64,000 nucleotides of DNA, taken from Parafannyhessea umbonata. Its GTDB lineage: Bacteria; Actinomycetota; Coriobacteriia; Coriobacteriales; Atopobiaceae. The notes under the pieces were generated by a model. The model did no database searches, was not told the origin of the DNA, and worked only from the letters and a program-made list of their open reading frames with translations. This document shows positions 1 through 64,000 of this stretch, piece after piece; position 1 is the stretch's first letter; each line of letters opens with the position of its first letter. The DNA is taken from contig NZ_LT629759.1 of the NCBI RefSeq assembly GCF_900105025.1, forward strand, positions 1 through 64,000. The letters run 5' to 3'. The translations under genes and the position numbers were made by a program.

Positions 1-226
1 ACCTCCTGGTAGTCCACGCGCTCCAGGAAGTCGTCTGCCACGAGCTCCTTGAGCTGGCGCGACAGCGTTGACTCCGACACGCCCCGCAACACCTGCGCAG
101 CTCGCCGAAGTGCCGCACGTCCTCAAGAGCAACGTAGAACAGGGATTTCTATCTTCCACTTCCCGCCGACCACGCGCTGAAGAGACAGATGGCTGGGCAC
201 CAGCTGACACTTCGACGTTCACCCAT
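1..226 (-). pseudogene. left-arm partial copy of the HxlR-family regulator
   Basis: Mirror of the first 75 or so codons of the intact HxlR gene at 11852-12241. The start codon is at 224-226 and the copy is cut by the window edge. Relative to the right arm it has a missing g near 93, an extra g near 146 and a missing g near 185, each breaking the frame. It is probably sequencing error inside the artefactual arm rather than true gene decay. Confidence 0.8.
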
Positions 227-248
227 GGCGCGCTCCTTGATATAGGTT

Positions 249-276
249 GAAGTACTCCAAATAATGTAAGTACTTC
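249..276. promoter_or_regulatory. left-arm copy of the HxlR operator dyad
   Basis: gaagtact and agtacttc half-sites separated by 12 bases, the mirror of 11802-11829 between the HxlR and FrnE-like genes. Confidence 0.6.
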
Positions 277-349
277 TCAATTCGAACCGATAAGCAGACA
301 GTATACCCGAAGCAAAATGGCGCAGCCAACCGCAAGCGAGGAGGAAAAC

Positions 350-1032
350 ATGAAGGTCACCTACTGGTCGGATTACGCGTGCCCGTACTGCTACATCGGA
401 GAGACGCGGCTCGGGAAGGCCATCGCCTCCCTCGGGCTCGAGGGCGACGTGGAGGTGGAGATGCGGGCGTTCGAGCTGAACCGGATGCTCCCTACGAGGT
501 GGTCTGCCCCACGCTCGACCGCTTCGCCGCCAAGTACGGCCTTTCCAAGGAGGAGGCTGCGGAGCGCATCGAGGGCATCAGCCGGATGGGCCGCGGCGAG
601 GGCATCGAGTTCAACTACGCCACCACATTGAACACCAACATGCTCGACGCGCACCGCCTGACCAAGCTGGCGCACAGCCTGGGCAACACGCGCTTCGAGG
701 GCTGTGCTACGAGGCGTACTTTGTTAAGAACGAGGTCATGGCTGACCACGGGGTGCGCGCAAGCTGGCTGCCGAGGCGGGGCTTCCGAGGCCGACGTGGA
801 GCGTGTGCTGGCATCGGACGAGTACGAGGACGAGGTTCGCGCCGACGAGCGCGACGCCTACGCGATGGGCGTGCACGCCGTGCCGTTCTTCGTTGTGGAC
901 GGCAAGTACGCGATATCGGGCTGCTATCCGACCGAGGAGATGGCACGCGTGCTCGAGAGGGCGCACGGCGAGTCGCTGGCGGAAGGCGCCGCGCAGGGCA
1001 TGGCATGCGGCCCGGAAGGATGCTCGTTCTGA
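350..1032 (+). pseudogene. left-arm frameshifted copy of the FrnE/DsbA-like gene
   Basis: Mirror of 11041-11727. It begins at the same ATG behind gaggagg. The frame breaks where one C is lost near 489 (ccc to cc) and again near 703, 753 and 785. The right arm encodes the intact 228-residue protein, so this copy should be ignored when predicting the protein. Confidence 0.85.
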
Positions 1033-1658
1033 TGGCGGTCGAGGTCTACCCGCTGCTGGCGAGGGGCGTCTTCGCCACCTTCGGCTACTTCGTGATCGAC
1101 GGCGAGACGGGTCGCGGCGTGCTCGTCGACCCGGGCGCCCAGCCAGGTCTCTTCCTGTCTGCCGCGCGCGAACGCGACTGGAAGATCGACGCGATCCTGC
1201 TCACGCACGGGCACTTCGACCACATGGGCGCCGCCGGCGAGCTTCGCGACGCTTGGAGCGCGCCGGTGAGGGCGCACGAGCTGGCGGACCGGTACCTGCT
1301 CGACCCGCGGCTGAACCTCTCGGCAGATCATGGGACACCGATCACACTGGCCGGAGCGTCGAAGCTCTCGGACGGCGACCGCATCCCCGTCGGCGGCATC
1401 GCAGGCGCGCTCGAGGTGCTGCACGTCCCCGGCCACACCGACGACTCGTGCGCGTTCTGGTGCGAGCAGGAGGCTTCGCGCTCGTCGGAGACGCCGTCTA
1501 CGAGGGCGGCCCGGCCTGACCGCGTTCCCGACAGGGGATGGACCCAGGCTGCGCGAGAGCATACGCAAAAGCATTCTCGCGTTGCTTCCTGACACCATGC
1601 TGCTGTCGGGCACTCGCGGCCGATGACTGTGGCGATGCTCGCCGCTTCGATGCGCTGA
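1032..1658 (+). pseudogene. left-arm frameshifted copy of the metallo-beta-lactamase-fold hydrolase
   Basis: Mirror of 10412-11041, overlapping the FrnE copy by TGATG. One G is missing from short G runs near 1469, 1513 and 1609, so the C-terminal third is out of frame. The first 145 or so residues, with the HGHFDH metal motif, still read through. Confidence 0.85.
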
Positions 1659-1669
1659 AGATGGCAGGA

Positions 1670-1696
1670 GGCCGCCTATCAACGCGATAGACGGCC
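1670..1696. terminator. left-arm copy of the convergent terminator hairpin
   Basis: 11-bp stem ggccgcctatc/gatagacggcc with a 5-nt loop, the mirror of 10374-10400. Confidence 0.6.
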
Positions 1697-1735
1697 TTCT
1701 TCCTTGCAATGTGGATTCTGGCTAGCCGAGCGGTT

Positions 1736-2033
1736 CTAGCTCGTGGTAGAGCGAGCCTCCTTCGCCCACGAGGACATCCCACCGCCACTGGGGGCTTCTA
1801 CGCCGGAGGCACAGAGCATGTCCAGGAGCTTGGCGCGAGCAACGGGGGGAATGTTGCTCGAAGTCGTTGCACATGGTGTCGAGCACCGCCTTGCTCGTTG
1901 CCATCATGTCGTTGCAGATCCCCTTCTTCTCGTCCAGGCAGTAGCTCTCCGGCGAGTACAGGCAGAGGTCCGCTCGGAAGTAGGCCATGTCCTCGGCCTG
2001 GGTGAGTTCGGTCATCTTGGCTTCGTTCATCAT
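1736..2033 (-). pseudogene. left-arm frameshifted copy of the small hypothetical protein
   Basis: Mirror of 10036-10334. An extra base in the run near 1845 (six instead of five) shifts the frame after residue 63, and bases are also lost in the run near 1795. The right-arm copy is the better reference. Confidence 0.7.
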
Positions 2034-2443
2034 CTTTCTGATCTTCTCTCGATGCCCGGCACCGTAAATGGTGGCGCTGGGGTGGTACGAATTCCGGTAC
2101 GAATCACCCCGAAAGGAGCGCTTTCATTTGAAGCGAAGTGGTGCGCCAATTTCTCGGACACACCACTTCTGACCTGCGGTTTTATTGTGTTTCGGGGTGG
2201 AGTGTGAAATACCGTTTCGTCCCGAATTCTATTCGCACTCAGTATTTGCTTCGGTTGCAAACACTCAATCTACCAGCGCGTCTGTCAGACCAATCTGGTG
2301 AGCTGCCACTCATTTGCCACTAATAATCCTCCGCCAATCCCTGCCACGCAGGGCGGAAACCTGCGGCGTCACTCAGTGGTGACTGCGGACGGGCGGCCCC
2401 ATCGCTCGGGACCGCCCGTCCGGCACGCTAACTGGCGACGCAA
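2034..2443. other. left-arm non-coding stretch
   Basis: Mirror of 9625-10035. No convincing coding frame. It contains the mirrored gacgggcgg hairpin (near 2387-2420) and the paired ggtacgaat direct repeats (near 2084-2105) described for the right arm. Confidence 0.6.
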
Positions 2444-2807
2444 TCATAAGAGCCTGGACACGGCCGCGACAGTCTCGCGCTTTGCGCCCATGTTGACGTA
2501 GGTGTACACGTCCATCGTGATCTGCGAGCTGTAGTGGCCCTGACCTTGGGATACACGCCCCTTTCGGCGAGGAGCGTCAGGTAGGTGTGTCTGAGCTCGT
2601 GGAGGGAGAAGTCGTCAAGGCCGTAGTTGCCACGCTCGAGCGACCACCATCGCGACAGCGAGCTCGGCTTTATGCGCTCGCTGTACTTGGTCATAATCAC
2701 GGGCGTCTGGTCGGTCTGCTCGAGATGCCACTCGGGGCCGGTCTTTCCCTTCTTTCGCCGCGACTCGTCGATGCGCTCGAAGTACTTGGCCTGGGGCTTG
2801 GCATTGA
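2444..2807 (-). pseudogene. left-arm copy of the tyrosine recombinase remnant
   Basis: Mirror of 9263-9624, including the HELRHT box and the same frame break. It abuts the hydrolase stop through the gggcgcgccc palindrome at 2812-2821. Confidence 0.75.
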
Positions 2808-2820
2808 ATCAGGGCGCGCC

Positions 2821-3792
2821 CTATTTCAGATATTCCCCAAAGAACGCTTTCAGCTTTTCAAACGGAATGATATCCACCTGATCGTAGAGGTCGGTGTGGC
2901 TGGCACCGGGGATGATGAGCAGTTCCTTGTTGTCCCCGGTCAGCTTGCCGTACGCGGTCTCGCTGAAATAGCGGGAGTGCGCCTTCTCGCCGTGCACCAG
3001 CAACACGGCGGAGCGGATCTCGCTGCTGTATTGCAAAAGCGGCATATTCAAAAAGGACAGCGAAGACGTCACATTCCAGCCACCGTTGGAGTTCAGGCTG
3101 CGGGGATGGTAACCTCGCGGAGTCTTGTAGTAGGCGTAATAGTCCTTCACGAACTGCGGCGCGTCCTCCGGCAGCGGATCGACCACGCCGCCCGCCAGCG
3201 CATAACTGCCGTTTCTATAGTCCTCGGTGCGCTGCGCGCTCAGCGCCTTACGCTTCTCGAAGCGCGCCTGTTCGGAGTCCTCGGCGTCGAAGTAGCCGTT
3301 GGCGGTCACGCGGGTCATGTCGTACATCGTCATAGCAGCAGTAGCCTTGATGCGGGTGTCGATGGCTGCGGCGTTGATTGCCATGCCGCCCCAACCGCAG
3401 ATGCCGATGATGCCGATGCGCTCCGGATCGACGTTTTCCTGTACCGAAAGGAAGTCCACCGCCGCGCAGAAGTCCTCGGTGTTGATGTCCGGCGATGCCA
3501 CATAGCGGGGCGTGCCGCCGCTCTCCCCGGTATAGGACGGGTCGAAGGCAAGCGTGTAAAAGCCCAGTTCCGCCATCTTCTGCGCATAAAGGCCGGACGA
3601 TTGCTCCTTCACCGCGCCAAACGGACCGCTGACGGCGATTGCGGGCAGCTTGCCTTCCGCGTTCTTCGGCACGTACACATCAGCCGCCAGCGTGATGCCG
3701 TATCGGTTATGGAAGGTCACCTTGCGGTGCCCCACCATATCGCTTTTAGGGAACACCTTGTCCCATTCCTGCGTCAGTTTCAACTGCTCCAT
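2821..3792 (-). CDS. alpha/beta hydrolase, dienelactone-hydrolase-like (left-arm copy)
   Basis: Encodes the same 323 residues as 8275-9246, with no frame difference between the arms. The right-arm entry carries the description. This is probably the same locus read twice. Confidence 0.85.
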   Translation of the reverse strand: MEQLKLTQEWDKVFPKSDMVGHRKVTFHNRYGITLAADVYVPKNAEGKLPAIAVSGPFGAVKEQSSGLYAQKMAELGFYTLAFDPSYTGESGGTPRYVASPDINTEDFCAAVDFLSVQENVDPERIGIIGICGWGGMAINAAAIDTRIKATAAMTMYDMTRVTANGYFDAEDSEQARFEKRKALSAQRTEDYRNGSYALAGGVVDPLPEDAPQFVKDYYAYYKTPRGYHPRSLNSNGGWNVTSSLSFLNMPLLQYSSEIRSAVLLVHGEKAHSRYFSETAYGKLTGDNKELLIIPGASHTDLYDQVDIIPFEKLKAFFGEYLK

Positions 3793-3794
3793 GC

Positions 3795-4559
3795 CTAAGC
3801 CTCCTTGACAGTCGCTTTAAGGTATTGCTCGTCGTCCACGGGCTCCAACCACTCGTTGGAGGTCTCCTCGCCTGGAACTTCCACCGCAAGATGGGAGAAC
3901 CAACTGTCAGGCGCCGCACCGTGCCAGTGCTTTACGCCCGCGGGAATATTCACTACATCGCCAGGGCACAGCTCTTGTGCCGGTTTGCCCCATTCCTGGT
4001 AAATCCCTCGACCAGCCACGCAGACGAGAATCTGTCCCCCACCGCTTTTGGCGTGATGCGTGTGCCAGTTGTTGCGGCAGCCGGGTTCAAACGTAACGTT
4101 GTAAATGCCGACCTGCTCGGTGGAAAGGGGCGCGAGGTAGCTTTGCCCGACAAAGTACTTCGCGAATGCATCGTTGGGAGCACCGATAGGAAAGACCATC
4201 TCGTTTTGATGCTCAGCTCTTGCATCAGCGGCATCGTCATTTGCCCAGACCTCCTTCGCCATACGAAAGGCCGCCCACGCCTTGGGCCACCCCGCGTAAA
4301 ACGCCGCATGTGTCAGGATTTCCGCTATCTCCGTCCTAGTCACACCGTTGCTCTTTGCCGACATCAGATGATATTGGAACGAAGAGTCCGTCAGCCCCTG
4401 CGCCATCAAGGCAACCACCGTCACCACGCTGCGGTCTCGAAGGGAAAGCCGGTCTTCTCGGCTCCATACCTCGCCGAACAGCACGTCATCGTTGAGCTGT
4501 GCGAATTTGGGGGCGAAGTCCCCCAGGGCATCTCTGCCCGCCGTTTGCTTAATCGTCAT
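3795..4559 (-). CDS. carboxymuconolactone decarboxylase domain fused to a cupin (intact left-arm copy)
   Basis: This arm preserves the full frame of 254 residues, starting at MTIKQTAG behind ggaggaatcaaac. Residues 1 to about 115 form a carboxymuconolactone decarboxylase/AhpD-like helical domain (GRDALGDFAP, then WSREDRLSLRDRS, then AAFYAGWPKAWAA). That domain lacks the CxxC pair of true AhpD peroxidases. Residues 150-240 form a cupin with the metal-binding pattern WHTHH, the Q of GGGQ, and PAGVKHWHG. Fusions of this kind occur next to flavodoxins and MerR regulators in anaerobes and are thought to handle small carbonyl or quinone compounds; the substrate here is unknown. It lies 2 bases upstream of the hydrolase and 60 bases after the flavodoxin, forming an operon. 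The right-arm copy (7511-8272) has lost bases in four runs. Confidence 0.85.
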   Translation of the reverse strand: MTIKQTAGRDALGDFAPKFAQLNDDVLFGEVWSREDRLSLRDRSVVTVVALMAQGLTDSSFQYHLMSAKSNGVTRTEIAEILTHAAFYAGWPKAWAAFRMAKEVWANDDAADARAEHQNEMVFPIGAPNDAFAKYFVGQSYLAPLSTEQVGIYNVTFEPGCRNNWHTHHAKSGGGQILVCVAGRGIYQEWGKPAQELCPGDVVNIPAGVKHWHGAAPDSWFSHLAVEVPGEETSNEWLEPVDDEQYLKATVKEA

Positions 4560-4619
4560 GTTTGATTCCTCCCGTCGATGGTTTGAGTGCAAAACTGCTT
4601 CCGCGCAGCCAAGCCTCGC

Positions 4620-5159
4620 CTAGACTCCCATGCCCATTCGTCGCGCCTGCTCCAGGGCGGGATGCCCGGCGATATCGCCCACGCCGTTTACGCCACCAGC
4701 GAAGACCGTTCCGGCAAGCGTGCAGCGGGGGAAGCAGTCGACCCATCCCTGCACGGCCTTTTCCGCTCCGTCAAAGGTCGAGCGCCCACTCTCCGCCGCC
4801 GTCGCCAAAAGATACGCCTCGGTGAATGAGTAATCGGAGTCGAAAAGCGGGTTGGCGCGGTCCAGCATGGTCTTGAGCTGGCCACAGACGCTGTAGTAGT
4901 AGACGGGCGTTGCGAACACCAACACATCCGCATCGTGCATCTTGGCGACAATTCCCACGGCATCGTCTTGGATGACGCAGTGCCCCATCTTCAGGCAGGC
5001 AAGGCAGCCCTTGCAGAAGCCGAGCTGCTTTTCGCGCAGGCGCACGGTCTCCACGCTGTGACCCGCTTCCCGTGCGCCTTTGGCGAAGGCGTCCGCCAAC
5101 GTCTCGGAATTGCCATTCTTTCGAGGACTTGAAGAGACTATCAAAACCGCTTTGCCCAT
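4620..5159 (-). CDS. flavodoxin / NADPH-dependent FMN reductase family (intact left-arm copy)
   Basis: 179 residues starting MGKAVLIVSSSPRKNGNSE. The phosphate-binding SSSPRKNGNSETL loop at residues 9-21 is the FMN phosphate site of the NADPH-dependent FMN reductase/iron-sulfur flavoprotein family. CKGCLACLKMGHC (residues 49-61) is the family cysteine cluster, and ATPVYYYSVCGQLK contacts the flavin. It is first in an operon with the decarboxylase-cupin and hydrolase genes, divergent from a MerR gene across a shared operator. The likely role is flavin-dependent reduction of quinones or other electrophiles; the substrate is not evident. The right-arm copy is frameshifted near 7341 and 7413, so this is the reference copy. 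Confidence 0.85.
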   Translation of the reverse strand: MGKAVLIVSSSPRKNGNSETLADAFAKGAREAGHSVETVRLREKQLGFCKGCLACLKMGHCVIQDDAVGIVAKMHDADVLVFATPVYYYSVCGQLKTMLDRANPLFDSDYSFTEAYLLATAAESGRSTFDGAEKAVQGWVDCFPRCTLAGTVFAGGVNGVGDIAGHPALEQARRMGMGV

Positions 5160-5210
5160 TACGGAGTACTCCTTGCGTTCCCGATTTATATTGGCGAGAA
5201 TGAAGGTAAT

Positions 5211-5230
5211 ACCTAAACCTGACTTTAGGT
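5211..5230. promoter_or_regulatory. MerR operator (left-arm copy)
   Basis: acctaaa / tttaggt inverted repeat with a 6-base spacer, between the MerR gene and the flavodoxin operon. Mirror of 6842-6861. Confidence 0.7.
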
Positions 5231-5264
5231 CAAGGAGTCAATTCGAGATTCATTCGGAGGGACC

Positions 5265-5705
5265 ATGTACACAATCGGACAGGTGGCGGAGATGTTCGGT
5301 CTGCCCGTTTCCACGCTGCGGTATTACGACAAACAGGGGCTGTTCCCGGGATTGGAACGGACGTCCGGTATTCGCCGATTCGGCGATACGGAACTCGAAG
5401 CACTCCGGGTCATCGAATGCCTGAAGAAGGCGGGGATGGAGATCAAGGACATCCGACTGTTCATGGAATGGTGTGCGGAGGGCCCGTCCACTTATCCCAA
5501 GCGCAAGGCAATGTTCGAGGAGCGGAAGGCCCACGTGGAGTCGGAGATCGCGAAGATGAACCGCGTGCTGGACATGCTGAAGTTCAAATGCTGGTACTAC
5601 GAGCAGGCGATTCAAGATGGCAACGAGGATAGGCTGGAGGCACTGATTCCCGACGATTTGCCAGAGGAAATCAAGGGCACCTACGAAAACGCACACGCTC
5701 GATAA
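5265..5705 (+). CDS. MerR-family transcriptional regulator (left-arm copy)
   Basis: Identical 146-residue protein to 6367-6807 (described there). Both arms read through without frame differences. Confidence 0.85.
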   Translation: MYTIGQVAEMFGLPVSTLRYYDKQGLFPGLERTSGIRRFGDTELEALRVIECLKKAGMEIKDIRLFMEWCAEGPSTYPKRKAMFEERKAHVESEIAKMNRVLDMLKFKCWYYEQAIQDGNEDRLEALIPDDLPEEIKGTYENAHAR

Positions 5706-6000
5706 AGCCGTTCGCTACCCATGGGACTCCGGCAAGGAGCTCTTTCTGGGCAGAACGAAAAAAGCCTCCGAACCAGAGGGTCCGGAGGCTGTTATTCCCG
5801 TTATTTCGCTGGTGGCTTTGCTCGATAGCAATGCCCAAACAGCGCCAGGCGGTACTCGGCAGCACCAAAACGAGAGTTCAGGAGCCAGTTCCCGCTACTC
5901 CCACTCGCTAAATCGAAAATCACATCGCATTTATCTGATAGCGTAGATTATCCACGAAACGGACATGGCGACACTTGGTGTACGCCACGGCACCAAACTG

Positions 6001-6072
6001 GACACACTGCTCTCTTCATGAAACTCAAGCCCTGAGTTCATTTGAGTTTCATGGGAGAGAGCAGTGCTGTCC
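6001..6072. repeat. centre of the palindrome (stem-loop)
   Basis: The arms meet in a stem (cactgctctc...gaaactcaa against ttgagtttcat...gagagcagtg) around a 13-nt loop at 6029-6041. A smaller hairpin, aactca/tgagtt, lies inside it. A snap-back structure like this is a natural primer for fold-back synthesis. The inner ends already carry small indels relative to each other (gg/ggg and caca/cagca around 5998-6005). Confidence 0.85.
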
Positions 6073-6292
6073 CAGTTTGGTGCCGTGGCGTACACCAAGT
6101 GTCGCCATGTCCGTTTCGTGGATAATCTACGCTATCAGATAAATGCGATGTGATTTTCGATTTAGCGAGTGGGAGTAGCGGGAACTGGCTCCTGAACTCT
6201 CGTTTTGGTGCTGCCGAGTACCGCCTGGCGCTGTTTGGGCATTGCTATCGAGCAAAGCCACCAGCGAAATAACGGGAATAACAGCCTCCGGA

Positions 6293-6316
6293 CCCTCTGG
6301 TTCGGAGGCTTTTTTC
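6293..6316 (+). terminator. rho-independent terminator convergent on merR
   Basis: Stem agcctccg/cggaggct followed by six T. The T tract lies on the plus side, so it would stop transcripts entering from the palindrome centre just before the 3' end of the MerR gene. Mirror copy at 5757-5790. Confidence 0.7.
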
Positions 6317-6366
6317 GTTCTGCCAGAAAGAGCTCCTTGCCGGAGTCCCATGGGTAGCGAACGGCT

Positions 6367-6807
6367 TTATCGAGCGTGTGCGTTTTCGTAGGTGCCCTTG
6401 ATTTCCTCTGGCAAATCGTCGGGAATCAGTGCCTCCAGCCTATCCTCGTTGCCATCTTGAATCGCCTGCTCGTAGTACCAGCATTTGAACTTCAGCATGT
6501 CCAGCACGCGGTTCATCTTCGCGATCTCCGACTCCACGTGGGCCTTCCGCTCCTCGAACATTGCCTTGCGCTTGGGATAAGTGGACGGGCCCTCCGCACA
6601 CCATTCCATGAACAGTCGGATGTCCTTGATCTCCATCCCCGCCTTCTTCAGGCATTCGATGACCCGGAGTGCTTCGAGTTCCGTATCGCCGAATCGGCGA
6701 ATACCGGACGTCCGTTCCAATCCCGGGAACAGCCCCTGTTTGTCGTAATACCGCAGCGTGGAAACGGGCAGACCGAACATCTCCGCCACCTGTCCGATTG
6801 TGTACAT
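6367..6807 (-). CDS. MerR-family transcriptional regulator
   Basis: 146 residues. The N-terminal MerR winged helix (MYTIGQVAEMFGLPVSTLRYYDKQGLFP, stated here in two parts: recognition helix residues 4-20, wing after RYYDKQGL) is followed by a coiled coil from about residue 75 (PKRKAMFEERKAHVESEI) and a short effector region with one cysteine in KCWYYEQAI. Length and lack of a large ligand domain match the AdhR/YyaN-type branch, which senses aldehydes or other electrophiles. It is transcribed divergently from the flavodoxin operon across a 105-bp gap holding a MerR-type dyad, so it very likely activates that operon. Inducer identity is inference. Confidence 0.9.
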   Translation of the reverse strand: MYTIGQVAEMFGLPVSTLRYYDKQGLFPGLERTSGIRRFGDTELEALRVIECLKKAGMEIKDIRLFMEWCAEGPSTYPKRKAMFEERKAHVESEIAKMNRVLDMLKFKCWYYEQAIQDGNEDRLEALIPDDLPEEIKGTYENAHAR

Positions 6808-6841
6808 GGTCCCTCCGAATGAATCTCGAATTGACTCCTTG

Positions 6842-6861
6842 ACCTAAAGTCAGGTTTAGGT
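6842..6861. promoter_or_regulatory. MerR operator/promoter for the flavodoxin operon
   Basis: Perfect 7-bp dyad acctaaa-n6-tttaggt, immediately after ttgacc (6839-6844) and before a tattac -10-like element. This is the usual placement of a MerR site within the spacer of its target promoter. It serves the operon starting at 6913 and may autoregulate merR. Confidence 0.75.
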
Positions 6862-6912
6862 ATTACCTTCATTCTCGCCAATATAAATCGGGAACGCAAG
6901 GAGTACTCCGTA

Positions 6913-7449
6913 ATGGGCAAAGCGGTTTTGATAGTCTCTTCAAGTCCTCGAAAGAATGGCAATTCCGAGACGTTGGCGGACGCCTTCGCCAAAGGCGCAC
7001 GGGAAGCGGGTCACAGCGTGGAGACCGTGCGCCTGCGCGAAAAGCAGCTCGGCTTCTGCAAGGGCTGCCTTGCCTGCCTGAAGATGGGGCACTGCGTCAT
7101 CCAAGACGATGCCGTGGGAATTGTCGCCAAGATGCACGATGCGGATGTGTTGGTGTTCGCAACGCCCGTCTACTACTACAGCGTCTGTGGCCAGCTCAAG
7201 ACCATGCTGGACCGCGCCAACCCGCTTTTCGACTCCGATTACTCATTCACCGAGGCGTATCTTTTGGCGACGGCGGCGGAGAGTGGGCGCTCGACCTTTG
7301 ACGGAGCGGAAAAGGCCGTGCAGGGATGGGTCGACTGCTTCCCCGCTGCACGCTTGCCGGAACGGTCTTCGCTGGTGGCGTAAACGGCGTGGGCGATATC
7401 GCCGGGCATCCCGCCTGGAGCAGGCGCGACGAATGGGCATGGGAGTCTA
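6913..7449 (+). CDS. flavodoxin / FMN reductase family (right-arm copy, frameshifted by apparent sequencing error)
   Basis: Same gene as 4620-5159. One C is missing from the run at 7341-7344 and another at about 7413, which truncates the conceptual protein after WVDCFP. The left arm shows the true 179-residue frame. The ATG lies behind aaggagtactccgta. Confidence 0.8.
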
Positions 7450-7510
7450 GGCGAGGCTTGGCTGCGCGGAAGCAGTTTTGCACTCAAACCATCGACGGGA
7501 GGAATCAAAC

Positions 7511-8272
7511 ATGACGATTAAGCAAACGGCGGGCAGAGATGCCCTGGGGACTTCGCCCCAAATTCGCACAGCTCAACGATGACGTGCTGTTCGGCGAGGT
7601 ATGGAGCCGAGAAGACCGGCTTTCCCTTCGAGACCGCAGCGTGGTGACGGTGGTTGCCTTGATGGCGCAGGGGCTGACGGACTCTTCGTTCCAATATCAT
7701 CTGATGTCGGCAAAGAGCAACGGTGTGACTAGGACGGAGATAGCGGAAATCCTGACACATGCGGCGTTTTACGCGGGGTGGCCCAAGGCGTGGGCGGCCT
7801 TTCGTATGGCGAAGGAGGTCTGGGCAAATGACGATGCCGCTGATGCAAGAGCTGAGCATCAAAACGAGATGGTCTTTCCTATCGGTGCTCCCAACGATGC
7901 ATTCGCGAAGTACTTTGTCGGGCAAAGCTACCTCGCGCCCCTTTCCACCGAGCAGGTCGGCATTTACAACGTTACGTTTGAACCCGGCTGCCGCAACAAC
8001 TGGCACACGCATCACGCCAAAAGCGGTGGGGACAGATTCTCGTCTGCGTGGCTGGTCGAGGGATTTACCAGGAATGGGGCAAACCGGCACAAGAGCTGTG
8101 CCCTGGCGATGTAGTGAATATTCCCGCGGGCGTAAAGCACTGGCACGGTGCGGCGCCTGACAGTTGGTTCTCCCATCTTGCGGTGGAAGTTCCAGGCGAG
8201 GAGACCTCCAACGAGTGGTTGGAGCCCGTGGACGACGAGCAATACCTTAAAGCGACTGTCAAGGAGGCTTAG
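7511..8272 (+). CDS. carboxymuconolactone decarboxylase-cupin fusion (right-arm copy, frameshifted by apparent sequencing error)
   Basis: Same gene as 3795-4559. One G (about 7545) and one C (about 7556) are missing close together, disturbing three residues. Another G is missing near 8028, which breaks the cupin half. The left arm is intact. Confidence 0.8.
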
Positions 8273-8274
8273 GC

Positions 8275-9246
8275 ATGGAGCAGTTGAAACTGACGCAGGA
8301 ATGGGACAAGGTGTTCCCTAAAAGCGATATGGTGGGGCACCGCAAGGTGACCTTCCATAACCGATACGGCATCACGCTGGCGGCTGATGTGTACGTGCCG
8401 AAGAACGCGGAAGGCAAGCTGCCCGCAATCGCCGTCAGCGGTCCGTTTGGCGCGGTGAAGGAGCAATCGTCCGGCCTTTATGCGCAGAAGATGGCGGAAC
8501 TGGGCTTTTACACGCTTGCCTTCGACCCGTCCTATACCGGGGAGAGCGGCGGCACGCCCCGCTATGTGGCATCGCCGGACATCAACACCGAGGACTTCTG
8601 CGCGGCGGTGGACTTCCTTTCGGTACAGGAAAACGTCGATCCGGAGCGCATCGGCATCATCGGCATCTGCGGTTGGGGCGGCATGGCAATCAACGCCGCA
8701 GCCATCGACACCCGCATCAAGGCTACTGCTGCTATGACGATGTACGACATGACCCGCGTGACCGCCAACGGCTACTTCGACGCCGAGGACTCCGAACAGG
8801 CGCGCTTCGAGAAGCGTAAGGCGCTGAGCGCGCAGCGCACCGAGGACTATAGAAACGGCAGTTATGCGCTGGCGGGCGGCGTGGTCGATCCGCTGCCGGA
8901 GGACGCGCCGCAGTTCGTGAAGGACTATTACGCCTACTACAAGACTCCGCGAGGTTACCATCCCCGCAGCCTGAACTCCAACGGTGGCTGGAATGTGACG
9001 TCTTCGCTGTCCTTTTTGAATATGCCGCTTTTGCAATACAGCAGCGAGATCCGCTCCGCCGTGTTGCTGGTGCACGGCGAGAAGGCGCACTCCCGCTATT
9101 TCAGCGAGACCGCGTACGGCAAGCTGACCGGGGACAACAAGGAACTGCTCATCATCCCCGGTGCCAGCCACACCGACCTCTACGATCAGGTGGATATCAT
9201 TCCGTTTGAAAAGCTGAAAGCGTTCTTTGGGGAATATCTGAAATAG
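8275..9246 (+). CDS. alpha/beta hydrolase, dienelactone-hydrolase-like
   Basis: 323 residues of an alpha/beta hydrolase fold. The oxyanion-side motif AVSGPFGAVKEQ is near residue 58. The nucleophile elbow is GICGWGG (near residue 126), with Cys where serine hydrolases have Ser, as in dienelactone hydrolases. The putative catalytic His is in PGASHTDLYD near residue 302. It starts 2 bases after the decarboxylase-cupin stop (shared RBS aaggaggct), so it is the last gene of the MerR-controlled operon. It is cytoplasmic, with no signal peptide. The substrate is unknown; hydrolysis of a lactone or ester produced by its partners is plausible. Both arms agree in frame. Confidence 0.85.
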   Translation: MEQLKLTQEWDKVFPKSDMVGHRKVTFHNRYGITLAADVYVPKNAEGKLPAIAVSGPFGAVKEQSSGLYAQKMAELGFYTLAFDPSYTGESGGTPRYVASPDINTEDFCAAVDFLSVQENVDPERIGIIGICGWGGMAINAAAIDTRIKATAAMTMYDMTRVTANGYFDAEDSEQARFEKRKALSAQRTEDYRNGSYALAGGVVDPLPEDAPQFVKDYYAYYKTPRGYHPRSLNSNGGWNVTSSLSFLNMPLLQYSSEIRSAVLLVHGEKAHSRYFSETAYGKLTGDNKELLIIPGASHTDLYDQVDIIPFEKLKAFFGEYLK

Positions 9247-9262
9247 GGCGCGCCCTGATTCA
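9247..9262. other. junction between operon and integrase remnant, palindromic gggcgcgccc
   Basis: Directly after the hydrolase stop comes a 10-bp GC palindrome. The sequence then continues as the interior of an integrase gene lacking its N-terminal half. This is the likely breakpoint of an insertion or deletion that brought the operon next to a phage-type integrase. Confidence 0.5.
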
Positions 9263-9624
9263 ATGCCAAGCCCCCAGGCCAAGTACTTCGAGCGCATCGA
9301 CGAGTCGCGGCGAAAGAAGGGAAAGACCGGCCCCGAGTGGCATCTCGAGCAGACCGACCAGACGCCCGTGATTATGACCAAGTACAGCGAGCGCATAAAG
9401 CCGAGCTCGCTGTCGCGATGGTGGTCGCTCGAGCGTGGCAACTACGGCCTTGACGACTTCTCCCTCCACGAGCTCAGACACACCTACCTGACGCTCCTCG
9501 CCGAAAGGGGCGTGTATCCCAAGGTCAGGGCCACTACAGCTCGCAGATCACGATGGACGTGTACACCTACGTCAACATGGGCGCAAAGCGCGAGACTGTC
9601 GCGGCCGTGTCCAGGCTCTTATGA
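9263..9624 (+). pseudogene. tyrosine recombinase (phage integrase) remnant
   Basis: Only the C-terminal catalytic part remains. The box II motif LHELRHTYLTLLAERGV is followed, in another frame, by GHYSSQITMDVYTYVNM, which carries the region around the nucleophile Tyr, and by AAVSRLL before a TGA at 9622. The frame changes after GVYPKV, where a short piece including the usual box before GHYSS also seems missing. The N-terminal DNA-binding domains are absent. Both arms show the same state, so this decay is genuine. It marks the edge of a former integrative element. Confidence 0.75.
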
Positions 9625-10035
9625 TTGCGTCGCCAGTTAGCGTGCCGGACGGGCGGTCCCGAGCGATGGGGCCGCCCGTCCGCAGTCACCACTGAGTGAC
9701 GCCGCAGGTTTCCGCCCTGCGTGGCAGGGATTGGCGGGAGGATTATTAGTGGCAAATGAGTGGCAGCTCACCAGATTGGTCTGACAGACGCGCTGGTAGA
9801 TTGAGTGTTTGCAACCGAAGCAAATACTGAGTGCGAATAGAATTCGGGACGAAACGGTATTTCACACTCCACCCCGAAACACAATAAAACCGCAGGTCAG
9901 AAGTGGTGTGTCCGAGAAATTGGCGCACCACTTCGCTTCAAATGAAAGCGCTCCTTTCGGGGTGATTCGTACCGGAATTCGTACCACCCCAGCGCCACCA
10001 TTTACGGTGCCGGGCATCGAGAGAAGATCAGAAAG
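9625..10035. other. non-coding stretch downstream of the integrase remnant
   Basis: No convincing gene. It contains a strong hairpin at 9648-9680 (gacgggcgg.ccc / ggg.ccgcccgtc, no T tract). It also has two 9-bp direct repeats attcgtacc at 9965-9973 and 9977-9985 just upstream of the small gene at 10036. Such a region beside an integrase could include an old attachment site, but I see no paired att core. Confidence 0.55.
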
Positions 10036-10334
10036 ATGATGAACGAAGCCAAGATGACCGAACTCACCCAGGCCGAGGACATGGCCTACTTCCGAGCGGA
10101 CCTCTGCCTGTACTCGCCGGAGAGCTACTGCCTGGACGAGAAGAAGGGGATCTGCAACGACATGATGGCAACGAGCAAGGCGGTGCTCGACACCATGTGC
10201 AACGACTTCGAGCAACATTCCCCCGTTGCTCGCGCCAAGCTCCTGGACATGCTCTGTGCCTCCGGCGTAGAAAGCCCCCCAGTGGCGGTGGGATGTCCTC
10301 GTGGGCGAAGGAGGCTCGCTCTACCACGAGCTAG
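10036..10334 (+). CDS. small hypothetical protein, about 98-99 residues, one-base run error
   Basis: Starts MMNEAKMTELTQAEDMAYF behind agaaagatg. The protein is acidic in its first half, with four cysteines (CLYS, YCLD, ICND, MCNDF). The conceptual frame breaks at the run 10268-10278. The two arms differ there (aaagcccccc against aagccccc), and either one-base correction yields the same ending, GGGMSSWAKEARSTTS, at a TAG at 10332-10334. I do not recognise the family. It sits between an integrase remnant and a convergent hydrolase, so it may belong to the former mobile element. Confidence 0.55.
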
Positions 10335-10373
10335 AACCGCTCGGCTAGCCAGAATCCACATTGCAAGGAAGAA

Positions 10374-10400
10374 GGCCGTCTATCGCGTTGATAGGCGGCC
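10374..10400. terminator. bidirectional terminator hairpin
   Basis: 11-bp stem ggccgtctatc / gataggcggcc with loop gcgtt, between the convergent small gene and the metallo-hydrolase gene. Confidence 0.65.
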
Positions 10401-10411
10401 TCCTGCCATCT

Positions 10412-11041
10412 TCAGCGCATCGAAGCGGCGAGCATCGCCACAGTCATCGGCCGCGAGTGCCCCGACAGCAGCATGGTGTCAGGAAGCAACGCGAGAATGC
10501 TTTTGCGTATGCTCTCGCGCAGCCTGGGTCCATCCCCTGTCGGGAACGCGGTCAGGCCCGGGCCGCCCTCGTAGACGGCGTCTCCGACGAGCGCGAAGCC
10601 TCCCTGCTCGCACCAGAACGCGCACGAGTCGTCGGTGTGGCCGGGGACGTGCAGCACCTCGAGCGCGCCTGCGATGCCGCCGACGGGGATGCGGTCGCCG
10701 TCCGAGAGCTTCGACGCTCCGGCCAGTGTGATCGGTGTCCCATGATCTGCCGAGAGGTTCAGCCGCGGGTCGAGCAGGTACCGGTCCGCCAGCTCGTGCG
10801 CCCTCACCGGCGCGCTCCAAGCGTCGCGAAGCTCGCCGGCGGCGCCCATGTGGTCGAAGTGCCCGTGCGTGAGCAGGATCGCGTCGATCTTCCAGTCGCG
10901 TTCGCGCGCGGCAGACAGGAAGAGACCTGGCTGGGCGCCCGGGTCGACGAGCACGCCGCGACCCGTCTCGCCGTCGATCACGAAGTAGCCGAAGGTGGCG
11001 AAGACGCCCCTCGCCAGCAGCGGGTAGACCTCGACCGCCAT
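10412..11041 (-). CDS. metallo-beta-lactamase-fold hydrolase (glyoxalase II-like)
   Basis: 209 residues. The metal-binding signature THGHFDHMG at about residues 57-65 is followed by VPGHTDDS (third metal His) and LVGDAVY (bridging Asp). The C-terminal LLSGHSRPM supplies the last His. The arrangement is typical of small glyoxalase II/YcbL-type thioester hydrolases. Its ATG overlaps the TGA of the FrnE-like gene (TGATG), so the two are translationally coupled. A role in detoxifying thiol adducts together with a thioredoxin-fold partner is plausible but not shown. The right arm is the intact copy. Confidence 0.85.
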   Translation of the reverse strand: MAVEVYPLLARGVFATFGYFVIDGETGRGVLVDPGAQPGLFLSAARERDWKIDAILLTHGHFDHMGAAGELRDAWSAPVRAHELADRYLLDPRLNLSADHGTPITLAGASKLSDGDRIPVGGIAGALEVLHVPGHTDDSCAFWCEQGGFALVGDAVYEGGPGLTAFPTGDGPRLRESIRKSILALLPDTMLLSGHSRPMTVAMLAASMR

Positions 11042-11727
11042 CAGAACGAGCATCCTTCCGGGCCGCATGCCATGCCCTGCGCGGCGCCTTCCGCCAGCGA
11101 CTCGCCGTGCGCCCTCTCGAGCACGCGTGCCATCTCCTCGGTCGGATAGCAGCCCGATATCGCGTACTTGCCGTCCACAACGAAGAACGGCACGGCGTGC
11201 ACGCCCATCGCGTAGGCGTCGCGCTCGTCGGCGCGAACCTCGTCCTCGTACTCGTCCGATGCCAGCACACGCTCCACGTCGGCCTCGGGAAGCCCCGCCT
11301 CGGCAGCCAGCTTGCGCAGCACCCCGTGGTCAGCCATGACCTCGTTCTTAACAAAGTACGCCTCGTAGCACAGCCCCTCGAAGCGCGTGTTGCCCAGGCT
11401 GTGCGCCAGCTTGGTCAGGCGGTGCGCGTCGAGCATGTTGGTGTTCAATGTGGTGGCGTAGTTGAACTCGATGCCCTCGCCGCGGCCCATCCGGCTGATG
11501 CCCTCGATGCGCTCCGCAGCCTCCTCCTTGGAAAGGCCGTACTTGGCGGCGAAGCGGTCGAGCGTGGGGCAGACCACCTCGTAGGGAGCATCCGGGTTCA
11601 GCTCGAACGCCCGCATCTCCACCTCCACGTCGCCCTCGAGCCCGAGGGAGGCGATGGCCTTCCCGAGCCGCGTCTCTCCGATGTAGCAGTACGGGCACGC
11701 GTAATCCGACCAGTAGGTGACCTTCAT
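11041..11727 (-). CDS. DsbA-family thioredoxin-fold oxidoreductase, FrnE-like
   Basis: 228 residues starting at MKVTYWSDYACPYCY behind gaggaggaaaac. This start is preferred to an upstream ATG at 11760 that lacks a ribosome site. The CPYC active-site pair is at residues 11 and 14, with the FrnE/2-hydroxychromene isomerase-type helical insertion (FELNPDAP, then the MGRGEGIEFNY region) and the cis-Pro loop AVPFFVVDGKYAISG. There is no signal peptide, so it acts in the cytoplasm as a thiol-disulfide oxidoreductase or isomerase. It is divergent from an HxlR regulator, whose family often senses thiol stress. The C-terminus carries two more Cys (ACGPEGCSF). Confidence 0.88.
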   Translation of the reverse strand: MKVTYWSDYACPYCYIGETRLGKAIASLGLEGDVEVEMRAFELNPDAPYEVVCPTLDRFAAKYGLSKEEAAERIEGISRMGRGEGIEFNYATTLNTNMLDAHRLTKLAHSLGNTRFEGLCYEAYFVKNEVMADHGVLRKLAAEAGLPEADVERVLASDEYEDEVRADERDAYAMGVHAVPFFVVDGKYAISGCYPTEEMARVLERAHGESLAEGAAQGMACGPEGCSF

Positions 11728-11801
11728 GTTTTCCTCCTCGCTTGCGGTTGGCTGCGCCATTTTGCTTTCGGGTATACTGTCTGCTTATCGGTTCGAATTG
11801 A

Positions 11802-11829
11802 GAAGTACTTACATTATTTGGAGTACTTC
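11802..11829. promoter_or_regulatory. HxlR operator dyad
   Basis: gaagtact (11802-11809) and agtacttc (11822-11829) form an inverted repeat with a 12-base spacer. It lies in the 124-bp gap between the divergent FrnE-like and HxlR genes, a position suited to dual control. Confidence 0.7.
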
Positions 11830-11851
11830 AACCTATATCAAGGAGCGCGCC

Positions 11852-12241
11852 ATGGGTGAACGTCGAAGTGTCAGCTGGTGCCCAGCCATCTCGTCTCTTC
11901 AGCGCGTGGTCGGCGGGAAGTGGAAGATAGAAATCCTGTTCTACGTTGCTCTTGAGGACGTGCGGCACTTCGGCGAGCTGCGCAGGTGTCTGCGGGGCGT
12001 GTCGGAGTCAACGCTGTCGCGCCAGCTCAAGGAGCTCGTGGCAGACGACTTCCTGGAGCGCGTGGACTACCAGGAGGTGCCCCCGCGCGTCGAGTACCGG
12101 CTGACGCGCCGGGGTGAGAGCTTCAGGCCGCTCCTGCAGGCCATGTGGGACTGGAGTGAGGCCGAGTTCGAGTTCAGCCAGGCGGAGGCGGAGCAGATGC
12201 GTGAGGCTCGCGAGCGGCTCGGCGTGGCCCAGGTCCGCTGA
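11852..12241 (+). CDS. HxlR-family transcriptional regulator
   Basis: 129 residues with ATG 6 bases after aaggag. The HxlR-type winged helix carries the family hallmarks: a Cys near the N-terminus (SWCPA), GGKWKIEILF, HFGELRRCLRGVSESTLSRQLKEL (helix-turn-helix about residues 40-60, quoted only in outline) and VEYRLTRRGES in the wing. N-terminal Cys residues in this family (YodB, HypR) sense quinones, aldehydes or disulfide stress. It likely controls the divergent FrnE/hydrolase pair through the dyad at 11802-11829. The palindrome ends inside this gene at 12078; beyond that the sequence is single-copy. Confidence 0.88.
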   Translation: MGERRSVSWCPAISSLQRVVGGKWKIEILFYVALEDVRHFGELRRCLRGVSESTLSRQLKELVADDFLERVDYQEVPPRVEYRLTRRGESFRPLLQAMWDWSEAEFEFSQAEAEQMREARERLGVAQVR

Positions 12242-12726
12242 ACTTCACCCCTTCAGCCCTCGCCAAGGCAAGGAGTTTGCACTAATCATCACATTGCCGT
12301 GATGCAATCAGGTCTGTTTGCGTGTCGTCATGCCAAGAGGCGATTTCTGTACTCAGCTCGTAAAAGTGAGTAATACCCCCAATAACTATCTGCGGTTTTA
12401 ATTACTTCCCGAGGGCCTCGTGACTACGTCCTATGGGGTGAGTACAAATAGTGTACTCAGCGGCGAGTACAGGTGAGTACACCCTTGGAGCCGCTTCGCA
12501 AAAATACTCCCAATAACGAAACGCCACGTGCGTGCTCGTGACGACACGGAAAGGCATGAGACAACAAACTTTTAGAGAATGGAAACTTGCCTTGTGACAG
12601 TTGAGTGGGAGTAGCCTATTTACAGGTGAAATGTTTTCTATTCTTTGGAAATGCACCCTGATTGCACGCCATCCAACGACGTCACGGGCTCGGCCCGCCC
12701 GAAAGGGGCGGGGTGCGAAGAATGTG
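12242..12726. other. non-coding region with gagtac repeats
   Basis: No credible gene. Between 12349 and 12525 there is a cluster of gagtaca/tgtactc elements: a dyad gagtac-n7-gtactc at 12440-12458, then direct copies near 12464 and 12474. There are also two near-copies of a longer unit ending aatac(c/t)cccaataac, near 12373 and 12508. These look like regulatory or degenerate mobile repeats. Confidence 0.5.
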
Positions 12727-12754
12727 TTGACATATCGCGGTATTACGATATGAT
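12727..12754 (+). promoter_or_regulatory. promoter and ArsR operator, probably leaderless transcript
   Basis: -35 ttgaca (12727-12732), 16-bp spacer, -10 tatgat (12749-12754). The perfect dyad catatcg-n8-cgatatg covers the spacer and the -10 element. The ATG at 12761 lies where transcription should start, implying a leaderless mRNA under autorepression. Confidence 0.75.
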
Positions 12755-12760
12755 GTGCCC

Positions 12761-13075
12761 ATGGACATGACAGAGACATTCAAGGCGCTATCGAACCCCA
12801 CGCGGCTCCAGATTCTCATGTGGCTGAAGGACCCCGAGGCCAACTTCCCCGAGCAGGGAGGGCACCTCGGCGTGCCCGACGACCTGAGGGGAGGGGTGTG
12901 CGTGGGCTCCATCCGCGACAAGGCGGGCGTCTCCCAGTCGACCGCCTCGCAGTACCTCGACGTGCTGCAGCGCTGCGGGCTGCTTCTCTCCGAGCGCCAC
13001 GGCAAGTGGACCTACTTCCGCCGCAACGAGGAAGCCATAGCCGAGCTGGCCCGGTTCGTGGGAGACGAGCTCTGA
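12761..13075 (+). CDS. ArsR-family transcriptional repressor
   Basis: 104 residues starting MDMTETFKALSNPTRLQIL (a GTG six bases upstream is the alternative). The ArsR winged helix is seen in SNPTRLQILMWL, SIRDKAGVSQSTASQYLDVL (recognition helix) and RHGKWTYFRRNE (wing). The classic alpha-3 CVC metal pair is absent, but a lone Cys in GGVCVGS could bind a ligand. Its operator is a cgatat dyad at its own promoter, and a similar catatcacgatatc element precedes the radical SAM gene 90 bases downstream. These two genes probably form its regulon. Confidence 0.85.
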   Translation: MDMTETFKALSNPTRLQILMWLKDPEANFPEQGGHLGVPDDLRGGVCVGSIRDKAGVSQSTASQYLDVLQRCGLLLSERHGKWTYFRRNEEAIAELARFVGDEL

Positions 13076-13129
13076 TACCGCACCCGGACGAACCGGAGAA
13101 GCAGCGCTCTAGCATGTCATAACGCATCG

Positions 13130-13144
13130 ACATATCACGATATC
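13130..13144 (+). promoter_or_regulatory. second ArsR-type operator upstream of the radical SAM gene
   Basis: atatc-ac-gatat dyad in the 91-bp gap after arsR, resembling the half-sites (atatcg/cgatat) at the arsR promoter. Confidence 0.6.
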
Positions 13145-13166
13145 TAGTATTGAGGAGGACGAAACA

Positions 13167-14051
13167 ATGCACTACACGGGACCGGTAATCAGGCCTCCCT
13201 ACGAGGCGGGGAGCGTAATGCTTGAGGTGACGGTGGGCTGCACGCACGACTCGTGCACCTTCTGCACCTACTATAAGGGCCACCCCTTCCATCCCGCGCC
13301 GCTCGAGCAGGTGCGCGCCGACCTCGCCGAGATCGCGCGCTTCCGCCCCGGCACCGATCACATATGGGCGGCGGGAGGCGACCCGTTCTCCATGAGCACG
13401 CGCAGGCTGCTCGAGTTGGCCGCGCTCGTCCACGAGTACCTGCCGGGCGCAACCATCTCCACCTATGCGCGCGTCGACAGCATGCGCAACAAGTCGGTCG
13501 ACGACCTGCGGGCGCTGTGTGACGCGGGCTACACAGACATCATGATTGGCATCGAGTCGGGCGACGACGAGGTGCTCGCGCACGTGAACAAGGGGTACAC
13601 TGCCGCCGACGTTGTGGAGCAGTGCGGGAAGCTCGACGAGGCAGGGCTGCCCTACAACTGCATCTACCTGGGAGGGATCGCCGGCGCGGGGCGCGCCGAG
13701 GAGACCGCCGCGCGCTCGGCGGAGGTGTTCAACCAAATCCGCCCGCGGTTCATGTACCTCACGACCGTCACCATCTTCCCCAACTCCGAGCTCGGCGCCG
13801 AGGTGGCCCGGGGCGACTTCGCTCCCATGAGCGAGCTCGAGCGGTTCCGCGAGTTCCGCGCACTTGTGGCAGCGCTTGAGAACCCCATCGTCGTCGACAC
13901 GCGCCTGGTCACCAACTCCATCGGCTTCGTCGCAGAGCTGCCGGCTGACCGCGAGGAGTGCCTGGCCGCGCTCGACGAGGCCATCGCCGGCTTCTCGGAG
14001 GACGACGAGCGGAGGCTCTCGCGCAGGAGGGCGATGATGCGCACGATCTGA
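13167..14051 (+). CDS. radical SAM protein with CX4CX2C cluster motif
   Basis: 294 residues starting behind tgaggaggac. The 4Fe-4S motif is GCTHDSCTFCTYYKG (Cys 25, 30, 33), a CX4CX2C spacing rather than the usual CX3CX2C. I recall this spacing in a group of anaerobe radical SAM proteins annotated only as radical SAM or B12-independent. AAGGDPF corresponds to the SAM-amino GGD/GGE motif, and IGIESGDDEVL is the strand-5 region. No B12 domain and no extra C-terminal cluster are visible. It follows the ArsR gene and has a matching operator, so it is likely induced by the same signal. The reaction is unknown. Confidence 0.8.
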   Translation: MHYTGPVIRPPYEAGSVMLEVTVGCTHDSCTFCTYYKGHPFHPAPLEQVRADLAEIARFRPGTDHIWAAGGDPFSMSTRRLLELAALVHEYLPGATISTYARVDSMRNKSVDDLRALCDAGYTDIMIGIESGDDEVLAHVNKGYTAADVVEQCGKLDEAGLPYNCIYLGGIAGAGRAEETAARSAEVFNQIRPRFMYLTTVTIFPNSELGAEVARGDFAPMSELERFREFRALVAALENPIVVDTRLVTNSIGFVAELPADREECLAALDEAIAGFSEDDERRLSRRRAMMRTI

Positions 14052-14076
14052 CGCGCCGCAACGGGTCGAGCTCGTC

Positions 14077-15093
14077 TTACGCCGCCGTGACGTACCCCGG
14101 CGTGCTCGCCGTGTCGATGCGGAAGTACGTGTACGCCGTCCTATTGCTTGCCCATACCGTGCCGTTTCCGCCCACGAGCGACGTGGAGCACGAGTAGAAG
14201 CACTGGGATCCCGTGAGGCCACTCGAGGGAAGCGCCCAGCTCGCATCGACCAGGATGATCGTGAGCCTGCTGTATCTCGAGAACGTGTAGAACAGGTCCG
14301 TTAGTGCCGACGGGTCGAAGCCCCGGAAGTCGATCGTCGTGATTGCGCAGGAGCTGAACATGTAGCGCATCGAGCGCACGCCGGATAGGTTGCCCAGGCC
14401 GCCCACGCTCGCGAGGTTCGAGCACGAATAGAACAGGTAGTTGAAGTTCAGGTACGAGAACGTGGCCATGTCCGCTGCGAAGCTCGCGCTCGTGAGGTGC
14501 TGGCGGTGCGTCGGACCGATGACGCCGTCCCAGGGCGTGAGGCCCAGTCCCACGTACTTGCCGATGGCGCAGATACACCCGGAGGCGACGAGCTCACGTG
14601 TTGCGTCTGGCGTCGCTGTGGCCGTGAGCACGCCCTCGCCGTCCGCGTAGTAGTGGGCGTAGAACCAGGTTCGGTTGTCGTTGTTCGGGTCCGTGAGCAC
14701 GCCGCCCGCGCCGAGCTTGCACACGCTTGCGCCGCTTGTCGTGGAGGGCACGAAGCCGTCGGTGCCGCCAACTGGGCGGTTGCAGCTGTTGAACATGAGC
14801 GAGCCCGAGAGTCCCGAGTTGCTGAAGCTCGTGGCGTAGATCGTCTCCAGGCTCCCGCAGCTCGTGAACATCTGGTTGGCGCTCGTCATGCCGGACAGGT
14901 TCTCGAAGCCACGTATCTCGGTGCAGTTCGAGAACGCGTTGAACCAGTAGTTGCAGTTGGCGATGCCGAGACCCGCGATGGTCGAGTGGGAATAAAACTC
15001 ATTTGGCATTGGCTGGCAGTTGCTGGCATCGAATGCCGTTCCGTATGCTTTCGCAGCATCAGTAGTACTTGAGTTTGGGATAATGTGTTGCAA
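14077..15093 (-). pseudogene. BspA-like (DUF285) surface protein, C-terminal remnant
   Basis: An open frame of about 338 codons with no ATG near its start; the first candidate is a TTG inside the AbiE promoter region. It shows two modules of a DUF285/BspA-like leucine-rich pattern (LSGM.SANQMF.SC, then LSGVRSMRYMFSSC), each ending in a block like VGG.G...S.RT.Y.YFRID. The end (STPGYVTA) is the usual C-terminal repeat of these adhesin-like proteins. No signal peptide or anchor is present. It probably lost its N-terminus when the AbiE module arrived. It converges on the radical SAM gene with 25 bases between stops. Confidence 0.6.
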
Positions 15094-15118
15094 TTGTAGG
15101 GAAATAGCCTACAATTGC
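15088..15118 (+). promoter_or_regulatory. abiE promoter with perfect 11-bp inverted repeat
   Basis: gcaattgtagg (15090-15100) and cctacaattgc (15108-15118) with a 7-base spacer. They overlap a -35 ttgcaa (15088-15093) and -10 tacaat (15110-15115). The AbiEi start is 6 bases after the -10, suggesting a leaderless, autorepressed transcript. AbiEi proteins are known to bind inverted repeats at their own promoters. Confidence 0.8.
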
Positions 15119-15121
15119 TAC

Positions 15122-15778
15122 ATGAAGCATTCGAACCACATAGATAAGATCGCAGCGCTCTCCGAGTCTGAGGGCGTTTTCACCACTGCACAGGCGGCCC
15201 GCATGGGCATCCCGCGCGACGCCCTACACGACGCGGTCGAGTCCGGTCGCCTCGTGCGCATCGTGCGAGGTGCCTACCGCATGGTGGGGTCCGGCTCTTC
15301 CTTCACGGACGAGCTGGCGGCGATATGGAAGCTCACCGCCCCGGCGACGTTCTCCCACGAGAGGATGCGGGTTTCCGATTGGGACGGCATCGCCGTCGGA
15401 GGGTCCACCGCCTCCGCCCTCCTCGGGATCGGAGACCTGCAGCTCTCGCCCTACCGGCTCTATGCCCCAAGGAGAATCAACACGAGGAACCCGTCAGCGA
15501 GCTTCGTCAGGCGCTCGGTGGGTCGCGACGAAGTTACGTTCGAGTCGGGGCTCCCCGTGACACGCTCCGAGCGCACCGTCTTCGACCTCGTCGCGGACGA
15601 CGAGGACTTCTCGCTTGTGGCGGATGTCCTGGCGGACGCCTCGAGGAAGTACCAGGATTTCGACTACGGGAAGCTTCGGGGACTACTCGAGGGCCGTTAC
15701 GGCGAGAAGCGGGGATGTGAGATTTTCCGGAGCCTGATGGATGATGCCGGGCTTCTCGGGAGGGGGACGCGGGAATGA
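15122..15778 (+). CDS. abiEi: AbiEi-type antitoxin / transcriptional repressor
   Basis: 218 residues. The N-terminal winged helix (GVFTTAQAARMGIPRDALHDAVESGRLVRIVRGAYRM region, residues 18-54) matches the AbiEi_4 DNA-binding domain. The C-terminal AbiEi fold follows (LPVTRSERTVFDLVAD). In type IV toxin-antitoxin systems this protein represses the operon and counteracts the AbiEii nucleotidyltransferase. The stop overlaps the AbiEii start by ATGA, so translation is coupled. Start chosen at the first ATG after the promoter dyad. Confidence 0.85.
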   Translation: MKHSNHIDKIAALSESEGVFTTAQAARMGIPRDALHDAVESGRLVRIVRGAYRMVGSGSSFTDELAAIWKLTAPATFSHERMRVSDWDGIAVGGSTASALLGIGDLQLSPYRLYAPRRINTRNPSASFVRRSVGRDEVTFESGLPVTRSERTVFDLVADDEDFSLVADVLADASRKYQDFDYGKLRGLLEGRYGEKRGCEIFRSLMDDAGLLGRGTRE

Positions 15779-16662
15779 GGTACAAGAGCGCGGCCGCACT
15801 CGAGATGGCGGTCAAATCAGCGGCGTCGGCGTCGCCGATGGATACCGGGCGCGCCGTGTCGGCATTCTACTTCCACCGACTGCTGTGCCGCGTGTTCGCC
15901 GGCGGCAACGGCTCGTTCGTGCTCAAGGGTGGTCGGGCGATGCTCGCTCGAACCGTCGACGCCCGCGCGACGCGCGACATCGACCTGCTCTCCACGGAAG
16001 GGAGCCTGGAGGATGCGCTCGAGGAGCTCGTCCGGCTCGCCGGGACCGACCTGGGCGACTTCGTGACGTTCGAGTTCACGGGGTCGCGCCCGATAAAGGC
16101 CGAGGACGAGTACAGGAGCGGGCTGTCTGTCGGGTTCGTCCCCATGCTCGGCGCGAAGCGCATGCAGCCCGTCTCCGTCGACCTCGTCGTCGACGAGGTG
16201 CCGCTCGAGGGGGCCGAGCGCATCTCCCCAGCGGACAGGATAGAGGTGGACGGGCTTGAGACCTGCGACTACCTCGTCTATCCCGTCGAGGCCGCCCTCG
16301 CGGACAAGCTCTGCGGCATAGTCGAAGTTCATGGAAGAAGAGCGTCCTCCAGGGTAAAGGACCTCGTAGACATCGCCGTCTATGCCACTACGGCCACGGT
16401 GGACGGTTCGGGGTTCCAGTCCCGACTGCGCCGCGAAGCCTCCGCGCGGCGCATCTTTCTGGGCGACTCCTTCGGATTGCCGAAGGCCTGGGGCGCTCCC
16501 CAGGCGCGCCAGTACGCGAAGCTCTGCCAGAGGACGGGCCTTCCGGAGGCGTTGAGGAATATGGAAGCCGCATCCGAGCTCGCCGGCAGGCTCCTCGACC
16601 CCGCGATCCGGGGAGAGGCGGGCGGCAGGCACTGGAATCCGGAAGCGCGCGAGTGGGAGTAG
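15775..16662 (+). CDS. abiEii: AbiEii-type nucleotidyltransferase toxin
   Basis: 295 residues of the DNA polymerase beta-type nucleotidyltransferase fold. The motif LKGGRAMLA (residues about 44-52) with ATRDIDLLS supplies the GG and DxD catalytic elements. VSVDLVVDE is the third acidic motif, and the region ADKLCGIVEVHG with SSRVKDLVDIAVYA matches AbiEii motif IV. The family transfers nucleotides, shown for related toxins to target tRNA acceptor stems, and arrests growth or aborts phage infection. It follows AbiEi with a 4-bp overlap. A terminator lies 90 bases downstream. Confidence 0.85.
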   Translation: MRYKSAAALEMAVKSAASASPMDTGRAVSAFYFHRLLCRVFAGGNGSFVLKGGRAMLARTVDARATRDIDLLSTEGSLEDALEELVRLAGTDLGDFVTFEFTGSRPIKAEDEYRSGLSVGFVPMLGAKRMQPVSVDLVVDEVPLEGAERISPADRIEVDGLETCDYLVYPVEAALADKLCGIVEVHGRRASSRVKDLVDIAVYATTATVDGSGFQSRLRREASARRIFLGDSFGLPKAWGAPQARQYAKLCQRTGLPEALRNMEAASELAGRLLDPAIRGEAGGRHWNPEAREWE

Positions 16663-16748
16663 GCGCCGTGCGCCCGGATGGCCGGCTTGACGGCGCGCTT
16701 GCGTTCGGTTAGAACGGTGTGCATGGAAAACCTACAAGTTTTGTAAGG

Positions 16749-16779
16749 GCGGGACCCACCGGGCCCGCTCTAGTTTTTT
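16749..16779 (+). terminator. rho-independent terminator of the abiE operon
   Basis: Stem gcggg(a)ccc / gggcccgc followed by ctctagtttttt. Confidence 0.8.
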
Positions 16780-17183
16780 ATAGGGACAAAGGCAGGGACC
16801 CGCCGGCAGGTGCGATGCCTGCAACGGGGCCTCCATGTCCGATATCGCTTGCGGGGCTGAATCTAGGCTTTTGATGCGGTCCCTTTCTTAAGCCTCGGGA
16901 AGCCTTTCAAAGCTGTCGGGCCAGGACTCCTGCTATTTGCTGCCAGGCAAGTTGCGCTTGCCCGTTAAGACGTCGAGCGTGTATCGTTGCCGCCGATGGG
17001 GACGTGGGGCATGAGCAGAAGCGCCACGAGTCCCAAAGGCTTGCTGGAGTCCGCTCGCTTTGCACCAGGGCGACATCGAAGGGTCGTCGCGCAGGCTCCG
17101 GCCGAATACGTAACACCTGGCATTGTGTGGACAGCGTCAGGGATGCGTCATTAGGGCGTTCTTCGCATGGCTGCAAATCCGCT
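16780..17183. other. non-coding stretch between abiE and the ABC-F gene
   Basis: No credible gene in any frame. There is a small hairpin ggcaggtgcgatgcctgc near 16805-16825. No tRNA-like cloverleaf is visible. Confidence 0.5.
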
Positions 17184-17431
17184 TTGCATCCAGGCCAGAG
17201 CCACGCTACAATGCTTGGCAACAATTCATCAGCGGGGCCTTTGACAAGCGCCGCTTCAAGTTAGGTCAGGTTAGATGAAGAACTAGCGATGCCCATTTCG
17301 GGCGCCCCATACGACCATTCTGCCAATCCGGTCGCGCTTCAGGGTGCCGCATCGCCTCAGAATCTTCTTGTTTCAAGTTCATGCATCGCGTGCCTGACCC
17401 TCTGCGCGACCTCCCCTCGAAGGAGCTCGCC
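17184..17431 (+). promoter_or_regulatory. promoter and about 210-nt leader of the ABC-F gene, with a 3-codon upstream ORF
   Basis: -35 ttgcat (17184-17189), 17-bp spacer, -10 tacaat (17207-17212). The transcript would carry a leader of about 210 nt. It includes a minimal ORF ATG-AAG-AAC-TAG at 17275-17286 behind caggttag, a stem gcccatttcgggc just after it, and a second short frame from 17289 that overlaps the ABC-F start. Antibiotic-resistance ABC-F genes are often controlled by ribosome stalling in such leaders; that use here is inference. Confidence 0.6.
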
Positions 17432-18925
17432 ATGCAACTGAATCTCAATCACATCAGCTATACCTACCCTGGTACGGTATCGGCCGCCATCGATGACGTC
17501 AGCGTCACATTCTCGTCGGGATGGACGGGCGTCATCGGCGATAACGGATGCGGGAAGAGCACGCTTGCCCGTATCGCCGCGAACTCCATCGCGCCAGATT
17601 CCGGAACGGTGAGTCCGAAGCTGTTCTCGGCGTACTGCCAGCAGGACTCGACCCAGGAACCGGACAATCTCCTCGACTTCGCATCGGACTGGGGCAAGGA
17701 GGCGCAACGAGCAAGGGCTTTGCTTCGCGTCGAAGACGACTGGTTCTGGCGCTATGGCACTCTCTCTGGGGGTCAGCAGAAGCGGCTCCAGATCGCATGC
17801 GCGCTCTATGCGCGACCGGAAGTCCTTATCATGGACGAGCCGACAAACGACCTCGACATCGTGACACGCGACATCGTGAGGGAAGCCCTCGCTTCATTCG
17901 GCGGCATCGGAATTCTCATCTCGCACGACAGGGCTCTGCTGGATAGCCTTGTGAGCCAGAGCCTGATGTGCGAGGGGGTGCGTTGGACCATGCGACCCGG
18001 AGGGTACACGAAGGCGAGTGTCCAATCGGCCATCGAGCGCTCTGCTGCAATCAGGGACCGCGAGAAGGCCGCCCGCGAAGCGAAGCGCTTGAAGGCGGAA
18101 GCCCAGCGCAGAAGCGAGGAGGCGGCGCGTCAGAAGGGCAAGCGCAGCAAGCGCAACTTGGACAAGCACGACAGTGACGCACGGGAGAGGATTGGACGCG
18201 CCATAGTCTCAGGAAAGGACGGCGTGGCTGGCAAGCTCTCGTCCAATATGAGTGAACGGCTGGCAAAGGCCGAGGGAGAGCTCTCAAAGAGAGTTGTCGC
18301 GAAGCGATACGACCATGCTCTCGGCGCGTTCGGAATTGCCGCGCGTTCGAGCTGCGTGGTGCACCTAGAGGCGACGCGACTGTCCGCTGGTGATTTCTCG
18401 ATAGTCGTGCCAGAGCTCTGGATCTCGCCAACGGACCACGTGGTGCTGACTGGCGCGAACGGAACGGGAAAGAGCCTGGTGGTACGAAGCGTCATCGAAT
18501 CTGCTCCCGACACCGTCAAAGTGGCGTACGTTCCCCAGAACGTCGGGCCGGAAGAACGCGGGCGGGCCCTGAGACGACTACGAGGTCAGGACCAAGAGAC
18601 GAAGGGCCGCATCCTCTCCATCGTGGCACGGTTGAATTCCGACCCCGATAAACTGCTCGATGGAGACGATTTGAGTCCTGGCGAGCTCCGCAAACTCATG
18701 CTCGCGCAGCAGCTTGTTGCGAATCCCAACCTCCTCGTGCTCGATGAACCGACGAATCATCTCGATGTGGGCTCCATCGAAGCGCTTCAAGGCATGCTGA
18801 TTGGTTTTCCTGGTGCGTTCCTGCTGGTCACGCATGATGGGCAGCTGTCGGAGGCGGTCACGCAGATTGGATGGGAGACAAGGCGAGGCGAGAATGGGAT
18901 GAGACTACAAGTCGCTGATGAATAA
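17432..18925 (+). CDS. ABC-F family ribosome-associated ATPase
   Basis: 497 residues starting MQLNLNHISYTYPG behind gaaggagctcgcc. There are two ABC domains in one chain and no membrane segments. Domain 1 has Walker A GDNGCGKST, signature LSGGQQKRL and Walker B VLIMDEPTNDLD. Domain 2 has GANGTGKS, a degenerate signature LSPGELRKL and LLVLDEPTNHLD. A charged, Lys/Arg-rich linker (residues about 200-290, KAAREAKRLKAEAQRR) joins them. This is the ABC-F architecture, whose members displace antibiotics from ribosomes or act in translation. The long leader favours the resistance type (Lsa/Msr/Vga-like), but the drug class cannot be told. Confidence 0.88.
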   Translation: MQLNLNHISYTYPGTVSAAIDDVSVTFSSGWTGVIGDNGCGKSTLARIAANSIAPDSGTVSPKLFSAYCQQDSTQEPDNLLDFASDWGKEAQRARALLRVEDDWFWRYGTLSGGQQKRLQIACALYARPEVLIMDEPTNDLDIVTRDIVREALASFGGIGILISHDRALLDSLVSQSLMCEGVRWTMRPGGYTKASVQSAIERSAAIRDREKAAREAKRLKAEAQRRSEEAARQKGKRSKRNLDKHDSDARERIGRAIVSGKDGVAGKLSSNMSERLAKAEGELSKRVVAKRYDHALGAFGIAARSSCVVHLEATRLSAGDFSIVVPELWISPTDHVVLTGANGTGKSLVVRSVIESAPDTVKVAYVPQNVGPEERGRALRRLRGQDQETKGRILSIVARLNSDPDKLLDGDDLSPGELRKLMLAQQLVANPNLLVLDEPTNHLDVGSIEALQGMLIGFPGAFLLVTHDGQLSEAVTQIGWETRRGENGMRLQVADE

Positions 18926-18945
18926 GCTTTGTTCGCCTTCGGCCG

Positions 18946-19224
18946 ATGCCGCGATTCAGCACGAGCGTGGTTCTCAGCGCGCTTGTGCTGAGCAGCAGGG
19001 CAAGCGTCGATGCAAAAGAGTTCGCTGCTCGATTCAATGTGAGCGTCTTTCGCATGCACGAGCATCCTAGCCCCGAGTGTCCGATCGGCCGCAACGTGCA
19101 CGCCGTGCTCGGCACGGAGCTTGACGCTGCGGAGCAGGCCATGCTTGACCACCTTGACTCCACCACCTTGGCCGATCTGGCCGACGCTACGAGGGAGCGC
19201 ATCGCGCAGCAGGAGCAGGCCTAG
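18946..19224 (+). pseudogene. Rrf2-family regulator, C-terminal remnant
   Basis: From about 19042 the frame reads FRMHEHPSPECPIGRNVHAVL and LDHLDSTTLADLADATRE. This aligns with the C-terminal half of the intact Rrf2 protein at 22561-22995 (FHFHESPCPQCPVGGNIHAAL). The DNA-binding domain is missing and the first 30 or so codons do not resemble the family. Confidence 0.65.
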
Positions 19225-19331
19225 GGGTCTGGGGTCGCGGGCTCGCCCAGATTGCCAAGCATCTCGGATTCCGTCTTGGCGCTCCGCTCGGCCAGCGTCC
19301 GTGCTTGTCGTCCGGACGGAATGCCCTCGCT

Positions 19332-19835
19332 TTATCCGACAGCCCCGCCCAACAAGTGGCCTGCTACCAGGGCTGCCATTTCCCGCGGGGTCTCGTTCCA
19401 GCCCTTACGTGCCCACGTAATGAACATCCCATAGAGTCCGTAGGCGAGAAAAGCGGCCTCGTAGCTCCCCTCGCGTCCCAGGTCGGCGTCGCTTACGATT
19501 GTTTCGAACGCGGCCAGGATGGCATCCGTACGGCCCTGCTCGATCATGAGGTCGTTTTCCGTGCGCAGTGACAGGCAGAACTCAAAGTAGCGCAGAGCCC
19601 GCTGGGGATTCGAGAACGCGAGCTCCTTCAGGCGGTGTCCCTTCTCGTATGCCCGCCATTGGCGAACGAGGTAGGCAGTCAGCAGCTCCTCCTTAGACGA
19701 GAAGTTGCGAAAGTACGTGGCCCGGCCCACGCCCGCCCGTGCGGCAAGCTCGTCGATGGTGACCTTTCTGATGTTCTTCTCGGCCATAAGCAAGAACAGG
19801 GCGGATCCCAGCATGTCCGTGGCATATGCAGACAC
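19332..19835 (-). CDS. TetR-family transcriptional regulator
   Basis: 167 residues. A GTG start 5 bases after aggaggt is chosen over the longer upstream frame. The TetR helix-turn-helix is KVTIDELAARAGVGRATYFRNFSSKEEL (residues about 24-51, seen as VTIDELA / GVGRATYFRNF). The remaining helical ligand domain ends GWNETPREMAALVAGHLLGG. It is divergent from the esterase gene at 19962, with dyads GATACG-n13-CGTATC and GATAC-n4-GTATC in between. It likely represses itself and that gene. Confidence 0.85.
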   Translation of the reverse strand: MSAYATDMLGSALFLLMAEKNIRKVTIDELAARAGVGRATYFRNFSSKEELLTAYLVRQWRAYEKGHRLKELAFSNPQRALRYFEFCLSLRTENDLMIEQGRTDAILAAFETIVSDADLGREGSYEAAFLAYGLYGMFITWARKGWNETPREMAALVAGHLLGGAVG

Positions 19836-19847
19836 GACAGACCTCCT

Positions 19848-19924
19848 GATACGAAAGCGGCCGATGCGTATCGATTGCGCTCGCGACATCGGGACGCTTG
19901 CAGGACGGACGATACGATTGTATC
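19848..19924. promoter_or_regulatory. TetR operators in the divergent gap
   Basis: gatacg (19848-19853) pairs with cgtatc (19867-19872). A second perfect dyad gatac-gatt-gtatc lies at 19911-19924. Shared gatac half-sites suggest one regulator binding both. Confidence 0.65.
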
Positions 19925-19961
19925 AGCTGAAGCGAATCTGAGGAATCTTTCGGGGGCTGTG

Positions 19962-20993
19962 ATGAAGGAGAAGACACGGGGACGCCTGCGGCTGCTCGCA
20001 AGGGTGGCGGGAGGAATCTGCATCGCCATCGTCGTGCTCGCCCTGGTGCTCACGACCCATACGCAGATCGTTATTGGAGCGATCCAGAAACTTTCTGCCG
20101 GCACGGTCAAGACAACCAATGCCTACAAGCCCGAGGGCAAACACGTGGATGCGATGCGGGATAACGGACAGCGCATCGTGACCGAAATCGCCTATGCCGA
20201 CAAGTACCCCAATAGCTTCCTGGACATAACCTACCCCGATGCCGACACCTCCGTGCGCAGGCCGACGCTGGTCTATTTTCATGGCGGAGGGTTCTTTGCG
20301 GGCAGCAAAAGTGCGGGTGACCCGCTGGCGTCGAGTGACGTCACGTCGCTGCTGGATGACATCTGTGCGGCCGGCTACAACGTCGTGAACGTGGACTACG
20401 GTCTCGTGCCCGACTGCCGCTTCCCAGTTCCTGTCATACAGGCCAATCAGGTACTGGCCTGGTGCGAGTCGCATGCGAAGGAATACGGCCTCGATATGGA
20501 CGATGTCATCATCATGGGCTCGTCTGCCGGCGCCATCATAACGAGCCAGCTGGGCGCCGTCATCGCAAATCCAAAGTATGCCGACGCGCTTGGCATAAAG
20601 CCCAAGTTGGAGCCCAGCCAGGTACGTGCTCTCGTGATTGATGACGCACCTCTTGTGTACGACGAGTTCTCCCTCGCCACCAAGGTTATCGTAGGTAACT
20701 ACGTGAGCGGGACGATCTTCCTCAGTAAGGATCAGGTGCATCGTTACGACGCCACCCAATGGGTCACCTCGGCCTACCCGCCCGCGGTACTTCTCGGCAG
20801 CGAATATCACAACGACATGAGGCACATGGACGCAGCGCTTTCGGGGGCGGGTGTCACGCACGAGCTCATCGATCCGCTGGCCGAGCGTGGCCTGAAGATG
20901 CCGCACTGCTTTGTGGCCTCCGAGCGCAAGAACAAGGTCGCACGTGACGCGTTCGAGAGGATGCTGGCCTTTCTCGCCGACCGGACGGACTAG
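19962..20993 (+). CDS. membrane-anchored alpha/beta hydrolase (HSL/BD-FAE-like esterase)
   Basis: 343 residues. Residues about 9-30 form a single hydrophobic anchor after a basic start (MKEKTRGRLRLL), with no cleavage or lipobox motif, so the enzyme is probably an extracytoplasmic membrane-anchored esterase. The oxyanion motif HGGGFFAGSK near residue 106, nucleophile elbow GSSAGA near 186 and late Asp/His (LGSEYHND, KMPHCF) identify the hormone-sensitive-lipase/esterase family. It is divergent from and presumably repressed by the TetR protein. Confidence 0.85.
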   Translation: MKEKTRGRLRLLARVAGGICIAIVVLALVLTTHTQIVIGAIQKLSAGTVKTTNAYKPEGKHVDAMRDNGQRIVTEIAYADKYPNSFLDITYPDADTSVRRPTLVYFHGGGFFAGSKSAGDPLASSDVTSLLDDICAAGYNVVNVDYGLVPDCRFPVPVIQANQVLAWCESHAKEYGLDMDDVIIMGSSAGAIITSQLGAVIANPKYADALGIKPKLEPSQVRALVIDDAPLVYDEFSLATKVIVGNYVSGTIFLSKDQVHRYDATQWVTSAYPPAVLLGSEYHNDMRHMDAALSGAGVTHELIDPLAERGLKMPHCFVASERKNKVARDAFERMLAFLADRTD

Positions 20994-20994
20994 C

Positions 20995-21420
20995 TCACTG
21001 GGAGCGTAGCAGGGCGATCGCGAGGCGGTACTTTTGCACTCGCTCTCGGTCGGCATCCGTGACCTTGGCCAGGCGGCTGAGGTCGCTGTTGTGGGTGAGG
21101 TCGGCGAGCTTCACCGTGCGGGCGAGTGCGTTGTGCTTCAGGTTTGACACATAGCCAAGATAGGGCACGCTTTTGTCGTGCGTGAGCAGTTCAAGGGCGT
21201 CGATCACGTCGTCTTCGATGCCAGCCGCGCGCAGGTCGTCGAAGGTGGTCGGCGTATCTTCCACAACGTCGTGCAGCCATGCCGTCGCTTTTGCCTTGTC
21301 ACCGCTTACCTGTGCGGCCACGTGCGCGGGGTGTTCGATGTAGGGTGCGCCGGCTTTGTCGGTTTGTCCCGCGTGCGCCTTGCGTGCGATTGCCTGGGCA
21401 ATCGTTTCCTGCGGTCCCAT
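20995..21420 (-). CDS. HD-domain phosphohydrolase (RelA/SpoT-hydrolase-like, MESH1-type)
   Basis: 141 residues from MGPQETIAQAIARKAHAG; an ATG three codons earlier is nearly on top of the ribosome site. The HD motif WLHDVVEDTPTTF, the upstream IEHPAHVAA and the downstream KLADLTHN match the metal-dependent ppGpp hydrolase fold without any synthetase, TGS or ACT domain. It may be a small alarmone or nucleotide phosphohydrolase; the substrate is inferred from family only. Its stop lies 2 bases from that of the esterase gene (convergent). Confidence 0.8.
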   Translation of the reverse strand: MGPQETIAQAIARKAHAGQTDKAGAPYIEHPAHVAAQVSGDKAKATAWLHDVVEDTPTTFDDLRAAGIEDDVIDALELLTHDKSVPYLGYVSNLKHNALARTVKLADLTHNSDLSRLAKVTDADRERVQKYRLAIALLRSQ

Positions 21421-21585
21421 GTGCCTCATCCCTTCCTGCGGCTCTAGTGCGATTCTATCGAAGGCGGAATGAGATGCGAAGCTAAGGAATGGGAGAGGAA
21501 CGTGTTTTCCCGCGATGCGAGGAGCCATGCTCGAACGCCTTGATGCCGCTGCCCTTGTCGACCCTGCGATAAGGCGCGGGGCCTC

Positions 21586-21732
21586 ATGGCGAAGCGGCAG
21601 ACGGCGGCAATGCTGGCGCGGCTTATCCGCAACGCGGATGCTCCTCTCCGCAGCCGCGAGATCCATGCGGCACTCTGCGCCATCGCGGACCTTCTGCCTG
21701 ATATCGGCGAAGGGGGGGACTGCCTGGAGTAA
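21586..21732 (+). CDS. possible 48-residue small protein
   Basis: ATG...TAA encoding MAKRQTAAMLARLIRNA followed by SREIHAALCAIADLLPDIG. The frame has the GC-rich third-position bias of neighbouring genes and an amphipathic helix at each end, but no clear ribosome site. Unrecognised; could be a remnant. Confidence 0.3.
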   Translation: MAKRQTAAMLARLIRNADAPLRSREIHAALCAIADLLPDIGEGGDCLE

Positions 21733-21737
21733 CAGGC

Positions 21738-21768
21738 TTGACCCTCACGTAACGTCATGGTTTAGAGT
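21738..21768 (+). promoter_or_regulatory. MerR-type promoter with 19-bp spacer
   Basis: -35 ttgacc (21738-21743) and -10 tagagt (21763-21768) are separated by 19 bp, too long for ordinary promoters. The intervening ccctcacgtaacgtcatgg holds the acgt-a-acgt dyad. This is the classic layout for activation by MerR proteins, here autoactivation of the gene at 21797. Confidence 0.75.
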
Positions 21769-21796
21769 GTGGCCAAGACGAGCGAGAGGAGGGTCC

Positions 21797-22534
21797 GTGA
21801 GAACCGTGCATGAAGTCAGCGAGCTTGCGCACGTGAGCGTGCGAACGCTGCATCACTACGACAAGATAGGCCTGCTTCGACCAAGCGCCCGCAGCGAGGC
21901 GGGCTACAGGCTCTACAGTGACAAAGACCTGGCGCGACTGCAGCAGATCATGCTCTTTCGGGAGCTGGAGTTCTCGCTCGCCGACATAGGGGCAATTCTC
22001 GACAGCCCGGAATTCGATCGAGACAGAGCGCTCGACCAGCAGATCGAGCTTTTGGAGCTTCGTCGGGAGCACATCGGAAACCTGATAGACATGGCAAAGG
22101 CCATGAGGGACGGAGAGGGAAGCATCTTGGAATTCGAGCCGTTCGACACGAGCAAGCTGGACGAATACGCCGAGCAGGCGAAGGCTTCGTGGGGAAAGAC
22201 CCCGCAATGGAAGGAATACGAGGAGAAGTGGGCCGGAAGGCCGAAGGAGGAGCAGGTCGCGATGGGCAAGAGCCTGATGGAGCTCTTCGTGCCGTTTGGG
22301 CGGATGTCTGCCGAAGGGGCCGACCCCTCGTGCGAGGAGGCGCTGGCTCAGGTCGCAAGGATCCAGGCATTCATCACCGAGAACTACTACGACTGCACCA
22401 ACGAGATTCTGGCGGGGCTTGGCCAGGCATACGGCAGTGGTGGCGACTTCACGCGCAACATCAACGCGGCGGCCGGTCCCGGTGCCGCCGAGTTTGCCGC
22501 CGCCGCGGTGCGCGCGTACTGCGAACGAGCGTAG
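21797..22534 (+). CDS. TipA-like MerR-family regulator with TipAS domain
   Basis: 245 residues with a GTG start after gaggaggg. The N-terminal MerR domain (VHEVSELAHVSVRTLHHYDKIGLL, residues 4-27) is joined by a coiled coil (residues about 75-110) to a C-terminal TipAS domain (residues about 125-245; VFITENYYDCTNEIL-like block, ending AAAAVRAYCERA). TipAS domains trap hydrophobic or cyclic antibiotics and other ligands, and the regulator then activates its own promoter. The 19-bp-spacer promoter upstream fits. It probably senses drugs or aromatic compounds. Confidence 0.88.
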   Translation: MRTVHEVSELAHVSVRTLHHYDKIGLLRPSARSEAGYRLYSDKDLARLQQIMLFRELEFSLADIGAILDSPEFDRDRALDQQIELLELRREHIGNLIDMAKAMRDGEGSILEFEPFDTSKLDEYAEQAKASWGKTPQWKEYEEKWAGRPKEEQVAMGKSLMELFVPFGRMSAEGADPSCEEALAQVARIQAFITENYYDCTNEILAGLGQAYGSGGDFTRNINAAAGPGAAEFAAAAVRAYCERA

Positions 22535-22560
22535 GTTGCGAGAGGCCCGCCCGGCAGGGC

Positions 22561-22995
22561 CTAGCTGGCTGCCAGCAGGCGGATGTCCTTCTCGACGTCC
22601 GCCATGGTGGTGCGCCGCAGCTGGTCCTCCAGCGCCCGCTGGGCAGCCTCCAGGCGATCGTCCAGCGCGGCGTGGATGTTGCCGCCCACGGGGCACTGCG
22701 GGCAGGGGCTCTCGTGAAAGTGGAAGAGCGAGTCCGCGTCGCTCTGGTCAACGGCGCGCCACAGGTCGAGGAGGGTGATCTTCTGGAGCGGGCGTGCCAG
22801 TGTGATGCCGGACTTTCCCTTGCTGGAGTTGATGATGTTCGCCTGCTTGAGCATGCCCATGATCGTGCGGACCATGACGGGGCTCGTGCCGATGCTTTCT
22901 GCGAGGAAGGCGCTGGTGACGGGCCTTGTGCCACCGAAGTAGTCTATGGCGCACACCATGTGCGCCGCCATCGTGAGCCTGCTGGTTATCTGCAT
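22561..22995 (-). CDS. Rrf2-family transcriptional regulator
   Basis: 144 residues starting MQITSRLTMAAHMV behind taggtgaacga; the frame extends upstream without a ribosome site. The Rrf2 winged helix (PVTSAFLAESIGTSPVMVRTIM, about residues 25-46) is followed by the family cysteine segment HESPCPQCPVGGNIH. Those Cys residues are spaced as in thiol-sensing members (YwnA-like) rather than the IscR/NsrR three-Cys cluster. It is probably a redox or electrophile sensor. Targets are not obvious; the OpuC operon begins just downstream on the same strand. Confidence 0.85.
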   Translation of the reverse strand: MQITSRLTMAAHMVCAIDYFGGTRPVTSAFLAESIGTSPVMVRTIMGMLKQANIINSSKGKSGITLARPLQKITLLDLWRAVDQSDADSLFHFHESPCPQCPVGGNIHAALDDRLEAAQRALEDQLRRTTMADVEKDIRLLAAS

Positions 22996-23060
22996 TCGTT
23001 CACCTATTCCGTAACTACTACCTTGCCAAGGGTCTTCTTCCTGCCCCTTGTGTGAGGGTA

Positions 23061-23897
23061 CTACTCCGTGGCGAGTGCTGACATTGCACGCGCCGCGCCG
23101 CTGTGACCGCAGGCGCATAGCTGGTCTTCCGGCAGGTCGCAGGCATGGCGCTGGCGCGAGACCAGCTGCTCGACGAATGCCGTCGCGGGGCGTGCCAGAA
23201 TCTCCTCGGGCGCACCGTATTGCTGTACCTTGCCCTCATCGAGCACGAGCACGTGCGTCCCCAGGCGCAGCGCCTCGCCTATGTCGTGGGTCACGAACAT
23301 TACGGTGATGCCGGTCTCGCGGTGGATGCGGCTTATTTCGACCTGCAGCTGACCGCGGGTAATCTCGTCCACGGCACCGAACGGCTCGTCCATCAGAAGG
23401 ATGTCGGGCGACGCGGCCAGGGCCCGTGCGATGCCCACGCGCTGCTGCTGACCGCCCGAGAGCTCGGACGGGTAGCGCTCCAGGAGGTCTTTGGAGAGCC
23501 CCACGATGTCCATCCACGTGCGCACTGCCTTGCGCGTGCGCTCGTGGTCGTGCTTGTTGAGCAGATTGGGCACGTATGAGATGTTGTCCTCCACCGTCAT
23601 GTTGGGGAAGAGGACGCTCCCCTGGATGGCGTAGCCGATGTTGCGGCGCAGCTGGATGGGGTCGGTGTCGCGCACATTGTGGCCGTCCACGAGCACGGTG
23701 CCCGAGGTGGGCTCTATCAGGCGGTTCACCATCTTGAGCGCGGTGGTCTTGCCGCTTCCGGAGGAGCCGATCATGGTGACGAACTCGCCCTTCGGAACCT
23801 TGAGGTCGAGGTGCTCCAGCACGCTCTTCTCGCCATAGGACTTGCTGACGTCGCGGTACTCGATGGCGACGCTGGTGGTGTTGGTCGCGTTGCTCAT
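23061..23897 (-). CDS. opuCA: glycine betaine/choline-type ABC transporter, ATP-binding subunit
   Basis: 278 residues. Walker A GSSGSGKTT (residues 43-51), signature LSGGQQQRVG and Walker B ILLMDEPFGAVD are followed by the H-loop FVTHD. Similarity is to OpuCA/ProV-type ATPases of osmoprotectant uptake. No CBS domains follow; the C-terminus is a short Cys-containing tail (CDLPEDQLCACGHSG), unlike B. subtilis OpuCA, which has tandem CBS domains for ionic-strength sensing. The start overlaps the stop of the fused permease gene (TAATG). Confidence 0.88.
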   Translation of the reverse strand: MSNATNTTSVAIEYRDVSKSYGEKSVLEHLDLKVPKGEFVTMIGSSGSGKTTALKMVNRLIEPTSGTVLVDGHNVRDTDPIQLRRNIGYAIQGSVLFPNMTVEDNISYVPNLLNKHDHERTRKAVRTWMDIVGLSKDLLERYPSELSGGQQQRVGIARALAASPDILLMDEPFGAVDEITRGQLQVEISRIHRETGITVMFVTHDIGEALRLGTHVLVLDEGKVQQYGAPEEILARPATAFVEQLVSRQRHACDLPEDQLCACGHSGAARAMSALATE

Positions 23898-25441
23898 TAG
23901 ATCAGCCCCTTCGAGCTCAGGAACTCCCTGGCCACGGCCTTGGGGTCCTTCTTTTCCTCTTCCACCTCGTAGTTCATGCGGGCCATGTCCTCCTCGGATA
24001 TGGTGCCCTGGAGCTTCTTGAGCTCGGCGCGCAGCTCGGGGTGCTCTTGGAGCGTCTGGTTGCGAACGACGTTTCCGCACTGGTAGGAGGGGAAGAAGCC
24101 CTTGTCGTCGGTGAGCACCGTGGCGTCCGCGGTGCTGAGCTTGCCGTCGGTGGTGTAGATGATGATCGCGTCCACGCTGTCCTGGGCGAGGGCGTCGTAC
24201 TTGAGGCCCGCGTCCATCTCGGTGGTCTTGCCGAAGCTCATGCCGTAGGTGCTGCAGAGGGCGTCGTATCCGTCCTCGCGCTCGAAGAAGTCCGGCTCGG
24301 CCCCAAGGTTCAGCTGGCCGGCGACCTTGGCGAGGTCCGAGTAGGTCTTGAGGTCGTACTTCTGCACGATGTCGTTGCGCACGGCGATGCCGAACGTGTT
24401 GCCGAAGCCGTACATCCCCACCCAGCTCATGTCCAGCTTCTTGTTGTAGTCCGCCTGCAGCTGGTCGAACTCGTCCTCGGAGTAGGTTCCCTTGTTCTTG
24501 AGGACCGCGGCCCATCCAGTGCCTGTGTACTCTGGGTACAGGTCGAACTGCCCGGACTCCATGCCGGCCTCGAGGTTGGAGGTGCCGCCCGCGACGCCCT
24601 CGGTGAGGTCCACCTTGAGGTTGGTGTCGTGTTCGATGAGCATCTTGAGGGCCTCGCCCATGATGTACTGCTCGGTCATGGGCTTGGTCGCGACGTTGAT
24701 GGTGTCGCTCGGGCCGGCAAGCATGCCCGGCACCGTGGCACCCAGCGCCGCGGCTGCGCAGACGAGGACGGCGCCGATGGCCAGCCTGCGGTTGGTGCGC
24801 CTTGCCCTCTGGCCGCGCATCTGCATGCGCTTCTCGACGAAGCCGAGAATTGCGTCCACCACCAGGGCAAGCACGGCGATGAGGAGGCTGCCCACGATGG
24901 TCATGGCGGTGTTGTTGGTGGTGATGCCGCGATAGATGGCCACACCCAGGCCGCCTGCGCCGATGTAGGACGCGATGCCGCCGAGTGCGATGGTCATGGT
25001 GACCATGTTGCGGATGCCGCTCATGATGACGGGCAGGGCAAGTGGCAGCTGCACGCGCACGAGCGTCTGCATGCGGGTGCCGCCCATGCCCCTGGCGGCC
25101 TCCATGATGGCGGGGTCCACGTTTGTCATGCCCGTGTACGTGGAGCGCACCATGGGCAGCAGCGCGTAGATGGTGAGCGCGATGACCGCCGTGGCATCGC
25201 CTACGCCGCTGAACGGAATGAGGAAGCCCAGCATGCTGATGGAGGGGATGGTGTACAGGAAGTTGACCACGCCCAGCGTGGGCTTGGCCGCCTTCTGGTA
25301 CTCGCTGATGAGGATGCCGGCGATGCCGCCGAAGACGATTGCGATGAGTATGGCGACCAGGCAGATCTCCACGTGCTCCACGAGCAGCCCTTGGAAGAAG
25401 TCCCAGCGCTGGACGAGTAGGTTCCAAGCCTGTGCGAGCAT
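23897..25441 (-). CDS. fused osmoprotectant ABC permease and substrate-binding protein
   Basis: 514 residues. Residues 1 to about 230 form an OpuCB/ProW-type permease with five to six membrane segments and the EAA loop (EAARGMGGTRMQTLVRVQLPLA, residues about 113-134). A further hydrophobic segment (about 222-240, AVLVCAAAALGATVPGM) leads into an OpuAC/ProX-type binding domain. That domain begins NVATKPMTEQYIMGE and contains YPEYTGTGW, a typical quaternary-amine-binding stretch. Permease-binding fusions of this kind display the binding domain outside the cell. Both ends overlap neighbours by TAATG, so the operon is tightly coupled. Confidence 0.88.
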   Translation of the reverse strand: MLAQAWNLLVQRWDFFQGLLVEHVEICLVAILIAIVFGGIAGILISEYQKAAKPTLGVVNFLYTIPSISMLGFLIPFSGVGDATAVIALTIYALLPMVRSTYTGMTNVDPAIMEAARGMGGTRMQTLVRVQLPLALPVIMSGIRNMVTMTIALGGIASYIGAGGLGVAIYRGITTNNTAMTIVGSLLIAVLALVVDAILGFVEKRMQMRGQRARRTNRRLAIGAVLVCAAAALGATVPGMLAGPSDTINVATKPMTEQYIMGEALKMLIEHDTNLKVDLTEGVAGGTSNLEAGMESGQFDLYPEYTGTGWAAVLKNKGTYSEDEFDQLQADYNKKLDMSWVGMYGFGNTFGIAVRNDIVQKYDLKTYSDLAKVAGQLNLGAEPDFFEREDGYDALCSTYGMSFGKTTEMDAGLKYDALAQDSVDAIIIYTTDGKLSTADATVLTDDKGFFPSYQCGNVVRNQTLQEHPELRAELKKLQGTISEEDMARMNYEVEEEKKDPKAVAREFLSSKGLI

Positions 25442-26052
25442 TAGCCCCTCCTTACGATTGCCCTGACCGGGCAGTTCTCGAAGCACAGGCCGCAGTGCAG
25501 GCAGTGCTCCTGGTTGATGACGTACGGCTTGCCCGGCGTGATGCACTGCTGCGGGCAGTTGCGGGCGCACTTGCCGCAGCCGATGCAGGCGTCCGTGATC
25601 TGGAAGCCCTGCAGGTGCGTGGGCGCGCCGCCCAGCGAGAACGTCTGCCTGAAGATGGGGGAGACGCCCAGGTCGAAGAGCTCCACGCAGCCGTTGTCGA
25701 TCACGAACGGGTCGAGCACGTAGCGGGAGTCGCCGGGGTACACGTCGTTCATGCTGGGGTTCTGTTGGAAGATGCGGTCGATCCGGGCTTGCGTGTCCTT
25801 CTCCACGCGGCGCGCCTCGCCGGCCAGGCGGACCATCTTGTAGTCGCGCGTCATGCCCACGATGGCCACGTGCGGGTCGCGCAGCAGCTGCGCGTGGAAG
25901 TCCTTCCCGCGCGAGGTGCAGAAGTAGAGTGCGCCCTTCTCCACCAGCATCACGTCGATGATGCGAATCTGGGGGTGGCCCTCCTCGTCCACCGTCGCAA
26001 ACGAAACGTCCTTTATCTCGCGAAGCGTCTGCAGGCAATCCTGAGCGTCCAT
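25441..26052 (-). CDS. FMN-binding split-barrel (pyridoxamine oxidase-like) protein with 2x[4Fe-4S] ferredoxin domain
   Basis: 203 residues. Residues 1 to about 130 resemble the pyridoxamine 5'-phosphate oxidase-like flavin-binding barrel (FATVDEEGHPQIRIID; LYFCTSRGKDFHAQL). Residues 150-200 are a bacterial ferredoxin module with CIGCGKCARNCP and CLHCGLCFENCP, binding two 4Fe-4S clusters. It is first in the osmoprotectant operon and its TAA overlaps the permease ATG. A redox protein heading an osmolyte importer is unexpected. It may reduce an imported amine or just share the promoter; the substrate is unknown. Confidence 0.85.
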   Translation of the reverse strand: MDAQDCLQTLREIKDVSFATVDEEGHPQIRIIDVMLVEKGALYFCTSRGKDFHAQLLRDPHVAIVGMTRDYKMVRLAGEARRVEKDTQARIDRIFQQNPSMNDVYPGDSRYVLDPFVIDNGCVELFDLGVSPIFRQTFSLGGAPTHLQGFQITDACIGCGKCARNCPQQCITPGKPYVINQEHCLHCGLCFENCPVRAIVRRG

Positions 26053-26081
26053 AGCGGTCTCCTCTCCGTTGGCTTACGTGT

Positions 26082-26110
26082 AATATATGTTGTGACACGT
26101 AACGTGTCAA
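26082..26110 (-). promoter_or_regulatory. strong promoter with operator for the ferredoxin-opuC operon
   Basis: On the minus strand, -35 ttgaca (26105-26110), 17-bp spacer and -10 tatatt (26082-26087) are near-consensus. A perfect dyad tgacacg-n3-cgtgtca (26093-26109) covers the -35 and most of the spacer, as expected for a repressor site. Confidence 0.8.
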
Positions 26111-26187
26111 GAAAAAGTTGACATGTTTGCTAGTCTTGTGTCGACAAGAAGGAGCGCGGCGCGCCGCGCAGTACGGAAGAGAAGGCC

Positions 26188-26952
26188 ATGGCCACAAACC
26201 TGGAGAACGCAACCAACCTGTATGAGCGCGGAATCCGCGACGGCGAGGTTCGGGAGGTGCTGGACAACTACATGGGCCCCACCTACACGCAGCATAGTAC
26301 TGGCGTGCGTGACGGGAAGGAGGGCTTCGCCGAGTTCTTTGCAGACTTCCTCGTGCGCAATCCCAAGCGTGACATCCGCGTGGTGTGAAGCTTTGCGGAT
26401 GGCGACTTCGTGTTCCTGCACGTGTACCAGAGTCTGAACGACGGCGCGGCACAGTGGGTCACCACGGACATTTTCCGCTCCGATGCGGACGGGCGCATCG
26501 TGGAGCACTGGGACGTGATCGAGGAGTACCACGAGCCGGCCCCCGGCTCCCCCGACCAGGTGCTTGGCGCGTTCGAGCCACGCGACCTGGACCAGACCGA
26601 GCGCAACAAGGCCATCGTGCGCCGGTTCCTGGTTGACGCCATGCAGAATCACGATGCCGGCGCACTCGACCGTCGCGTGGCGGAGGGGGTCGTGCGGCAC
26701 GACCCCGTCATCGGCCAGGGTCGCGACGCCTGGGCGCGTTACCTGCGCGAACACGACGTCATCTACGACTTCGTGTTCAAGGTGGTCGGAAGCGGCGACC
26801 ACGTGGCCGCCTACTCGCAGGTCCTGATAGACGGGACCGCATACGCACTCTTCGACCTGTTCCGCCTCGAGGACGGGCGCATCGTGGAGCACTGGGACAA
26901 CAAGGAGGTCGTGCCACCGCGCGCGGAACTCGCCAACTCGGGCAAGTTCTAG
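26188..26952 (+). pseudogene. tandem SnoaL-like (NTF2-fold) protein interrupted by an in-frame TGA
   Basis: The frame from ATG 26188 to TAG 26952 covers 254 residues but has TGA at 26386-26388 (codon 67, between IRVV and SFADGDF). Each half is an NTF2/SnoaL-like domain ending in the same pattern (R.DGRIVEHWD), at about residues 100-120 and 230-240. Such proteins bind small hydrophobic molecules and act as isomerases or cyclases. The sequence continues perfectly past the stop, so this is a recent nonsense change (CGA or TGG to TGA) or an error. Restart at a later codon could make the C-terminal part. Confidence 0.75.
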
Positions 26953-26984
26953 GCGCCGCGTGCCGGCCGGGAGGGGGTCATCAC

Positions 26985-27794
26985 ATGGATAACAGGAACA
27001 TGACGCAGGACGAGCGCAGGTTTTGGCTCATCCGCGCGCTCGAGGACGAGCGGCGGGCCTGGGGTGGCGACACGCCGGAGCCGCCCGCGGACGCGGAGGG
27101 ACAGCGCCTGCTGCTGCGCGCCCTCGTGAACGTGCGCCCACCAGAGCCGGCCAGCGCGGAGCTGCTGCGCGTGCAGTACGCGTACCTGCAGGGACGCCTT
27201 GCCGAGCGCGGTGGTGCCGTGGGGGAGAAGGACGTGTCCTTCTCGCCCGAGGGCATCGCCGTGTGGCGTGGCGACATCACGCGCCTGGCCGCCGACGCCA
27301 TCGTGAACGCGGCCAACAGCCAGATGCTGGGCTGCTTTGTGCCCAACCACCGCTGCATCGACAACGCCATCCACACGTACGCGGGCATCCAGCTGCGGCT
27401 GGAGTGCGCGCGGCAGATGGCGGCGCAGGGTCGCGAGGAGCCCACGGGCGTTGCGCGCATCACGGGCGGCTACAACCTGCCGGCGGCGCACGTGCTGCAC
27501 ACGGTGGGGCCCATCGTGGGCGGAGCCGCGCCCACGCGGCGTGACCGCGAGCTGCTGGCCAGCTGCTACACGTCGTGCCTGGATTTGGCGCGCGAGCGGG
27601 GGCTTGGCAGCGTGGCGTTCTGCTGCATATCGACGGGGGAGTTTGGCTACCCCAACCGCGAGGCCGCGCAGGTGGCCGTGGCCACGGTGCGCGACTGGAA
27701 GAGACAGACCAACAGCAAGATGAAGGTGATCTTTGATGTCTTCAAGCCAGTGGATAACGACATCTACCGGGAGCTTCTTGGAGTGCGTGGATAG
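26985..27794 (+). CDS. zinc-containing macrodomain ADP-ribosyl hydrolase (SirTM-associated)
   Basis: 269 residues with ATG after gggagggggtcatcac. An N-terminal helical extension (about 85 residues) precedes the macrodomain. That domain has GDITRLAADAIVNAANSQMLG (NAAN adenosine/ribose loop; quoted in part as DAIVNAANS). The GCFVPNHRCIDNAIH stretch carries the Cys/His/Cys zinc ligands of the SpyMacroD group, and CISTGEFGYPN is the phosphate loop. Family members remove ADP-ribose from the lipoyl carrier GcvH-L modified by SirTM. The SirTM gene follows directly with an overlap, as in the known operons. Confidence 0.9.
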   Translation: MDNRNMTQDERRFWLIRALEDERRAWGGDTPEPPADAEGQRLLLRALVNVRPPEPASAELLRVQYAYLQGRLAERGGAVGEKDVSFSPEGIAVWRGDITRLAADAIVNAANSQMLGCFVPNHRCIDNAIHTYAGIQLRLECARQMAAQGREEPTGVARITGGYNLPAAHVLHTVGPIVGGAAPTRRDRELLASCYTSCLDLARERGLGSVAFCCISTGEFGYPNREAAQVAVATVRDWKRQTNSKMKVIFDVFKPVDNDIYRELLGVRG

Positions 27795-28617
27795 GATTGC
27801 GGACGCGATTCGCGATGCCGACGCCATCTTGGTGGGCGCGGGTGCGGGGCTTTCGACCGCCGCGGGCTTTGCGTACGCGGGTAAGCGCTTTGACGACAAC
27901 TTTGCAGACTTCCGCGACGCATATGGCATAACGGACATGTACACGGGCGGGTTCTATCCCTTTCCGGACGAGGAGTCGCTCTGGGCATGCTGGAGCCGGA
28001 TGATCCTGCTGAACCGCTACGACTGCCCCGTGGGCCAGCCGTACCTTGACCTGCTCCACATGCTGCGCGGACGCGAGTACTTTGTGCTGACCACCAACGT
28101 GGACCACCAGTTCCAGCGCGCGGGCATCGACCACGACCGGCTGTTCTATACGCAGGGCGACTACGGCCTGTTCCAGTGCTCCAAGCCCTGCCACCAGGCC
28201 ACCTACGACAACGAGGAGCTGGTGCGCCAGATGGCAGAGCGGCAGAGCGACCTGCGCGTTCCCAGCGAACTGGTGCCACACTGCCCGCGTTGCGGCGCGC
28301 CCATGTCCCTCAACCTGCGCTGCGACGACACGTTTGTGGAGGATGCGGGCTGGCATGCGGCGGCCAAGCGCTACGACGACTTCCTGCGCGAGCATCGCCG
28401 CGACCGCATCGTGCTTCTGGAGGTGGGCGTGGGCGGCAACACGCCGGGCATCATCAAGTACCCGTTCTGGCGCATGGCGGCCCAGAACCGCCACGCCACC
28501 TACGCGCAGCTCAACAGGGGAGAAGTGCTCGCCCCCGCCGAGCTGGGCGAGAAGAGCGTCATCCTGGACTGCGACGCCGCCGAGGCCCTTGCCGCCGTGC
28601 GCGAGCGGCTGAGGTAG
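27787..28617 (+). CDS. SirTM-class sirtuin (protein ADP-ribosyltransferase)
   Basis: 276 residues from a GTG that overlaps the macrodomain stop and has GGAG upstream; earlier in-frame starts are possible. Sirtuin motifs are GAGAGLSTAAGFAYAG (NAD loop), TTNVDHQF (with the family TNxDH) and a zinc ribbon built from CSKPCHQ, CPRCGAPM and LRC. LLEVGVGGNTPGIIKYPFW is the C-terminal NAD site typical of class M sirtuins. These modify GcvH-L in Staphylococcus and Streptococcus. No gcvH-L or lplA2 gene is visible in this window, so the target must be elsewhere or different. Confidence 0.9.
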   Translation: MDRIADAIRDADAILVGAGAGLSTAAGFAYAGKRFDDNFADFRDAYGITDMYTGGFYPFPDEESLWACWSRMILLNRYDCPVGQPYLDLLHMLRGREYFVLTTNVDHQFQRAGIDHDRLFYTQGDYGLFQCSKPCHQATYDNEELVRQMAERQSDLRVPSELVPHCPRCGAPMSLNLRCDDTFVEDAGWHAAAKRYDDFLREHRRDRIVLLEVGVGGNTPGIIKYPFWRMAAQNRHATYAQLNRGEVLAPAELGEKSVILDCDAAEALAAVRERLR

Positions 28618-28690
28618 GACCTCCAGGGCACCTTTGCCGCACTCTGTTGGCGGAAGCCAAGTGCGACTGTGAGGTCGCGCAGCGGATGTG

Positions 28691-29215
28691 CTACTGGTCC
28701 AGCGTTGCTCGCAGCTGCTCCAGAAACGCCTCGCACGCGGGCGAGAAGATCCTGTGCCTCTTCCACGCAACCACGGAGCCAGTGGTGAGGGCGGGCTTCA
28801 GCGGCAGGAAGCGCAGCGCGTCGGTCTGCAGCTCAAGCAGGTGGTTTATGCCCAGGGCACAGGCGTTGCCCGCCTCCACCAAGAGCGACGCGTTGCCTAT
28901 GAGGTCGAAGGTGCCCACCACGTTCAGGCGTCCGGGCGTCACGAGGCTGCCCGACCATCCGGCGAGGTCAAACGTCCGGTGCGTGGTGCGCGAGCTCACC
29001 AGCAGCGGCATCTGCACCAGGGCCTGCGGCGTCACGACGTCCAGCTTTGCCCAGGGGCTGCGCGTGCCCACGATGACCCCCACGGTGTCACGCACCGGCA
29101 GCGCCAGGTGGTCGTACTTCTCCACGCGGTCTGCTGTACCAGCTGCAGGATCTCCTCGGCACGTTGGCGCAGGCGCCTGCCGTTCGCACGCTGCTGCGCT
29201 CGCGAGAGTGGAACG
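28691..29215 (-). pseudogene. LysR-family regulator, truncated and frameshifted
   Basis: 28691-29125 encodes a LysR effector-binding domain (VEKYDHLALPVRDTVGVIVG through FSPACEAFLEQLRATLD). The preceding linker helix RLRQRAEEILQLVQQT continues in another frame to about 29215. Beyond that the winged-helix domain is missing, and sequence of a plus-strand flavodoxin begins instead. A deletion fused the two divergent genes. Confidence 0.7.
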
Positions 29216-29409
29216 GCAAGGTCGTTGTGCCCTTCTCGGCCTGCGCCGGATGGGCGGGCTCCACGCTGGATGACATCGCGGGGCTGGCCGAGGGTGCGCG
29301 TATCGCCGAGCCGTTCACGGTGACGTTTGCCTCGGACGGCGGGTCGCGCATGGTGACGGACCCGCGCAAGGTTTTGGATTGGGCGCGCCGCGTGGCGGCC
29401 CTGGCATGA
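29170..29409 (+). pseudogene. flavodoxin, C-terminal remnant
   Basis: PAVRTLLRSREWNGKVVVPFSACAGW and STLDDIAGLAEGARI (the last 80 residues) match the C-terminal third of short-chain flavodoxins. The FMN-binding N-terminal part is gone, replaced at the junction by the LysR remnant. Its stop lies 12 bases before a decarboxylase start, as in the intact operon at 6913-8272. Confidence 0.7.
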
Positions 29410-29421
29410 GGAGGAACTGAC

Positions 29422-29583
29422 ATGAAGCAGACGGCAGGCAGGGACTCGCTGGGCGAGTTTGCCCCCATGTTCGCGCACCTCAACGACGACGTGCTCTTTG
29501 GCGAGGTGTGGGACCAGGGGGCGATCTCTGCCAAGACCAAGTGCATCGTCACCATCGTGGCCCTGGTAGAAATCAGTCAGTAG
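29422..29583 (+). pseudogene. carboxymuconolactone decarboxylase, N-terminal remnant
   Basis: 53 codons starting MKQTAGRDSLGEFAPMF. They align with the first 50 or so residues of the decarboxylase-cupin at 3795-4559, up to VTIVAL. The homology then ends and a TAG falls inside the first of five short repeats. The ribosome site gaggaggaactgac is intact, so a truncated peptide might still be made. Confidence 0.75.
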
Positions 29584-29676
29584 CAGTGGAGAAAATCGTT
29601 CAGTAGAGCGTGGAAAAAATCGTTCAATAGTATTTGATAGTATCGTTCAGTAGATTTAGGTAAAATCTATCAGTAG
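29571..29676 (+). repeat. five degenerate direct repeats with 23-24 bp period
   Basis: Units ending cagtag/caatag at 29578, 29601, 29625, 29648 and 29671 have steps of 23, 24, 23 and 23. The shared core is (a/t)atcgttca(g/a)tag with a-rich flanks. The array begins exactly where the decarboxylase homology stops and ends 31 bases before the ATPase gene. It may be an operator array or the end of an inserted element. No spacers are conserved and the unit is too short for CRISPR. Confidence 0.8.
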
Positions 29677-29707
29677 GGAGAGATGCTGCACTTCAACGGA
29701 GGGCCAC

Positions 29708-30895
29708 ATGATTATTCCGCGAGAGATGAAATCCGAATTGTTGAGGCTTTCGCACATGTATCCCGTGCTTTCCGTTACGGGCCCACGTCAGAGTGGCAAG
29801 ACCACGCTTGCGCGGGAGACGTTTCCCGACTATGCGTATGTGAGCCTGGAAGATCCGGATACGCTTGGCGCATTTGAGGACGACCCCCGCACCTTTCTGA
29901 GAGCCTATGGTTCGAACGTGATATTCGACGAGGCGCAGAGGGCTCCCGAGCTATTTCAGTACCTGCAGAAGGTCGTTGACGCGAGCGATCGGACGGGTCG
30001 CTTTGTGCTCACGGGCTCGCAGAACTTCCTGCTGATGGATGCAATCAACCAGTCGCTTGCGGGGCGGGTTGCCCTCCTGTACCTTTTGCCGCTCTCGCTC
30101 CAGGAGCTCGAGGACGCCGGTTTGGGACCCAATGACGCAGAGGACTGGCTTTTCTTTGGTGGGTACCCACGGCTGCACTCGGCCTCGATTCCGCCGGAGA
30201 CGTTCTTCTCCAACTATGTCCAGACCTATGTCGAACGTGACGTGCGCAGGGAGCTTGGAGTTCGCAAGGTGCGGGAGTTCACGACGTTCTTGCAGCTTTG
30301 CGCATTGCGCACCGGACAGCAGCTGAATATAAGCAGCCTGGCATCCGACTGTGGCATTGCGACGAACACCGTTCGCGAATGGCTGTCAGTGCTTGAGGCC
30401 AGCGGAATCGTTTACCTGCTTGAGCCCCTCTTCAGCAACAGAAGCAAGAGTCTTACCAAGGCCCCGAAGCTCTACTTTCTGGACACGGGCCTTGCTGCGT
30501 ACCTTATGGGGATTCGCTCGGCTGACGAGCTGCTCCTCAGCGAATTCAGGGGCGCGCTGTTCGAAACCGCTGTCGTTGCCGAGGTCCTGAAAGCCGGTTA
30601 TGCGCTTGGCTCCAAGCCCGAGCTCTCGTATTGGAGGGACGCCAAGAAGCGCGAGATAGACCTTGTGGTTCGGAGGGGCCTGAAGCCTGCAAAAGCTATA
30701 GAGATCAAGTCATCCGCGACGTACAAGTCACGCTTTTTTGACATGCTCAGGCAGGTTGCCCCCTCCGAACTGGGCCTAGGCGAGAAGGACTGCTATGTGG
30801 TCTATGCGGGTGACGAGGAGCTGCACCCTGCGGGTGGCAGCCTGATCTCTTACCGCAGGCTGCACAAGCTTGTGCAGGAGTGGCTTCGCATCTAG
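29708..30895 (+). CDS. AAA ATPase with C-terminal DUF4143 domain
   Basis: 395 residues behind caacggagggccac. Walker A is GPRQSGKTT (residues 25-33), Walker B NVIFDEAQRAP and sensor-1 FVLTGSQNFLL. A winged-helix-like middle (NISSLASDCGIATNTVREWL) is followed by DUF4143. That domain has a restriction-endonuclease-like core: FETAVVAEVLKAG, REIDLVVRRG and AIEIKSSATY fit the E/D...ExK pattern. This family is widespread, often mobile, and of unsettled function; roles in toxin-antitoxin or defence have been suggested. Base composition is less GC-biased than the neighbours, consistent with acquisition. Confidence 0.85.
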   Translation: MIIPREMKSELLRLSHMYPVLSVTGPRQSGKTTLARETFPDYAYVSLEDPDTLGAFEDDPRTFLRAYGSNVIFDEAQRAPELFQYLQKVVDASDRTGRFVLTGSQNFLLMDAINQSLAGRVALLYLLPLSLQELEDAGLGPNDAEDWLFFGGYPRLHSASIPPETFFSNYVQTYVERDVRRELGVRKVREFTTFLQLCALRTGQQLNISSLASDCGIATNTVREWLSVLEASGIVYLLEPLFSNRSKSLTKAPKLYFLDTGLAAYLMGIRSADELLLSEFRGALFETAVVAEVLKAGYALGSKPELSYWRDAKKREIDLVVRRGLKPAKAIEIKSSATYKSRFFDMLRQVAPSELGLGEKDCYVVYAGDEELHPAGGSLISYRRLHKLVQEWLRI

Positions 30896-30952
30896 CGGTG
30901 CTGCTCCACAAACGTGGCGAGGTTGTCGCCAGACACGACTGCGGGGGCGTCG

Positions 30953-31810
30953 CTACATGCTCTCGCGGAGAATCTGCGCAACCTCGTCTGGGGTCAGGGG
31001 ATGGTAGCCGCCGGTGAGGATGAAGGTGCTCTTTACGGCATCGTCGATCATGTCCTCGGTGAAGCCAAGCTCGCTCAGGTGCTTGACCGCGCCGATTTCG
31101 TCCTTAACGGCGATGCGGCTTGCGTGCACGAGGCTGCGCATGAGGCCCTCGGCCATGTAGTCTGAGGTGTTGTCGTCCGTGCCGGAGAAGTACTGCTCGC
31201 AGATGTGGTTGAAGGCGTCGTAGATGCTGGCGCGCATCTGGTAGTCCGGGACCGTGAAGGTGAGCTCGGGGTTCACGATGGCAAACCTGGGCATCACCTC
31301 GGGGCCAAAGACGTGGCCGATCTTGAGGCCCTGCTCGTGGTTGGTGATGACGGAGCCGGCGTTCATCTCGGAGCCGGTGCCGCTCATGGTGAGGACGTCG
31401 CCCACGGGGATGATTCTGCCGTCGGGCTCTTCCATCCTGAGGAAGAACTTCTCCCATGCGTCGCCGTCGTACTAGGCGCTCACGGAGACGGCCTTGGAGC
31501 AGTCGATTACCGAGCCGCCGCCCACCGCGAGGATGAGGTCGACGTCGTTATCGCGGGCGACCTTGCGACCCTCGTCCAGCTTCTGGACGGTGGGGTTGCT
31601 CATGACGCCGGGGACCTCGAACACGGTCTTTCCGGCGGCGTCCAGTGCGGACATCACCTTGCTGTACAGGCTGCTCCGCTTAATCGACCCGCCGCCGTAG
31701 GCCAGAGGGACCTTGGGGCCGTACCCCGCGAGCTCGCCGCGGAGCTGGACGAGGGAGTCTGGGCAAAAGTGCACGCGGACCGGGTCGTGATAGGTAAAGT
31801 TGCCAAGCAT
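30953..31810 (-). pseudogene. iron-containing alcohol dehydrogenase with internal deletion and amber codon
   Basis: The N-terminal part (MLGNFTYHDPVRVHFCP through LAVGGGSVIDCSKAVSVSA) has the NAD-binding GGGSVID motif. An in-frame TAG at 31472-31474 follows. The frame then continues YDGDAWEKFF to NHICEQYF, with TMSGTGSEMN and an iron-ligand stretch. After GLMRSLVHA it jumps to EIGAVKHLSELGF and ends normally. Compared with the usual 380-390 residues, about 95-100 including the central iron-binding His residues are missing. It cannot encode an active enzyme. Confidence 0.8.
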
Positions 31811-31897
31811 GCGCTTCTCCTTCTAATGGCGGGATGTTTGCCTAGGGGGTACGCAGGCTCCCTTTGCATACCAAATACCTATATTGCAAGTTAGAAT

Positions 31898-31912
31898 ATG
31901 CCTAAAAGGCAT
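31898..31912. promoter_or_regulatory. dyad atgcct-n3-aggcat upstream of the alcohol dehydrogenase remnant
   Basis: Perfect 6-bp inverted repeat in the AT-rich gap before the dehydrogenase start; a possible operator for an unidentified regulator. Confidence 0.4.
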
Positions 31913-31926
31913 TTCACCAGAGGCGG

Positions 31927-32196
31927 GTGCGCCAGTTGCTCAAACGATGCCCCTCCGGCGTCGAGCCCACCCAGTACGAGGCGATGCTCGCCGACTACGC
32001 CGAATCGATCGTCGACCTTGCCGACAAGGCGGATGACTTTCACATTCACAGCGGCACCTCGTTCGACCTGATGGACGGCGCGGTTCGCGGTCAGTACGAC
32101 TTCATGCTCGAGTGCGAGTTGCAGCCCCATGCAGATGTGAGCGTGCTCGGGCCGCCGGTGCCGTCGGGCATGCCGCTGCCGCCGGCCTTGGCGTGA
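31927..32196 (+). pseudogene. unidentified coding fragment
   Basis: Open frame containing PTQYEAMLADYAESIVDLADKADDF and FDLMDGAVRGQYDFMLECEL with codon bias like real genes. The start is unsupported and the last 25 or so codons look random. Probably a gene remnant; the family is not recognised. Confidence 0.3.
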
Positions 32197-32320
32197 TGCC
32201 GTGGCAAATCATCCCGTGCGCCGTGACGGGGGCATCGTGATGGAGAAGATAGCGGTTTGGATGCCGCTTTTCCTGCGTTGCGCCTATCGACCCTAAGGCG
32301 CGCGCTTCTCCTGCAATAGA
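32197..32320. other. short non-coding stretch before the acr3 promoter
   Basis: Nothing recognisable between the fragment and the acr3 control region. Confidence 0.4.
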
Positions 32321-32378
32321 TTGACAATTGTCGATACAAGTCTACTATCAGAGAAGCATTGATGATTATCGATATAAC
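32321..32378 (+). promoter_or_regulatory. acr3 promoter with two ArsR-like operator repeats
   Basis: -35 ttgaca (32321-32326), 16-bp spacer, -10 tactat (32343-32348). Two 20-bp repeats, ttgacaattgtcgatacaag at 32321 and ttgatgattatcgatataac at 32359, match at 15 of 20 positions and bracket the start site. gacaattgtc is itself palindromic. The layout suggests arsenic-responsive repression. Confidence 0.7.
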
Positions 32379-32418
32379 CCAAACGGCCCCCGGGGCTTCT
32401 GGGCGAAAGGACGAGGCG

Positions 32419-33525
32419 ATGACGAGAGAAACAAGCGCAAACACGGCTGAGGCGCCGTCGGAGGCCGCGGCTCCTCCCACGGGAACCGCGGTGCGCCTGG
32501 GGATGCGGGACCGGCTCCTCACGCTGTGGATCTTCCTTGCCATGGCCGCCGGCATCCTGCTTGGCGCCGTGGTCCCGGGCGTCTCCGACGCGCTCAACTT
32601 AATTTCGGTAGGCACAACAAACATACCGCTCGCCATTTGCATGATGCTCATGCTGTACCCGCCTCTGGCAAAGGTGCGCTACTCCGAGCTTCCCAAGGTG
32701 TTCCGCAACGTTCGCGCGCTAGGGCTCATGCTGCTGTTCTGCGCAGTCATCGGTCCGCTCCTCATGTTCCTGCTCGCCACCACGTTCCTGCGCGACCAGC
32801 CGGAGTACATGACGGGGCTCATCCTCATAGGCATCGCGCCGTGCATCGCGATGGTCATCGTGTGGAACGGACTCGCCGGCGGCGACGCGGAGTGGTGCGC
32901 CGGCTTCGTCGCGGTCAACGCCATCCTGCAGGTGCTGCTGTACGGCCCCATGGCGTGGCTGTTCGCTACGCGCCTCACCGCGCTCGTGGGCGCGCCTTCG
33001 GTCTCCGTGAGCCTCTCCGTGGGCGATGTGGCGGGAACTGTGGCGTTCTACCTGGGCATTCCGTTTGCCGCCGGCGCGCTTGGCCGCCTGGCGCTCGAGC
33101 GCCTCAAAGGACGCGACTGGTACGAGGGCACGTTCCTCCCACGCGTGTCGCCGGTCTCGTTCGCGGCTCTTCTCGCCACCATCGTCCTTATGTTCTCGCT
33201 CAAGGGCCAGCAGATCGTGCACTTGCCGCTTGACACCGTACGCATAGCCGTGCCGCTCGTCATCTACTTTGTGGTCATGTTCTTCTGCAGCTTCGTGCTT
33301 GCGCATGCGACGGGGTTCACCTACCCGCAGACCAGCGCCATCGCGTTCACGGCCACGGGCAACAACTTCGAGCTCGCCATCGCCGTGGCGGTGGCGACGT
33401 TTGGCCTGGCGTCCGGCGAGGCGTTCGCGGCTGTCGTCGGTCCGCTCATCGAGGTGCCGTCGCTCATCCTCCTGGTGAACGCCGCCCTCGCCATGCGCCG
33501 GCGCATGTCCTGGCCAAGGGGGTAA
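32419..33525 (+). CDS. acr3: Acr3-family arsenite efflux permease
   Basis: 368 residues from the ATG behind aaaggacgagg; an upstream in-frame start near 32362 exists. About ten membrane segments of the bile acid:sodium symporter/Acr3 fold. Diagnostic Acr3 blocks are GIAPCIAMVIVWNGLAGG (conserved functional Cys in segment 4) and TATGNNFELAIAVAVATFG. It exports arsenite, and probably antimonite, at the cytoplasmic membrane. Tandem operator-like repeats at the promoter fit ArsR control. No arsR is adjacent; the only ArsR in the window is 19 kb away at 12761. Confidence 0.88.
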   Translation: MTRETSANTAEAPSEAAAPPTGTAVRLGMRDRLLTLWIFLAMAAGILLGAVVPGVSDALNLISVGTTNIPLAICMMLMLYPPLAKVRYSELPKVFRNVRALGLMLLFCAVIGPLLMFLLATTFLRDQPEYMTGLILIGIAPCIAMVIVWNGLAGGDAEWCAGFVAVNAILQVLLYGPMAWLFATRLTALVGAPSVSVSLSVGDVAGTVAFYLGIPFAAGALGRLALERLKGRDWYEGTFLPRVSPVSFAALLATIVLMFSLKGQQIVHLPLDTVRIAVPLVIYFVVMFFCSFVLAHATGFTYPQTSAIAFTATGNNFELAIAVAVATFGLASGEAFAAVVGPLIEVPSLILLVNAALAMRRRMSWPRG

Positions 33526-33527
33526 GT

Positions 33528-33623
33528 TTGGTCTTTGTGACTGGCGCCGCGGCCGCCGTGGCGCTTGGTACCGGCGCGCTTGCAGCCGGCCTTGCGATTG
33601 CACTGAGGAAGCGGACTAACTAG
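33528..33623 (+). CDS. 31-residue single-span membrane peptide
   Basis: TTG start 5 bases after aaggggg, 2 bases beyond the acr3 stop (a GTG start at 33537 is the alternative). The product is VFVTGAAAAVALGTGALAAGL followed by a basic tail, ALRKRTN, and a TAG: one Ala/Gly-rich transmembrane helix with positive-inside topology. It would be co-translated with Acr3 and may be an accessory subunit. No known family. Confidence 0.5.
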   Translation: MVFVTGAAAAVALGTGALAAGLAIALRKRTN

Positions 33624-33669
33624 CACCGCGCCTCGCTTGCATTTGGCTGCAAGACGGTGCCAAAACGTC

Positions 33670-33716
33670 ATCCCCCGGATCGGGTGCTCGTTGCGACGAG
33701 TCTCGGTCCGGGGGAT
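33670..33716 (+). terminator. terminator stem-loop after acr3
   Basis: 10-bp stem atcccccgga / tccgggggat followed by ttct, with an inner hairpin ctcgt-tgcg-acgag in the loop. It probably ends the acr3 transcript and may also serve the convergent esterase gene. Confidence 0.65.
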
Positions 33717-33771
33717 TTCTATCGGCTGCCTGCAAGGGCGGGCGAGAAGAGCGTGCCGTGCGCGCCCGGAG

Positions 33772-34473
33772 CTACGCCGTTCGGTCGGCTTCCAGCGCGT
33801 CGATGCACCACAGGAACGCCCGTGCCACGCGGGAGTCCGGATCTTGGAAGTGCCCGCCTGCGTTCCACTCCAGCGCGCACGGCACGCCTTGCGCCCGAAG
33901 CAGCTCGTACTGGCGCCGCATGCACGACCCCACGGCCGAGACGATGGCGTTTCTCGTCCGCTCCTCGCGGTCGCCCAGACTTAGGTACACGGCGCGCGAA
34001 TGCGGCTGGTGACCTTGCGCGTAGCCGACCCACCCGGGGAACCACACGGACGGCGATGCGGCGGCGACGGCCGAAAACGCGTCGGTCTGGTACGCGCACC
34101 ACAGCGAGAAGAGCGCGGCGAGCGAGTAGCCGCCCAGAATTGCGTCGTGGCTGGGCTGGGGTCGCAGCATCGTGGACAGCTCGGGCAGGATGCCGTTCAG
34201 GATGAGGTCGAGCGTCTGCTGGGCGCCGCTGCCGAAGCCGCGCTTGCCGAACGCCGGCGGCGCCTCCCAGGGAGAAAGGTCGTCGTTCCACTCCGGCACC
34301 TCGAACGCGACGAGCGCGAGGGGCGCCTTGCGGGAATCTTGCAGAAGCTGCGCCTCGCGGTCCACCTCGTCGAGGTCGCGATGGTCCACGGGTTGCAGGA
34401 GTATGTGCCGCGGGTTCTCGTCGGCGTACGTTACGCAGGGCGTGCCGGCAATGGTGGCTGCTCTTCTCTGCAT
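33772..34473 (-). CDS. esterase of the alpha/beta hydrolase fold (Fes/esterase-D-like)
   Basis: 233 residues from MQRRAATIAG, with gaaggg upstream. The nucleophile elbow GGYSLAALFS (near residue 112) and the late His in AGGHFQDPDS resemble the enterochelin-esterase/putative esterase (PF00756) family; AAASPSVWFPGW is also typical. It lacks a signal peptide and is cytoplasmic. The substrate is unknown. It overlaps nothing; the YaiI-like gene lies 19 bases upstream on the same strand, so the two are likely cotranscribed. Confidence 0.8.
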   Translation of the reverse strand: MQRRAATIAGTPCVTYADENPRHILLQPVDHRDLDEVDREAQLLQDSRKAPLALVAFEVPEWNDDLSPWEAPPAFGKRGFGSGAQQTLDLILNGILPELSTMLRPQPSHDAILGGYSLAALFSLWCAYQTDAFSAVAAASPSVWFPGWVGYAQGHQPHSRAVYLSLGDREERTRNAIVSAVGSCMRRQYELLRAQGVPCALEWNAGGHFQDPDSRVARAFLWCIDALEADRTA

Positions 34474-34492
34474 GCGAGACCCTTCGTCGTGG

Positions 34493-35059
34493 CTATTCGT
34501 TCGGGTTGGTGGCGGTTGTCTGTCCGTCGCGTGGCGCCTGCCCGTTATGAGACGCCCGCGCGTCATGTGGCGCCTTCAGCAGGCGGCGCAGGTTCGTGCG
34601 GAAGCGGGCGCGGTCCTCGGACGTGAAAGCCGCGGGGCCCTTCGTCCTGCCGCCGGCGCGGCGCACCTTCTTCTCCTCGTGGCGTATGAGCATCAGGGAG
34701 TCTATGGTCAGTGGGCTGTACACTCGCCCGCGCACGCCAATGGCGCGAGCGCCGCGGCCCAGCACCATGTCTGCAAGGCCGATGTCTTGCGTCACCACCA
34801 CGTCGTCCGGCGTCAGATTGGACACGATGGCGAAGTCAGCAGAGTCCGCGCCCACGCCCACCTGGAGCACCCGCACCCAGAACCCGCGGTCGGGGTGGCG
34901 CGGGTCACGGGGCTCGCGCGGGTCTGTCGCGCGCACGGAGCGCTCGAGGTTCTGCGTGGAGTTTCCCGCTATCACGCAGGGAACCCGCAGCTCGCGCGCA
35001 ACGGAGAGCGCCTCCCGCGTAACGGGGCACGCGTCGGCGTCTATGTAGAGCCTGGTCAT
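34493..35059 (-). CDS. YaiI/YqxD family protein (DUF188)
   Basis: 188 residues from MTRLYIDADACPV. The family hallmarks are all present: DADACPV at the N-terminus, SNLTPDDVVVTQDIGLADMVLGRGA (quoted in part as VVTQDIGLA) and the C-terminal RTKGPAAFTSEDRARF. The fold is PIN-like, so nuclease activity is suspected but unproven. The C-terminal 20 or so residues are a low-complexity tail. The start was chosen by alignment with the invariant DADACP opening; a longer frame upstream has no support. Confidence 0.85.
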   Translation of the reverse strand: MTRLYIDADACPVTREALSVARELRVPCVIAGNSTQNLERSVRATDPREPRDPRHPDRGFWVRVLQVGVGADSADFAIVSNLTPDDVVVTQDIGLADMVLGRGARAIGVRGRVYSPLTIDSLMLIRHEEKKVRRAGGRTKGPAAFTSEDRARFRTNLRRLLKAPHDARASHNGQAPRDGQTTATNPNE

Positions 35060-35183
35060 GGGCCTCCCTATAACGATGGGCACTGCCGCCGAGACTCCGA
35101 CGACAGTGCCCATTCTAGACCTGCATGCGCGGCTGCCTCACGTTCGTATCGCGAAGGTGCCGTTTGCGTTGCGGCGTGCGGCG

Positions 35184-36146
35184 CTACTCGCCCACGGCGT
35201 CGCGGTAGCGGTCCAGGTCCTCCTCCCACGTGGCATACGTGGGGTCGCCCCGGTGGTCGGGCAGCCCGTAGCGCCTGCTCAAGAGAGCGCTCAGCTCGCG
35301 CGAGACCTTCGTGGCGCCGCTCAGGTTAAGGTGATCGCCTCGGTCGCGCGTGTCCGTGCGCCAGTCGATGCCCACCTTGTGCCGTCCGCGGTTCAGGTCT
35401 ATGTAGTCGACCCTCATCCTGCGGGACAGCCGCGCGATGCCGTTGTGGCGCGGCGTGCTCCAGTTGACGGTAGAGGGCGTGCTCACCAGCACGGGCGTCG
35501 CGCCGTGCGCACGGCAGTAGTCGACCATAAGGCGTAGGTACTCCTGGTTCTCCCGCGGCACCACGCTCACCTCGCGCGTGCGTGCCATGTAGTCGACGTT
35601 GCGCGCAGGCTTCACCTCGGTGTTGACCACGAAGCCCCTCAGGTACGCGCGCGAGTTGTCCGACTTCGCAAGGTCGCGCGTAAGGATGCGCTTCCAGCGG
35701 TCGTGGTACTCGAAAATGGGCACGTGGTCCTGCAGGAACCTCAGTGATGGGTCAAGCGTCGAGAAGGACGAGTACACAGAGTTGGTCTCTATCACCACCA
35801 CGCGCGGGCTGCTTGTGGCGAGGGCCTCGCGCAGCAGCGTGTAGCCATACGGGAGCCTCTGGCCGTGCGAGGCGATCACGCGGCTGGCAAAGCCGCTCTC
35901 GCCCCACATCTCGAGGGGTGAAAACGCGCTGTATGCCTCGCTGTCGCCGATGAACAGCACGTCGAGGCCGCCGTTCTTCTCGCCCGTGGCGTCATGCGCC
36001 GTCGCGTCCACCGTGCCTTCCTCGTGCGCGTCGGCCTTGGGCAGCGACGCCCACGACGTCACGGCCAGCAGGCCGGCGACCACAAGGAAGACGGCCAGCG
36101 CCGTGAGGGCAACGCCCAGGCGGGCGCGGAGCTTCTGGTTTCTCAT
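35184..36146 (-). CDS. DltD-like SGNH-fold membrane-anchored protein
   Basis: 320 residues. An N-terminal membrane anchor (residues 11-31) is followed by an extracellular SGNH-like domain. VLFIGDSEAYSAFSP (residues about 63-77) holds the nucleophile Ser, VVVIETNSVYSSF follows, and the late catalytic pair is RGDHLNLSG (Asp and His). It is shorter than classic DltD (about 400) but occupies the same operon place. In the Dlt pathway this protein completes transfer of the activated aminoacyl group to the surface polymer. It starts 9 bases after the MBOAT stop and is last in the operon. Confidence 0.8.
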   Translation of the reverse strand: MRNQKLRARLGVALTALAVFLVVAGLLAVTSWASLPKADAHEEGTVDATAHDATGEKNGGLDVLFIGDSEAYSAFSPLEMWGESGFASRVIASHGQRLPYGYTLLREALATSSPRVVVIETNSVYSSFSTLDPSLRFLQDHVPIFEYHDRWKRILTRDLAKSDNSRAYLRGFVVNTEVKPARNVDYMARTREVSVVPRENQEYLRLMVDYCRAHGATPVLVSTPSTVNWSTPRHNGIARLSRRMRVDYIDLNRGRHKVGIDWRTDTRDRGDHLNLSGATKVSRELSALLSRRYGLPDHRGDPTYATWEEDLDRYRDAVGE

Positions 36147-36155
36147 GCGTGCCTC

Positions 36156-37745
36156 CTAGAACTTCGCGTACATGGGCGCGATGGGGATGTAGCTTGCGCC
36201 GTACGCGCCAAAGATCACGATCGCCATGAACAGCGCTATTGCCACGGCCCAACGGGCGACGGTGCCGCGCTCGCACAGGGCGCCCAGCACGTCGCGGCCG
36301 CGCTCCCGCGCTATGCCTACGGCGAGCACGCCTGCAAGTGCCAGGCAGACCACCAGATAGTCCGGGCCGTCCAGGCCCACGGCAAATATGGCGCCGCTCG
36401 TGAACGCGCCGAACGAGAAGTCCGTCACGATCCTGCGGAACATGGCGAGGCCGGCGGCAAGGCCGTTGGCGCGGAAGAACATCTCGCCCACGAAGACGAT
36501 GACGAGGGTGCGCACGGTCTGGAACGCGCGGTACGGCGCGGACGTGCGGTCGACGTGCAGGCGCAGCGCCGCCTTTGCGGCGATGGGCTCGACGAGGCCG
36601 CCCGCCATGATGAGGACGAAGTAGTACATGCCGAAGAACAGGTACTGGCTGCCGGCGCCGTGCCACAGGCCGTTGATGACCCACACGCACAGCAGGGCGA
36701 CGGAGCTTGCCAGCAGCGGCCCGTAGCGGTTGCCAAACACCTTGCGCGCCCGCTTGGTCAGGCGCTTGCACGGCGCGCTGAGCGAGACGGGGTAGTACAC
36801 GTAGTCCTTCAGCCACGTGCCCAGCGTGATGTGCCAGCGCTTCCAGAACTCCGACGCGGTGCGCGAGAAGAACGGCTGCCTGAAGTTCCTGGGTAGGCGG
36901 ACGTTGAAGATCTGGCCGATTCCAAGGGCCACGTCCATCGTGCCTGAGAAGTCGCAGTACAGCTGCAGCGTGTACAGGATGGCCGCAAACGCCGTGACGC
37001 CGCCGTCAAACAGGTAGTGGCCGCCAAACACGGGCCGGACAAACGCGTTGAGCCTGTCCGCCACGATGATCTTCTTCGCGAAGCCGTACAGGATGCGGAC
37101 CGTGCCCGCGTACATCGACCTGCGGTCCAGCGGCTCGCCCGCGGTGAGGGACTCCGCCGTCTGGTTGTAGCGGCAGATGGGGCCCTCCATGATCTGCGGG
37201 AAGAAGCTCAGGTACAGCGCGACGCGGCCAAGGTTTCTGTCCGCGCGCACGGACTCGCGATAGACGTCCACCAGGTAGGACACCGCCATGAGCGTGTAGA
37301 ACGAGATGCCTATGGGGAGGTCGTGCGGCGGCACGCTGACCACGAAGCCGTGGCCGAAGAGCCCGAGCAGGTCGGAGAGCGCCTCGCCAAAGAACCTGAC
37401 GTACTTGAGCGCGACGAGCATGCCCACGTTGAGAAGAACGCCTGCGCTGAGGATGGCGCGCATGCGGCGCTTCGCGTTGGCGCGGATGGCGCGCTTTCCC
37501 GACGTTGCGTTGGCGAGCCGCTCGTCCCTCTGCCTGATCTGGGCATCGAGGGCGAGGGCGAGTCCGTAGACGGAGGCCGTCGAGGCCAGTATGAACACGA
37601 TGAGCCTGCCGCTGAGGATCCAGAAGAACGCGTAGCTCGCCACGAGGAGCACGACCCAGCGCGCCTTTCTGGGGGCGATGCCGTACGCGGCCACCACTAG
37701 GGGCAGAAACACCGCGAAGAACAGGATGGAAAAATAGGAAGTCAT
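36156..37745 (-). CDS. DltB-like MBOAT acyltransferase
   Basis: 529 residues with about a dozen membrane segments. The start MTSYFSILFF is preferred to a longer frame. MBOAT hallmarks are PQIMEGPICRYNQ, FWKRWHITLGTWLKDYVYYP (in outline) and the catalytic-His motif INGLWHGAG. In D-alanylation DltB moves the aminoacyl group from the carrier protein across the membrane. Here it sits between the carrier protein and the DltD-like gene, in the order ligase, decarboxylase, carrier, MBOAT, SGNH. The cargo is probably not plain D-alanine, as argued for the ligase. Confidence 0.88.
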   Translation of the reverse strand: MTSYFSILFFAVFLPLVVAAYGIAPRKARWVVLLVASYAFFWILSGRLIVFILASTASVYGLALALDAQIRQRDERLANATSGKRAIRANAKRRMRAILSAGVLLNVGMLVALKYVRFFGEALSDLLGLFGHGFVVSVPPHDLPIGISFYTLMAVSYLVDVYRESVRADRNLGRVALYLSFFPQIMEGPICRYNQTAESLTAGEPLDRRSMYAGTVRILYGFAKKIIVADRLNAFVRPVFGGHYLFDGGVTAFAAILYTLQLYCDFSGTMDVALGIGQIFNVRLPRNFRQPFFSRTASEFWKRWHITLGTWLKDYVYYPVSLSAPCKRLTKRARKVFGNRYGPLLASSVALLCVWVINGLWHGAGSQYLFFGMYYFVLIMAGGLVEPIAAKAALRLHVDRTSAPYRAFQTVRTLVIVFVGEMFFRANGLAAGLAMFRRIVTDFSFGAFTSGAIFAVGLDGPDYLVVCLALAGVLAVGIARERGRDVLGALCERGTVARWAVAIALFMAIVIFGAYGASYIPIAPMYAKF

Positions 37746-37775
37746 ACTATCCCCTGGGTTGGGACCTACAGAGAG

Positions 37776-37812
37776 CGCCCCCGGCGACACGAGTGTTTGG
37801 TCGGCGGGGGCG
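37776..37812 (-). other. intercistronic stem-loop between carrier and MBOAT genes
   Basis: 12-bp stem cgcccccggcga / tcggcgggggcg (one mismatch) with a 13-nt loop and no T tract. It lies in the only sizeable gap of the operon after the carrier gene. It could stabilise the upstream mRNA or attenuate expression of the membrane half. Confidence 0.6.
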
Positions 37813-37831
37813 TCTTGGTGCGTATGGGAAG

Positions 37832-38068
37832 CTAGTCGAGCTCCTCCTCGCGTAGGCGCCTGACCAGCATCTCCATCGCCTCGACGGAGTTGAAGTTGTC
37901 GGCGACGATCTCGACGGGCGGGACCTCGATGTCATACTCGTCCTCGAGCTCGGCCACGAGCGCGACCATGGTGAGCGAGTCGATGACGCGGTCGTCGATC
38001 AGCGTGGTGGAACCCTCGAAGTCGACGCCGGGCTTGAGCTCCTGAAGGATTTCGGTAACGGTCCTCAT
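37832..38068 (-). CDS. DltC-like acyl/aminoacyl carrier protein
   Basis: 78 residues. The phosphopantetheine site is Ser31 in VIDSLTMVAL, in a four-helix carrier fold with an acidic surface (EDEYDIEVPP). It would receive the aminoacyl group from the adenylating enzyme as a thioester on its 4'-phosphopantetheine arm and pass it to the MBOAT protein. The ribosome site is aacgcaaaggagaagaac, a leader shared almost verbatim with other genes in this window. The 64-bp gap separates it from the decarboxylase. Confidence 0.88.
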   Translation of the reverse strand: MRTVTEILQELKPGVDFEGSTTLIDDRVIDSLTMVALVAELEDEYDIEVPPVEIVADNFNSVEAMEMLVRRLREEELD

Positions 38069-38132
38069 GTTCTTCTCCTTTGCGTTGTCTGCACGTTGCG
38101 TGCGTGGTCGTGCGGTATGTCGTGACGCTCTG

Positions 38133-39323
38133 TCAGAGCGGGCGAACGCTGTTGAGGGGTGCGGTATCGATGTGGTCGCGCAGAAGCGTGAGCTTGCCCG
38201 CGCGGTCGCGCCAGACGATGGCGGGGAGGTCGCGGCTCAGGAAGAGCGACATGCCCTCCGTCATGCAGTAGGCGCCCGCCTTGTCGAACGCTATGAGGTC
38301 GCCCACCGCGAGGTCTCCCAGGGGCATCTGCTTCACGAGGATGTCGTTCGTGGTGCAGAGCGAGCCGCAGACCGTCCAGCGGAGGCTGGCGTCGCCGTGG
38401 GGGAGAAGAGCGTGGCACGGTGGCTGCTTCATGGCCATGGCATGGCCGTAGTACGTGATCTGGTGCATGCCGCCGTCGACGATGGCGACATTCTGGCCGC
38501 CGACCTGCTTTGCGTCCACCACGCGCGTGACGTAGGTGCCGCACGTCGCGGCGATGCGACGGCCGAGCTCGATGGTGACCTGGCCGTCGAACGACGCGTC
38601 GGCAAGCGCGCGGGAAAGCGCGAGCGCCGGCTCGAGCTCCGTCTGGCGGACGGCCTTAGGGTCGCGCTCGAAGTACTCGACGGGAAGGCCCGCGCCGTAC
38701 TCCATCTCGGCGAGGGGGCTGCCGTAGGCGCGGCCGACCTCCGCCACGAACCTGTCGAGCTTCGCGACCTCGCGCGCGATGCGCTTGGGCGAGGTCTTCT
38801 GGGTGCCGGTGAAGTACTGGATGCCGCGGATGGTGACGTACGGGTCGTTGGCGCATGCGGCCGCGAGCTCGACGATCGTGTCCGCGTCCATGCCGAACTG
38901 GCTGCCGTTGCTGAGACGGAGCAGCAGGTCGACGTGGGTGCACGCCTCGCGCGCCAGCCCGGTGAGCATGTCGAACTGGAGGCGGGACTCGCAGGTGAAG
39001 TGGCCGATGCCCGCGTCGCCCGCGATGAGCTCGCGCATGAGGGCGGGGTCCTTCGCGACGCCCGAGACGACGATCTGACTGGGGTCGACGCCCGCGGCCT
39101 GGCAGATGCGCACTTCTCCCGTAGAGCAGGCCTCGAGCCTGTCGACGAGCCTCGAGATGGGACCCACCACGAACGGGTTCGCCTTCATGGCGAAGCAGAT
39201 GTTGGTATGAGGGGGCAGGACCTCGCGGATGCGGCTGACCTGGTCTGCCAGCTCGCGCTCGTCGAAGACGTAGAACGGCGTCTGGCAGAACTCGCCCACG
39301 CGCCTGAGTTCCTCTGCGTTCAT
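38133..39323 (-). CDS. fold-type III PLP-dependent decarboxylase (LysA/BtrK-like)
   Basis: 396 residues. The PLP lysine is Lys47 in CFAMKANP. GIQYFTGTQ, the Gly-rich phosphate region MEYGAGLPVE, IELGRRIAATCG, VDGGMHQI and the C-terminal active-site Cys/Asp block GSLCTTNDIL with FDKAGAYCMTEG all match the diaminopimelate/ornithine decarboxylase fold. The FTGTQ and VDGGMH motifs look closer to BtrK, which decarboxylates an aminoacyl group while bound to a carrier protein, than to LysA (from memory, not aligned). It sits between the adenylating ligase and the carrier protein, 6 bases after the ligase stop. That suggests decarboxylation of carrier-bound or free substrate before surface transfer. 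Ordinary dlt operons lack it. Confidence 0.85.
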   Translation of the reverse strand: MNAEELRRVGEFCQTPFYVFDERELADQVSRIREVLPPHTNICFAMKANPFVVGPISRLVDRLEACSTGEVRICQAAGVDPSQIVVSGVAKDPALMRELIAGDAGIGHFTCESRLQFDMLTGLAREACTHVDLLLRLSNGSQFGMDADTIVELAAACANDPYVTIRGIQYFTGTQKTSPKRIAREVAKLDRFVAEVGRAYGSPLAEMEYGAGLPVEYFERDPKAVRQTELEPALALSRALADASFDGQVTIELGRRIAATCGTYVTRVVDAKQVGGQNVAIVDGGMHQITYYGHAMAMKQPPCHALLPHGDASLRWTVCGSLCTTNDILVKQMPLGDLAVGDLIAFDKAGAYCMTEGMSLFLSRDLPAIVWRDRAGKLTLLRDHIDTAPLNSVRPL

Positions 39324-39329
39324 GCCGGC

Positions 39330-40868
39330 TTACCTTCCTTCCTTGGACTTGGTGGGGAAGTGCGTCCTGAGCAGCTCTGCCCGGTCGACCTTCCCGTTCT
39401 TGTTGAGGGGCATGGAATCCACCCTGGTGATGCTGGAGGGTCTCATGCTTGCGGGGAGCGTGTCCGCCACGAGGCGCGGCAGCGCGGCCTCATCTGCGGT
39501 GCCCTCGAAGAACACGCGCAGGCGCTGGCGCCGTGTGTCGAAGGCGCAGCGACACCTCTGCACGCCGGGGAGGTCCTCGAAGGCCTTGTCGACCTCCTCG
39601 AGCTCGATGCGGTGACCCATGTACTTGATCTGGTTGTCACGGCGCCCGCGGAAGACGAGGTCTCCGGAATCGAGCAGCTCCGCGAGGTCGCCGGTACGGT
39701 ACACGCGGTCGTGGTACATGCTGTTGAGCGGGTTCTGCACGAAGGCGCGCGCGGTGGCCTCGGGGTTGCCCACGTAGCCAAGGGCGACGGACGGGCCGCG
39801 CACGACGAGCTCTCCCAGCTTGCCCGGCTCCGTCACGAGGTGGTCCGCCTCGTCGAGGAGAAGGACCTCGCAGTGGCCGAAGCTCCTTCCCAGGGGAAGG
39901 CCCTGCGGATATGCGGCCGTGCGGTCGACCACGTGGTACAGGCAGTTGCAGGTGATCTCCGTGGGACCGTACAGGTTGACGAAGCGGGTGTTGGGCAGGC
40001 ACTTGAGCCAGGCGTCCAGGTGCTTTCTGGGGATGACCTCACCGCTGAAGAGCACCTGCCTCACGCTCTGGAGCCTGCCGGGCGAAAGCACGTGGTACGC
40101 GCTGGCGATGCAGAGGGCTGCCACGGCCCAGACCATGACGGTGACCTGGTTCTTTTCGAGGTAGTCGACGAGGGCCTGCGGCTGCATGAACAGCTCGCGC
40201 GGGACGAGCACGAGGGTGGCTCCCACGGCGAGCGACCCGTACACGTCCTTCACGGAGATGTCGAAGTCGAACGGAGCCTGGTTCGCGAAGCGGTCCTCGC
40301 TGGTGAAGCCGAAGGTGCGGACGAACTCGTCCACGAAGCTCGCGATGGCGCCGTGGCTGACGGCAACGCCCTTTGGCGTGCCGGTGGAGCCGGAGGTGAA
40401 CATGACGTACGCCGGGTCGCACGAGAGCACGTGGGAGCGGGCCGCCTCGAGCGCCTCCGCGTCCACCGGGTGGCGGAGCAGCTCCTCTGCCACGAGGACC
40501 TTGCGCTCCGGAAGGGCCTGGTGCACGGCGTCCACGTTCTTCTCGCCCGCGACGACGAGGGCGTCCCCGAGGGTTGCGGCCATGTGCTGGAGCCTGTGCG
40601 CGGGCGCGTCGGTGTCGACGGGCACGTAGAACGCGCCGGCCTGCAGGGTGCCGAGCATGCAGGCAAGTGCGAGTTCGCTCTTGCGCAGCATGATGATGAC
40701 GGAAGACCCGGACGCGCCGCGGCTTGCGAGCGCGGTGCCGATGCGCTGGGTGTCTTCCAGCAGCCTTGTGTATGTATAGGTGCCGGACTCGTCCACGACG
40801 GCCGTCGCGTTGGGGTTGCGCCTGGTGGAGTCCTCGAGGTAGGTGAGGACGTTCGTTCTTGAGAGCAT
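39330..40868 (-). CDS. DltA-like aminoacyl-adenylating enzyme (carrier protein ligase)
   Basis: 512 residues, the length of DltA. Adenylation motifs are A3 FTSGSTGTPKG (157-167), A5 NLYGPTE (298-304), A7 YRTGD, A8 GRRDNQIKYMGHRIELEE and A10 PLNKNGKVDR with Lys493. Asp203 in PFDFDIS matches the alpha-amino-binding Asp of DltA. At the position of the DltA Cys that shapes its D-Ala pocket (LFCGEV in B. cereus, recalled), this protein has Ser275 (LFSGEV). It activates an amino acid and loads the carrier protein. Substrate identity is open; the altered pocket and the adjacent decarboxylase argue against simple D-alanine. Confidence 0.87.
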   Translation of the reverse strand: MLSRTNVLTYLEDSTRRNPNATAVVDESGTYTYTRLLEDTQRIGTALASRGASGSSVIIMLRKSELALACMLGTLQAGAFYVPVDTDAPAHRLQHMAATLGDALVVAGEKNVDAVHQALPERKVLVAEELLRHPVDAEALEAARSHVLSCDPAYVMFTSGSTGTPKGVAVSHGAIASFVDEFVRTFGFTSEDRFANQAPFDFDISVKDVYGSLAVGATLVLVPRELFMQPQALVDYLEKNQVTVMVWAVAALCIASAYHVLSPGRLQSVRQVLFSGEVIPRKHLDAWLKCLPNTRFVNLYGPTEITCNCLYHVVDRTAAYPQGLPLGRSFGHCEVLLLDEADHLVTEPGKLGELVVRGPSVALGYVGNPEATARAFVQNPLNSMYHDRVYRTGDLAELLDSGDLVFRGRRDNQIKYMGHRIELEEVDKAFEDLPGVQRCRCAFDTRRQRLRVFFEGTADEAALPRLVADTLPASMRPSSITRVDSMPLNKNGKVDRAELLRTHFPTKSKEGR

Positions 40869-40893
40869 AGGTGCCTTTCGTCTTGCTGACGTT

Positions 40894-40943
40894 GGGACCC
40901 ATGCTACGGGGGCAACCTTTTTCCTACCTAAACGCTGCCTAAA
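40894..40943 (-). promoter_or_regulatory. promoter of the Dlt-like operon with 11-bp-phased direct repeats
   Basis: On the minus strand tttaggcag and tttaggtag repeat with an 11-bp step (40935-40943 and 40924-40932), the spacing bound by OmpR/PhoB-type response regulators. A further cctttag lies in inverted orientation just upstream. A tagcat -10 element (40899-40904) lies about 20 bp downstream of the repeats, leaving no good -35, as at activator-dependent promoters. The adjacent response regulator (42572) is the obvious candidate. Confidence 0.65.
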
Positions 40944-40950
40944 GGAACCT

Positions 40951-42582
40951 TTAGTCTTTCTGCGCGGGCGGGAGGGTCATGAGGACCTCCGTGGAGTACG
41001 GGGCCTCCGGACGCTCCGCGAACGATATCGTGCCGCCTTGCACCTGCATGCACGTGCTGGCGACGGCAAGGCCCAGTCCCGTGCCCTTGCCGGCGGAGCG
41101 CGCCGTGTTGCTGGTGACGAACGGCTCGAACGCGTGCTCGCGGATGTCTGTGGGCACGCCCTGGCCGTCATCCGCGATGGAGACGAGGGCGCCGTCGCGC
41201 GTGGGAGCGCACGCGATGCGGATGGTGACGCCGCGCGGGTTGTGCTTGTAGGCGTTGTCTATCACGTTGCTGACGGCGCGCCTGAGGAGCTCGACGTCCG
41301 CGCGGGCGCGGATGGGTCGCTCCGGCAGCTCGACCACGAGCGTACCACCCGCCTGCTCGATGTCGGGCTGTTTGTCGATGAGCATCAGGCGCAGGTCCTC
41401 GCACAGGTCGCGGTTCTCGAGCGTCGCCTGGTACGAGGGATGGTCGGTCTTCGCAAGAAACTGCAGCGAGTCTATGAGCTCGCACGCAAGGTCGGCCTTC
41501 GCGGCAATGGCGTGCAGGTACTTCTCGGCGTTTTCCTGTGGAACGTGGCCGTCCTCGAACGCCTGGGCGTAGCCGCGGATGACCGAAAGCGGCGTCTTCA
41601 GGTCATGCGAGATGTCTGCAATCATGCGGCGCTTGTCGTCCTGCGCCTGGTCGAGCTCTGCCATGAGGCCGAGGAAGTCCTCGTAGGTGTGCCTGAGCTC
41701 CACGGGCATGGAGGACGGGTCCGGCGCGTTGCCGACGCCGCTGCGGCGCGCGTCTATGGCGCGGTCCAGGGGGCGGGTGGACTTGCGCACGACCCGCGCG
41801 AGGACGGCGATCGCCAGCACCGTGAGCGCGACGGCGATGGGCACCGCTGCGATGCGGTAGGCGTTCGAGCGATCGACGGCGGCCCTGAAGTCCTTGCCGG
41901 ACTCCGTTGGCGAAAGCAGCACGAGGATGCGCCGCTGGCCCTTCTCGTTCTTGTAGTTGTGCTTCGCGATCATCATGCGACGACTGTACACACCTTGGAG
42001 CAGGGACATCTCACGCTTGGTCAGTCGGGCCTTATTGCCAAAGAGGCCGCCGCTCACGATGGTGCCGTCCGAGAGGTACGAACAGGTGGACTTGACGCTT
42101 ATGGCGTAGCCGTCCGGGGTGGGCGTTGGCTTGCAGAGGTTGATCTCGTGTACGGTCCTGCCCTGCGCGTCCGTGCGGTCGAGCATCACGTACGCGGAGC
42201 CGTCGTCCTCGTCGCCCGCGATGAGCGGGAGCTCCTTTGCGGTGATCTTTTGGGCGACGTTCCGGCTGGTCGAGAAGAGCAGCTTTCCCTCCCCGTCGAA
42301 CACCAGAAGCGCGCTGGGGCGCGAGACCTGCGACCCCATCTGCCGGAAGTCGTCCGTCTGCATCATAGTGGAACCGTCGTCGAACATCTCTATGTACGGT
42401 GAGGTGCGCTTGAGCTCCTCGTTCGCGAGCTGGTTCGTGACGTGTAGCAGGCCTGCCATCGCGAGTATGTAGGCCAGCACGATGAGCAGGCACCTTACGG
42501 TGAGGCTCGTTGTCGCGTTGCGAAGCGTGCTGCGCAGGCGGGCGCTTGCGGTGCGCTTGGCGCTCTGTTCGCTACTCGTCAA
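40951..42582 (-). CDS. membrane sensor histidine kinase
   Basis: 543 residues. Membrane segments at about 31-48 and 243-264 flank a roughly 190-residue extracellular sensor with two Cys (NLCK, STCSYL) that could pair. HisKA follows with His326 in ISHDLKTPLSVIRGY. HATPase_c then has the N box VSNVIDNAYKHNP, DDGQGVP and GKGTGLGLAV. The signal is unknown; surface-charge or peptide stress would suit the Dlt-like operon immediately downstream on the same strand. The start overlaps the regulator stop by 11 bases. Confidence 0.88.
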   Translation of the reverse strand: MTSSEQSAKRTASARLRSTLRNATTSLTVRCLLIVLAYILAMAGLLHVTNQLANEELKRTSPYIEMFDDGSTMMQTDDFRQMGSQVSRPSALLVFDGEGKLLFSTSRNVAQKITAKELPLIAGDEDDGSAYVMLDRTDAQGRTVHEINLCKPTPTPDGYAISVKSTCSYLSDGTIVSGGLFGNKARLTKREMSLLQGVYSRRMMIAKHNYKNEKGQRRILVLLSPTESGKDFRAAVDRSNAYRIAAVPIAVALTVLAIAVLARVVRKSTRPLDRAIDARRSGVGNAPDPSSMPVELRHTYEDFLGLMAELDQAQDDKRRMIADISHDLKTPLSVIRGYAQAFEDGHVPQENAEKYLHAIAAKADLACELIDSLQFLAKTDHPSYQATLENRDLCEDLRLMLIDKQPDIEQAGGTLVVELPERPIRARADVELLRRAVSNVIDNAYKHNPRGVTIRIACAPTRDGALVSIADDGQGVPTDIREHAFEPFVTSNTARSAGKGTGLGLAVASTCMQVQGGTISFAERPEAPYSTEVLMTLPPAQKD

Positions 42583-43318
42583 AGCGGTACCCCAATCCGC
42601 GCACGGTCTTGATGTGGGCCGGCCTTCCCGGGTCGTCCTCGATCTTGGAGCGGATGTTCGAGACGTGCATCATGATGCTTTCGGCCCCGCCGTAGGAGCT
42701 GCCGCTTATGGCCTCGTACAGCTGCGCCTTCGTGAACACGTGCCCGGGTGCGGACATCATCTTGTGAAGGATCTTCAGCTCGGACGCCGTGAGCGGCATT
42801 ACGTTGCCGCGCTTGCGGAGCACGAGGGTGTCGAGGTCAAGCTCGAGGTCGCCGGCGGAAAGGACGTTCTTCTCGCCCGTGGCGGGGCCTTCGCCGTCGT
42901 GCGGCGCGGCCTTGCTCTGGTTGTAGCGACGCAGTGCCGAGCGCACGTACGCAAGGACCTCCGTGGGGTCAAACGGCTTGGTCACGTAGCCATCCGCGCC
43001 CAGGTCAAGGCCGAGCACCTTGTCCGAGGGCTGGTTGCGCGCGGACACGATGATGATGGGGATGTCCGTGAAGGCGCGGGCCTCCTTGATGAAGTCGAAG
43101 CCGTTCATGGAGGGCATCATGAGGTCCACAAGCACCAGCGACGCCTCGCCCTCGTGCAGGACGTCGAGGCCGTGCTTTCCGTCGCCCGCGGAGAGGAAGC
43201 GGTAGCCGCTGCTTTCCAGGTAGAGGCGGAGTATCTCCACGATGTCCGGATCGTCCTCGACGACAAGGATTGTGTCCTGCGGTTTCTGCCCGCCTGCGGC
43301 GGCATCCGGTGCTTGCAT
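42572..43318 (-). CDS. OmpR/PhoB-family response regulator
   Basis: 248 residues from the ATG behind aacagagg (a TTG 18 bases upstream is possible). Receiver domain: acidic pocket VVEDD, phosphoacceptor Asp65 in LVLVDLMMP, and conserved Thr/Lys (VSA..., YVTKPF). The C-terminal winged helix shows LTASELKILHKMM, AISGSSYGGAESIMMHVSNIRSKI (in outline) and IKTVRGLGYRFDE. An unusually long linker (about 30 residues, Gly/Pro/Asp rich) joins them. It pairs with the overlapping kinase gene and probably binds the 11-bp repeats before the Dlt-like operon. Confidence 0.9.
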   Translation of the reverse strand: MQAPDAAAGGQKPQDTILVVEDDPDIVEILRLYLESSGYRFLSAGDGKHGLDVLHEGEASLVLVDLMMPSMNGFDFIKEARAFTDIPIIIVSARNQPSDKVLGLDLGADGYVTKPFDPTEVLAYVRSALRRYNQSKAAPHDGEGPATGEKNVLSAGDLELDLDTLVLRKRGNVMPLTASELKILHKMMSAPGHVFTKAQLYEAISGSSYGGAESIMMHVSNIRSKIEDDPGRPAHIKTVRGLGYRFDE

Positions 43319-43430
43319 CTTGGCCTCTGTTTCCAATGCCTGGTCGATGCTGCAATCGTGAGCGATTGGCGCGCCAGATGCAAGGGGTCACGCGAATTCG
43401 CTTGCAGGGTTCACGCTTTTGGTAAGGAAG

Positions 43431-43467
43431 CGGTCGGGACGCCCCAAAGCCCAAGGCGTCCCGACCG
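43431..43467 (-). terminator. terminator hairpin after yhbY
   Basis: 13-bp perfect stem cggtcgggacgcc / ggcgtcccgaccg with an 11-nt loop between yhbY and the response-regulator operon. Confidence 0.7.
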
Positions 43468-43498
43468 AACAAGTTTGGCCCGTATGGTTTTGCTGCAG

Positions 43499-43795
43499 CT
43501 AGCGGAGCTTGATCTTCTCCACGTCCTTGCGGCTGGTCTCGCGGTAGATGGAGAACTTGTGGCCAATCACCTGGACCACCGTAGCGCCCGTGAGCTCTGC
43601 CAAGGCGTCTGCCGCCTCGCGCGTATCGAGGCCGGATGTTCCCTGTACGGTGCACTTCACGAGCTCGTGCGCCTCGAGGTCCTCCTCGGTCGAGGCGACG
43701 ACGGCCTCCACGCCCGCCTTGCCGATGGAGACGGTTGGCTTGAGTTGGTTGCACATGCTTCGCAGCTGGCGTATCTGGCTGCCGGTGAGCTTCAT
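43499..43795 (-). CDS. yhbY: YhbY/CRM-domain RNA-binding protein
   Basis: 98 residues from MKLTGSQIRQLRSMCN, the usual opening of the family. The single CRM domain has VSIGKAGVEAVVAS (GxxG RNA-binding loop), HELVKCTVQG and GHKFSIYRE. YhbY associates with pre-50S ribosomal subunits and aids assembly. A longer upstream frame (to 43861) lacks a ribosome site. It is monocistronic, bounded by a terminator downstream. Confidence 0.9.
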   Translation of the reverse strand: MKLTGSQIRQLRSMCNQLKPTVSIGKAGVEAVVASTEEDLEAHELVKCTVQGTSGLDTREAADALAELTGATVVQVIGHKFSIYRETSRKDVEKIKLR

Positions 43796-44027
43796 CTGAG
43801 TCTCGCTTTCCTCGCGTGGGCTGACGTCTTGCGCGAGCGCATCCCTTGGGCAGCCACGCATTGACTGTGACCCAGAAACGATAGCGCATAAAGCCGGGAC
43901 CTGCTAAAACTCCGCAACATTGCCAAGAGGCTCCACGTTTGGACTCCATGTTTGGACCCGGCTCGCGTTTGGGACGAGGAGAGACTCCGGCTGCGCCTTC
44001 GGGCGTCGGCTGAATTCGCGTTGAACC

Positions 44028-45209
44028 CTATCCCAGCTGCCTGGTCCGGGCGCGTCCGAGCGTAATGCCAACAAGCAGTATGGCTATGCCAAACAGCATG
44101 CAGACGCCGACGCATCCCACGAGCGGCAGTACGCTCGAGGCGGAAACGCCCCTCATGGCCGACGCACCCTCGATGGCGCGGTACGCCCAGTAGAACGGTG
44201 TGAAGTGGGCGACGGCGACAAGTGCGTCCGGTAGCAGGGACAGGCTCGTCCAGGCTCCGCCGAGGAACGAGAGTGCCATGCCAAAGATGTTCGCAACGGC
44301 ATTTGCGGCATTCTCCGAGACGCCCAGCTGGCCAACGAGGAATCCCACGCTCGCCGACACCAGGGAGTAGGCGAGAAGTGCCAGCCCCACGATTCCGAGC
44401 TGTGCGGGGGACTGCGTGATTGCGCTGCGTCCAAGGATGGCCGCCTGGAGTCCGAAGTTCCATGCCCAGGCAACGAGGGCTATGCAGACGCACGCGGCCA
44501 CAAGGGCCACGTTGCGCTCCCTCGGCGATTGCGGGGAGGCGACCCTACGTCCGTGTAGCGCCTTCGCGTTGAGGGTTTTCATCAGAAGGGCAATGCAGAC
44601 GGTGACGCTTGCGAAGATGGGATACGAGGAGAAGAGCGCGGAGTTCAGGAGAGAGTCTGGTAGCGGCGTCGCGCGCTGTCCGATGGTCGAGACGCCAATG
44701 CTCTTGCCCCATGACTCGTCGGTCGCATGCACCACGTCCGACTGGCTTCCTCCGAGCGATGCCGAGCCAAAGAGTCCCTGGGCGTAGCTCCTGACTTCCT
44801 GATCTACGAGAAAGCCCTCGCCGGAGCGATATGACACGGAAGCTTCCAGAGCGGGGGCGGTGCCGTCGTTGACGGCCGCAACCATGAGGTCGTGCCCCCA
44901 ACCCTTCGGGATGACGAGGAGGTATGAGACCATGTCCTGGGCGAGCGCGTCTTGGACTGACTTCTTGTTATCCGCAAGGGGGACCACGGTGTTGCCCTTT
45001 GCTACGTGGGCGGAGAGCGCTCGAGAGAGCCTCGAGTCATCGTGGTCGATTATGGCGACCCTCGACGAGGTCGCGGCGAAGTGCTGGCTCGAGCCCGATG
45101 CCGTCGAAAGCCCGATTGCGATTCCCGTTATCGAGATGATGACGAGGTAGATGACGATGTATATGCGATGGGCGAGGAGAATCCTCATGTATGTCTTAAA
45201 GGTGGGCAT
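44028..45209 (-). CDS. ABC-2 type exporter permease
   Basis: 393 residues. An N-terminal membrane segment (AHRIYIVIYLVIISITGIAIG, about residues 15-35) is followed by an extracytoplasmic domain of about 170 residues and five C-terminal segments (from about 205), the ABC-2/YhgE-like layout. It overlaps the partner permease by 14 bases. With the ATPase at 46374 and the divergent two-component system it forms an export module typical of peptide-antibiotic resistance or secretion. The cargo is unknown. Confidence 0.82.
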   Translation of the reverse strand: MPTFKTYMRILLAHRIYIVIYLVIISITGIAIGLSTASGSSQHFAATSSRVAIIDHDDSRLSRALSAHVAKGNTVVPLADNKKSVQDALAQDMVSYLLVIPKGWGHDLMVAAVNDGTAPALEASVSYRSGEGFLVDQEVRSYAQGLFGSASLGGSQSDVVHATDESWGKSIGVSTIGQRATPLPDSLLNSALFSSYPIFASVTVCIALLMKTLNAKALHGRRVASPQSPRERNVALVAACVCIALVAWAWNFGLQAAILGRSAITQSPAQLGIVGLALLAYSLVSASVGFLVGQLGVSENAANAVANIFGMALSFLGGAWTSLSLLPDALVAVAHFTPFYWAYRAIEGASAMRGVSASSVLPLVGCVGVCMLFGIAILLVGITLGRARTRQLG

Positions 45210-46365
45210 GGGACACCTTCCTCATGCGTATGCCTGCGAGGGCAAGTGCGACTAGGGTCATGAGCAGCAGCGTGAGGCAGCACCGTGCAAAGGAGCCGTA
45301 GGTGTCGTAATAGAGGAGCGAGTAGAAGCAGTGCGATATCTGCCAGAGGGGGTTTGCATGGGCGAGCACCGGAGCGGAGGTCTCCAATGCATAGGCGATT
45401 TCCTGGGCGCTTGGGCCATAAAGGCCCGTGAAGAGCGAGAGCAGGCAGGTTATCCCCGAGACCATTCCTGCCTGCATGTGGGGAATCGTTCCGAGGAGGG
45501 ACCCCATCGCACAGCTCGCCAGAGACGAAACCGCCACCGCAAGGACGAGCGGTGCCGCCCCGCTTCCAAAGTCTACGTGGGCGACCGCTGCCATGAACAG
45601 CAGCGCGGCCAGCATACAGGCAAACTGGCAGATCCACGCGCCAAAGAGGGCGCCGACGAGCATGCGCCATCGTGGCGTGGACGAAAGAGTCTGACGTGCG
45701 CCGACGGCGCTTGCGGTGGGCAGGAGCTTCTGCGTGGTGAGCGCAGCGGACATGGCTCCCATTCCTGCGGTCATGGCGAGGAGGGCGAAGTAGAAGGAGG
45801 CGTTGCTGTCAGGTGCGTTCTTCGTGGCGGAGAAGTGCTTGATTTGCACGGAATTGCCCAGATAGGCGGCCTGCACCGCTCCCCTCGCTGCGAGTTTGGG
45901 GCTTTTCGTTGAGCCGGATGCGATTGCGTCGGACGTTCGGACGTACGAGTTGATTGCTGAGGAGAGGACGGTCGCGGGACGCGATCCCTTAGCGGCTATG
46001 CTTGCCTGGCTCACGTGCAGCGCGGGCGTCCCGTCCGAACCGACGGTGAGGTAGGAGTCTATGGCTCCGTCTGCGGCGGCGTTGCGCGCGTCCTTCTCGC
46101 TTGCGTAGTATTTAAGGGTGCAGATGCGGCTTTTCTTGGGAGCCCCGGCCAGCGAGGCGAGCATGTCATCCAGTCCTTTGACGGACTCGTAACGGGCATT
46201 CCTGACGACGCCGAGCCTCGACTCGACGAGGGAGTATGCATCGTTGAGTCCCGAGAACATCGCCATGAAGATGCTGGTCATGATGAGGGGAAACGCGAGC
46301 GTCCATACGAGAAGGGACTTGTCTCGCACGAGCGCGAGCACGCTCGTCCTGATGCTTGCGAGCAT
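45196..46365 (-). CDS. ABC-2 type exporter permease, second subunit
   Basis: 389 residues with the same architecture as its downstream neighbour: one membrane segment (about 17-37), an extracytoplasmic domain (about 40-195), then six segments. Heterodimer with the 44028-45209 product is likely. It starts 8 bases after the ATPase stop. Confidence 0.82.
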   Translation of the reverse strand: MLASIRTSVLALVRDKSLLVWTLAFPLIMTSIFMAMFSGLNDAYSLVESRLGVVRNARYESVKGLDDMLASLAGAPKKSRICTLKYYASEKDARNAAADGAIDSYLTVGSDGTPALHVSQASIAAKGSRPATVLSSAINSYVRTSDAIASGSTKSPKLAARGAVQAAYLGNSVQIKHFSATKNAPDSNASFYFALLAMTAGMGAMSAALTTQKLLPTASAVGARQTLSSTPRWRMLVGALFGAWICQFACMLAALLFMAAVAHVDFGSGAAPLVLAVAVSSLASCAMGSLLGTIPHMQAGMVSGITCLLSLFTGLYGPSAQEIAYALETSAPVLAHANPLWQISHCFYSLLYYDTYGSFARCCLTLLLMTLVALALAGIRMRKVSHAHL

Positions 46366-46373
46366 GGTGCCTC

Positions 46374-47360
46374 CTAGGACTCATCGCGGAGCTCTCGCCC
46401 CGTGATTTCGAGGAAGACATCGTTGAGCGTGGGCGGCTCGGAAAGGACGCGGCCATAGTCGACGTGTTCCCGTGCGAGTGCGCCTAGGACCTCCGAGAGG
46501 TTGTGTGCGCCATTTGAGCACTGCACGTGCAGCATGCCCTCTGTAAACTCCACGGATCGAACGTGCGGGAGCATACGCACTGACTCGATGGCCGCTTCGG
46601 AGACGGCCCCGGTCTCGACGGAGATCCTCTCGCCGGTGCCGATTAGTGCCTTGAGCTCGTCGGGCGTACCGCTTGCAACCGAGCGCCCGTGGTCCATGAT
46701 GAGTACGCGCTTGCACAGACGCTCTACCTCCTCCATGTAGTGGGAGGTGTAGATGATGGTGGCCCCTTCCCTGTTGAGTCGCTCGATGCCGTCGAGGATG
46801 GAGTTGCGGCTTTGGGGGTCGACCGCCACCGTCGGCTCGTCCATGATGATGAGCGACGGCTGGTGCGCGATGCCGCAGGCGATGTTCAGCCTGCGCAAAA
46901 GTCCGCCCGAAAGCTTTTTGGGACGGAAGCCCTGGAACTTCTGCAGCCCCACGAACTCGATTGCACGGTCGACAAGCTCACGCCTGCGGCTGGACTGTGG
47001 GACGTAGAGGGCGCAGAAGCTGTCGACGTTCTCCCTGACGGTGAGCTCGTCGAAGACGGCGACCTCTTGGGGCACGATTCCGATCTTGCGTTTGATGCCG
47101 TAGCTGTCCGGCCGCATGGGCTCGCCGAACACCTTGATTTGGCCGTGATCGTAGTCGAGCAGCTGCAGCAGGCAGTTTATCGTGGTCGTCTTTCCGGATC
47201 CGTTTGGGCCGACAAGACCAAAGATCTCTCCTCGCGCGATGTCCAGCGAGAGATGGTCCACGGCAACGATCTCGCCATAGCGCTTGACGAGGTTGCTGAT
47301 GCTGACGACGGTCTCTGACGAGGGAGGGGTGATGGACTCTGTCGCCTGTGGGTTTGGCAT
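46374..47360 (-). CDS. ABC exporter ATP-binding subunit
   Basis: 328 residues. Walker A GPNGSGKTTT (about 53-62), Q loop VPQEVAVFDEL, signature LSGGLLRRLN (LSGG conserved, the rest variant), Walker B LIIMDEPTVAVDP and H-loop YTSHYMEEV. The C-terminal DUF4162-like domain ends NDVFLEITGRELRDES, as in drug and bacteriocin exporters. It is first in the three-gene export operon and divergent from the histidine kinase gene. Confidence 0.88.
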   Translation of the reverse strand: MPNPQATESITPPSSETVVSISNLVKRYGEIVAVDHLSLDIARGEIFGLVGPNGSGKTTTINCLLQLLDYDHGQIKVFGEPMRPDSYGIKRKIGIVPQEVAVFDELTVRENVDSFCALYVPQSSRRRELVDRAIEFVGLQKFQGFRPKKLSGGLLRRLNIACGIAHQPSLIIMDEPTVAVDPQSRNSILDGIERLNREGATIIYTSHYMEEVERLCKRVLIMDHGRSVASGTPDELKALIGTGERISVETGAVSEAAIESVRMLPHVRSVEFTEGMLHVQCSNGAHNLSEVLGALAREHVDYGRVLSEPPTLNDVFLEITGRELRDES

Positions 47361-47505
47361 CGTCGTCCTTTCTCTTGATGGGAGCGCGAGCTTTCACCCC
47401 AGATTCTTGCACCTGCCTTGCGGGTGCGGTAGTGACTTGTGTAACCGATTGGTCTGTCGGGCATGACGAATGTCATGACCTCATCCTGGGCGTCCGTTGC
47501 GCCCC

Positions 47506-47517
47506 TATACTTGCTTC
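47506..47517 (+). promoter_or_regulatory. -10 element of a probably leaderless kinase promoter
   Basis: tatact at 47506-47511 sits 6 bases before the ATG at 47518, so transcription should begin at or very near the start codon. No ribosome site precedes the ATG. Confidence 0.5.
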
Positions 47518-48642
47518 ATGGAGAGAATGACTGACAAGATTCTGGTGCTTGGGTCCTGCCTGGCTTTGGCGGCGTCGATGCGGGGTGACCTCGCGTCAAG
47601 CGTGGTTGCGATGCTAGTTGCCGTTTGCGCAAGCGCCGCCTTCGAGGTGGTGGGGGATGGGCATCGGAAGGCGGCCTTGGCCCTTGTGCTCGCCCCTCTC
47701 GTCCTGTGCGCGCTGGCGCCGGTTGCCTGCATCGTCGTTCCGCTGTCGAGCTACGACGCTGCAAGGCTCAAAACTCGCTGGCTGGCCGTGGTGCCGCTTG
47801 CGTTCGTGGCATGCTTGGGAGCAACTTGTGGGCTTGGCCTGGTTGCGGTGTGCCAGCTTGTGGTGGCCGCGCTCTTCTCGCTCGCGCTTTCCGTGAGGAC
47901 GACGCGCGTGCTGGAGGGGCAGTCCCAGCTGCATCGCCTGCAGGACGACCTCAACGACAGACTCATCGCCCTGGGCGAGAAGAACGCGGAGCTTGTTGAC
48001 GCACGCGAGTACGAGACGCATGCGGCGGCGCTCTCCGAGCGCACGAGGATTGCGAGGGAGATTCATGACTCTGTGGGACATCTGCTCACGAGGCTCGTCT
48101 TGCAGGTGGAAGCGCTCAAGGTGGTCCATAGGGACGATTCCGCGGTCGTTGAGGACCTCGACGAGGTTCTCGGTGGACTGAACGATGCACTTTCGTCCAT
48201 GCGTAGGAGCGTTCATGCCCTGGAGGACTCCGGTGTTGACTTGGGTTGTGAGCTGAACAGGCTTGCGTCGGAGTGCGGCATTCGGAATGTGACGGTGGCA
48301 TGCAGCTTGGACGTCGCTCCTCCGGTCATGGTAAGCAGGTGTTTCCTGATGGTCGCCAGGGAGGCGCTCACGAATGCGGCCCGCCATGCACATGCATCCG
48401 ATGCCCTCGTAGCGGTTACCTGCCTTCCGGGGCTCTGGCAGCTCCGCATCACCAACGACGGCGTCATGCCACCCCAGGGGACCGATCTTGAGCTGCAAGG
48501 CATGGGGTTGAGGTCGATGCGGTCGCGTGTGCTCGAGATGGGCGGCGTGTTCTCCGCCCGAGTCGACGGCGGGCGGGAAAGCGAGAGGTTCGTCGTGTTC
48601 GCATCGGTTCCGAGGGGGATGGATGAGGAGGCTTGCCAATGA
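47518..48642 (+). CDS. NarL-system sensor histidine kinase (HisKA_3)
   Basis: 374 residues. The first 125 or so residues hold five to six short membrane segments with almost no extracytoplasmic loops, an intramembrane-sensing design. A coiled coil leads into HisKA_3 with the phospho-His in REIHDSVGHLLTRL (near residue 181). HATPase_c shows EALTNAARHAHAS, ITNDG and GMGLRSMRSRV. Such kinases usually sense the substrate of the neighbouring ABC exporter. It overlaps the response regulator by ATGA. Confidence 0.88.
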   Translation: MERMTDKILVLGSCLALAASMRGDLASSVVAMLVAVCASAAFEVVGDGHRKAALALVLAPLVLCALAPVACIVVPLSSYDAARLKTRWLAVVPLAFVACLGATCGLGLVAVCQLVVAALFSLALSVRTTRVLEGQSQLHRLQDDLNDRLIALGEKNAELVDAREYETHAAALSERTRIAREIHDSVGHLLTRLVLQVEALKVVHRDDSAVVEDLDEVLGGLNDALSSMRRSVHALEDSGVDLGCELNRLASECGIRNVTVACSLDVAPPVMVSRCFLMVAREALTNAARHAHASDALVAVTCLPGLWQLRITNDGVMPPQGTDLELQGMGLRSMRSRVLEMGGVFSARVDGGRESERFVVFASVPRGMDEEACQ

Positions 48643-49292
48643 GGGTGATCGTGGTGGACGACGACGGTATCGTGGTCAGGTCCCTGGCCACGATACTGGG
48701 CGCAGAGCAGGACGTAGATGTCGTGGGTACAGGTACGAGCGGGCACGAGGCGGTGTCTCTCTTCACGCGCGTCGAGCCAGATGTCGTGCTCATGGACATC
48801 CAGATGACTGACGGAGACGGCTTGACTGCGGCAGAGGAAATCCTCGGTATGGAGCCGTCGGCACGCATCGTGTTCCTGACGACGTTTTCCGATGACGAGT
48901 ACATCGTCCGCGCGCTTAGGCTTGGTGCGCGAGGCTACCTCATCAAGCAGGACGTTTCCACGATCGCACCCGCGTTGAGGTCCGTCATGAACGGCCAGTG
49001 CGTGCTGGAGGGAGAGGTCCTCGCACGTGCCGCAGAGCTTTCGATAGGTACGGGGTCGAGGGGAGGCGCCGCGTCGCCGGCTGCCCGAAACGAGAGTGCG
49101 CTCAAGGGGCTTTCCGCGCGGGAGGTAGACGTGGTCCGTGCGATTGCGGACGGCATGACGAACGCGGAGGTTGCTGCGACGCTCTTCATGAGCGAGGGGA
49201 CGGTGCGCAACCACATATCGTCGATTCTGGCAAAGCTGGGTCTGAGAAACAGGACCCAAATCGCCGTTTTCTACCTGAGGAAGTGCATGTAG
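48639..49292 (+). CDS. NarL/LuxR-family response regulator
   Basis: 217 residues. Receiver with VVDDD, phosphoacceptor Asp53 in VLMDIQM and Lys in YLIKQD. The C-terminal LuxR helix-turn-helix is LSAREVDVVRAIADGMTNAEVAATLFMSEGTVRNHISSI, read as LSAREVDVVRAIA / GTVRNHISSIL. It is coupled to the kinase by ATGA and probably activates the divergent ABC exporter operon. Confidence 0.9.
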   Translation: MRVIVVDDDGIVVRSLATILGAEQDVDVVGTGTSGHEAVSLFTRVEPDVVLMDIQMTDGDGLTAAEEILGMEPSARIVFLTTFSDDEYIVRALRLGARGYLIKQDVSTIAPALRSVMNGQCVLEGEVLARAAELSIGTGSRGGAASPAARNESALKGLSAREVDVVRAIADGMTNAEVAATLFMSEGTVRNHISSILAKLGLRNRTQIAVFYLRKCM

Positions 49293-49362
49293 TCACGCCA
49301 TGCCTGCGTGACGGGGCGTCATCGGAGGGCATCGGGGAAACGAAACGTTTACATCTTCGTCC

Positions 49363-49450
49363 TTGCGTCCGCGCACGTGCTTGGCCTATAGTGCAACACA
49401 ATGGACGCGAGGCCGCGCATGCGGCAAGGGACTTCGAAGGGAGGGTCACC
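49363..49450 (+). promoter_or_regulatory. promoter and 5' leader of the ECF transporter transcript
   Basis: -10 tatagt (49387-49392) with a weak -35 ttgcgt (49363-49368), 18-bp spacer. Start expected near 49399, about 50 nt before the leader peptide; ribosome site gaagggagggtcacc. Confidence 0.55.
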
Positions 49451-49519
49451 ATGGGAAACGCTAATGTGGTCATGAACAACTGGTGGTGGCACAACTCTCT
49501 TTCGAACGGTCGATCGTGA
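49451..49519 (+). CDS. Trp-rich leader peptide of an attenuator
   Basis: 22 codons encoding MGNANVVMNNWWWHNSLSNG and two more residues. Three consecutive TGG codons lie at 49481-49489 (residues 11-13). It has a strong ribosome site (gaagggaggg). Immediately after its TGA come a hairpin and a rho-independent terminator, then the ECF S-component gene. This is the textbook layout of tryptophan attenuation, comparable to WWW-containing trp leaders of actinobacteria. Low charged tRNA-Trp should stall the ribosome here and permit read-through. Confidence 0.85.
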   Translation: MGNANVVMNNWWWHNSLSNGRS

Positions 49520-49548
49520 GTCTCTCGCGCCATACACCTGCGCAGACT
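49519..49548 (+). promoter_or_regulatory. attenuator pre-terminator hairpin
   Basis: agtct(ctc)gcgc at 49519-49530 pairs with gcgcagact at 49540-49548, with a 9-nt loop and a 3-nt bulge. A leader-ORF segment cggtcga (49507-49513) can alternatively pair with tcgaccg inside the terminator (49563-49569), a candidate antiterminator. Confidence 0.6.
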
Positions 49549-49551
49549 GAA

Positions 49552-49584
49552 GGGCTCCGGTTTCGACCGGAGCCCTTTTCTTTT
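49552..49584 (+). terminator. attenuator terminator
   Basis: Perfect 10-bp stem gggctccggt-ttcg-accggagccc followed by ttttctttt, between the leader peptide and the transporter gene. A strong intrinsic terminator with a UUCG tetraloop. Confidence 0.88.
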
Positions 49585-49750
49585 GCGGGTGAGTACGAAC
49601 CAGCACGTTCTAGGAGGAAGAATGAAGTCCCAGGACCCCTTCGCGCGTCGATGGCAAGGTTAGCAGGAGCGCGTTTATACATCAATGGCGAAATCGCATG
49701 ACATAGAGAGACGCAGCGCCTTCCAACAAGGCGACGTAAAGGAGAAAATC

Positions 49751-50323
49751 ATGGCTACCGCATCCAACGCCCAGCAGGCCCGCACCGTCAACACCGTCGA
49801 CCATGGCAAGCTCGACGTGCGAGCGCTCGTTCTTCTCGCCGTTCTCCTAGCGGCGGGATTCATCCTCAACTTCACCGTAGGCAAGGCGATTTCAAGCCTT
49901 TCTGGCGGCGTCATCAGCCCCGAGTTCATCATCTCGGCATTCTGCCTCACTATTCTGGTCGTTCGTCCGAACGTTCCCCAGGCCCTCGTGATCGGCCTCA
50001 TCTCCGCCGCTGTCATCCAGATCACCACGACCTCGCCGTTTATTGACTTCGCGGCGGAGGGCGTCGCCGCGATGCTCATGGCCGTCATCGTGAACGCCGG
50101 CATGCGCGGCGGCGCGAAAAAGCTCGTTCCCGCCATCGGCACCTTCGTCAGCACGGTCGTGAGCGGCTGCATCTTCATGGTCATCAAGATGGCGATGCTC
50201 GGCGTCGTGGCCCAGCTCGCCGCGGCTATGCTTCCCGTCGTCATCGCGACCGGCCTCTTCAACGCGATTCTGGTTCAGGCGCTCTACATCCCTGTCTGCA
50301 AGGCCCTGAAGGTCAGCGAGTAA
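49751..50323 (+). CDS. ECF transporter S component, predicted tryptophan-specific
   Basis: 190 residues from the ATG behind aaaggagaaaatc. About six hydrophobic segments (residues 24-48 onward; LVLLAVLLAAGFILNF, FIISAFCLTILVV, LVIGLISAAVIQI) with short loops, the size and pattern of ECF substrate-binding proteins of the TrpP group. Specificity for tryptophan is inferred mainly from the WWW leader peptide and attenuator upstream. The ECF ATPase and EcfT genes follow on the same strand. Confidence 0.8.
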   Translation: MATASNAQQARTVNTVDHGKLDVRALVLLAVLLAAGFILNFTVGKAISSLSGGVISPEFIISAFCLTILVVRPNVPQALVIGLISAAVIQITTTSPFIDFAAEGVAAMLMAVIVNAGMRGGAKKLVPAIGTFVSTVVSGCIFMVIKMAMLGVVAQLAAAMLPVVIATGLFNAILVQALYIPVCKALKVSE

Positions 50324-50503
50324 TCTACATGCCCCTGGGCAACGTCGCCAGGCGGTAGCAATGAGGTTGAGGCCTGCGCGGGTTTGCAGTCTGACTGCAC
50401 CGCTCGGGCCTTGTGCGTGGTAGGGTTGTGGCCGCCCGCGTGACGGCCGCGGCAGGTACGAGTCAGAACCGCGCCAGAAGGCGCGTGAGAGGCGTTCGGT
50501 TAC
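50324..50503 (+). other. gap between S component and ECF ATPase gene with stem-loop
   Basis: A compound hairpin at 50372-50412 (aggcc...ggcct outer, gcag-tctga-ctgc inner) lacks a T tract. It may partially uncouple expression of the S component from the energising module. Confidence 0.45.
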
Positions 50504-52306
50504 ATGCAAGAGAGCAAGCCCATCATCGAGATGTCCCATGTCACGTTTCGCTACGGCGGCACCACGGCGGAGGGGGAGCACGCCCCCGCCGCCCTGCGCG
50601 ACGTATCGCTTCGCATAGGCGAGGGCGAGTTCGTGGGGGTCATCGGCCCCTCTGGCGCGGGCAAGTCGACGCTTGCCTCCGTGCTCTCCGGGGCGATACC
50701 GCACCACTTTCGCGGCGAGCTCTTCGGCTCAACGCTTGTGGACGGGCGCGACACCTGCGACGTTACCCTGACGGACATCTCACGGGTGGTCGGCAGCGTC
50801 CTGCAGGACATCGACGCACAGATGGTCGCGTCAGTGGTGGAGGACGAGCTGCTCTTCGGGCTCGAGAACTTCGGTGTTCCGCACGACCAGATCGAGGACC
50901 GCATCGCGCGGACGCTCGACACGGTGGGGATTGCAAGCCTGCGGGACCGCGAGATAGCGACGCTCTCTGGTGGTCAGAAGCAGAAGGTGGCCATCGCCGC
51001 CATCCTCGCCATGCGTCCGCGCGTCCTCGTGCTCGACGAGCCGACGGCGGCGCTCGACCCGGCTTCCTCCGCCCTCGTGTTCGACACGCTGCGCAAGGTG
51101 CGCGAGGAGGGCGTCACCGTCGTGGTTATAGAGCAGAAGGTGGCGCTGCTTTCCGAGTACTGCGACCGCATTCTGGTGATGGGCGAGGGCTCGCTCGTGC
51201 TGGACGGTACGCCGCGCGAGGTGTTCGCGCATGCGGACGAGCTCCGGCGCATAGGCGTCGACAGCCCGCGCGTCGCGCGCGTGTACAACTCGCTCGCGCG
51301 CGACGGGCTGGTGCGTGGCGCGACGCCGTGCCTGACGGTGCCGGAGGCGGCGGGTCTCATCGGCGGCCTGGTGGGTCCTGCGGCACACGGCTCCGCACGC
51401 GCTGCCGAAGACGCGCGTGACGCGGCGTTCCGTGTGGGCTCAAAGCACGTCGCCGCGCCGCGCCCCCATGCCGTGGACGCCAGTCCCGTCGTGAGCCTGG
51501 AGGACGTCAGCTTCGCCTATCCCGGCGGCACGGCGTCCGTGGACCACCTTGACATGAGGGTCTATCCCGGCGAGGTCGTGGGTATCGTCGGTCAGAACGG
51601 CGCCGGCAAGACCACGCTCACCAAGCTGATGAACGGCCTTTTGCGTCCGGCGTCCGGCACGGTGCGCATGGCGGGGCTCGACACGCGCGAGGTCCCCACC
51701 AGCGCGATTGCCGCCCACTGTGCCACGCTGTTCCAGAACCCGGACTACCAGCTGTGCAAGGACACCGTTCTGGACGAGGTTGCGTTTGGCCTTACGCTGC
51801 AGGGCGTGGGCGAGAAGGACGCGCGCGAGCGGGCCGCGGCCGTCATCGCGCGCTTCGGCCTTCCCTCGGACGAGGCGCCGTTCTCGCTTTCGCGAGGCCA
51901 GCGCCAGATGGTCGCGCTCGCGTCCGTCGTGGTCACGGATCCGGAGGTCGTGCTGCTGGACGAGCCAACGAGCGGCCTGGACTATCGCGAGTGCATGACC
52001 GTGATGGACACGGTGAGCAAGATGGCCGAGCGCGGCTGCGCCGTGATAATGGTCTGCCACGACATGGAGGTCGTGAGCGACTTCGCGGAGCGCATCGTGG
52101 TCATGGCGGACGGCCGTATCCTGGATCGGGGAGGCACGCAGCAGATGTTTGGCGATCAGGACCTCATGCGCAGGGCAAGCGTGAGGGCGCCCCAGGTGAT
52201 CGAGCTCTCGCAGGTGCTCGCGCGCACGACGTCGCCTGAGTTCGCGGGTATCAGCCAGGTGTCCGGCATCGTGGACCTGACGGAGGAGATGGTGCGTCGT
52301 GGTTAA
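50504..52306 (+). CDS. fused ECF transporter ATPase (EcfA1-EcfA2)
   Basis: 600 residues, two ABC ATPases in one chain. The first has GPSGAGKST (near residue 47), LSGGQKQKV and VLVLDEPTAALDP. The second has GQNGAGKTT (near residue 363), LSRGQRQMV and VLLLDEPTSGLD. Each has the ECF Q-helix region after the Q loop (FQNPDYQLCKDTVLDEVAFG in the second). A linker of about 60 residues joins them. Most ECF systems use two separate genes. It powers the transmembrane EcfT-S complex at the inner membrane face. Confidence 0.88.
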   Translation: MQESKPIIEMSHVTFRYGGTTAEGEHAPAALRDVSLRIGEGEFVGVIGPSGAGKSTLASVLSGAIPHHFRGELFGSTLVDGRDTCDVTLTDISRVVGSVLQDIDAQMVASVVEDELLFGLENFGVPHDQIEDRIARTLDTVGIASLRDREIATLSGGQKQKVAIAAILAMRPRVLVLDEPTAALDPASSALVFDTLRKVREEGVTVVVIEQKVALLSEYCDRILVMGEGSLVLDGTPREVFAHADELRRIGVDSPRVARVYNSLARDGLVRGATPCLTVPEAAGLIGGLVGPAAHGSARAAEDARDAAFRVGSKHVAAPRPHAVDASPVVSLEDVSFAYPGGTASVDHLDMRVYPGEVVGIVGQNGAGKTTLTKLMNGLLRPASGTVRMAGLDTREVPTSAIAAHCATLFQNPDYQLCKDTVLDEVAFGLTLQGVGEKDARERAAAVIARFGLPSDEAPFSLSRGQRQMVALASVVVTDPEVVLLDEPTSGLDYRECMTVMDTVSKMAERGCAVIMVCHDMEVVSDFAERIVVMADGRILDRGGTQQMFGDQDLMRRASVRAPQVIELSQVLARTTSPEFAGISQVSGIVDLTEEMVRRG

Positions 52307-53045
52307 CGTGATCGACTATGTCCCGGGAAACACCGTGCTGCACAGGCTGAACCCGGTCACGAAGCTGGGCATCGCCGCGGCGATCATCATCGCCACGTTC
52401 ACGGCGGACACCTACCCCATGCTCCTGGCTCTTCTCGCCCTGACCTTTGCGCTGGGGTTGTACGCACGTGTCACGTCGAAGCTCGTGAGCCTGCTGAAGC
52501 TCCTGGTGCCCATCGCCGCAATAATGCTGGTGCTGCAGACGGCGTTCATGCGGCAGGGGACGCCCGTGGTGCTGTGGATGACAAGCGAGGGCCTGGCCAC
52601 GGGTAGCAAGGCCAGCCTGAGGCTGCTGGGCGTCGCCCTGCCGCTCGTGCTGATGCTGAGCGTCACCAAGCTGAACGACCTCGCGAACGCCTGCGTGGAG
52701 GTGCTGCACGTGCCGTACCGCTACGCGTTCACGTTCACGACGGCGCTGCGCTTCGTGCCCGTCTTCGGCCAGCAGATGAATGCGATCATGGAGGCCCAGT
52801 GCGCCCGCGGCGTGGAGTACGACACGAAGAACCCCATCCGCAAGCTCACCCTGATGCTGCCGCTGTGCGTGCCGCTTCTGGTGGGCTCCGTGGGCAAGAC
52901 GGACGCGACCGCCCTCGCGGCGGAGCAGCGCGGGTTCTACCTGCGCACGCGCGACAGCAGCTACAAGCGCTATCCCATGTGCGGGCGCGACGTCGCCGTG
53001 CTCGCGGCATGCGTCGCGCTCTTGGCGCTGGGCATCGCGCTGTAG
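52299..53045 (+). CDS. ecfT: ECF transporter transmembrane subunit EcfT
   Basis: 248 residues with a GTG start overlapping the ATPase stop by 8 bases. N-terminal LHRLNPVTKLG and five membrane segments are typical of EcfT. The coupling helices carry the Ala-Arg-Gly signature QCARGVEYD and the second motif AEQRGFYLR. It links the S component to the ATPase in the predicted tryptophan transporter. Confidence 0.9.
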   Translation: MVNVIDYVPGNTVLHRLNPVTKLGIAAAIIIATFTADTYPMLLALLALTFALGLYARVTSKLVSLLKLLVPIAAIMLVLQTAFMRQGTPVVLWMTSEGLATGSKASLRLLGVALPLVLMLSVTKLNDLANACVEVLHVPYRYAFTFTTALRFVPVFGQQMNAIMEAQCARGVEYDTKNPIRKLTLMLPLCVPLLVGSVGKTDATALAAEQRGFYLRTRDSSYKRYPMCGRDVAVLAACVALLALGIAL

Positions 53046-53051
53046 GGGGAG

Positions 53052-54341
53052 TTACGCCCTTTGCCGGCGCCCTGCGTGCGCATGCGCGGCGGCAGCCACC
53101 CGTGCCGCCACAAACGCGGATGCCGCGACGGCGGGAAGGCTTGCCGGCGGGAAGCAGAGCGCGAGCACGAGAGTGGTAAGCAGCCACTTGCCGGTGGCAC
53201 CGCTTACAAGCGCCGCGCACGTGAGCGCCACCGGCAGCCGCAGGTCGACGCCGGCCACGGCCGCAAGGGCAAAGCCGGCGCTCACGCCGCAGAAGATGAG
53301 CGGGAAGAACTGGCCGCCCACCCAGCCCGTGCGCACGCACGCGTTAGAGAGCACGAGCTTCGCCAGCGCCGTCGCGGCCAGCACGCCTACGCCGGCCTCG
53401 CGCCAGCCCTCGGCAAGCTCGCGCGTCGCCACCTGGCCGGAGAACAGCACGTTTGGCAGCGCGCAGGCGACGGTGCCCAGCGCGATGCCGCACAGGACGG
53501 CCTGCGCCACGGCCCGCCCTGGGCTTGCGTCCGTGGGGCGCGTGGTCACGCGGGCGAGAAGGGCGTCCGACTTTGCGGAGAAGAGCGCAAGGACGCAGCC
53601 CACGGCCACGCCCGCGAGCGACACCCCGACCGTCGCCGCATCCAGGGTGCCGTAGTCTATCGCGTCGAAGCGGGGCAGGCTGCCCGCGGGGCCGAACGCG
53701 AGCGAGAACAGGCGCGCGCCCACGACGAACCCCGCGCCTCCGGCTCCCCACAGCACGGCTCCGGGCACGCGCGCGTAGCGGGCGTCCGGCGTGGAGTTTC
53801 CCGGCGCGATGACGGAGAGCGCGGCCGCAAGCGGGTGGTCCGCACCCCTGACCGCGGCGACGCCGGAGCGCCGCATGGCGTGCACGGCGCGCGAGGCAAG
53901 CGCCACCACCAGGCCGGAAACGCCGGCCTCCGGACCGATGGCGCCTCCAAACGCGATGGGAAGCAAAAACAGCAGCAGCACCTTGGGCACGCTCGCCGGA
54001 AGCGCGTAGCCTCCCTGCGCGCGGCAGCGGGCAACCACCTGGCCGAGCGTGTCGAGGGTACATCCCAGACGCATCGTCGCCACTCCCACGCAGAGCCCGC
54101 CCGCGGTGCACAGCGCCAGCGGCGCCCACCAGCCAAGCGCGACCTCCGCCTTTGCCCACAGCAGTTCCTGAAGATGATCCGCACACCACAACGTGCCCGT
54201 AGTGAAGAAGCCGAGCGCCACACCCAGTCCTGCGGCAATCGCCAGCAGCACGACGACCACGCGTGCGAGTCGTGCGCCCGAAGGCTGCTCGGGTGCGGCG
54301 TCTATCACTCTCTTGCCCTCGGGCGCCTTGGGACTCTTCAC
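53052..54341 (-). CDS. ClC-family chloride channel/antiporter
   Basis: 429 residues from a GTG 5 bases after ggaggtaa. About ten to twelve membrane helices. The ion-pathway signatures are present in diverged form: GGAIGPEAGVSG (the GxEGP-like motif, here with GPEAG) and VGGQFFPLIFCG (GxFxP). The first-motif GSGIP is weak (ARCRAQGG region). No C-terminal CBS domains. It moves chloride, perhaps fluoride, across the membrane; transport mode cannot be told. It is convergent with ecfT, with 6 bases between the stops. Confidence 0.85.
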   Translation of the reverse strand: MKSPKAPEGKRVIDAAPEQPSGARLARVVVVLLAIAAGLGVALGFFTTGTLWCADHLQELLWAKAEVALGWWAPLALCTAGGLCVGVATMRLGCTLDTLGQVVARCRAQGGYALPASVPKVLLLFLLPIAFGGAIGPEAGVSGLVVALASRAVHAMRRSGVAAVRGADHPLAAALSVIAPGNSTPDARYARVPGAVLWGAGGAGFVVGARLFSLAFGPAGSLPRFDAIDYGTLDAATVGVSLAGVAVGCVLALFSAKSDALLARVTTRPTDASPGRAVAQAVLCGIALGTVACALPNVLFSGQVATRELAEGWREAGVGVLAATALAKLVLSNACVRTGWVGGQFFPLIFCGVSAGFALAAVAGVDLRLPVALTCAALVSGATGKWLLTTLVLALCFPPASLPAVAASAFVAARVAAAAHAHAGRRQRA

Positions 54342-54385
54342 GGGCTTACCTCCGGTTGACGCGTGATGGCATTCGGCACGCCATG

Positions 54386-54766
54386 TTAGCGCACGTCGTC
54401 CCCGTCGTGCGTGCGAAGAAACTCGATGTAGTCGTTTCCCCAGGCCTCGATGGCGTCCAGCACGCCCCTGAACTTCAGGCCGATGTCCGTCAGCTCGTAC
54501 TCCACGCGCAGCGGCCCGTCTGCGTGCACGGTGCGGCGTACCAGGCCCTCGTGCTCCAGGTTCTTGAGCTGCTTCGACAGCGTCCCCTGTGCCACGTCCA
54601 TGCGGCGGAGCAGCTCGTTGAAACGCAGCGGGCCCTCCGCCAGGTGATGCAGTATGAGGATCGCCCACTTGCCCTGCAGTACCGACTGCGACGTGACGAA
54701 GGGGCAGACCCCAAAGAGGTCCGCTCCTCCGTCATGGGCGACCCTTTGTGCCGCCTGAGTGTCCAT
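54386..54766 (-). CDS. HxlR-family transcriptional regulator
   Basis: 126 residues behind gggaggacac. HxlR winged helix: CPFVTSQSVLQGKWAILILHHL, then RFNELLRRMDVAQGTLSKQLKNLE and RVEYELTDIG. The conserved N-terminal Cys (FGVCPF) is the usual redox/electrophile sensor. It starts 11 bases after the FMN reductase stop and is last in an operon with the dioxygenase. Probable operators are the ggtacc repeats before the dioxygenase gene. Confidence 0.88.
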   Translation of the reverse strand: MDTQAAQRVAHDGGADLFGVCPFVTSQSVLQGKWAILILHHLAEGPLRFNELLRRMDVAQGTLSKQLKNLEHEGLVRRTVHADGPLRVEYELTDIGLKFRGVLDAIEAWGNDYIEFLRTHDGDDVR

Positions 54767-54777
54767 GTGTCCTCCCG

Positions 54778-55335
54778 CTACGCGATGAACTCCAGGAACG
54801 CGTCCGCCTGCGCGGCGAGCGCGGCCTCGTCTTCGGCGGAAAGCGCCAGCTTGCCGGTGGTCCAGGACTCGCCGGAAAGCGCGACGCCCGTCTCGCCCTC
54901 ACGCATGACGCTTACGCCCACGAACTCCAGGAGCGAGTCGAGCGCGGCACGCATCTCGGCGGTGGCGGTGCGTCCGCCGGCGCCGCTGACGGTCGCCTTC
55001 ATGCCGTTCGTGGCGGCGGAGTCGCGACCCTTGCCGGGAAGCGGGCGGCTGAGCCAGTCCACCAGGTTCTTAACGTGGCCGGGGAACGATGCGTTGTACT
55101 GCGGTGACACAAACCACACGCCGTCTGCCTCGCGCACGGCCTCGCGCACGGCCGCAACGGCGGCGGGCTCGGGGTTCTCCAGGTCCTGGTTCATGAGGGG
55201 CAGCTGGGAGTAGTCGAGTACGCTCACGTTGGCGCGCCCGTCCAGAAGCTGCCTCACGTGGTCCGCAAGCTGCACGTTGAAGCCGTCCTTGCGAAGGGTT
55301 CCCACCACGATCAAAACGTTCCTGTTGTCAGCCAT
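54778..55335 (-). CDS. NADPH-dependent FMN reductase family protein
   Basis: 185 residues. Flavodoxin-like fold with phosphate loop VGTLRKDGFNVQLADHV (residues 12-28), flavin-edge motif FVSPQYNASFPGHVKNLVDWLSR and the GAGGRTATAEM loop, resembling the ArsH/azoreductase-type NADPH:FMN reductases. A cytoplasmic quinone or flavin reductase role is likely. Its leader has a run of gcaag/acgcaag repeats ending in the shared aacgcaaggagaagaac ribosome site. It lies 81 bases after the dioxygenase. Confidence 0.85.
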   Translation of the reverse strand: MADNRNVLIVVGTLRKDGFNVQLADHVRQLLDGRANVSVLDYSQLPLMNQDLENPEPAAVAAVREAVREADGVWFVSPQYNASFPGHVKNLVDWLSRPLPGKGRDSAATNGMKATVSGAGGRTATAEMRAALDSLLEFVGVSVMREGETGVALSGESWTTGKLALSAEDEAALAAQADAFLEFIA

Positions 55336-55416
55336 GTTCTTCTCCTTGCGTTTCCTTGCACTTCTCTGCGTTGCTCTTGCACCCGTACTTGGTCTTACAC
55401 TTGCCTGCGTTTTCTT

Positions 55417-56211
55417 TTACTTACCCAGCCCGAACGCGTAGCTCGTCATCGAGATGGAGCCAAGGTTGCGGACCTTGTTGAACACCTCGGCCTGCTCGCC
55501 GGCGGCCGTGCCCAGCACCGTAAGCAGCGGGAGGTAGTGGTCCGGCGTCGGCACGGCATAGTCCGCGTGGGGCAGGCGCTGGTAGTCGACCGCGACGTCA
55601 TCGTCACGCGCGGCGACCGCGGCAAGCACCGCCTCGTCGAACGCGACGTTCTCCGGCGTGCCGTTGGGGTTGTCCCAGTCTGCCTGGCGTAGGTTGTGGA
55701 CCACGTTGCCGCTGCCCAGCACCACAAACCCCTCGTCGCGCAGGGGAGAAAGGCGCCTGCCCAGCTCGTAGGCGTAGCGGGCGTCGGCAAGGCCGTTCAC
55801 GCTCAGCTCCACGACGGGCACGTCCGCGTTTGGCAGCATATGGTGGAGCGGCGTCCACACGCCGTGGTCGATTCCCCAGGTGTCGTCCACTTCGACGTCG
55901 GCTCCCAGAAGCTCCTGCACGCGCCGCGTGAGCTCCGCGTTGCCCTTGGGGCGATACGAGATGGCGTACAGCTCCGGTGGAAATCCGTACATGTCGTTTA
56001 CCTGGCGCGGCGTGGGGTCGCTCTGCACCAGGGTGCCGCGGGTGTACCAGTGGCCGGACACGGCGAGTATCGCCTTCGGCCTTGCCTTCAGCAAGCGCTC
56101 GCCCACGCTGCGCAGCCCGTGCGCGACGTCGTCGTCGCGCAGCGCCATCATGGGGTCGCCGTGGCCCACGAAGATGGCCGGCTGCCTGGATTGCATGTTC
56201 TTCTCGCCCAT
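55417..56211 (-). CDS. LigB-type extradiol ring-cleavage dioxygenase (DODA-like)
   Basis: 264 residues from the ATG behind ggaaggagcatcgcc. Metal-ligand motifs of the class III extradiol/4,5-DOPA dioxygenase family: FVGHGDPMMAL (His near residue 16), VSGHWYTRG, WGIDHGVWTPLHHM and LGSGNVVHNL. The family (YgiD) cleaves catechols using iron or zinc. In an anaerobe the true reaction may differ, since oxygen is required. It is first in an operon with the FMN reductase and an HxlR sensor, a set suited to quinone/catechol handling. Confidence 0.85.
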   Translation of the reverse strand: MGEKNMQSRQPAIFVGHGDPMMALRDDDVAHGLRSVGERLLKARPKAILAVSGHWYTRGTLVQSDPTPRQVNDMYGFPPELYAISYRPKGNAELTRRVQELLGADVEVDDTWGIDHGVWTPLHHMLPNADVPVVELSVNGLADARYAYELGRRLSPLRDEGFVVLGSGNVVHNLRQADWDNPNGTPENVAFDEAVLAAVAARDDDVAVDYQRLPHADYAVPTPDHYLPLLTVLGTAAGEQAEVFNKVRNLGSISMTSYAFGLGK

Positions 56212-56230
56212 GGCGATGCTCCTTCCCTGC

Positions 56231-56247
56231 GGTACCAAATAGGTACC
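56231..56247. promoter_or_regulatory. HxlR-type operator, paired ggtacc sites
   Basis: ggtacc-aaata-ggtacc directly upstream of the dioxygenase start. Each half is palindromic, with an 11-bp step. A related inverted repeat gcggtac/gtaccgc lies at 56304-56332. Confidence 0.6.
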
Positions 56248-56392
56248 ATGTATTTATCTAGTACTATAGGGAGGGAAATGTAAGCGCACAAGTAGGATTT
56301 TGTGCGGTACCAGGTCACCCATTTCGTACCGCCTTCGCACGTGGGGCATGGGCACCGGCGCCCGCGCGTGGGTTGGCGTGCGCATACGAGAA

Positions 56393-56422
56393 GGCCCGCC
56401 CCCGTGGGTGCGGGAGCGGGCC
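56393..56422 (-). terminator. terminator of the metNIQ operon
   Basis: On the minus strand ggcccgctcccg-n7-gggggcgggcc followed by ttctc, 47 bases after the metQ stop. Confidence 0.7.
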
Positions 56423-56468
56423 AGATGCCTGCGAGCGTGGGGTGTGGGCGAGTGCGGCGTACGCCGGA

Positions 56469-57299
56469 TTAGAACGCGGGGAGCACGTCCTGGTCGTAGG
56501 TCTTCGAGAGGTACTTCTTGAAGTCGTCGCTGGTGAGGACCTTTACCAGTGCCTTGACGCGCGCATCGTCCTTCTTGTCCGGCGTCGTGACGATGTAGTT
56601 CGCGTACTGCTTGACGGCCTTGCCGTCCTTGTCCTCGACCGCAAGGGCGTCCTTCACGTGCATGCCGGCCTCGATGGCGTAGTTGCCGTTGATCACCGCG
56701 AAGTCCACGTCCTGGAGCTGGCGCGCGACGGCGGCCGCCTCGACCTCTACGAACTTGATGTTGTGGGGGTTCTTGGCGATGTCGACGGGCGTGGCCTGCA
56801 GGTTGTCGGGGTCCTTCAGGGTGATGAGCTTCTCCTGCTGCAGCAGAAGCAGCGCGCGTCCCTCGTTGGTGGGGTCGTTGGGGACGGCGATCTGCGCACC
56901 GTCCTGGATGCTCTTCAGGTCCTTGGACTTGCCTGCGTAGATGCCGAACGGCTCGTAGTGGATGGCGGCCACGCCCACGAGGTCCGTGCCGTTCTCCTTG
57001 TTGTAGTTGTTGAGGTAGTTGATGTGCTGGAAGTAGTTTGCGTCCACCTCGCCGGAGGAGGTCACCTGGTTCGGGATGATGTAGTCCGTGTACTCCTTCG
57101 TCTTGAGCGTGATGCCCCGCTTCTTGAGCTTGGGTGCGGCAAAGTTGTCCAGGATCTCTGCGTGAGGAGAGGGCGATGCGGCGACCGTGAGCTTCTTGCT
57201 CTTGGCTGCGGACGACGTGGTGCCGCCCCCGCATGCGGCGAGCCCTCCTGCGGCGATGGCGGCGAATCCTGCCCGGATGAAGTACCTTCTGCTGAGCAT
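56469..57299 (-). CDS. metQ: MetQ-family methionine-binding lipoprotein
   Basis: 276 residues. The signal peptide has a twin-Arg-like start (SRRYFIRAG) and lipobox LAAC (Cys23), so the mature protein is lipid-anchored outside the membrane. The NlpA/MetQ fold is seen in VAASPSPHAEILD, YTDYIIPNQ, YFQHINYL and IAVPNDPTNEGRALLLLQ. It binds methionine or a related amino acid and delivers it to the MetI permease encoded just upstream. The ribosome site is the shared aacgcaaaggagaaaagc. Confidence 0.9.
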   Translation of the reverse strand: MLSRRYFIRAGFAAIAAGGLAACGGGTTSSAAKSKKLTVAASPSPHAEILDNFAAPKLKKRGITLKTKEYTDYIIPNQVTSSGEVDANYFQHINYLNNYNKENGTDLVGVAAIHYEPFGIYAGKSKDLKSIQDGAQIAVPNDPTNEGRALLLLQQEKLITLKDPDNLQATPVDIAKNPHNIKFVEVEAAAVARQLQDVDFAVINGNYAIEAGMHVKDALAVEDKDGKAVKQYANYIVTTPDKKDDARVKALVKVLTSDDFKKYLSKTYDQDVLPAF

Positions 57300-57329
57300 G
57301 CTTTTCTCCTTTGCGTTGCGCTTCTTGCG

Positions 57330-58001
57330 CTAGCGGTGGTCAATCTTCTTTGCGATGAGGTCGCACGTGCTCTGGATAATCTGCACGAGGATGATGATGA
57401 GGACGAGGGTCGCTATCATGACGGTGTCCTGGTAGCGGTAGTAGCCGTAGCGGATGGCGATGTCGCCCAGGCCGCCCGCGCCAACGGCTCCGGCGATGGC
57501 GGTGTAGCCGAGGACCGCGATGAGCGTGATGGACACGCCGCGCACCATTGAGGGCAGGGCCTCGGGGAGAAGGGCGGACACGACGATGCGCGGTATGGAC
57601 GCCCCGCAGGCCTCCGCGGCCTCGATGGCGTCGCGCGGGACCTCCGCGAGCGACTGCTCGACCATGCGCGCCACGAACGGCGTGGTAGAGAGCACGAGGG
57701 GCGGGATGACGCCACGGACGCCGGTCGTGGTTCCCACGAGAGCGCGCGTGACCGGGAACATGGTGACGAGCAGGATGATGAACGGGATGGAGCGACCGAT
57801 GTTGACGACCCACCCCAGGACGGCGTTCAGCGTGCGCATGGGACGCAGCCCGCGTGGCGCCGTGACGCAGAGCACGACGCCCAGCAGGATGCCGAGCACG
57901 TAGGCGACGGCGGTCGACGCGAACAGCATGATGAGCGTATCCGCAAGGCCCTGTCCCAGCAGGGACCCAAACTGGCCCATCAAAAGAGAAAGGCTACTCA
58001 T
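57330..58001 (-). CDS. metI: MetI-type D/L-methionine ABC permease
   Basis: 223 residues with five membrane segments. The EAA loop is DAIEAAEACGASIPRIV (about residues 126-142). The closest known type is the MetI permease of methionine uptake. It overlaps the ATPase stop by 8 bases. Confidence 0.9.
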   Translation of the reverse strand: MSSLSLLMGQFGSLLGQGLADTLIMLFASTAVAYVLGILLGVVLCVTAPRGLRPMRTLNAVLGWVVNIGRSIPFIILLVTMFPVTRALVGTTTGVRGVIPPLVLSTTPFVARMVEQSLAEVPRDAIEAAEACGASIPRIVVSALLPEALPSMVRGVSITLIAVLGYTAIAGAVGAGGLGDIAIRYGYYRYQDTVMIATLVLIIILVQIIQSTCDLIAKKIDHR

Positions 58002-58740
58002 CCCAGCTCTCCCTTCCCAACAGCTGGCGCGTTACCTCGTGCCTGGGATTTGCGAACACCTCGGCAACGCCGCCCTTCTCGACCACCTTGCCCTCGACGA
58101 GGACGGCCACGTTCTTGCAGATGTCTTGTACCACCTGCATGGAGTGGGTGATCACGATGATGGTGACCCCGGTCTCCTCGTTGATGCGGCGCAGCAGCCT
58201 GAGCACGGACGCCGTGCTGGCGGGGTCGAGTGCCGAGGTCGCCTCGTCGCACAGTATGTATTTGGGGTGGCAGGCGAGCGCGCGGGCGATGGCGACGCGC
58301 TGCTTCTGGCCACCGGAGAGCTGCGCTGGGTATGAAGACGCGCGCTCGGCGAGGCCGACGCGCTCGAGGTAGCCGAGGGCCTCCTTGCGGTCCGCGTCCG
58401 TCACCTTGCCGTTGCTGGCCAGGTAGGGAAAGCAGACGTTCTGGAGTGCGGTCTTTTGCGCCAGGAGCCCGAAGCCTTGGAAGATCATGGCGACGTTGCG
58501 GCGATACTCGCGCAGCGCGGCGCCCCTGAGGTTCGTGACGTCCGTCCCGTCGACGACGATGCTCCCGGACGTGGGGCGCTCCAGCAGGTTGAGACAGCGC
58601 ACGAGCGTGGACTTGCCTGCGCCGGAGATGCCGATGATGCCAAAGACGTCGCCGTCGGGGATGGTGAGGGTGACGTTGTCGAGCGCGTGGACCCCCGCGG
58701 CGCCCCCGAAGCGCTTTGATAGGTGCTCTACTGAAATCAA
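57994..58740 (-). CDS. metN: MetN-type methionine ABC transporter ATPase
   Basis: 248 residues from a TTG behind cggagcatcgac; an earlier TTG (58761) lacks a ribosome site. Walker A GISGAGKST, signature LSGGQKQRV, Walker B YILCDEATSALDP and H-loop VITHSM. The usual C-terminal NIL/ACT regulatory domain of MetN (about 80 residues) is missing, so substrate feedback may be absent. Confidence 0.88.
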   Translation of the reverse strand: MISVEHLSKRFGGAAGVHALDNVTLTIPDGDVFGIIGISGAGKSTLVRCLNLLERPTSGSIVVDGTDVTNLRGAALREYRRNVAMIFQGFGLLAQKTALQNVCFPYLASNGKVTDADRKEALGYLERVGLAERASSYPAQLSGGQKQRVAIARALACHPKYILCDEATSALDPASTASVLRLLRRINEETGVTIIVITHSMQVVQDICKNVAVLVEGKVVEKGGVAEVFANPRHEVTRQLLGRESWDE

Positions 58741-59014
58741 GTCGATGCTCCGATCGAACAAACGTTTTGTGCGTGCATGTCTTATAGGTTGAGTGAATAG
58801 TTGCTGGTTGATTCTCTAATGGGAGTAGCCAGCAAAACATGCAGTTTATATAGGTTAGCCCGCGTGGTCGCTGATAACAAATTGAAAAAAGTGGTAAAGC
58901 GCTATCGGAATACGAGATAACGCATTCGCGCAGCAAGGTGCACCGCATGCGCGCATGAAAAACGACCGGACGCAAAGCGCCCCAGGGGAGAAGGGCCGCC
59001 TTGGGCGAGAAGGG
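58741..59014. other. AT-rich gap between metN and the DeoR gene
   Basis: The leader of the metNIQ operon. Two near-repeats (caacctataagacatgcac and taacctatataaactgcatg on the minus strand, near 58775-58794 and 58838-58857) may be regulator sites. I looked for SAM-riboswitch or T-box hallmarks and did not find them. Confidence 0.45.
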
Positions 59015-59782
59015 CTACTTATCGCCTGGGTACACCACCTTGCGCATGCCGGCCCTCTTCAGGCGCACGATCTCTTCCTCGTCGGAGTTTTCGTCCGTCA
59101 CGAGGATGTCCACCTGAGCGGCGCTGCCGTAGCGGAAGCTCGAGTTTGTTCCGATCTTCGTGCAATCCGCAACTAATATATGTGCGTCCGAATGCTCCAG
59201 CATGAGCGAGTTGATGCTTGTCTCGTGCGAGACGAGCGTGGTGATGCCGCGGTCCGCGGAGAAGCCGGAGCAGCCGAGGATGGCCTTGGCGGCGTTTATG
59301 TGCTTGACGGTGGAGAGGGCGAACTCTCCCGACATCGACCACTTGGGCTGGCGAATCTCGCCTCCGGTGAGGATGACCGAAACGCCTGGGGGAGGGGTGA
59401 GCTGCAGCGCCTTGCCGTTGTTTGTGACGACCGTCACGTTCTGGCTCGTGATGTGCTCGATCACGGAGAGCGCGGTGGAGCTCGTGTTGATGAAGACCGT
59501 GTCGCCGTCCTCCACGAAGCGCGCCGCTTCCTCGGCGATGCTTCGCTTCGCGAGGATTGCCGAGGAGCTGATGGGGCTGCCGAGGGGGTCTATGAGCTCA
59601 ACGGAGCCGTGCAGCCTGCGAACCAGGCCCTTCTCGACCAAGAAGTCTAGGTCGCGCCGTATGGTGAGCGTCGAAACCCCGAACTCCTCCGCAAGTTCCG
59701 TCACCTTGGTGTTGCCTCGTCCGCTCAGCGTCTCGACAATCTCGGCACGCCGACTCTCGACAAGGCTTCTTGATGTGCCCAT
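59015..59782 (-). CDS. DeoR-family repressor of the ascorbate-type PTS operon
   Basis: 255 residues. N-terminal DeoR helix-turn-helix: RRAEIVETLSGRGNTKVTELAEEFGVSTLTIRRDLDFL (residues about 11-48), then GLVRRLHGS. The C-terminal sugar-phosphate isomerase-like sensor domain has VFINTSSTALSVIEHI, TVVTNNGKAL and ILVADCTKIG, which binds phosphorylated sugar ligands. It is divergent from the PTS genes over a 350-bp region packed with cgttc half-sites, so it probably controls both directions, as UlaR does. Confidence 0.9.
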   Translation of the reverse strand: MGTSRSLVESRRAEIVETLSGRGNTKVTELAEEFGVSTLTIRRDLDFLVEKGLVRRLHGSVELIDPLGSPISSSAILAKRSIAEEAARFVEDGDTVFINTSSTALSVIEHITSQNVTVVTNNGKALQLTPPPGVSVILTGGEIRQPKWSMSGEFALSTVKHINAAKAILGCSGFSADRGITTLVSHETSINSLMLEHSDAHILVADCTKIGTNSSFRYGSAAQVDILVTDENSDEEEIVRLKRAGMRKVVYPGDK

Positions 59783-60135
59783 GTAAGGCCCTTTCTACCG
59801 TTCACCCGAGAAATACTACCGTTCGCGGACGATAAAAAACAAATAAAGCTACGTTCGTACGTTCACGTGCACATTCTATGGTCACCGATACTTGGGCTCA
59901 AGATGAAAAATGAACGTTCAAATAAATACACATAACGTTCAATACAATCTCTAATAACGTTAAATACGAAATAGTTAACCGTTCATAACAAAATGAACCG
60001 GAGTAGTATTCATCTCGAAATCGGAGGTGGGAACACCTCCGGGGGTGGCTCGCAGAGGAGAGGCGAGCAGCCTGGAAGGTCGGTCTAAACGTTGGGCCGG
60101 CATCACCGCGAGCACAAGCGGAGGAGGTGAAACAC
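59783..60135. promoter_or_regulatory. control region with phased DeoR half-sites
   Basis: Non-coding, AT-rich. accgttc at 59797 and 59818 (21-bp step); acgttc at 59851 and 59859; then aacgttc at 59913 and 59934, aacgtta at 59956 and accgttc at 59978 (steps 21, 22, 22). A tgaaccg in opposite orientation is at 59994. Spacing by two helical turns suggests cooperative binding on one DNA face. Confidence 0.75.
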
Positions 60136-60600
60136 ATGCTACTTCGTCAGTTGTTTGAGCTCAAGCACTACAACTTCGTGGACGAGTCGATGAGCTGGCA
60201 GGAGGCCCTTCGCAAGTGCATCGATCCCCTGCTGGCCGATGGCAGCGTCGAGCCCGAGTACGCCGACTGCCTGATCGAGAACGTCGAGAAGCACGGACCC
60301 TACATCGTCCTGCTGCCGGGCGTCGCGATGCCGCACGCGGTCGAGGGTGCCGTCGGAACCAACCGTGAGGCCATCAGCTTCATGCACGTGAAGGAGCCGG
60401 TCCACTTTGGCGCCGAGGACGATCCCGACACCACCGCGACGATCTTCTTCACGCTCAGTGATGTCGACGCGGATTCCCACCTGCAGAACATGCAGCACCT
60501 TGCTGCCGTCCTGTCCAACCCCGAGGTTGTCGAGCGCCTGAAGAGTGCCGAGAAGCCCGAGGATCTCCTCGAGATCGACGCGATGGTCGGCGACGAGTAA
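60136..60600 (+). CDS. ulaC: PTS EIIA component, ascorbate type
   Basis: 154 residues with ATG 9 bases after aggaggtg (a GTG at 60127 is nearer but less likely). PTS EIIA type 2 fold: active-site His67 in VAMPHAVEG and the C-terminal FFTLSDVDADSHLQNMQHLAAVL region. It passes phosphate from HPr to EIIB. First gene of the ula-like operon. Confidence 0.9.
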   Translation: MLLRQLFELKHYNFVDESMSWQEALRKCIDPLLADGSVEPEYADCLIENVEKHGPYIVLLPGVAMPHAVEGAVGTNREAISFMHVKEPVHFGAEDDPDTTATIFFTLSDVDADSHLQNMQHLAAVLSNPEVVERLKSAEKPEDLLEIDAMVGDE

Positions 60601-60642
60601 GTACAACCCCTGCGTGGGAGTTCATTATTAGAAGGAGTGTAC

Positions 60643-62259
60643 ATGGACATTTTGCTGGCAGCAGTGAACTGGTTCTCAAAGACCATCCTGTCCCAGCCTG
60701 CGTGGATCATCGGCATCATCGTCGTGATTGGCTACGCGCTGCTTGGCAAGAAATAGTACGAGGTCCTCGCTGGCTTCATCAAGGCTTCCGTCGGATACAT
60801 GATCCTGTCCGTCGGTTCCAGCGGCCTGATCAACGTGTTCCGCCCGGTCATCGTTGGTCTCAAGGGTCGCTTCAACCTCTCCGCAATGGTCATCGACCCC
60901 TACTTCGGCAACAACGCCGTCGACGCGGGCGTCAAGGCGGCTCAGGCGGGCGACTTCTCGCTGGCGAACGTCTCGTTCCTCAAGGGCGCGAACATCTCGC
61001 AGTACATGCTGCTGCTGCTCTTCGCCTACATCCTGAACATCGTGCTGGTTGCTGCGAAGAAGCACACCAAGCTTCGTTCCATCTTCACCACCGGCAACGT
61101 CCAGGTTCAGCAGGCTGCCACCGCACTGTGGCTCATCATGTTCTGCTTCCCCGGCCTCGTTGGCGTTCCCGCTCTCATCTTTATGACGATCATCCTTGGC
61201 CTGTACTGGGCCGTCGGCTCCAACCTCACCATCGGGCCGACCCAGGAGCTCACGGATGGCGCCGGATTCGCAATCGGCCACCAGCAGATGTTCGGTATCT
61301 TCCTCGCATCCAAGGCCGCCGGCTGGATGAACCGTCGCGACGAGGTCCGTCGCGCCAAGAACCCCGGCAAGACCTCCGTCTTCGACAAGAAGCTCGAGGA
61401 CATCGAGCTTCCCGGCTGGCTCTCCATGTTCAACGAGAACATGGTCTCCACGGCGATTCTGATGACCCTCTTCTTCGGCATCATCTTCATCGTCATCGGC
61501 CCGGACTATCTCATCAAGCTGACGAGCGAGGGCACCCTCACCGGTAGCGCAGCACTTGTCGAGGGCCAGAGCTTCGTCTTCTACATCCTCTACAACTGCT
61601 TCCAGTTCGCTGTCTACCTGACCATCCTCCAGCTTGGTGTCCGCACCTTCGTCGCCGAGCTCACCGTCTCCTTCACCGGCATCTCCAGCAAGCTCCTCAA
61701 GGGCTCCGTCCCTGGCGTCGACTGCGCCGTCACCTTCGGCTTCGGCTCCAACAACGCCGTGACCCTCGGCTTCATGGCTGGTGCCGTCGGCCAGTTCATC
61801 GCGATCGGCATTCTCCTCGTCACGAAGAGCCCCGTCCTGGTCGTCGCCGGCTTCATCCCCCTGTTCTTCGACAACGCCGTCCTCGGTGTCTACGCGAACA
61901 ACAAGGGTGGCCTCAAGGCCTGCCTGATCATCCCGTTCATCTGCGGTCTCTGCCAGGTCTTCGGCTCCGCTCTCATCGCCTCCTGGGTCCAGATGTACGC
62001 GTTCGGCGGCTACCTCGGCATGTTCGACTGGGCAACCGTCTGGCCGCTCTTCACGGTCATCATGAAGTACCTCGGCTGGATCGGCGCCGCCATCGTCATC
62101 GTCTTCCTCGTCGTCATCCCGCAGCTCCAGTACAAGGCTGCTCCGAAGGACGAGAACGGCATCTCCGCCTACTTCCTCGAGGTCGAGGACTACGAGAAGT
62201 ACGCCGAGTACCGTGACGCCGCCGAGAGGCAGGCAGTCGCAAAGGCAGAGGGCAAGTAA
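60643..62259 (+). pseudogene. ulaA: PTS EIIC (UlaA-type) with in-frame amber codon
   Basis: The natural ATG at 60643 (behind gaaggag) opens a frame of 538 residues, broken only by TAG at 60754-60756 (codon 38, between ALLGKK and YEVLAGF). Family signatures are otherwise complete: IKASVGYMILSVGSSG, QQAATALWLIM, GPTQELTDGAGFAIGHQQMFG and GFIPLFFDNAVLGV, with about ten to eleven membrane segments. The open part after the stop first offers ATG at 60799 (residue 53), which would lose the first segment. Either a recent nonsense mutation (TGG to TAG fits a KKWYE reading), read-through, or an error. Confidence 0.8.
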
Positions 62260-62377
62260 GCTATCCCTCCGGTCCGTATGGTTCCAAGCGGCCGGCAACA
62301 CGATCTGAGGTTGTCGGCCGCACTCCCACTTTCAAGTCAAGACGCGGCATTCGTCCGCAAAGCGAAAGGTCGTAAAA

Positions 62378-62689
62378 ATGGCAGCAAAGATTCTGTGCGC
62401 GTGCGCTAACGGCTCCGGTACCTCCCTGATGATGCAGCTCACCGTCGAGCGCGTAGCCAAGAAGCTCAACATGGACGTCTCCCAGGTTCACCACTGCGCG
62501 CTTGCGGAGGGAACCTCCACGGCAACCAACTTCGACATCGCCTGCTTCCCGCGCAACTTCGAGAACATGTTCAAGTCCGCCGCCGATACCGGCAAGGTCG
62601 TCTGCATCCCCCTGAAGAACGTCCTCTCTGATAAGGAGATCGAGGAGAAGTTCGTCGAGGCTGGTCTGGACAAGAAGTTTGCAAAGTAG
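62378..62689 (+). CDS. ulaB: PTS EIIB component, ascorbate type
   Basis: 103 residues. Phosphocysteine loop CACANGSGTSLMM with active-site Cys9, as in UlaB (CGNGQGSS). It transfers phosphate from EIIA to the sugar entering through EIIC. A 118-bp gap with a ccggcaac/gttgtcgg-type stem (62290-62318) separates it from ulaA. Confidence 0.9.
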   Translation: MAAKILCACANGSGTSLMMQLTVERVAKKLNMDVSQVHHCALAEGTSTATNFDIACFPRNFENMFKSAADTGKVVCIPLKNVLSDKEIEEKFVEAGLDKKFAK

Positions 62690-62737
62690 GTCGTCCGCAA
62701 TCATCGCGTTCGCATCGAGGCTTGAGGAGGCCTATCA

Positions 62738-63796
62738 ATGAGGTTCGAGAAGAAGGTGCTCGCTACCGACATGGTCAAGTGCTATGCCATCGGTATGGTC
62801 GAGGCGGCGGGCGAGAAGAGCTTTGTCGTCGCAACCGAGAAGGACGGTCCCATTCGTCGCTTCGCACTCGATGGCACCCAGAGGGAGAACGTCTGTGACG
62901 GCCCCGGCGGCGTCATGACGGTCATGCAGACCCCTGGACGCACCGACCAGCTCATGAGCACGTACAAGTTCTTCTCGCCGAACTTTGGTGGCGACGACGC
63001 GAAGATCGTGACGTACACGCGCCAGGGCGATGGCTCCTGGAAGCGCCAGGTCCTGTGTGACCTTCCCTACGTGCACCGCTTTGGCGTGCTCGAGGGGGCC
63101 GACGGACAGAAGTGGCTCATCGCCTGCACGATCAAGTCCGCCTGCCGCGAGTTCAAGAACGACTGGAAGACCCCGGGTGCCGTGTACGCGGCGAAGCTCC
63201 CCGAGAACCTCGAGGACTATGACCAAGACCACCAGCTCGAGCTGACCTGCATCGCGAACTGCCAGCTTCAGAACCACGGATTCTACACCGCCCCCGACCG
63301 CAGCTACGCGCTCGTGGGAACGGCCGCTGGCGCCTTCCGTTACGTGCCGCCTGCGTCCGACGGCGCTGACTGGCAGATTGACTGCCTCGTCGTCCAGCCT
63401 ACGAGCGACATGTGCATGGTCGACCTCGACGGTGACGGCAAGGAGGAGATGGTCACCATCTCCACGTTCCACGGCGACACCCTGTCCGTCTGGCACGAGG
63501 GCGCAGAGCCCGACACGTACGAGAAGGTCTGGGAGGACCCGCTGAAGCGTGCCTTCCTGCACGCGATCTGGTCTGGAAAGCTCGCCGGAGAGCCCTGCGC
63601 GCTTCTGGGCAACCGCAAGGACGGCCGTGACCTTCTGAGGCTCTACCACGAGGACGGCGAGTACCGTGTCGAGATCATCGACCACGACTGCGGTCCCGCG
63701 AACGTGTGGGCCTTCGAGGACGGCGGCATCGACCACATCATCGCCGCGAATCGCGAGACGAACGAGGTTGCGCTCTACGCGGTGCACGCCGAGTAG
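62738..63796 (+). CDS. FG-GAP/VCBS-like beta-propeller protein of unknown function in the ula-like operon
   Basis: 352 residues behind cttgaggaggcctatca. No signal peptide or membrane segment, so cytoplasmic. Repeating blades contain FAL.GT, DLDGDGKEEMVT (calcium-type FG-GAP loop near residue 226) and WAFEDGGIDHIIAANRETNEV. Most FG-GAP proteins are extracellular, which makes a cytosolic one between EIIB and UlaG unusual. A scaffold or a sugar-acid isomerase/lactonase helper is possible. No function is assigned. Confidence 0.65.
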   Translation: MRFEKKVLATDMVKCYAIGMVEAAGEKSFVVATEKDGPIRRFALDGTQRENVCDGPGGVMTVMQTPGRTDQLMSTYKFFSPNFGGDDAKIVTYTRQGDGSWKRQVLCDLPYVHRFGVLEGADGQKWLIACTIKSACREFKNDWKTPGAVYAAKLPENLEDYDQDHQLELTCIANCQLQNHGFYTAPDRSYALVGTAAGAFRYVPPASDGADWQIDCLVVQPTSDMCMVDLDGDGKEEMVTISTFHGDTLSVWHEGAEPDTYEKVWEDPLKRAFLHAIWSGKLAGEPCALLGNRKDGRDLLRLYHEDGEYRVEIIDHDCGPANVWAFEDGGIDHIIAANRETNEVALYAVHAE

Positions 63797-63851
63797 GGAA
63801 GCGGCTTTTCTCGCCCAGGCGTCTTAACGAACGTAATAAGAGGAGATTCCA

Positions 63852-64000
63852 ATGTCTGCTATCGACGAAGTTACCCGCGAGGGTTGGATCATGAACACGT
63901 TCCCCGAGTGGGGCACGTGGCTGAACGAGGACATCGAGAACGCCGTCGTTCCCGAGGGCAACGTGAAGATGTGGTGGCTCGGCTGCACCGGCATGTGGGT
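63852..64000 (+). CDS. ulaG: UlaG-like L-ascorbate-6-phosphate lactonase, N-terminal part
   Basis: Begins [20 protein letters not shown] behind aagaggag and runs off the window after [10 protein letters not shown]. This is the characteristic UlaG opening; the metallo-hydrolase core lies beyond the edge. It opens the lactone ring of the phosphorylated sugar acid imported by the PTS. Confidence 0.88.

Follow-up and report, generated by a model that had tools for sequence, protein, structure and literature searches.

A Dlt-like operon with a built-in decarboxylase

We analyzed a 64,000-nucleotide stretch of DNA from Parafannyhessea umbonata (the window) and found an operon that we lean toward reading as a regulated, Dlt-type surface aminoacylation system with a decarboxylation step on the carrier protein. 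The operon is a conserved Dlt-like block, present in many gut bacteria, that probably adds a surface group other than D-alanine.

Five genes follow one another on the minus strand between positions 35184 and 40868. The first codes for a stand-alone adenylation ligase of 512 aa (39330-40868) with an amino acid adenylation domain recognized by Pfam and NCBIfam. It is followed by genes for a 396-aa fold-type III PLP decarboxylase (38133-39323), a 78-aa carrier protein (37832-38068) that matches the Pfam PP-binding family and has its phosphopantetheine serine in a D-S-L motif, a long, DltB-like MBOAT protein (36156-37790; 544-aa ORF, Pfam MBOAT), and a 320-aa protein (35184-36146) predicted to have a membrane-anchored SGNH fold and a DltD-like role. 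The true start of the MBOAT gene is probably the ATG at 37745, which would give a protein of 529 aa. According to the ORF list, the gaps between genes, read from the ligase to the SGNH gene, are 6, 64, 41-86, and 9 bases. Searches of the operon region gave no Rfam match and no promoter consensus above the level of chance.

The initial annotation had described this gene order on one strand and had assigned the proteins to these families. Its coordinates are identical to those of the ORFs, Pfam and NCBIfam bear out the first four families, and the Dlt-like architecture holds. The SGNH protein has no match in Pfam or NCBIfam, but its AlphaFold model (27 sequences, pLDDT 83) shows a single helix at the N terminus plus an SGNH domain. 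A Foldseek search with this model returned TesA-like and esterase structures first and the DltD structures 6pfx and 3bma lower down, in agreement with the assignment to the SGNH hydrolases.

Judged by their conserved catalytic residues, all five proteins look active. All 106 relatives keep the phosphopantetheine serine of the carrier. Both MBOAT histidines, His320 and His377 (in R-W-H and W-H-G motifs), are found in 92 of 92 relatives, and the protein matches DltB in the PDB with an E value of 7e-26. His272 of the SGNH protein is kept in all 96 relatives and Ser69 in 94 of them. The corresponding residues of the ligase and the decarboxylase are described below.

Conservation and spread of the gene block

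The initial annotation had proposed a survey of co-occurring ligase, decarboxylase, carrier, MBOAT, and SGNH genes. We scanned about 85,000 species genomes with a decarboxylase profile, which yielded 562 confirmed relatives, and analyzed the best 80 of these. The exact order LIG-DEC-ACP-MBOAT-SGNH was found at 69 of the 80 loci. Three of the 80 showed the rearrangement LIG-DEC-SGNH-ACP-MBOAT, and most of the remaining non-matching loci were broken by contig ends. These 80 loci were picked by their decarboxylase, so the presence of that gene is built into the count, but the presence of its neighbors is not. Because 69 of the best 80 decarboxylase relatives keep the exact order, the five-gene block is far beyond chance.

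The best 80 loci come from Coriobacteriia and Bacillota. They include Collinsella, Enorma, Thermophilibacter, Adlercreutzia, and other Eggerthellaceae, as well as Pseudoflavonifractor, Agathobaculum, Catenibacillus, Lachnospiraceae, Oscillospiraceae, Acetobacterium, Holdemania, and Streptococcus suis. In S. suis SSHP-D (locus L140), the operon and its regulator and kinase genes follow genes for a SAG1250-family conjugative relaxase and a tyrosine integrase. Horizontal transfer of the operon in this species is likely, because the relaxase and integrase genes adjoin it.

Within the bacterial family of P. umbonata, a decarboxylase homolog (E < 1e-50) is present in 36 of 140 genomes. In a sample of 397 Actinomycetota genomes, the decarboxylase gene was present only within the LIG-DEC-ACP-MBOAT-SGNH order. 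We also searched the family starting from the ligase, which removed the bias of selecting loci by their decarboxylase. A decarboxylase gene adjoins 19 of the 19 ligase genes in the clade of the window's ligase, and in the ligase tree this clade has the decarboxylase throughout.

An upstream two-component system

Two further genes lie directly upstream on the same strand and had not been mentioned in the initial annotation. One codes for a 543-aa membrane sensor histidine kinase (40951-42582, minus strand; Pfam HisKA and HATPase_c) and the other for a 254-aa OmpR-type response regulator (42572-43336, minus strand; Pfam Response_reg and Trans_reg_C). We counted homologs of these genes at 76 decarboxylase-containing five-gene loci that have at least 3 kb of upstream sequence. 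A response-regulator homolog lies directly upstream at 34 of the 76 loci and a kinase homolog, mostly full-length, lies upstream at 33; both are directly upstream at 32, and most of these are full length. Two-component genes are rare beside other cluster layouts (2 of 32 loci). The two-component system is a conserved upstream neighbor and belongs with the operon.

The ligase is distinct from DltA

We compared the ligase with the DltA family. It scores 345 bits against the general adenylation model TIGR01733, above the cut-off, and 275 bits against the DltA model TIGR01734, for which the cut-off is 559.85. No gene in the P. umbonata genome passes TIGR01734, and the controls from B. subtilis and L. 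lactis do. The ligase also matches structure 5jjq, which we take to be IdnL1, with 237 bits. The MBOAT protein reaches 139 bits against LTA_dltB (cut-off 375), and no protein in the genome, the SGNH protein included, matches the DltD family PF04914 above the cut-off.

We used the ungapped motif YGPTEITCNC to read the substrate pocket, which we then verified column by column. It consists of Asp203, Lys207, Ser275, Cys307, Asn308, and Lys493, of which D203, K207, S275, and N308 are kept in 100 of 100 relatives and K493 in 99. In DltA from B. cereus, Asp197 binds the amino group of the substrate and Cys269 confers selectivity for D-alanine (PMC4176424). Compared with this pocket, the operon ligase retains the aspartate (Asp203), replaces Cys269 with Ser275, and has the invariant Lys207 in place of Met201. 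By its model score and pocket, the operon ligase is not DltA. The initial annotation had named a D-alanine-specific ligase as an outcome that would speak against its reading; such specificity is disfavored by the pocket, because a serine occupies the Cys269 position and an invariant lysine the Met201 position.

The operon could nonetheless be an ordinary D-alanine dlt operon that is linked to a functionally separate LysA paralog. The core gene types do match dltA, dltC, dltB, and dltD. We find this account very unlikely indeed, since the ligase, carrier, and MBOAT proteins all fall far under the Dlt cut-offs, the DltA pocket residues are replaced, and linkage to the decarboxylase gene is maintained across two phyla. 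In addition, the same bacterial family has genuine DltA/DltB pairs whose pocket is the usual one, and four of the five DltA orthologs that we read there keep F-C-G-E. One genome (G103) contains both a DltA/DltB pair (L183, with a partly divergent pocket motif in its ligase) and the operon described here (L056).

The pocket lysine suggests what the ligase may bind instead. Lys207 is a candidate holder of a free carboxylate, and an NRPS code for glutamate likewise has a lysine at this position. A literature search for the glutamate code DAKDLGVVDK gave nothing, and the connection between Lys207 and an acidic substrate, which draws on such codes, is tentative. In A domains that activate alpha-amino acids, the conserved aspartate binds the alpha-amino group beside the activated carboxyl. 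This geometry counts against activation of a side-chain carboxyl, which our preferred model requires.

The decarboxylase resembles BtrK and is distinct from LysA

Both decarboxylase domains (Pfam PF02784 and PF00278) are full length in the operon enzyme, and PF01168 matches it weakly. Its best NCBIfam model is TIGR03099 (171 bits, cut-off 478), and it scores 159 bits against the lysA model TIGR01048 (cut-off 297.9). The PLP-binding Lys47 is present in 110 of 110 relatives, and the catalytic residues Cys323 and Asp327 are each present in 109. Residue 324, directly after the cysteine, is threonine or serine in 109 of the 110, and the resulting C-T-x-x-D motif has its equivalent in CTPED of BtrK. 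Likewise, G-x-Q-Y-F-x-G-T-Q (in general form, G-x-x-x-F/Y-x-G-T-Q) replaces the usual H-x-G-S-Q, and BtrK reads GIHVYTGTQ. A loop of about 12 residues before the F-G motif, present in LysA and BtrK, is missing from the operon enzyme, and Glu356 and Arg364 are near-invariant residues of its own. A structure search with its AlphaFold model (pLDDT 89) matched the fold to SbnH, LysA, and BtrK, the last of which is about 23% identical. SbnH is a decarboxylase of a conjugated substrate.

A separate LysA homolog is encoded beside dapA at 310 kb of the P. umbonata genome. It has the motif CENSD and scores 282 bits against TIGR01048, slightly below the cut-off. Because this homolog is already present, a second biosynthetic LysA would be unnecessary. 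LysA and ODC use the acidic residue after the cysteine to anchor the distal amine of their substrates, DAP or ornithine, and the replacement of this residue in the operon enzyme argues against a diamine substrate. As read from its sequence, the operon decarboxylase is not LysA. Of the earlier description as a BtrK/LysA-like decarboxylase, the motif bears out the BtrK part (C-T-x-x-D) and not the LysA part (C-E-x-x-D).

These observations bear on a model in which the carrier receives DAP or another diamino diacid via one carboxyl, and the bound acid is decarboxylated at its other center to give a lysyl ester. Kinship to LysA in sequence would fit such a pathway, and lysyl decoration would likewise add positive charge to the surface. 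We judge it very unlikely, however, since the glutamate that follows the cysteine in LysA (CENSD in the organism's own copy) is threonine or serine here, the loop before the F-G motif is absent, and loading free lysine would be simpler.

We infer by analogy that the decarboxylase acts on a carrier-bound aminoacyl group, because of the precedents of BtrK, VinO, and FlvN, the C-T-x-x-D motif, and the strict linkage of the genes. BtrK acts on its carrier, where it converts a gamma-glutamyl group to GABA. The operon enzyme could instead act on a free amino acid and supply a product such as beta-alanine or GABA to the ligase, with all other steps proceeding as in Dlt. Such an arrangement, which we consider unlikely, would also explain the linkage of ligase and decarboxylase, and clusters without a decarboxylase could draw the product from metabolism. 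It is opposed by the BtrK-type motif, taken together with the action of BtrK on its carrier, and by the fact that the catalytic cysteine is not followed by an acidic residue of the DAP or diamine type. The invariant pocket lysine of the ligase would, moreover, be idle if the substrate had one carboxylate. The vicenistatin pathway also speaks against it, as VinO acts only once the thioester has formed (PMC11284099). VinN rejects decarboxylated 3-aminoisobutyrate, and VinO acts on 3-MeAsp-VinL (PMC11284099); loading comes first because the ligase refuses the decarboxylated product. FlvN is selective for aspartate (PMC11284099).

Related clusters with and without the decarboxylase

We identified a second layout, MBOAT-SGNH-LIG-[DEC]-ACP, which lies beside glycosyltransferase genes and includes the decarboxylase in several genera and lacks it in others. 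P. umbonata itself has a decarboxylase-free cluster of this kind (L038, 437.6-442.6 kb), with its ligase gene at 440730-442247. The second-layout ligase is 45% identical to the operon ligase, and its pocket is the same whether or not the cluster includes the decarboxylase. Since ligases with the same pocket occur in clusters that lack the enzyme, the pathway can include decarboxylation but does not depend on it. We considered that the second P. umbonata cluster might borrow the decarboxylase of the operon and rejected this as a general rule, as such clusters also occur in genomes without any close decarboxylase.

The same-pocket clusters without a decarboxylase count against our preferred model of decarboxylation on the carrier. 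The second layout leaves three readings: its pathway uses the acid without decarboxylation, the pocket does not report the substrate, or the activity of the PLP enzyme is a different one, such as racemization. A racemase or epimerase acting on the aminoacyl carrier would explain why one ligase pocket serves both kinds of cluster: those with the enzyme would attach the D form, and those that lack it would attach the L form. Alanine racemase is itself a fold type III enzyme, and the weak PF01168 match is consistent with this. We nevertheless find a racemase quite unlikely, given that both decarboxylase domains are full length, that the catalytic cysteine and aspartate of the decarboxylase C-terminal domain are kept in 109 of 110 relatives, and that the nearest structures are decarboxylases.

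Other genes can take the place of the decarboxylase gene in the slot that separates ligase and carrier. A GNAT protein occupies this slot in three relatives (L169, L170, and L174), which suggests that the enzymes that tailor the carrier-bound group are exchangeable. At two loci (L157 and L158), we found no convincing gene in the slot.

A model for surface aminoacylation through a carrier-bound acid

Our preferred model, decarboxylation on the carrier, would begin with adenylation of an amino acid that has a second carboxylate; L-aspartate and L-glutamate are the simplest candidates. PLP enzymes of this kind remove the carboxyl from the amine-bearing carbon. If decarboxylation takes place on the carrier, the amino acid must therefore be tied through another carboxyl. 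The acid would thus be joined to the phosphopantetheine of the carrier via its side-chain carboxyl, with Lys207 as the candidate residue that holds the free carboxylate in the ligase pocket. The decarboxylase would then strip the free alpha-carboxyl to leave a beta-alanyl thioester (from aspartate) or a 4-aminobutyryl thioester (from glutamate). By analogy to DltB and DltD, the MBOAT and SGNH proteins would move this group across the membrane to a surface glycopolymer, to which it is probably linked as an ester. Control of the operon probably lies with the two-component system, which would respond to the envelope. The outcome would be a primary amine on the surface polymer, which adds positive charge as D-alanine does but through another acyl group. 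As for possible acceptors, the P. umbonata genome codes for three LtaS-like PF00884 proteins, one of which weakly matches lipoteichoic acid synthase, and has no PF04464 teichoic polymerase.

A broader proposal, to which we give somewhat less than even credence, is that anaerobic gut bacteria widely share a new class of surface modification, to which the operon belongs. Members of this class would convert aspartate or glutamate on the carrier to groups that form beta-alanyl or GABA esters, export them through MBOAT and SGNH proteins, vary in their tailoring slot between lineages, and spread horizontally, as in S. suis.

We searched the open-access literature for dlt operons with a decarboxylase, for exosortase A decarboxylases, and for beta-alanyl or aminobutyryl teichoic acids, and found no description of such a system; subscription journals were outside the scope of this search. 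To that extent, the remark in the initial annotation that it knew of no described system of this kind stands. Tuning of Gram-positive surface charge with D-alanine affects resistance to cationic peptides and recognition by the host. If our model is true, a second charge-tuning chemistry, one that is invisible to D-alanine tests and DltA inhibitors, would be encoded in Collinsella, Eggerthellaceae, Oscillospiraceae, and Lachnospiraceae, in hundreds of genomes. If the group is GABA or beta-alanine, the envelopes of gut bacteria would hold a new store of amino acids that are neuroactive or serve as vitamin precursors. The S. suis copy near conjugative-element genes suggests that the trait is mobile.

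Comparison with known systems

We compared the operon to known systems with related components. LysA shares the two-domain fold-type III architecture, the PLP lysine, and the catalytic cysteine of the operon decarboxylase. It differs in the glutamate after the cysteine, which is threonine or serine here, in its substrate loop, which is absent here, and in the TIGR01048 threshold, which the operon enzyme does not reach. Further, the operon enzyme is linked to ligase and carrier genes, and not to lysine genes.

The exosortase A-associated TIGR03098/TIGR03099 pair, whose names place both in one system, combines a ligase and a PLP decarboxylase from the same two superfamilies. These families are tied to exosortase loci of Gram-negative bacteria. 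Both operon proteins score below the cut-offs (ligase, 205 of 592 bits; decarboxylase, 171 of 478).

The BtrJ/BtrK/BtrI system converts a glutamyl carrier to a GABA carrier, and BtrK has the C-T-x-x-D and G-T-Q motifs. It differs in making the side chain of the antibiotic butirosin instead of a group for a surface polymer, and BtrJ is not known to be an A-domain ligase. The VinN/VinO/VinL and FlvN systems share with the operon an A-domain ligase, a PLP decarboxylase, and a stand-alone carrier; aspartate or 3-methyl-aspartate is loaded and then decarboxylated on the carrier (PMC11284099). These systems, of which VinN and VinO were compared by description, differ from the operon in supplying a polyketide synthase and in having no MBOAT or SGNH protein. 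The precedent of BtrK drawn in the initial annotation can be widened to VinN/VinO/VinL and FlvN (PMC11284099) and to the TIGR03098/TIGR03099 pair.

DltABCD shares the overall design: an adenylation ligase, a small carrier, an MBOAT protein with conserved histidines, and a membrane-anchored SGNH protein in one operon, with an adjoining two-component system as in several dlt systems. The operon proteins fall below the DltA, DltC, and DltB equivalog cut-offs, the SGNH protein does not match PF04914, and the ligase pocket has no D-Ala-selecting cysteine. The MBOAT protein has about 530 aa, compared with 384-399 aa in DltB of relatives, and the operon includes a decarboxylase. Defining Dlt features (a passing DltA score, Cys269, and a PF04914 match) were looked for and were not found, so that the operon, although its mode of action would resemble that of Dlt, should not be classed with it. 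We conclude that Dlt and this operon are separate systems, as the genome G103 has both.

Gene order and gene integrity

A 13-bp inverted repeat capable of forming a hairpin (z -3.1) lies between the carrier and MBOAT genes of the main operon (window 37776-37812, minus strand). This repeat, which was not found in the sister genome (L039), could act as a partial terminator. Elsewhere in the window, an iron-type alcohol dehydrogenase, judged as such by its translation, is split into two minus-strand ORFs (30953-31435 and 31472-31810, together spanning 30953-31810), reflecting either gene disruption or a sequencing error. At locus L050 (3750-9543), the ligase and SGNH genes each occupy two ORFs; these breaks represent either decay or sequencing errors.

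Related clusters

The operon in Streptococcus suis SSHP-D is accompanied by its own regulator and kinase (L140, 58-11948). Conjugative-relaxase and tyrosine-integrase genes immediately precede it, guaA is nearby, and the operon is probably part of an integrative element. Four loci from a single genus (L057, L059, L060, and L062) contain a second long MBOAT gene on the opposite flank of the ligase-decarboxylase-carrier genes.

A GNAT acetyltransferase-like gene lies between the ligase and carrier genes in L169 (4646-5497), L170 (6576-7466), and L174 (6991-7854), the position held by the decarboxylase in other clusters. The Parafannyhessea umbonata genome itself encodes a second Dlt-like cluster without a decarboxylase (G000:C1 437.6-442.6 kb; L038 7656-12605), consisting of GT2, long MBOAT, SGNH, ligase, carrier, and DUF6541 membrane protein genes. 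Its ligase shares the pocket of the main operon's ligase.

Loci L171, L175, and L176 are Dlt-like clusters with ligase, carrier, MBOAT, and SGNH genes. Their ligases have S-M-S at the start of the pocket. These enzymes probably load a substrate other than an amino acid because they lack the amine-binding Asp (Asp203 in the main-operon ligase and Asp197 in B. cereus DltA).
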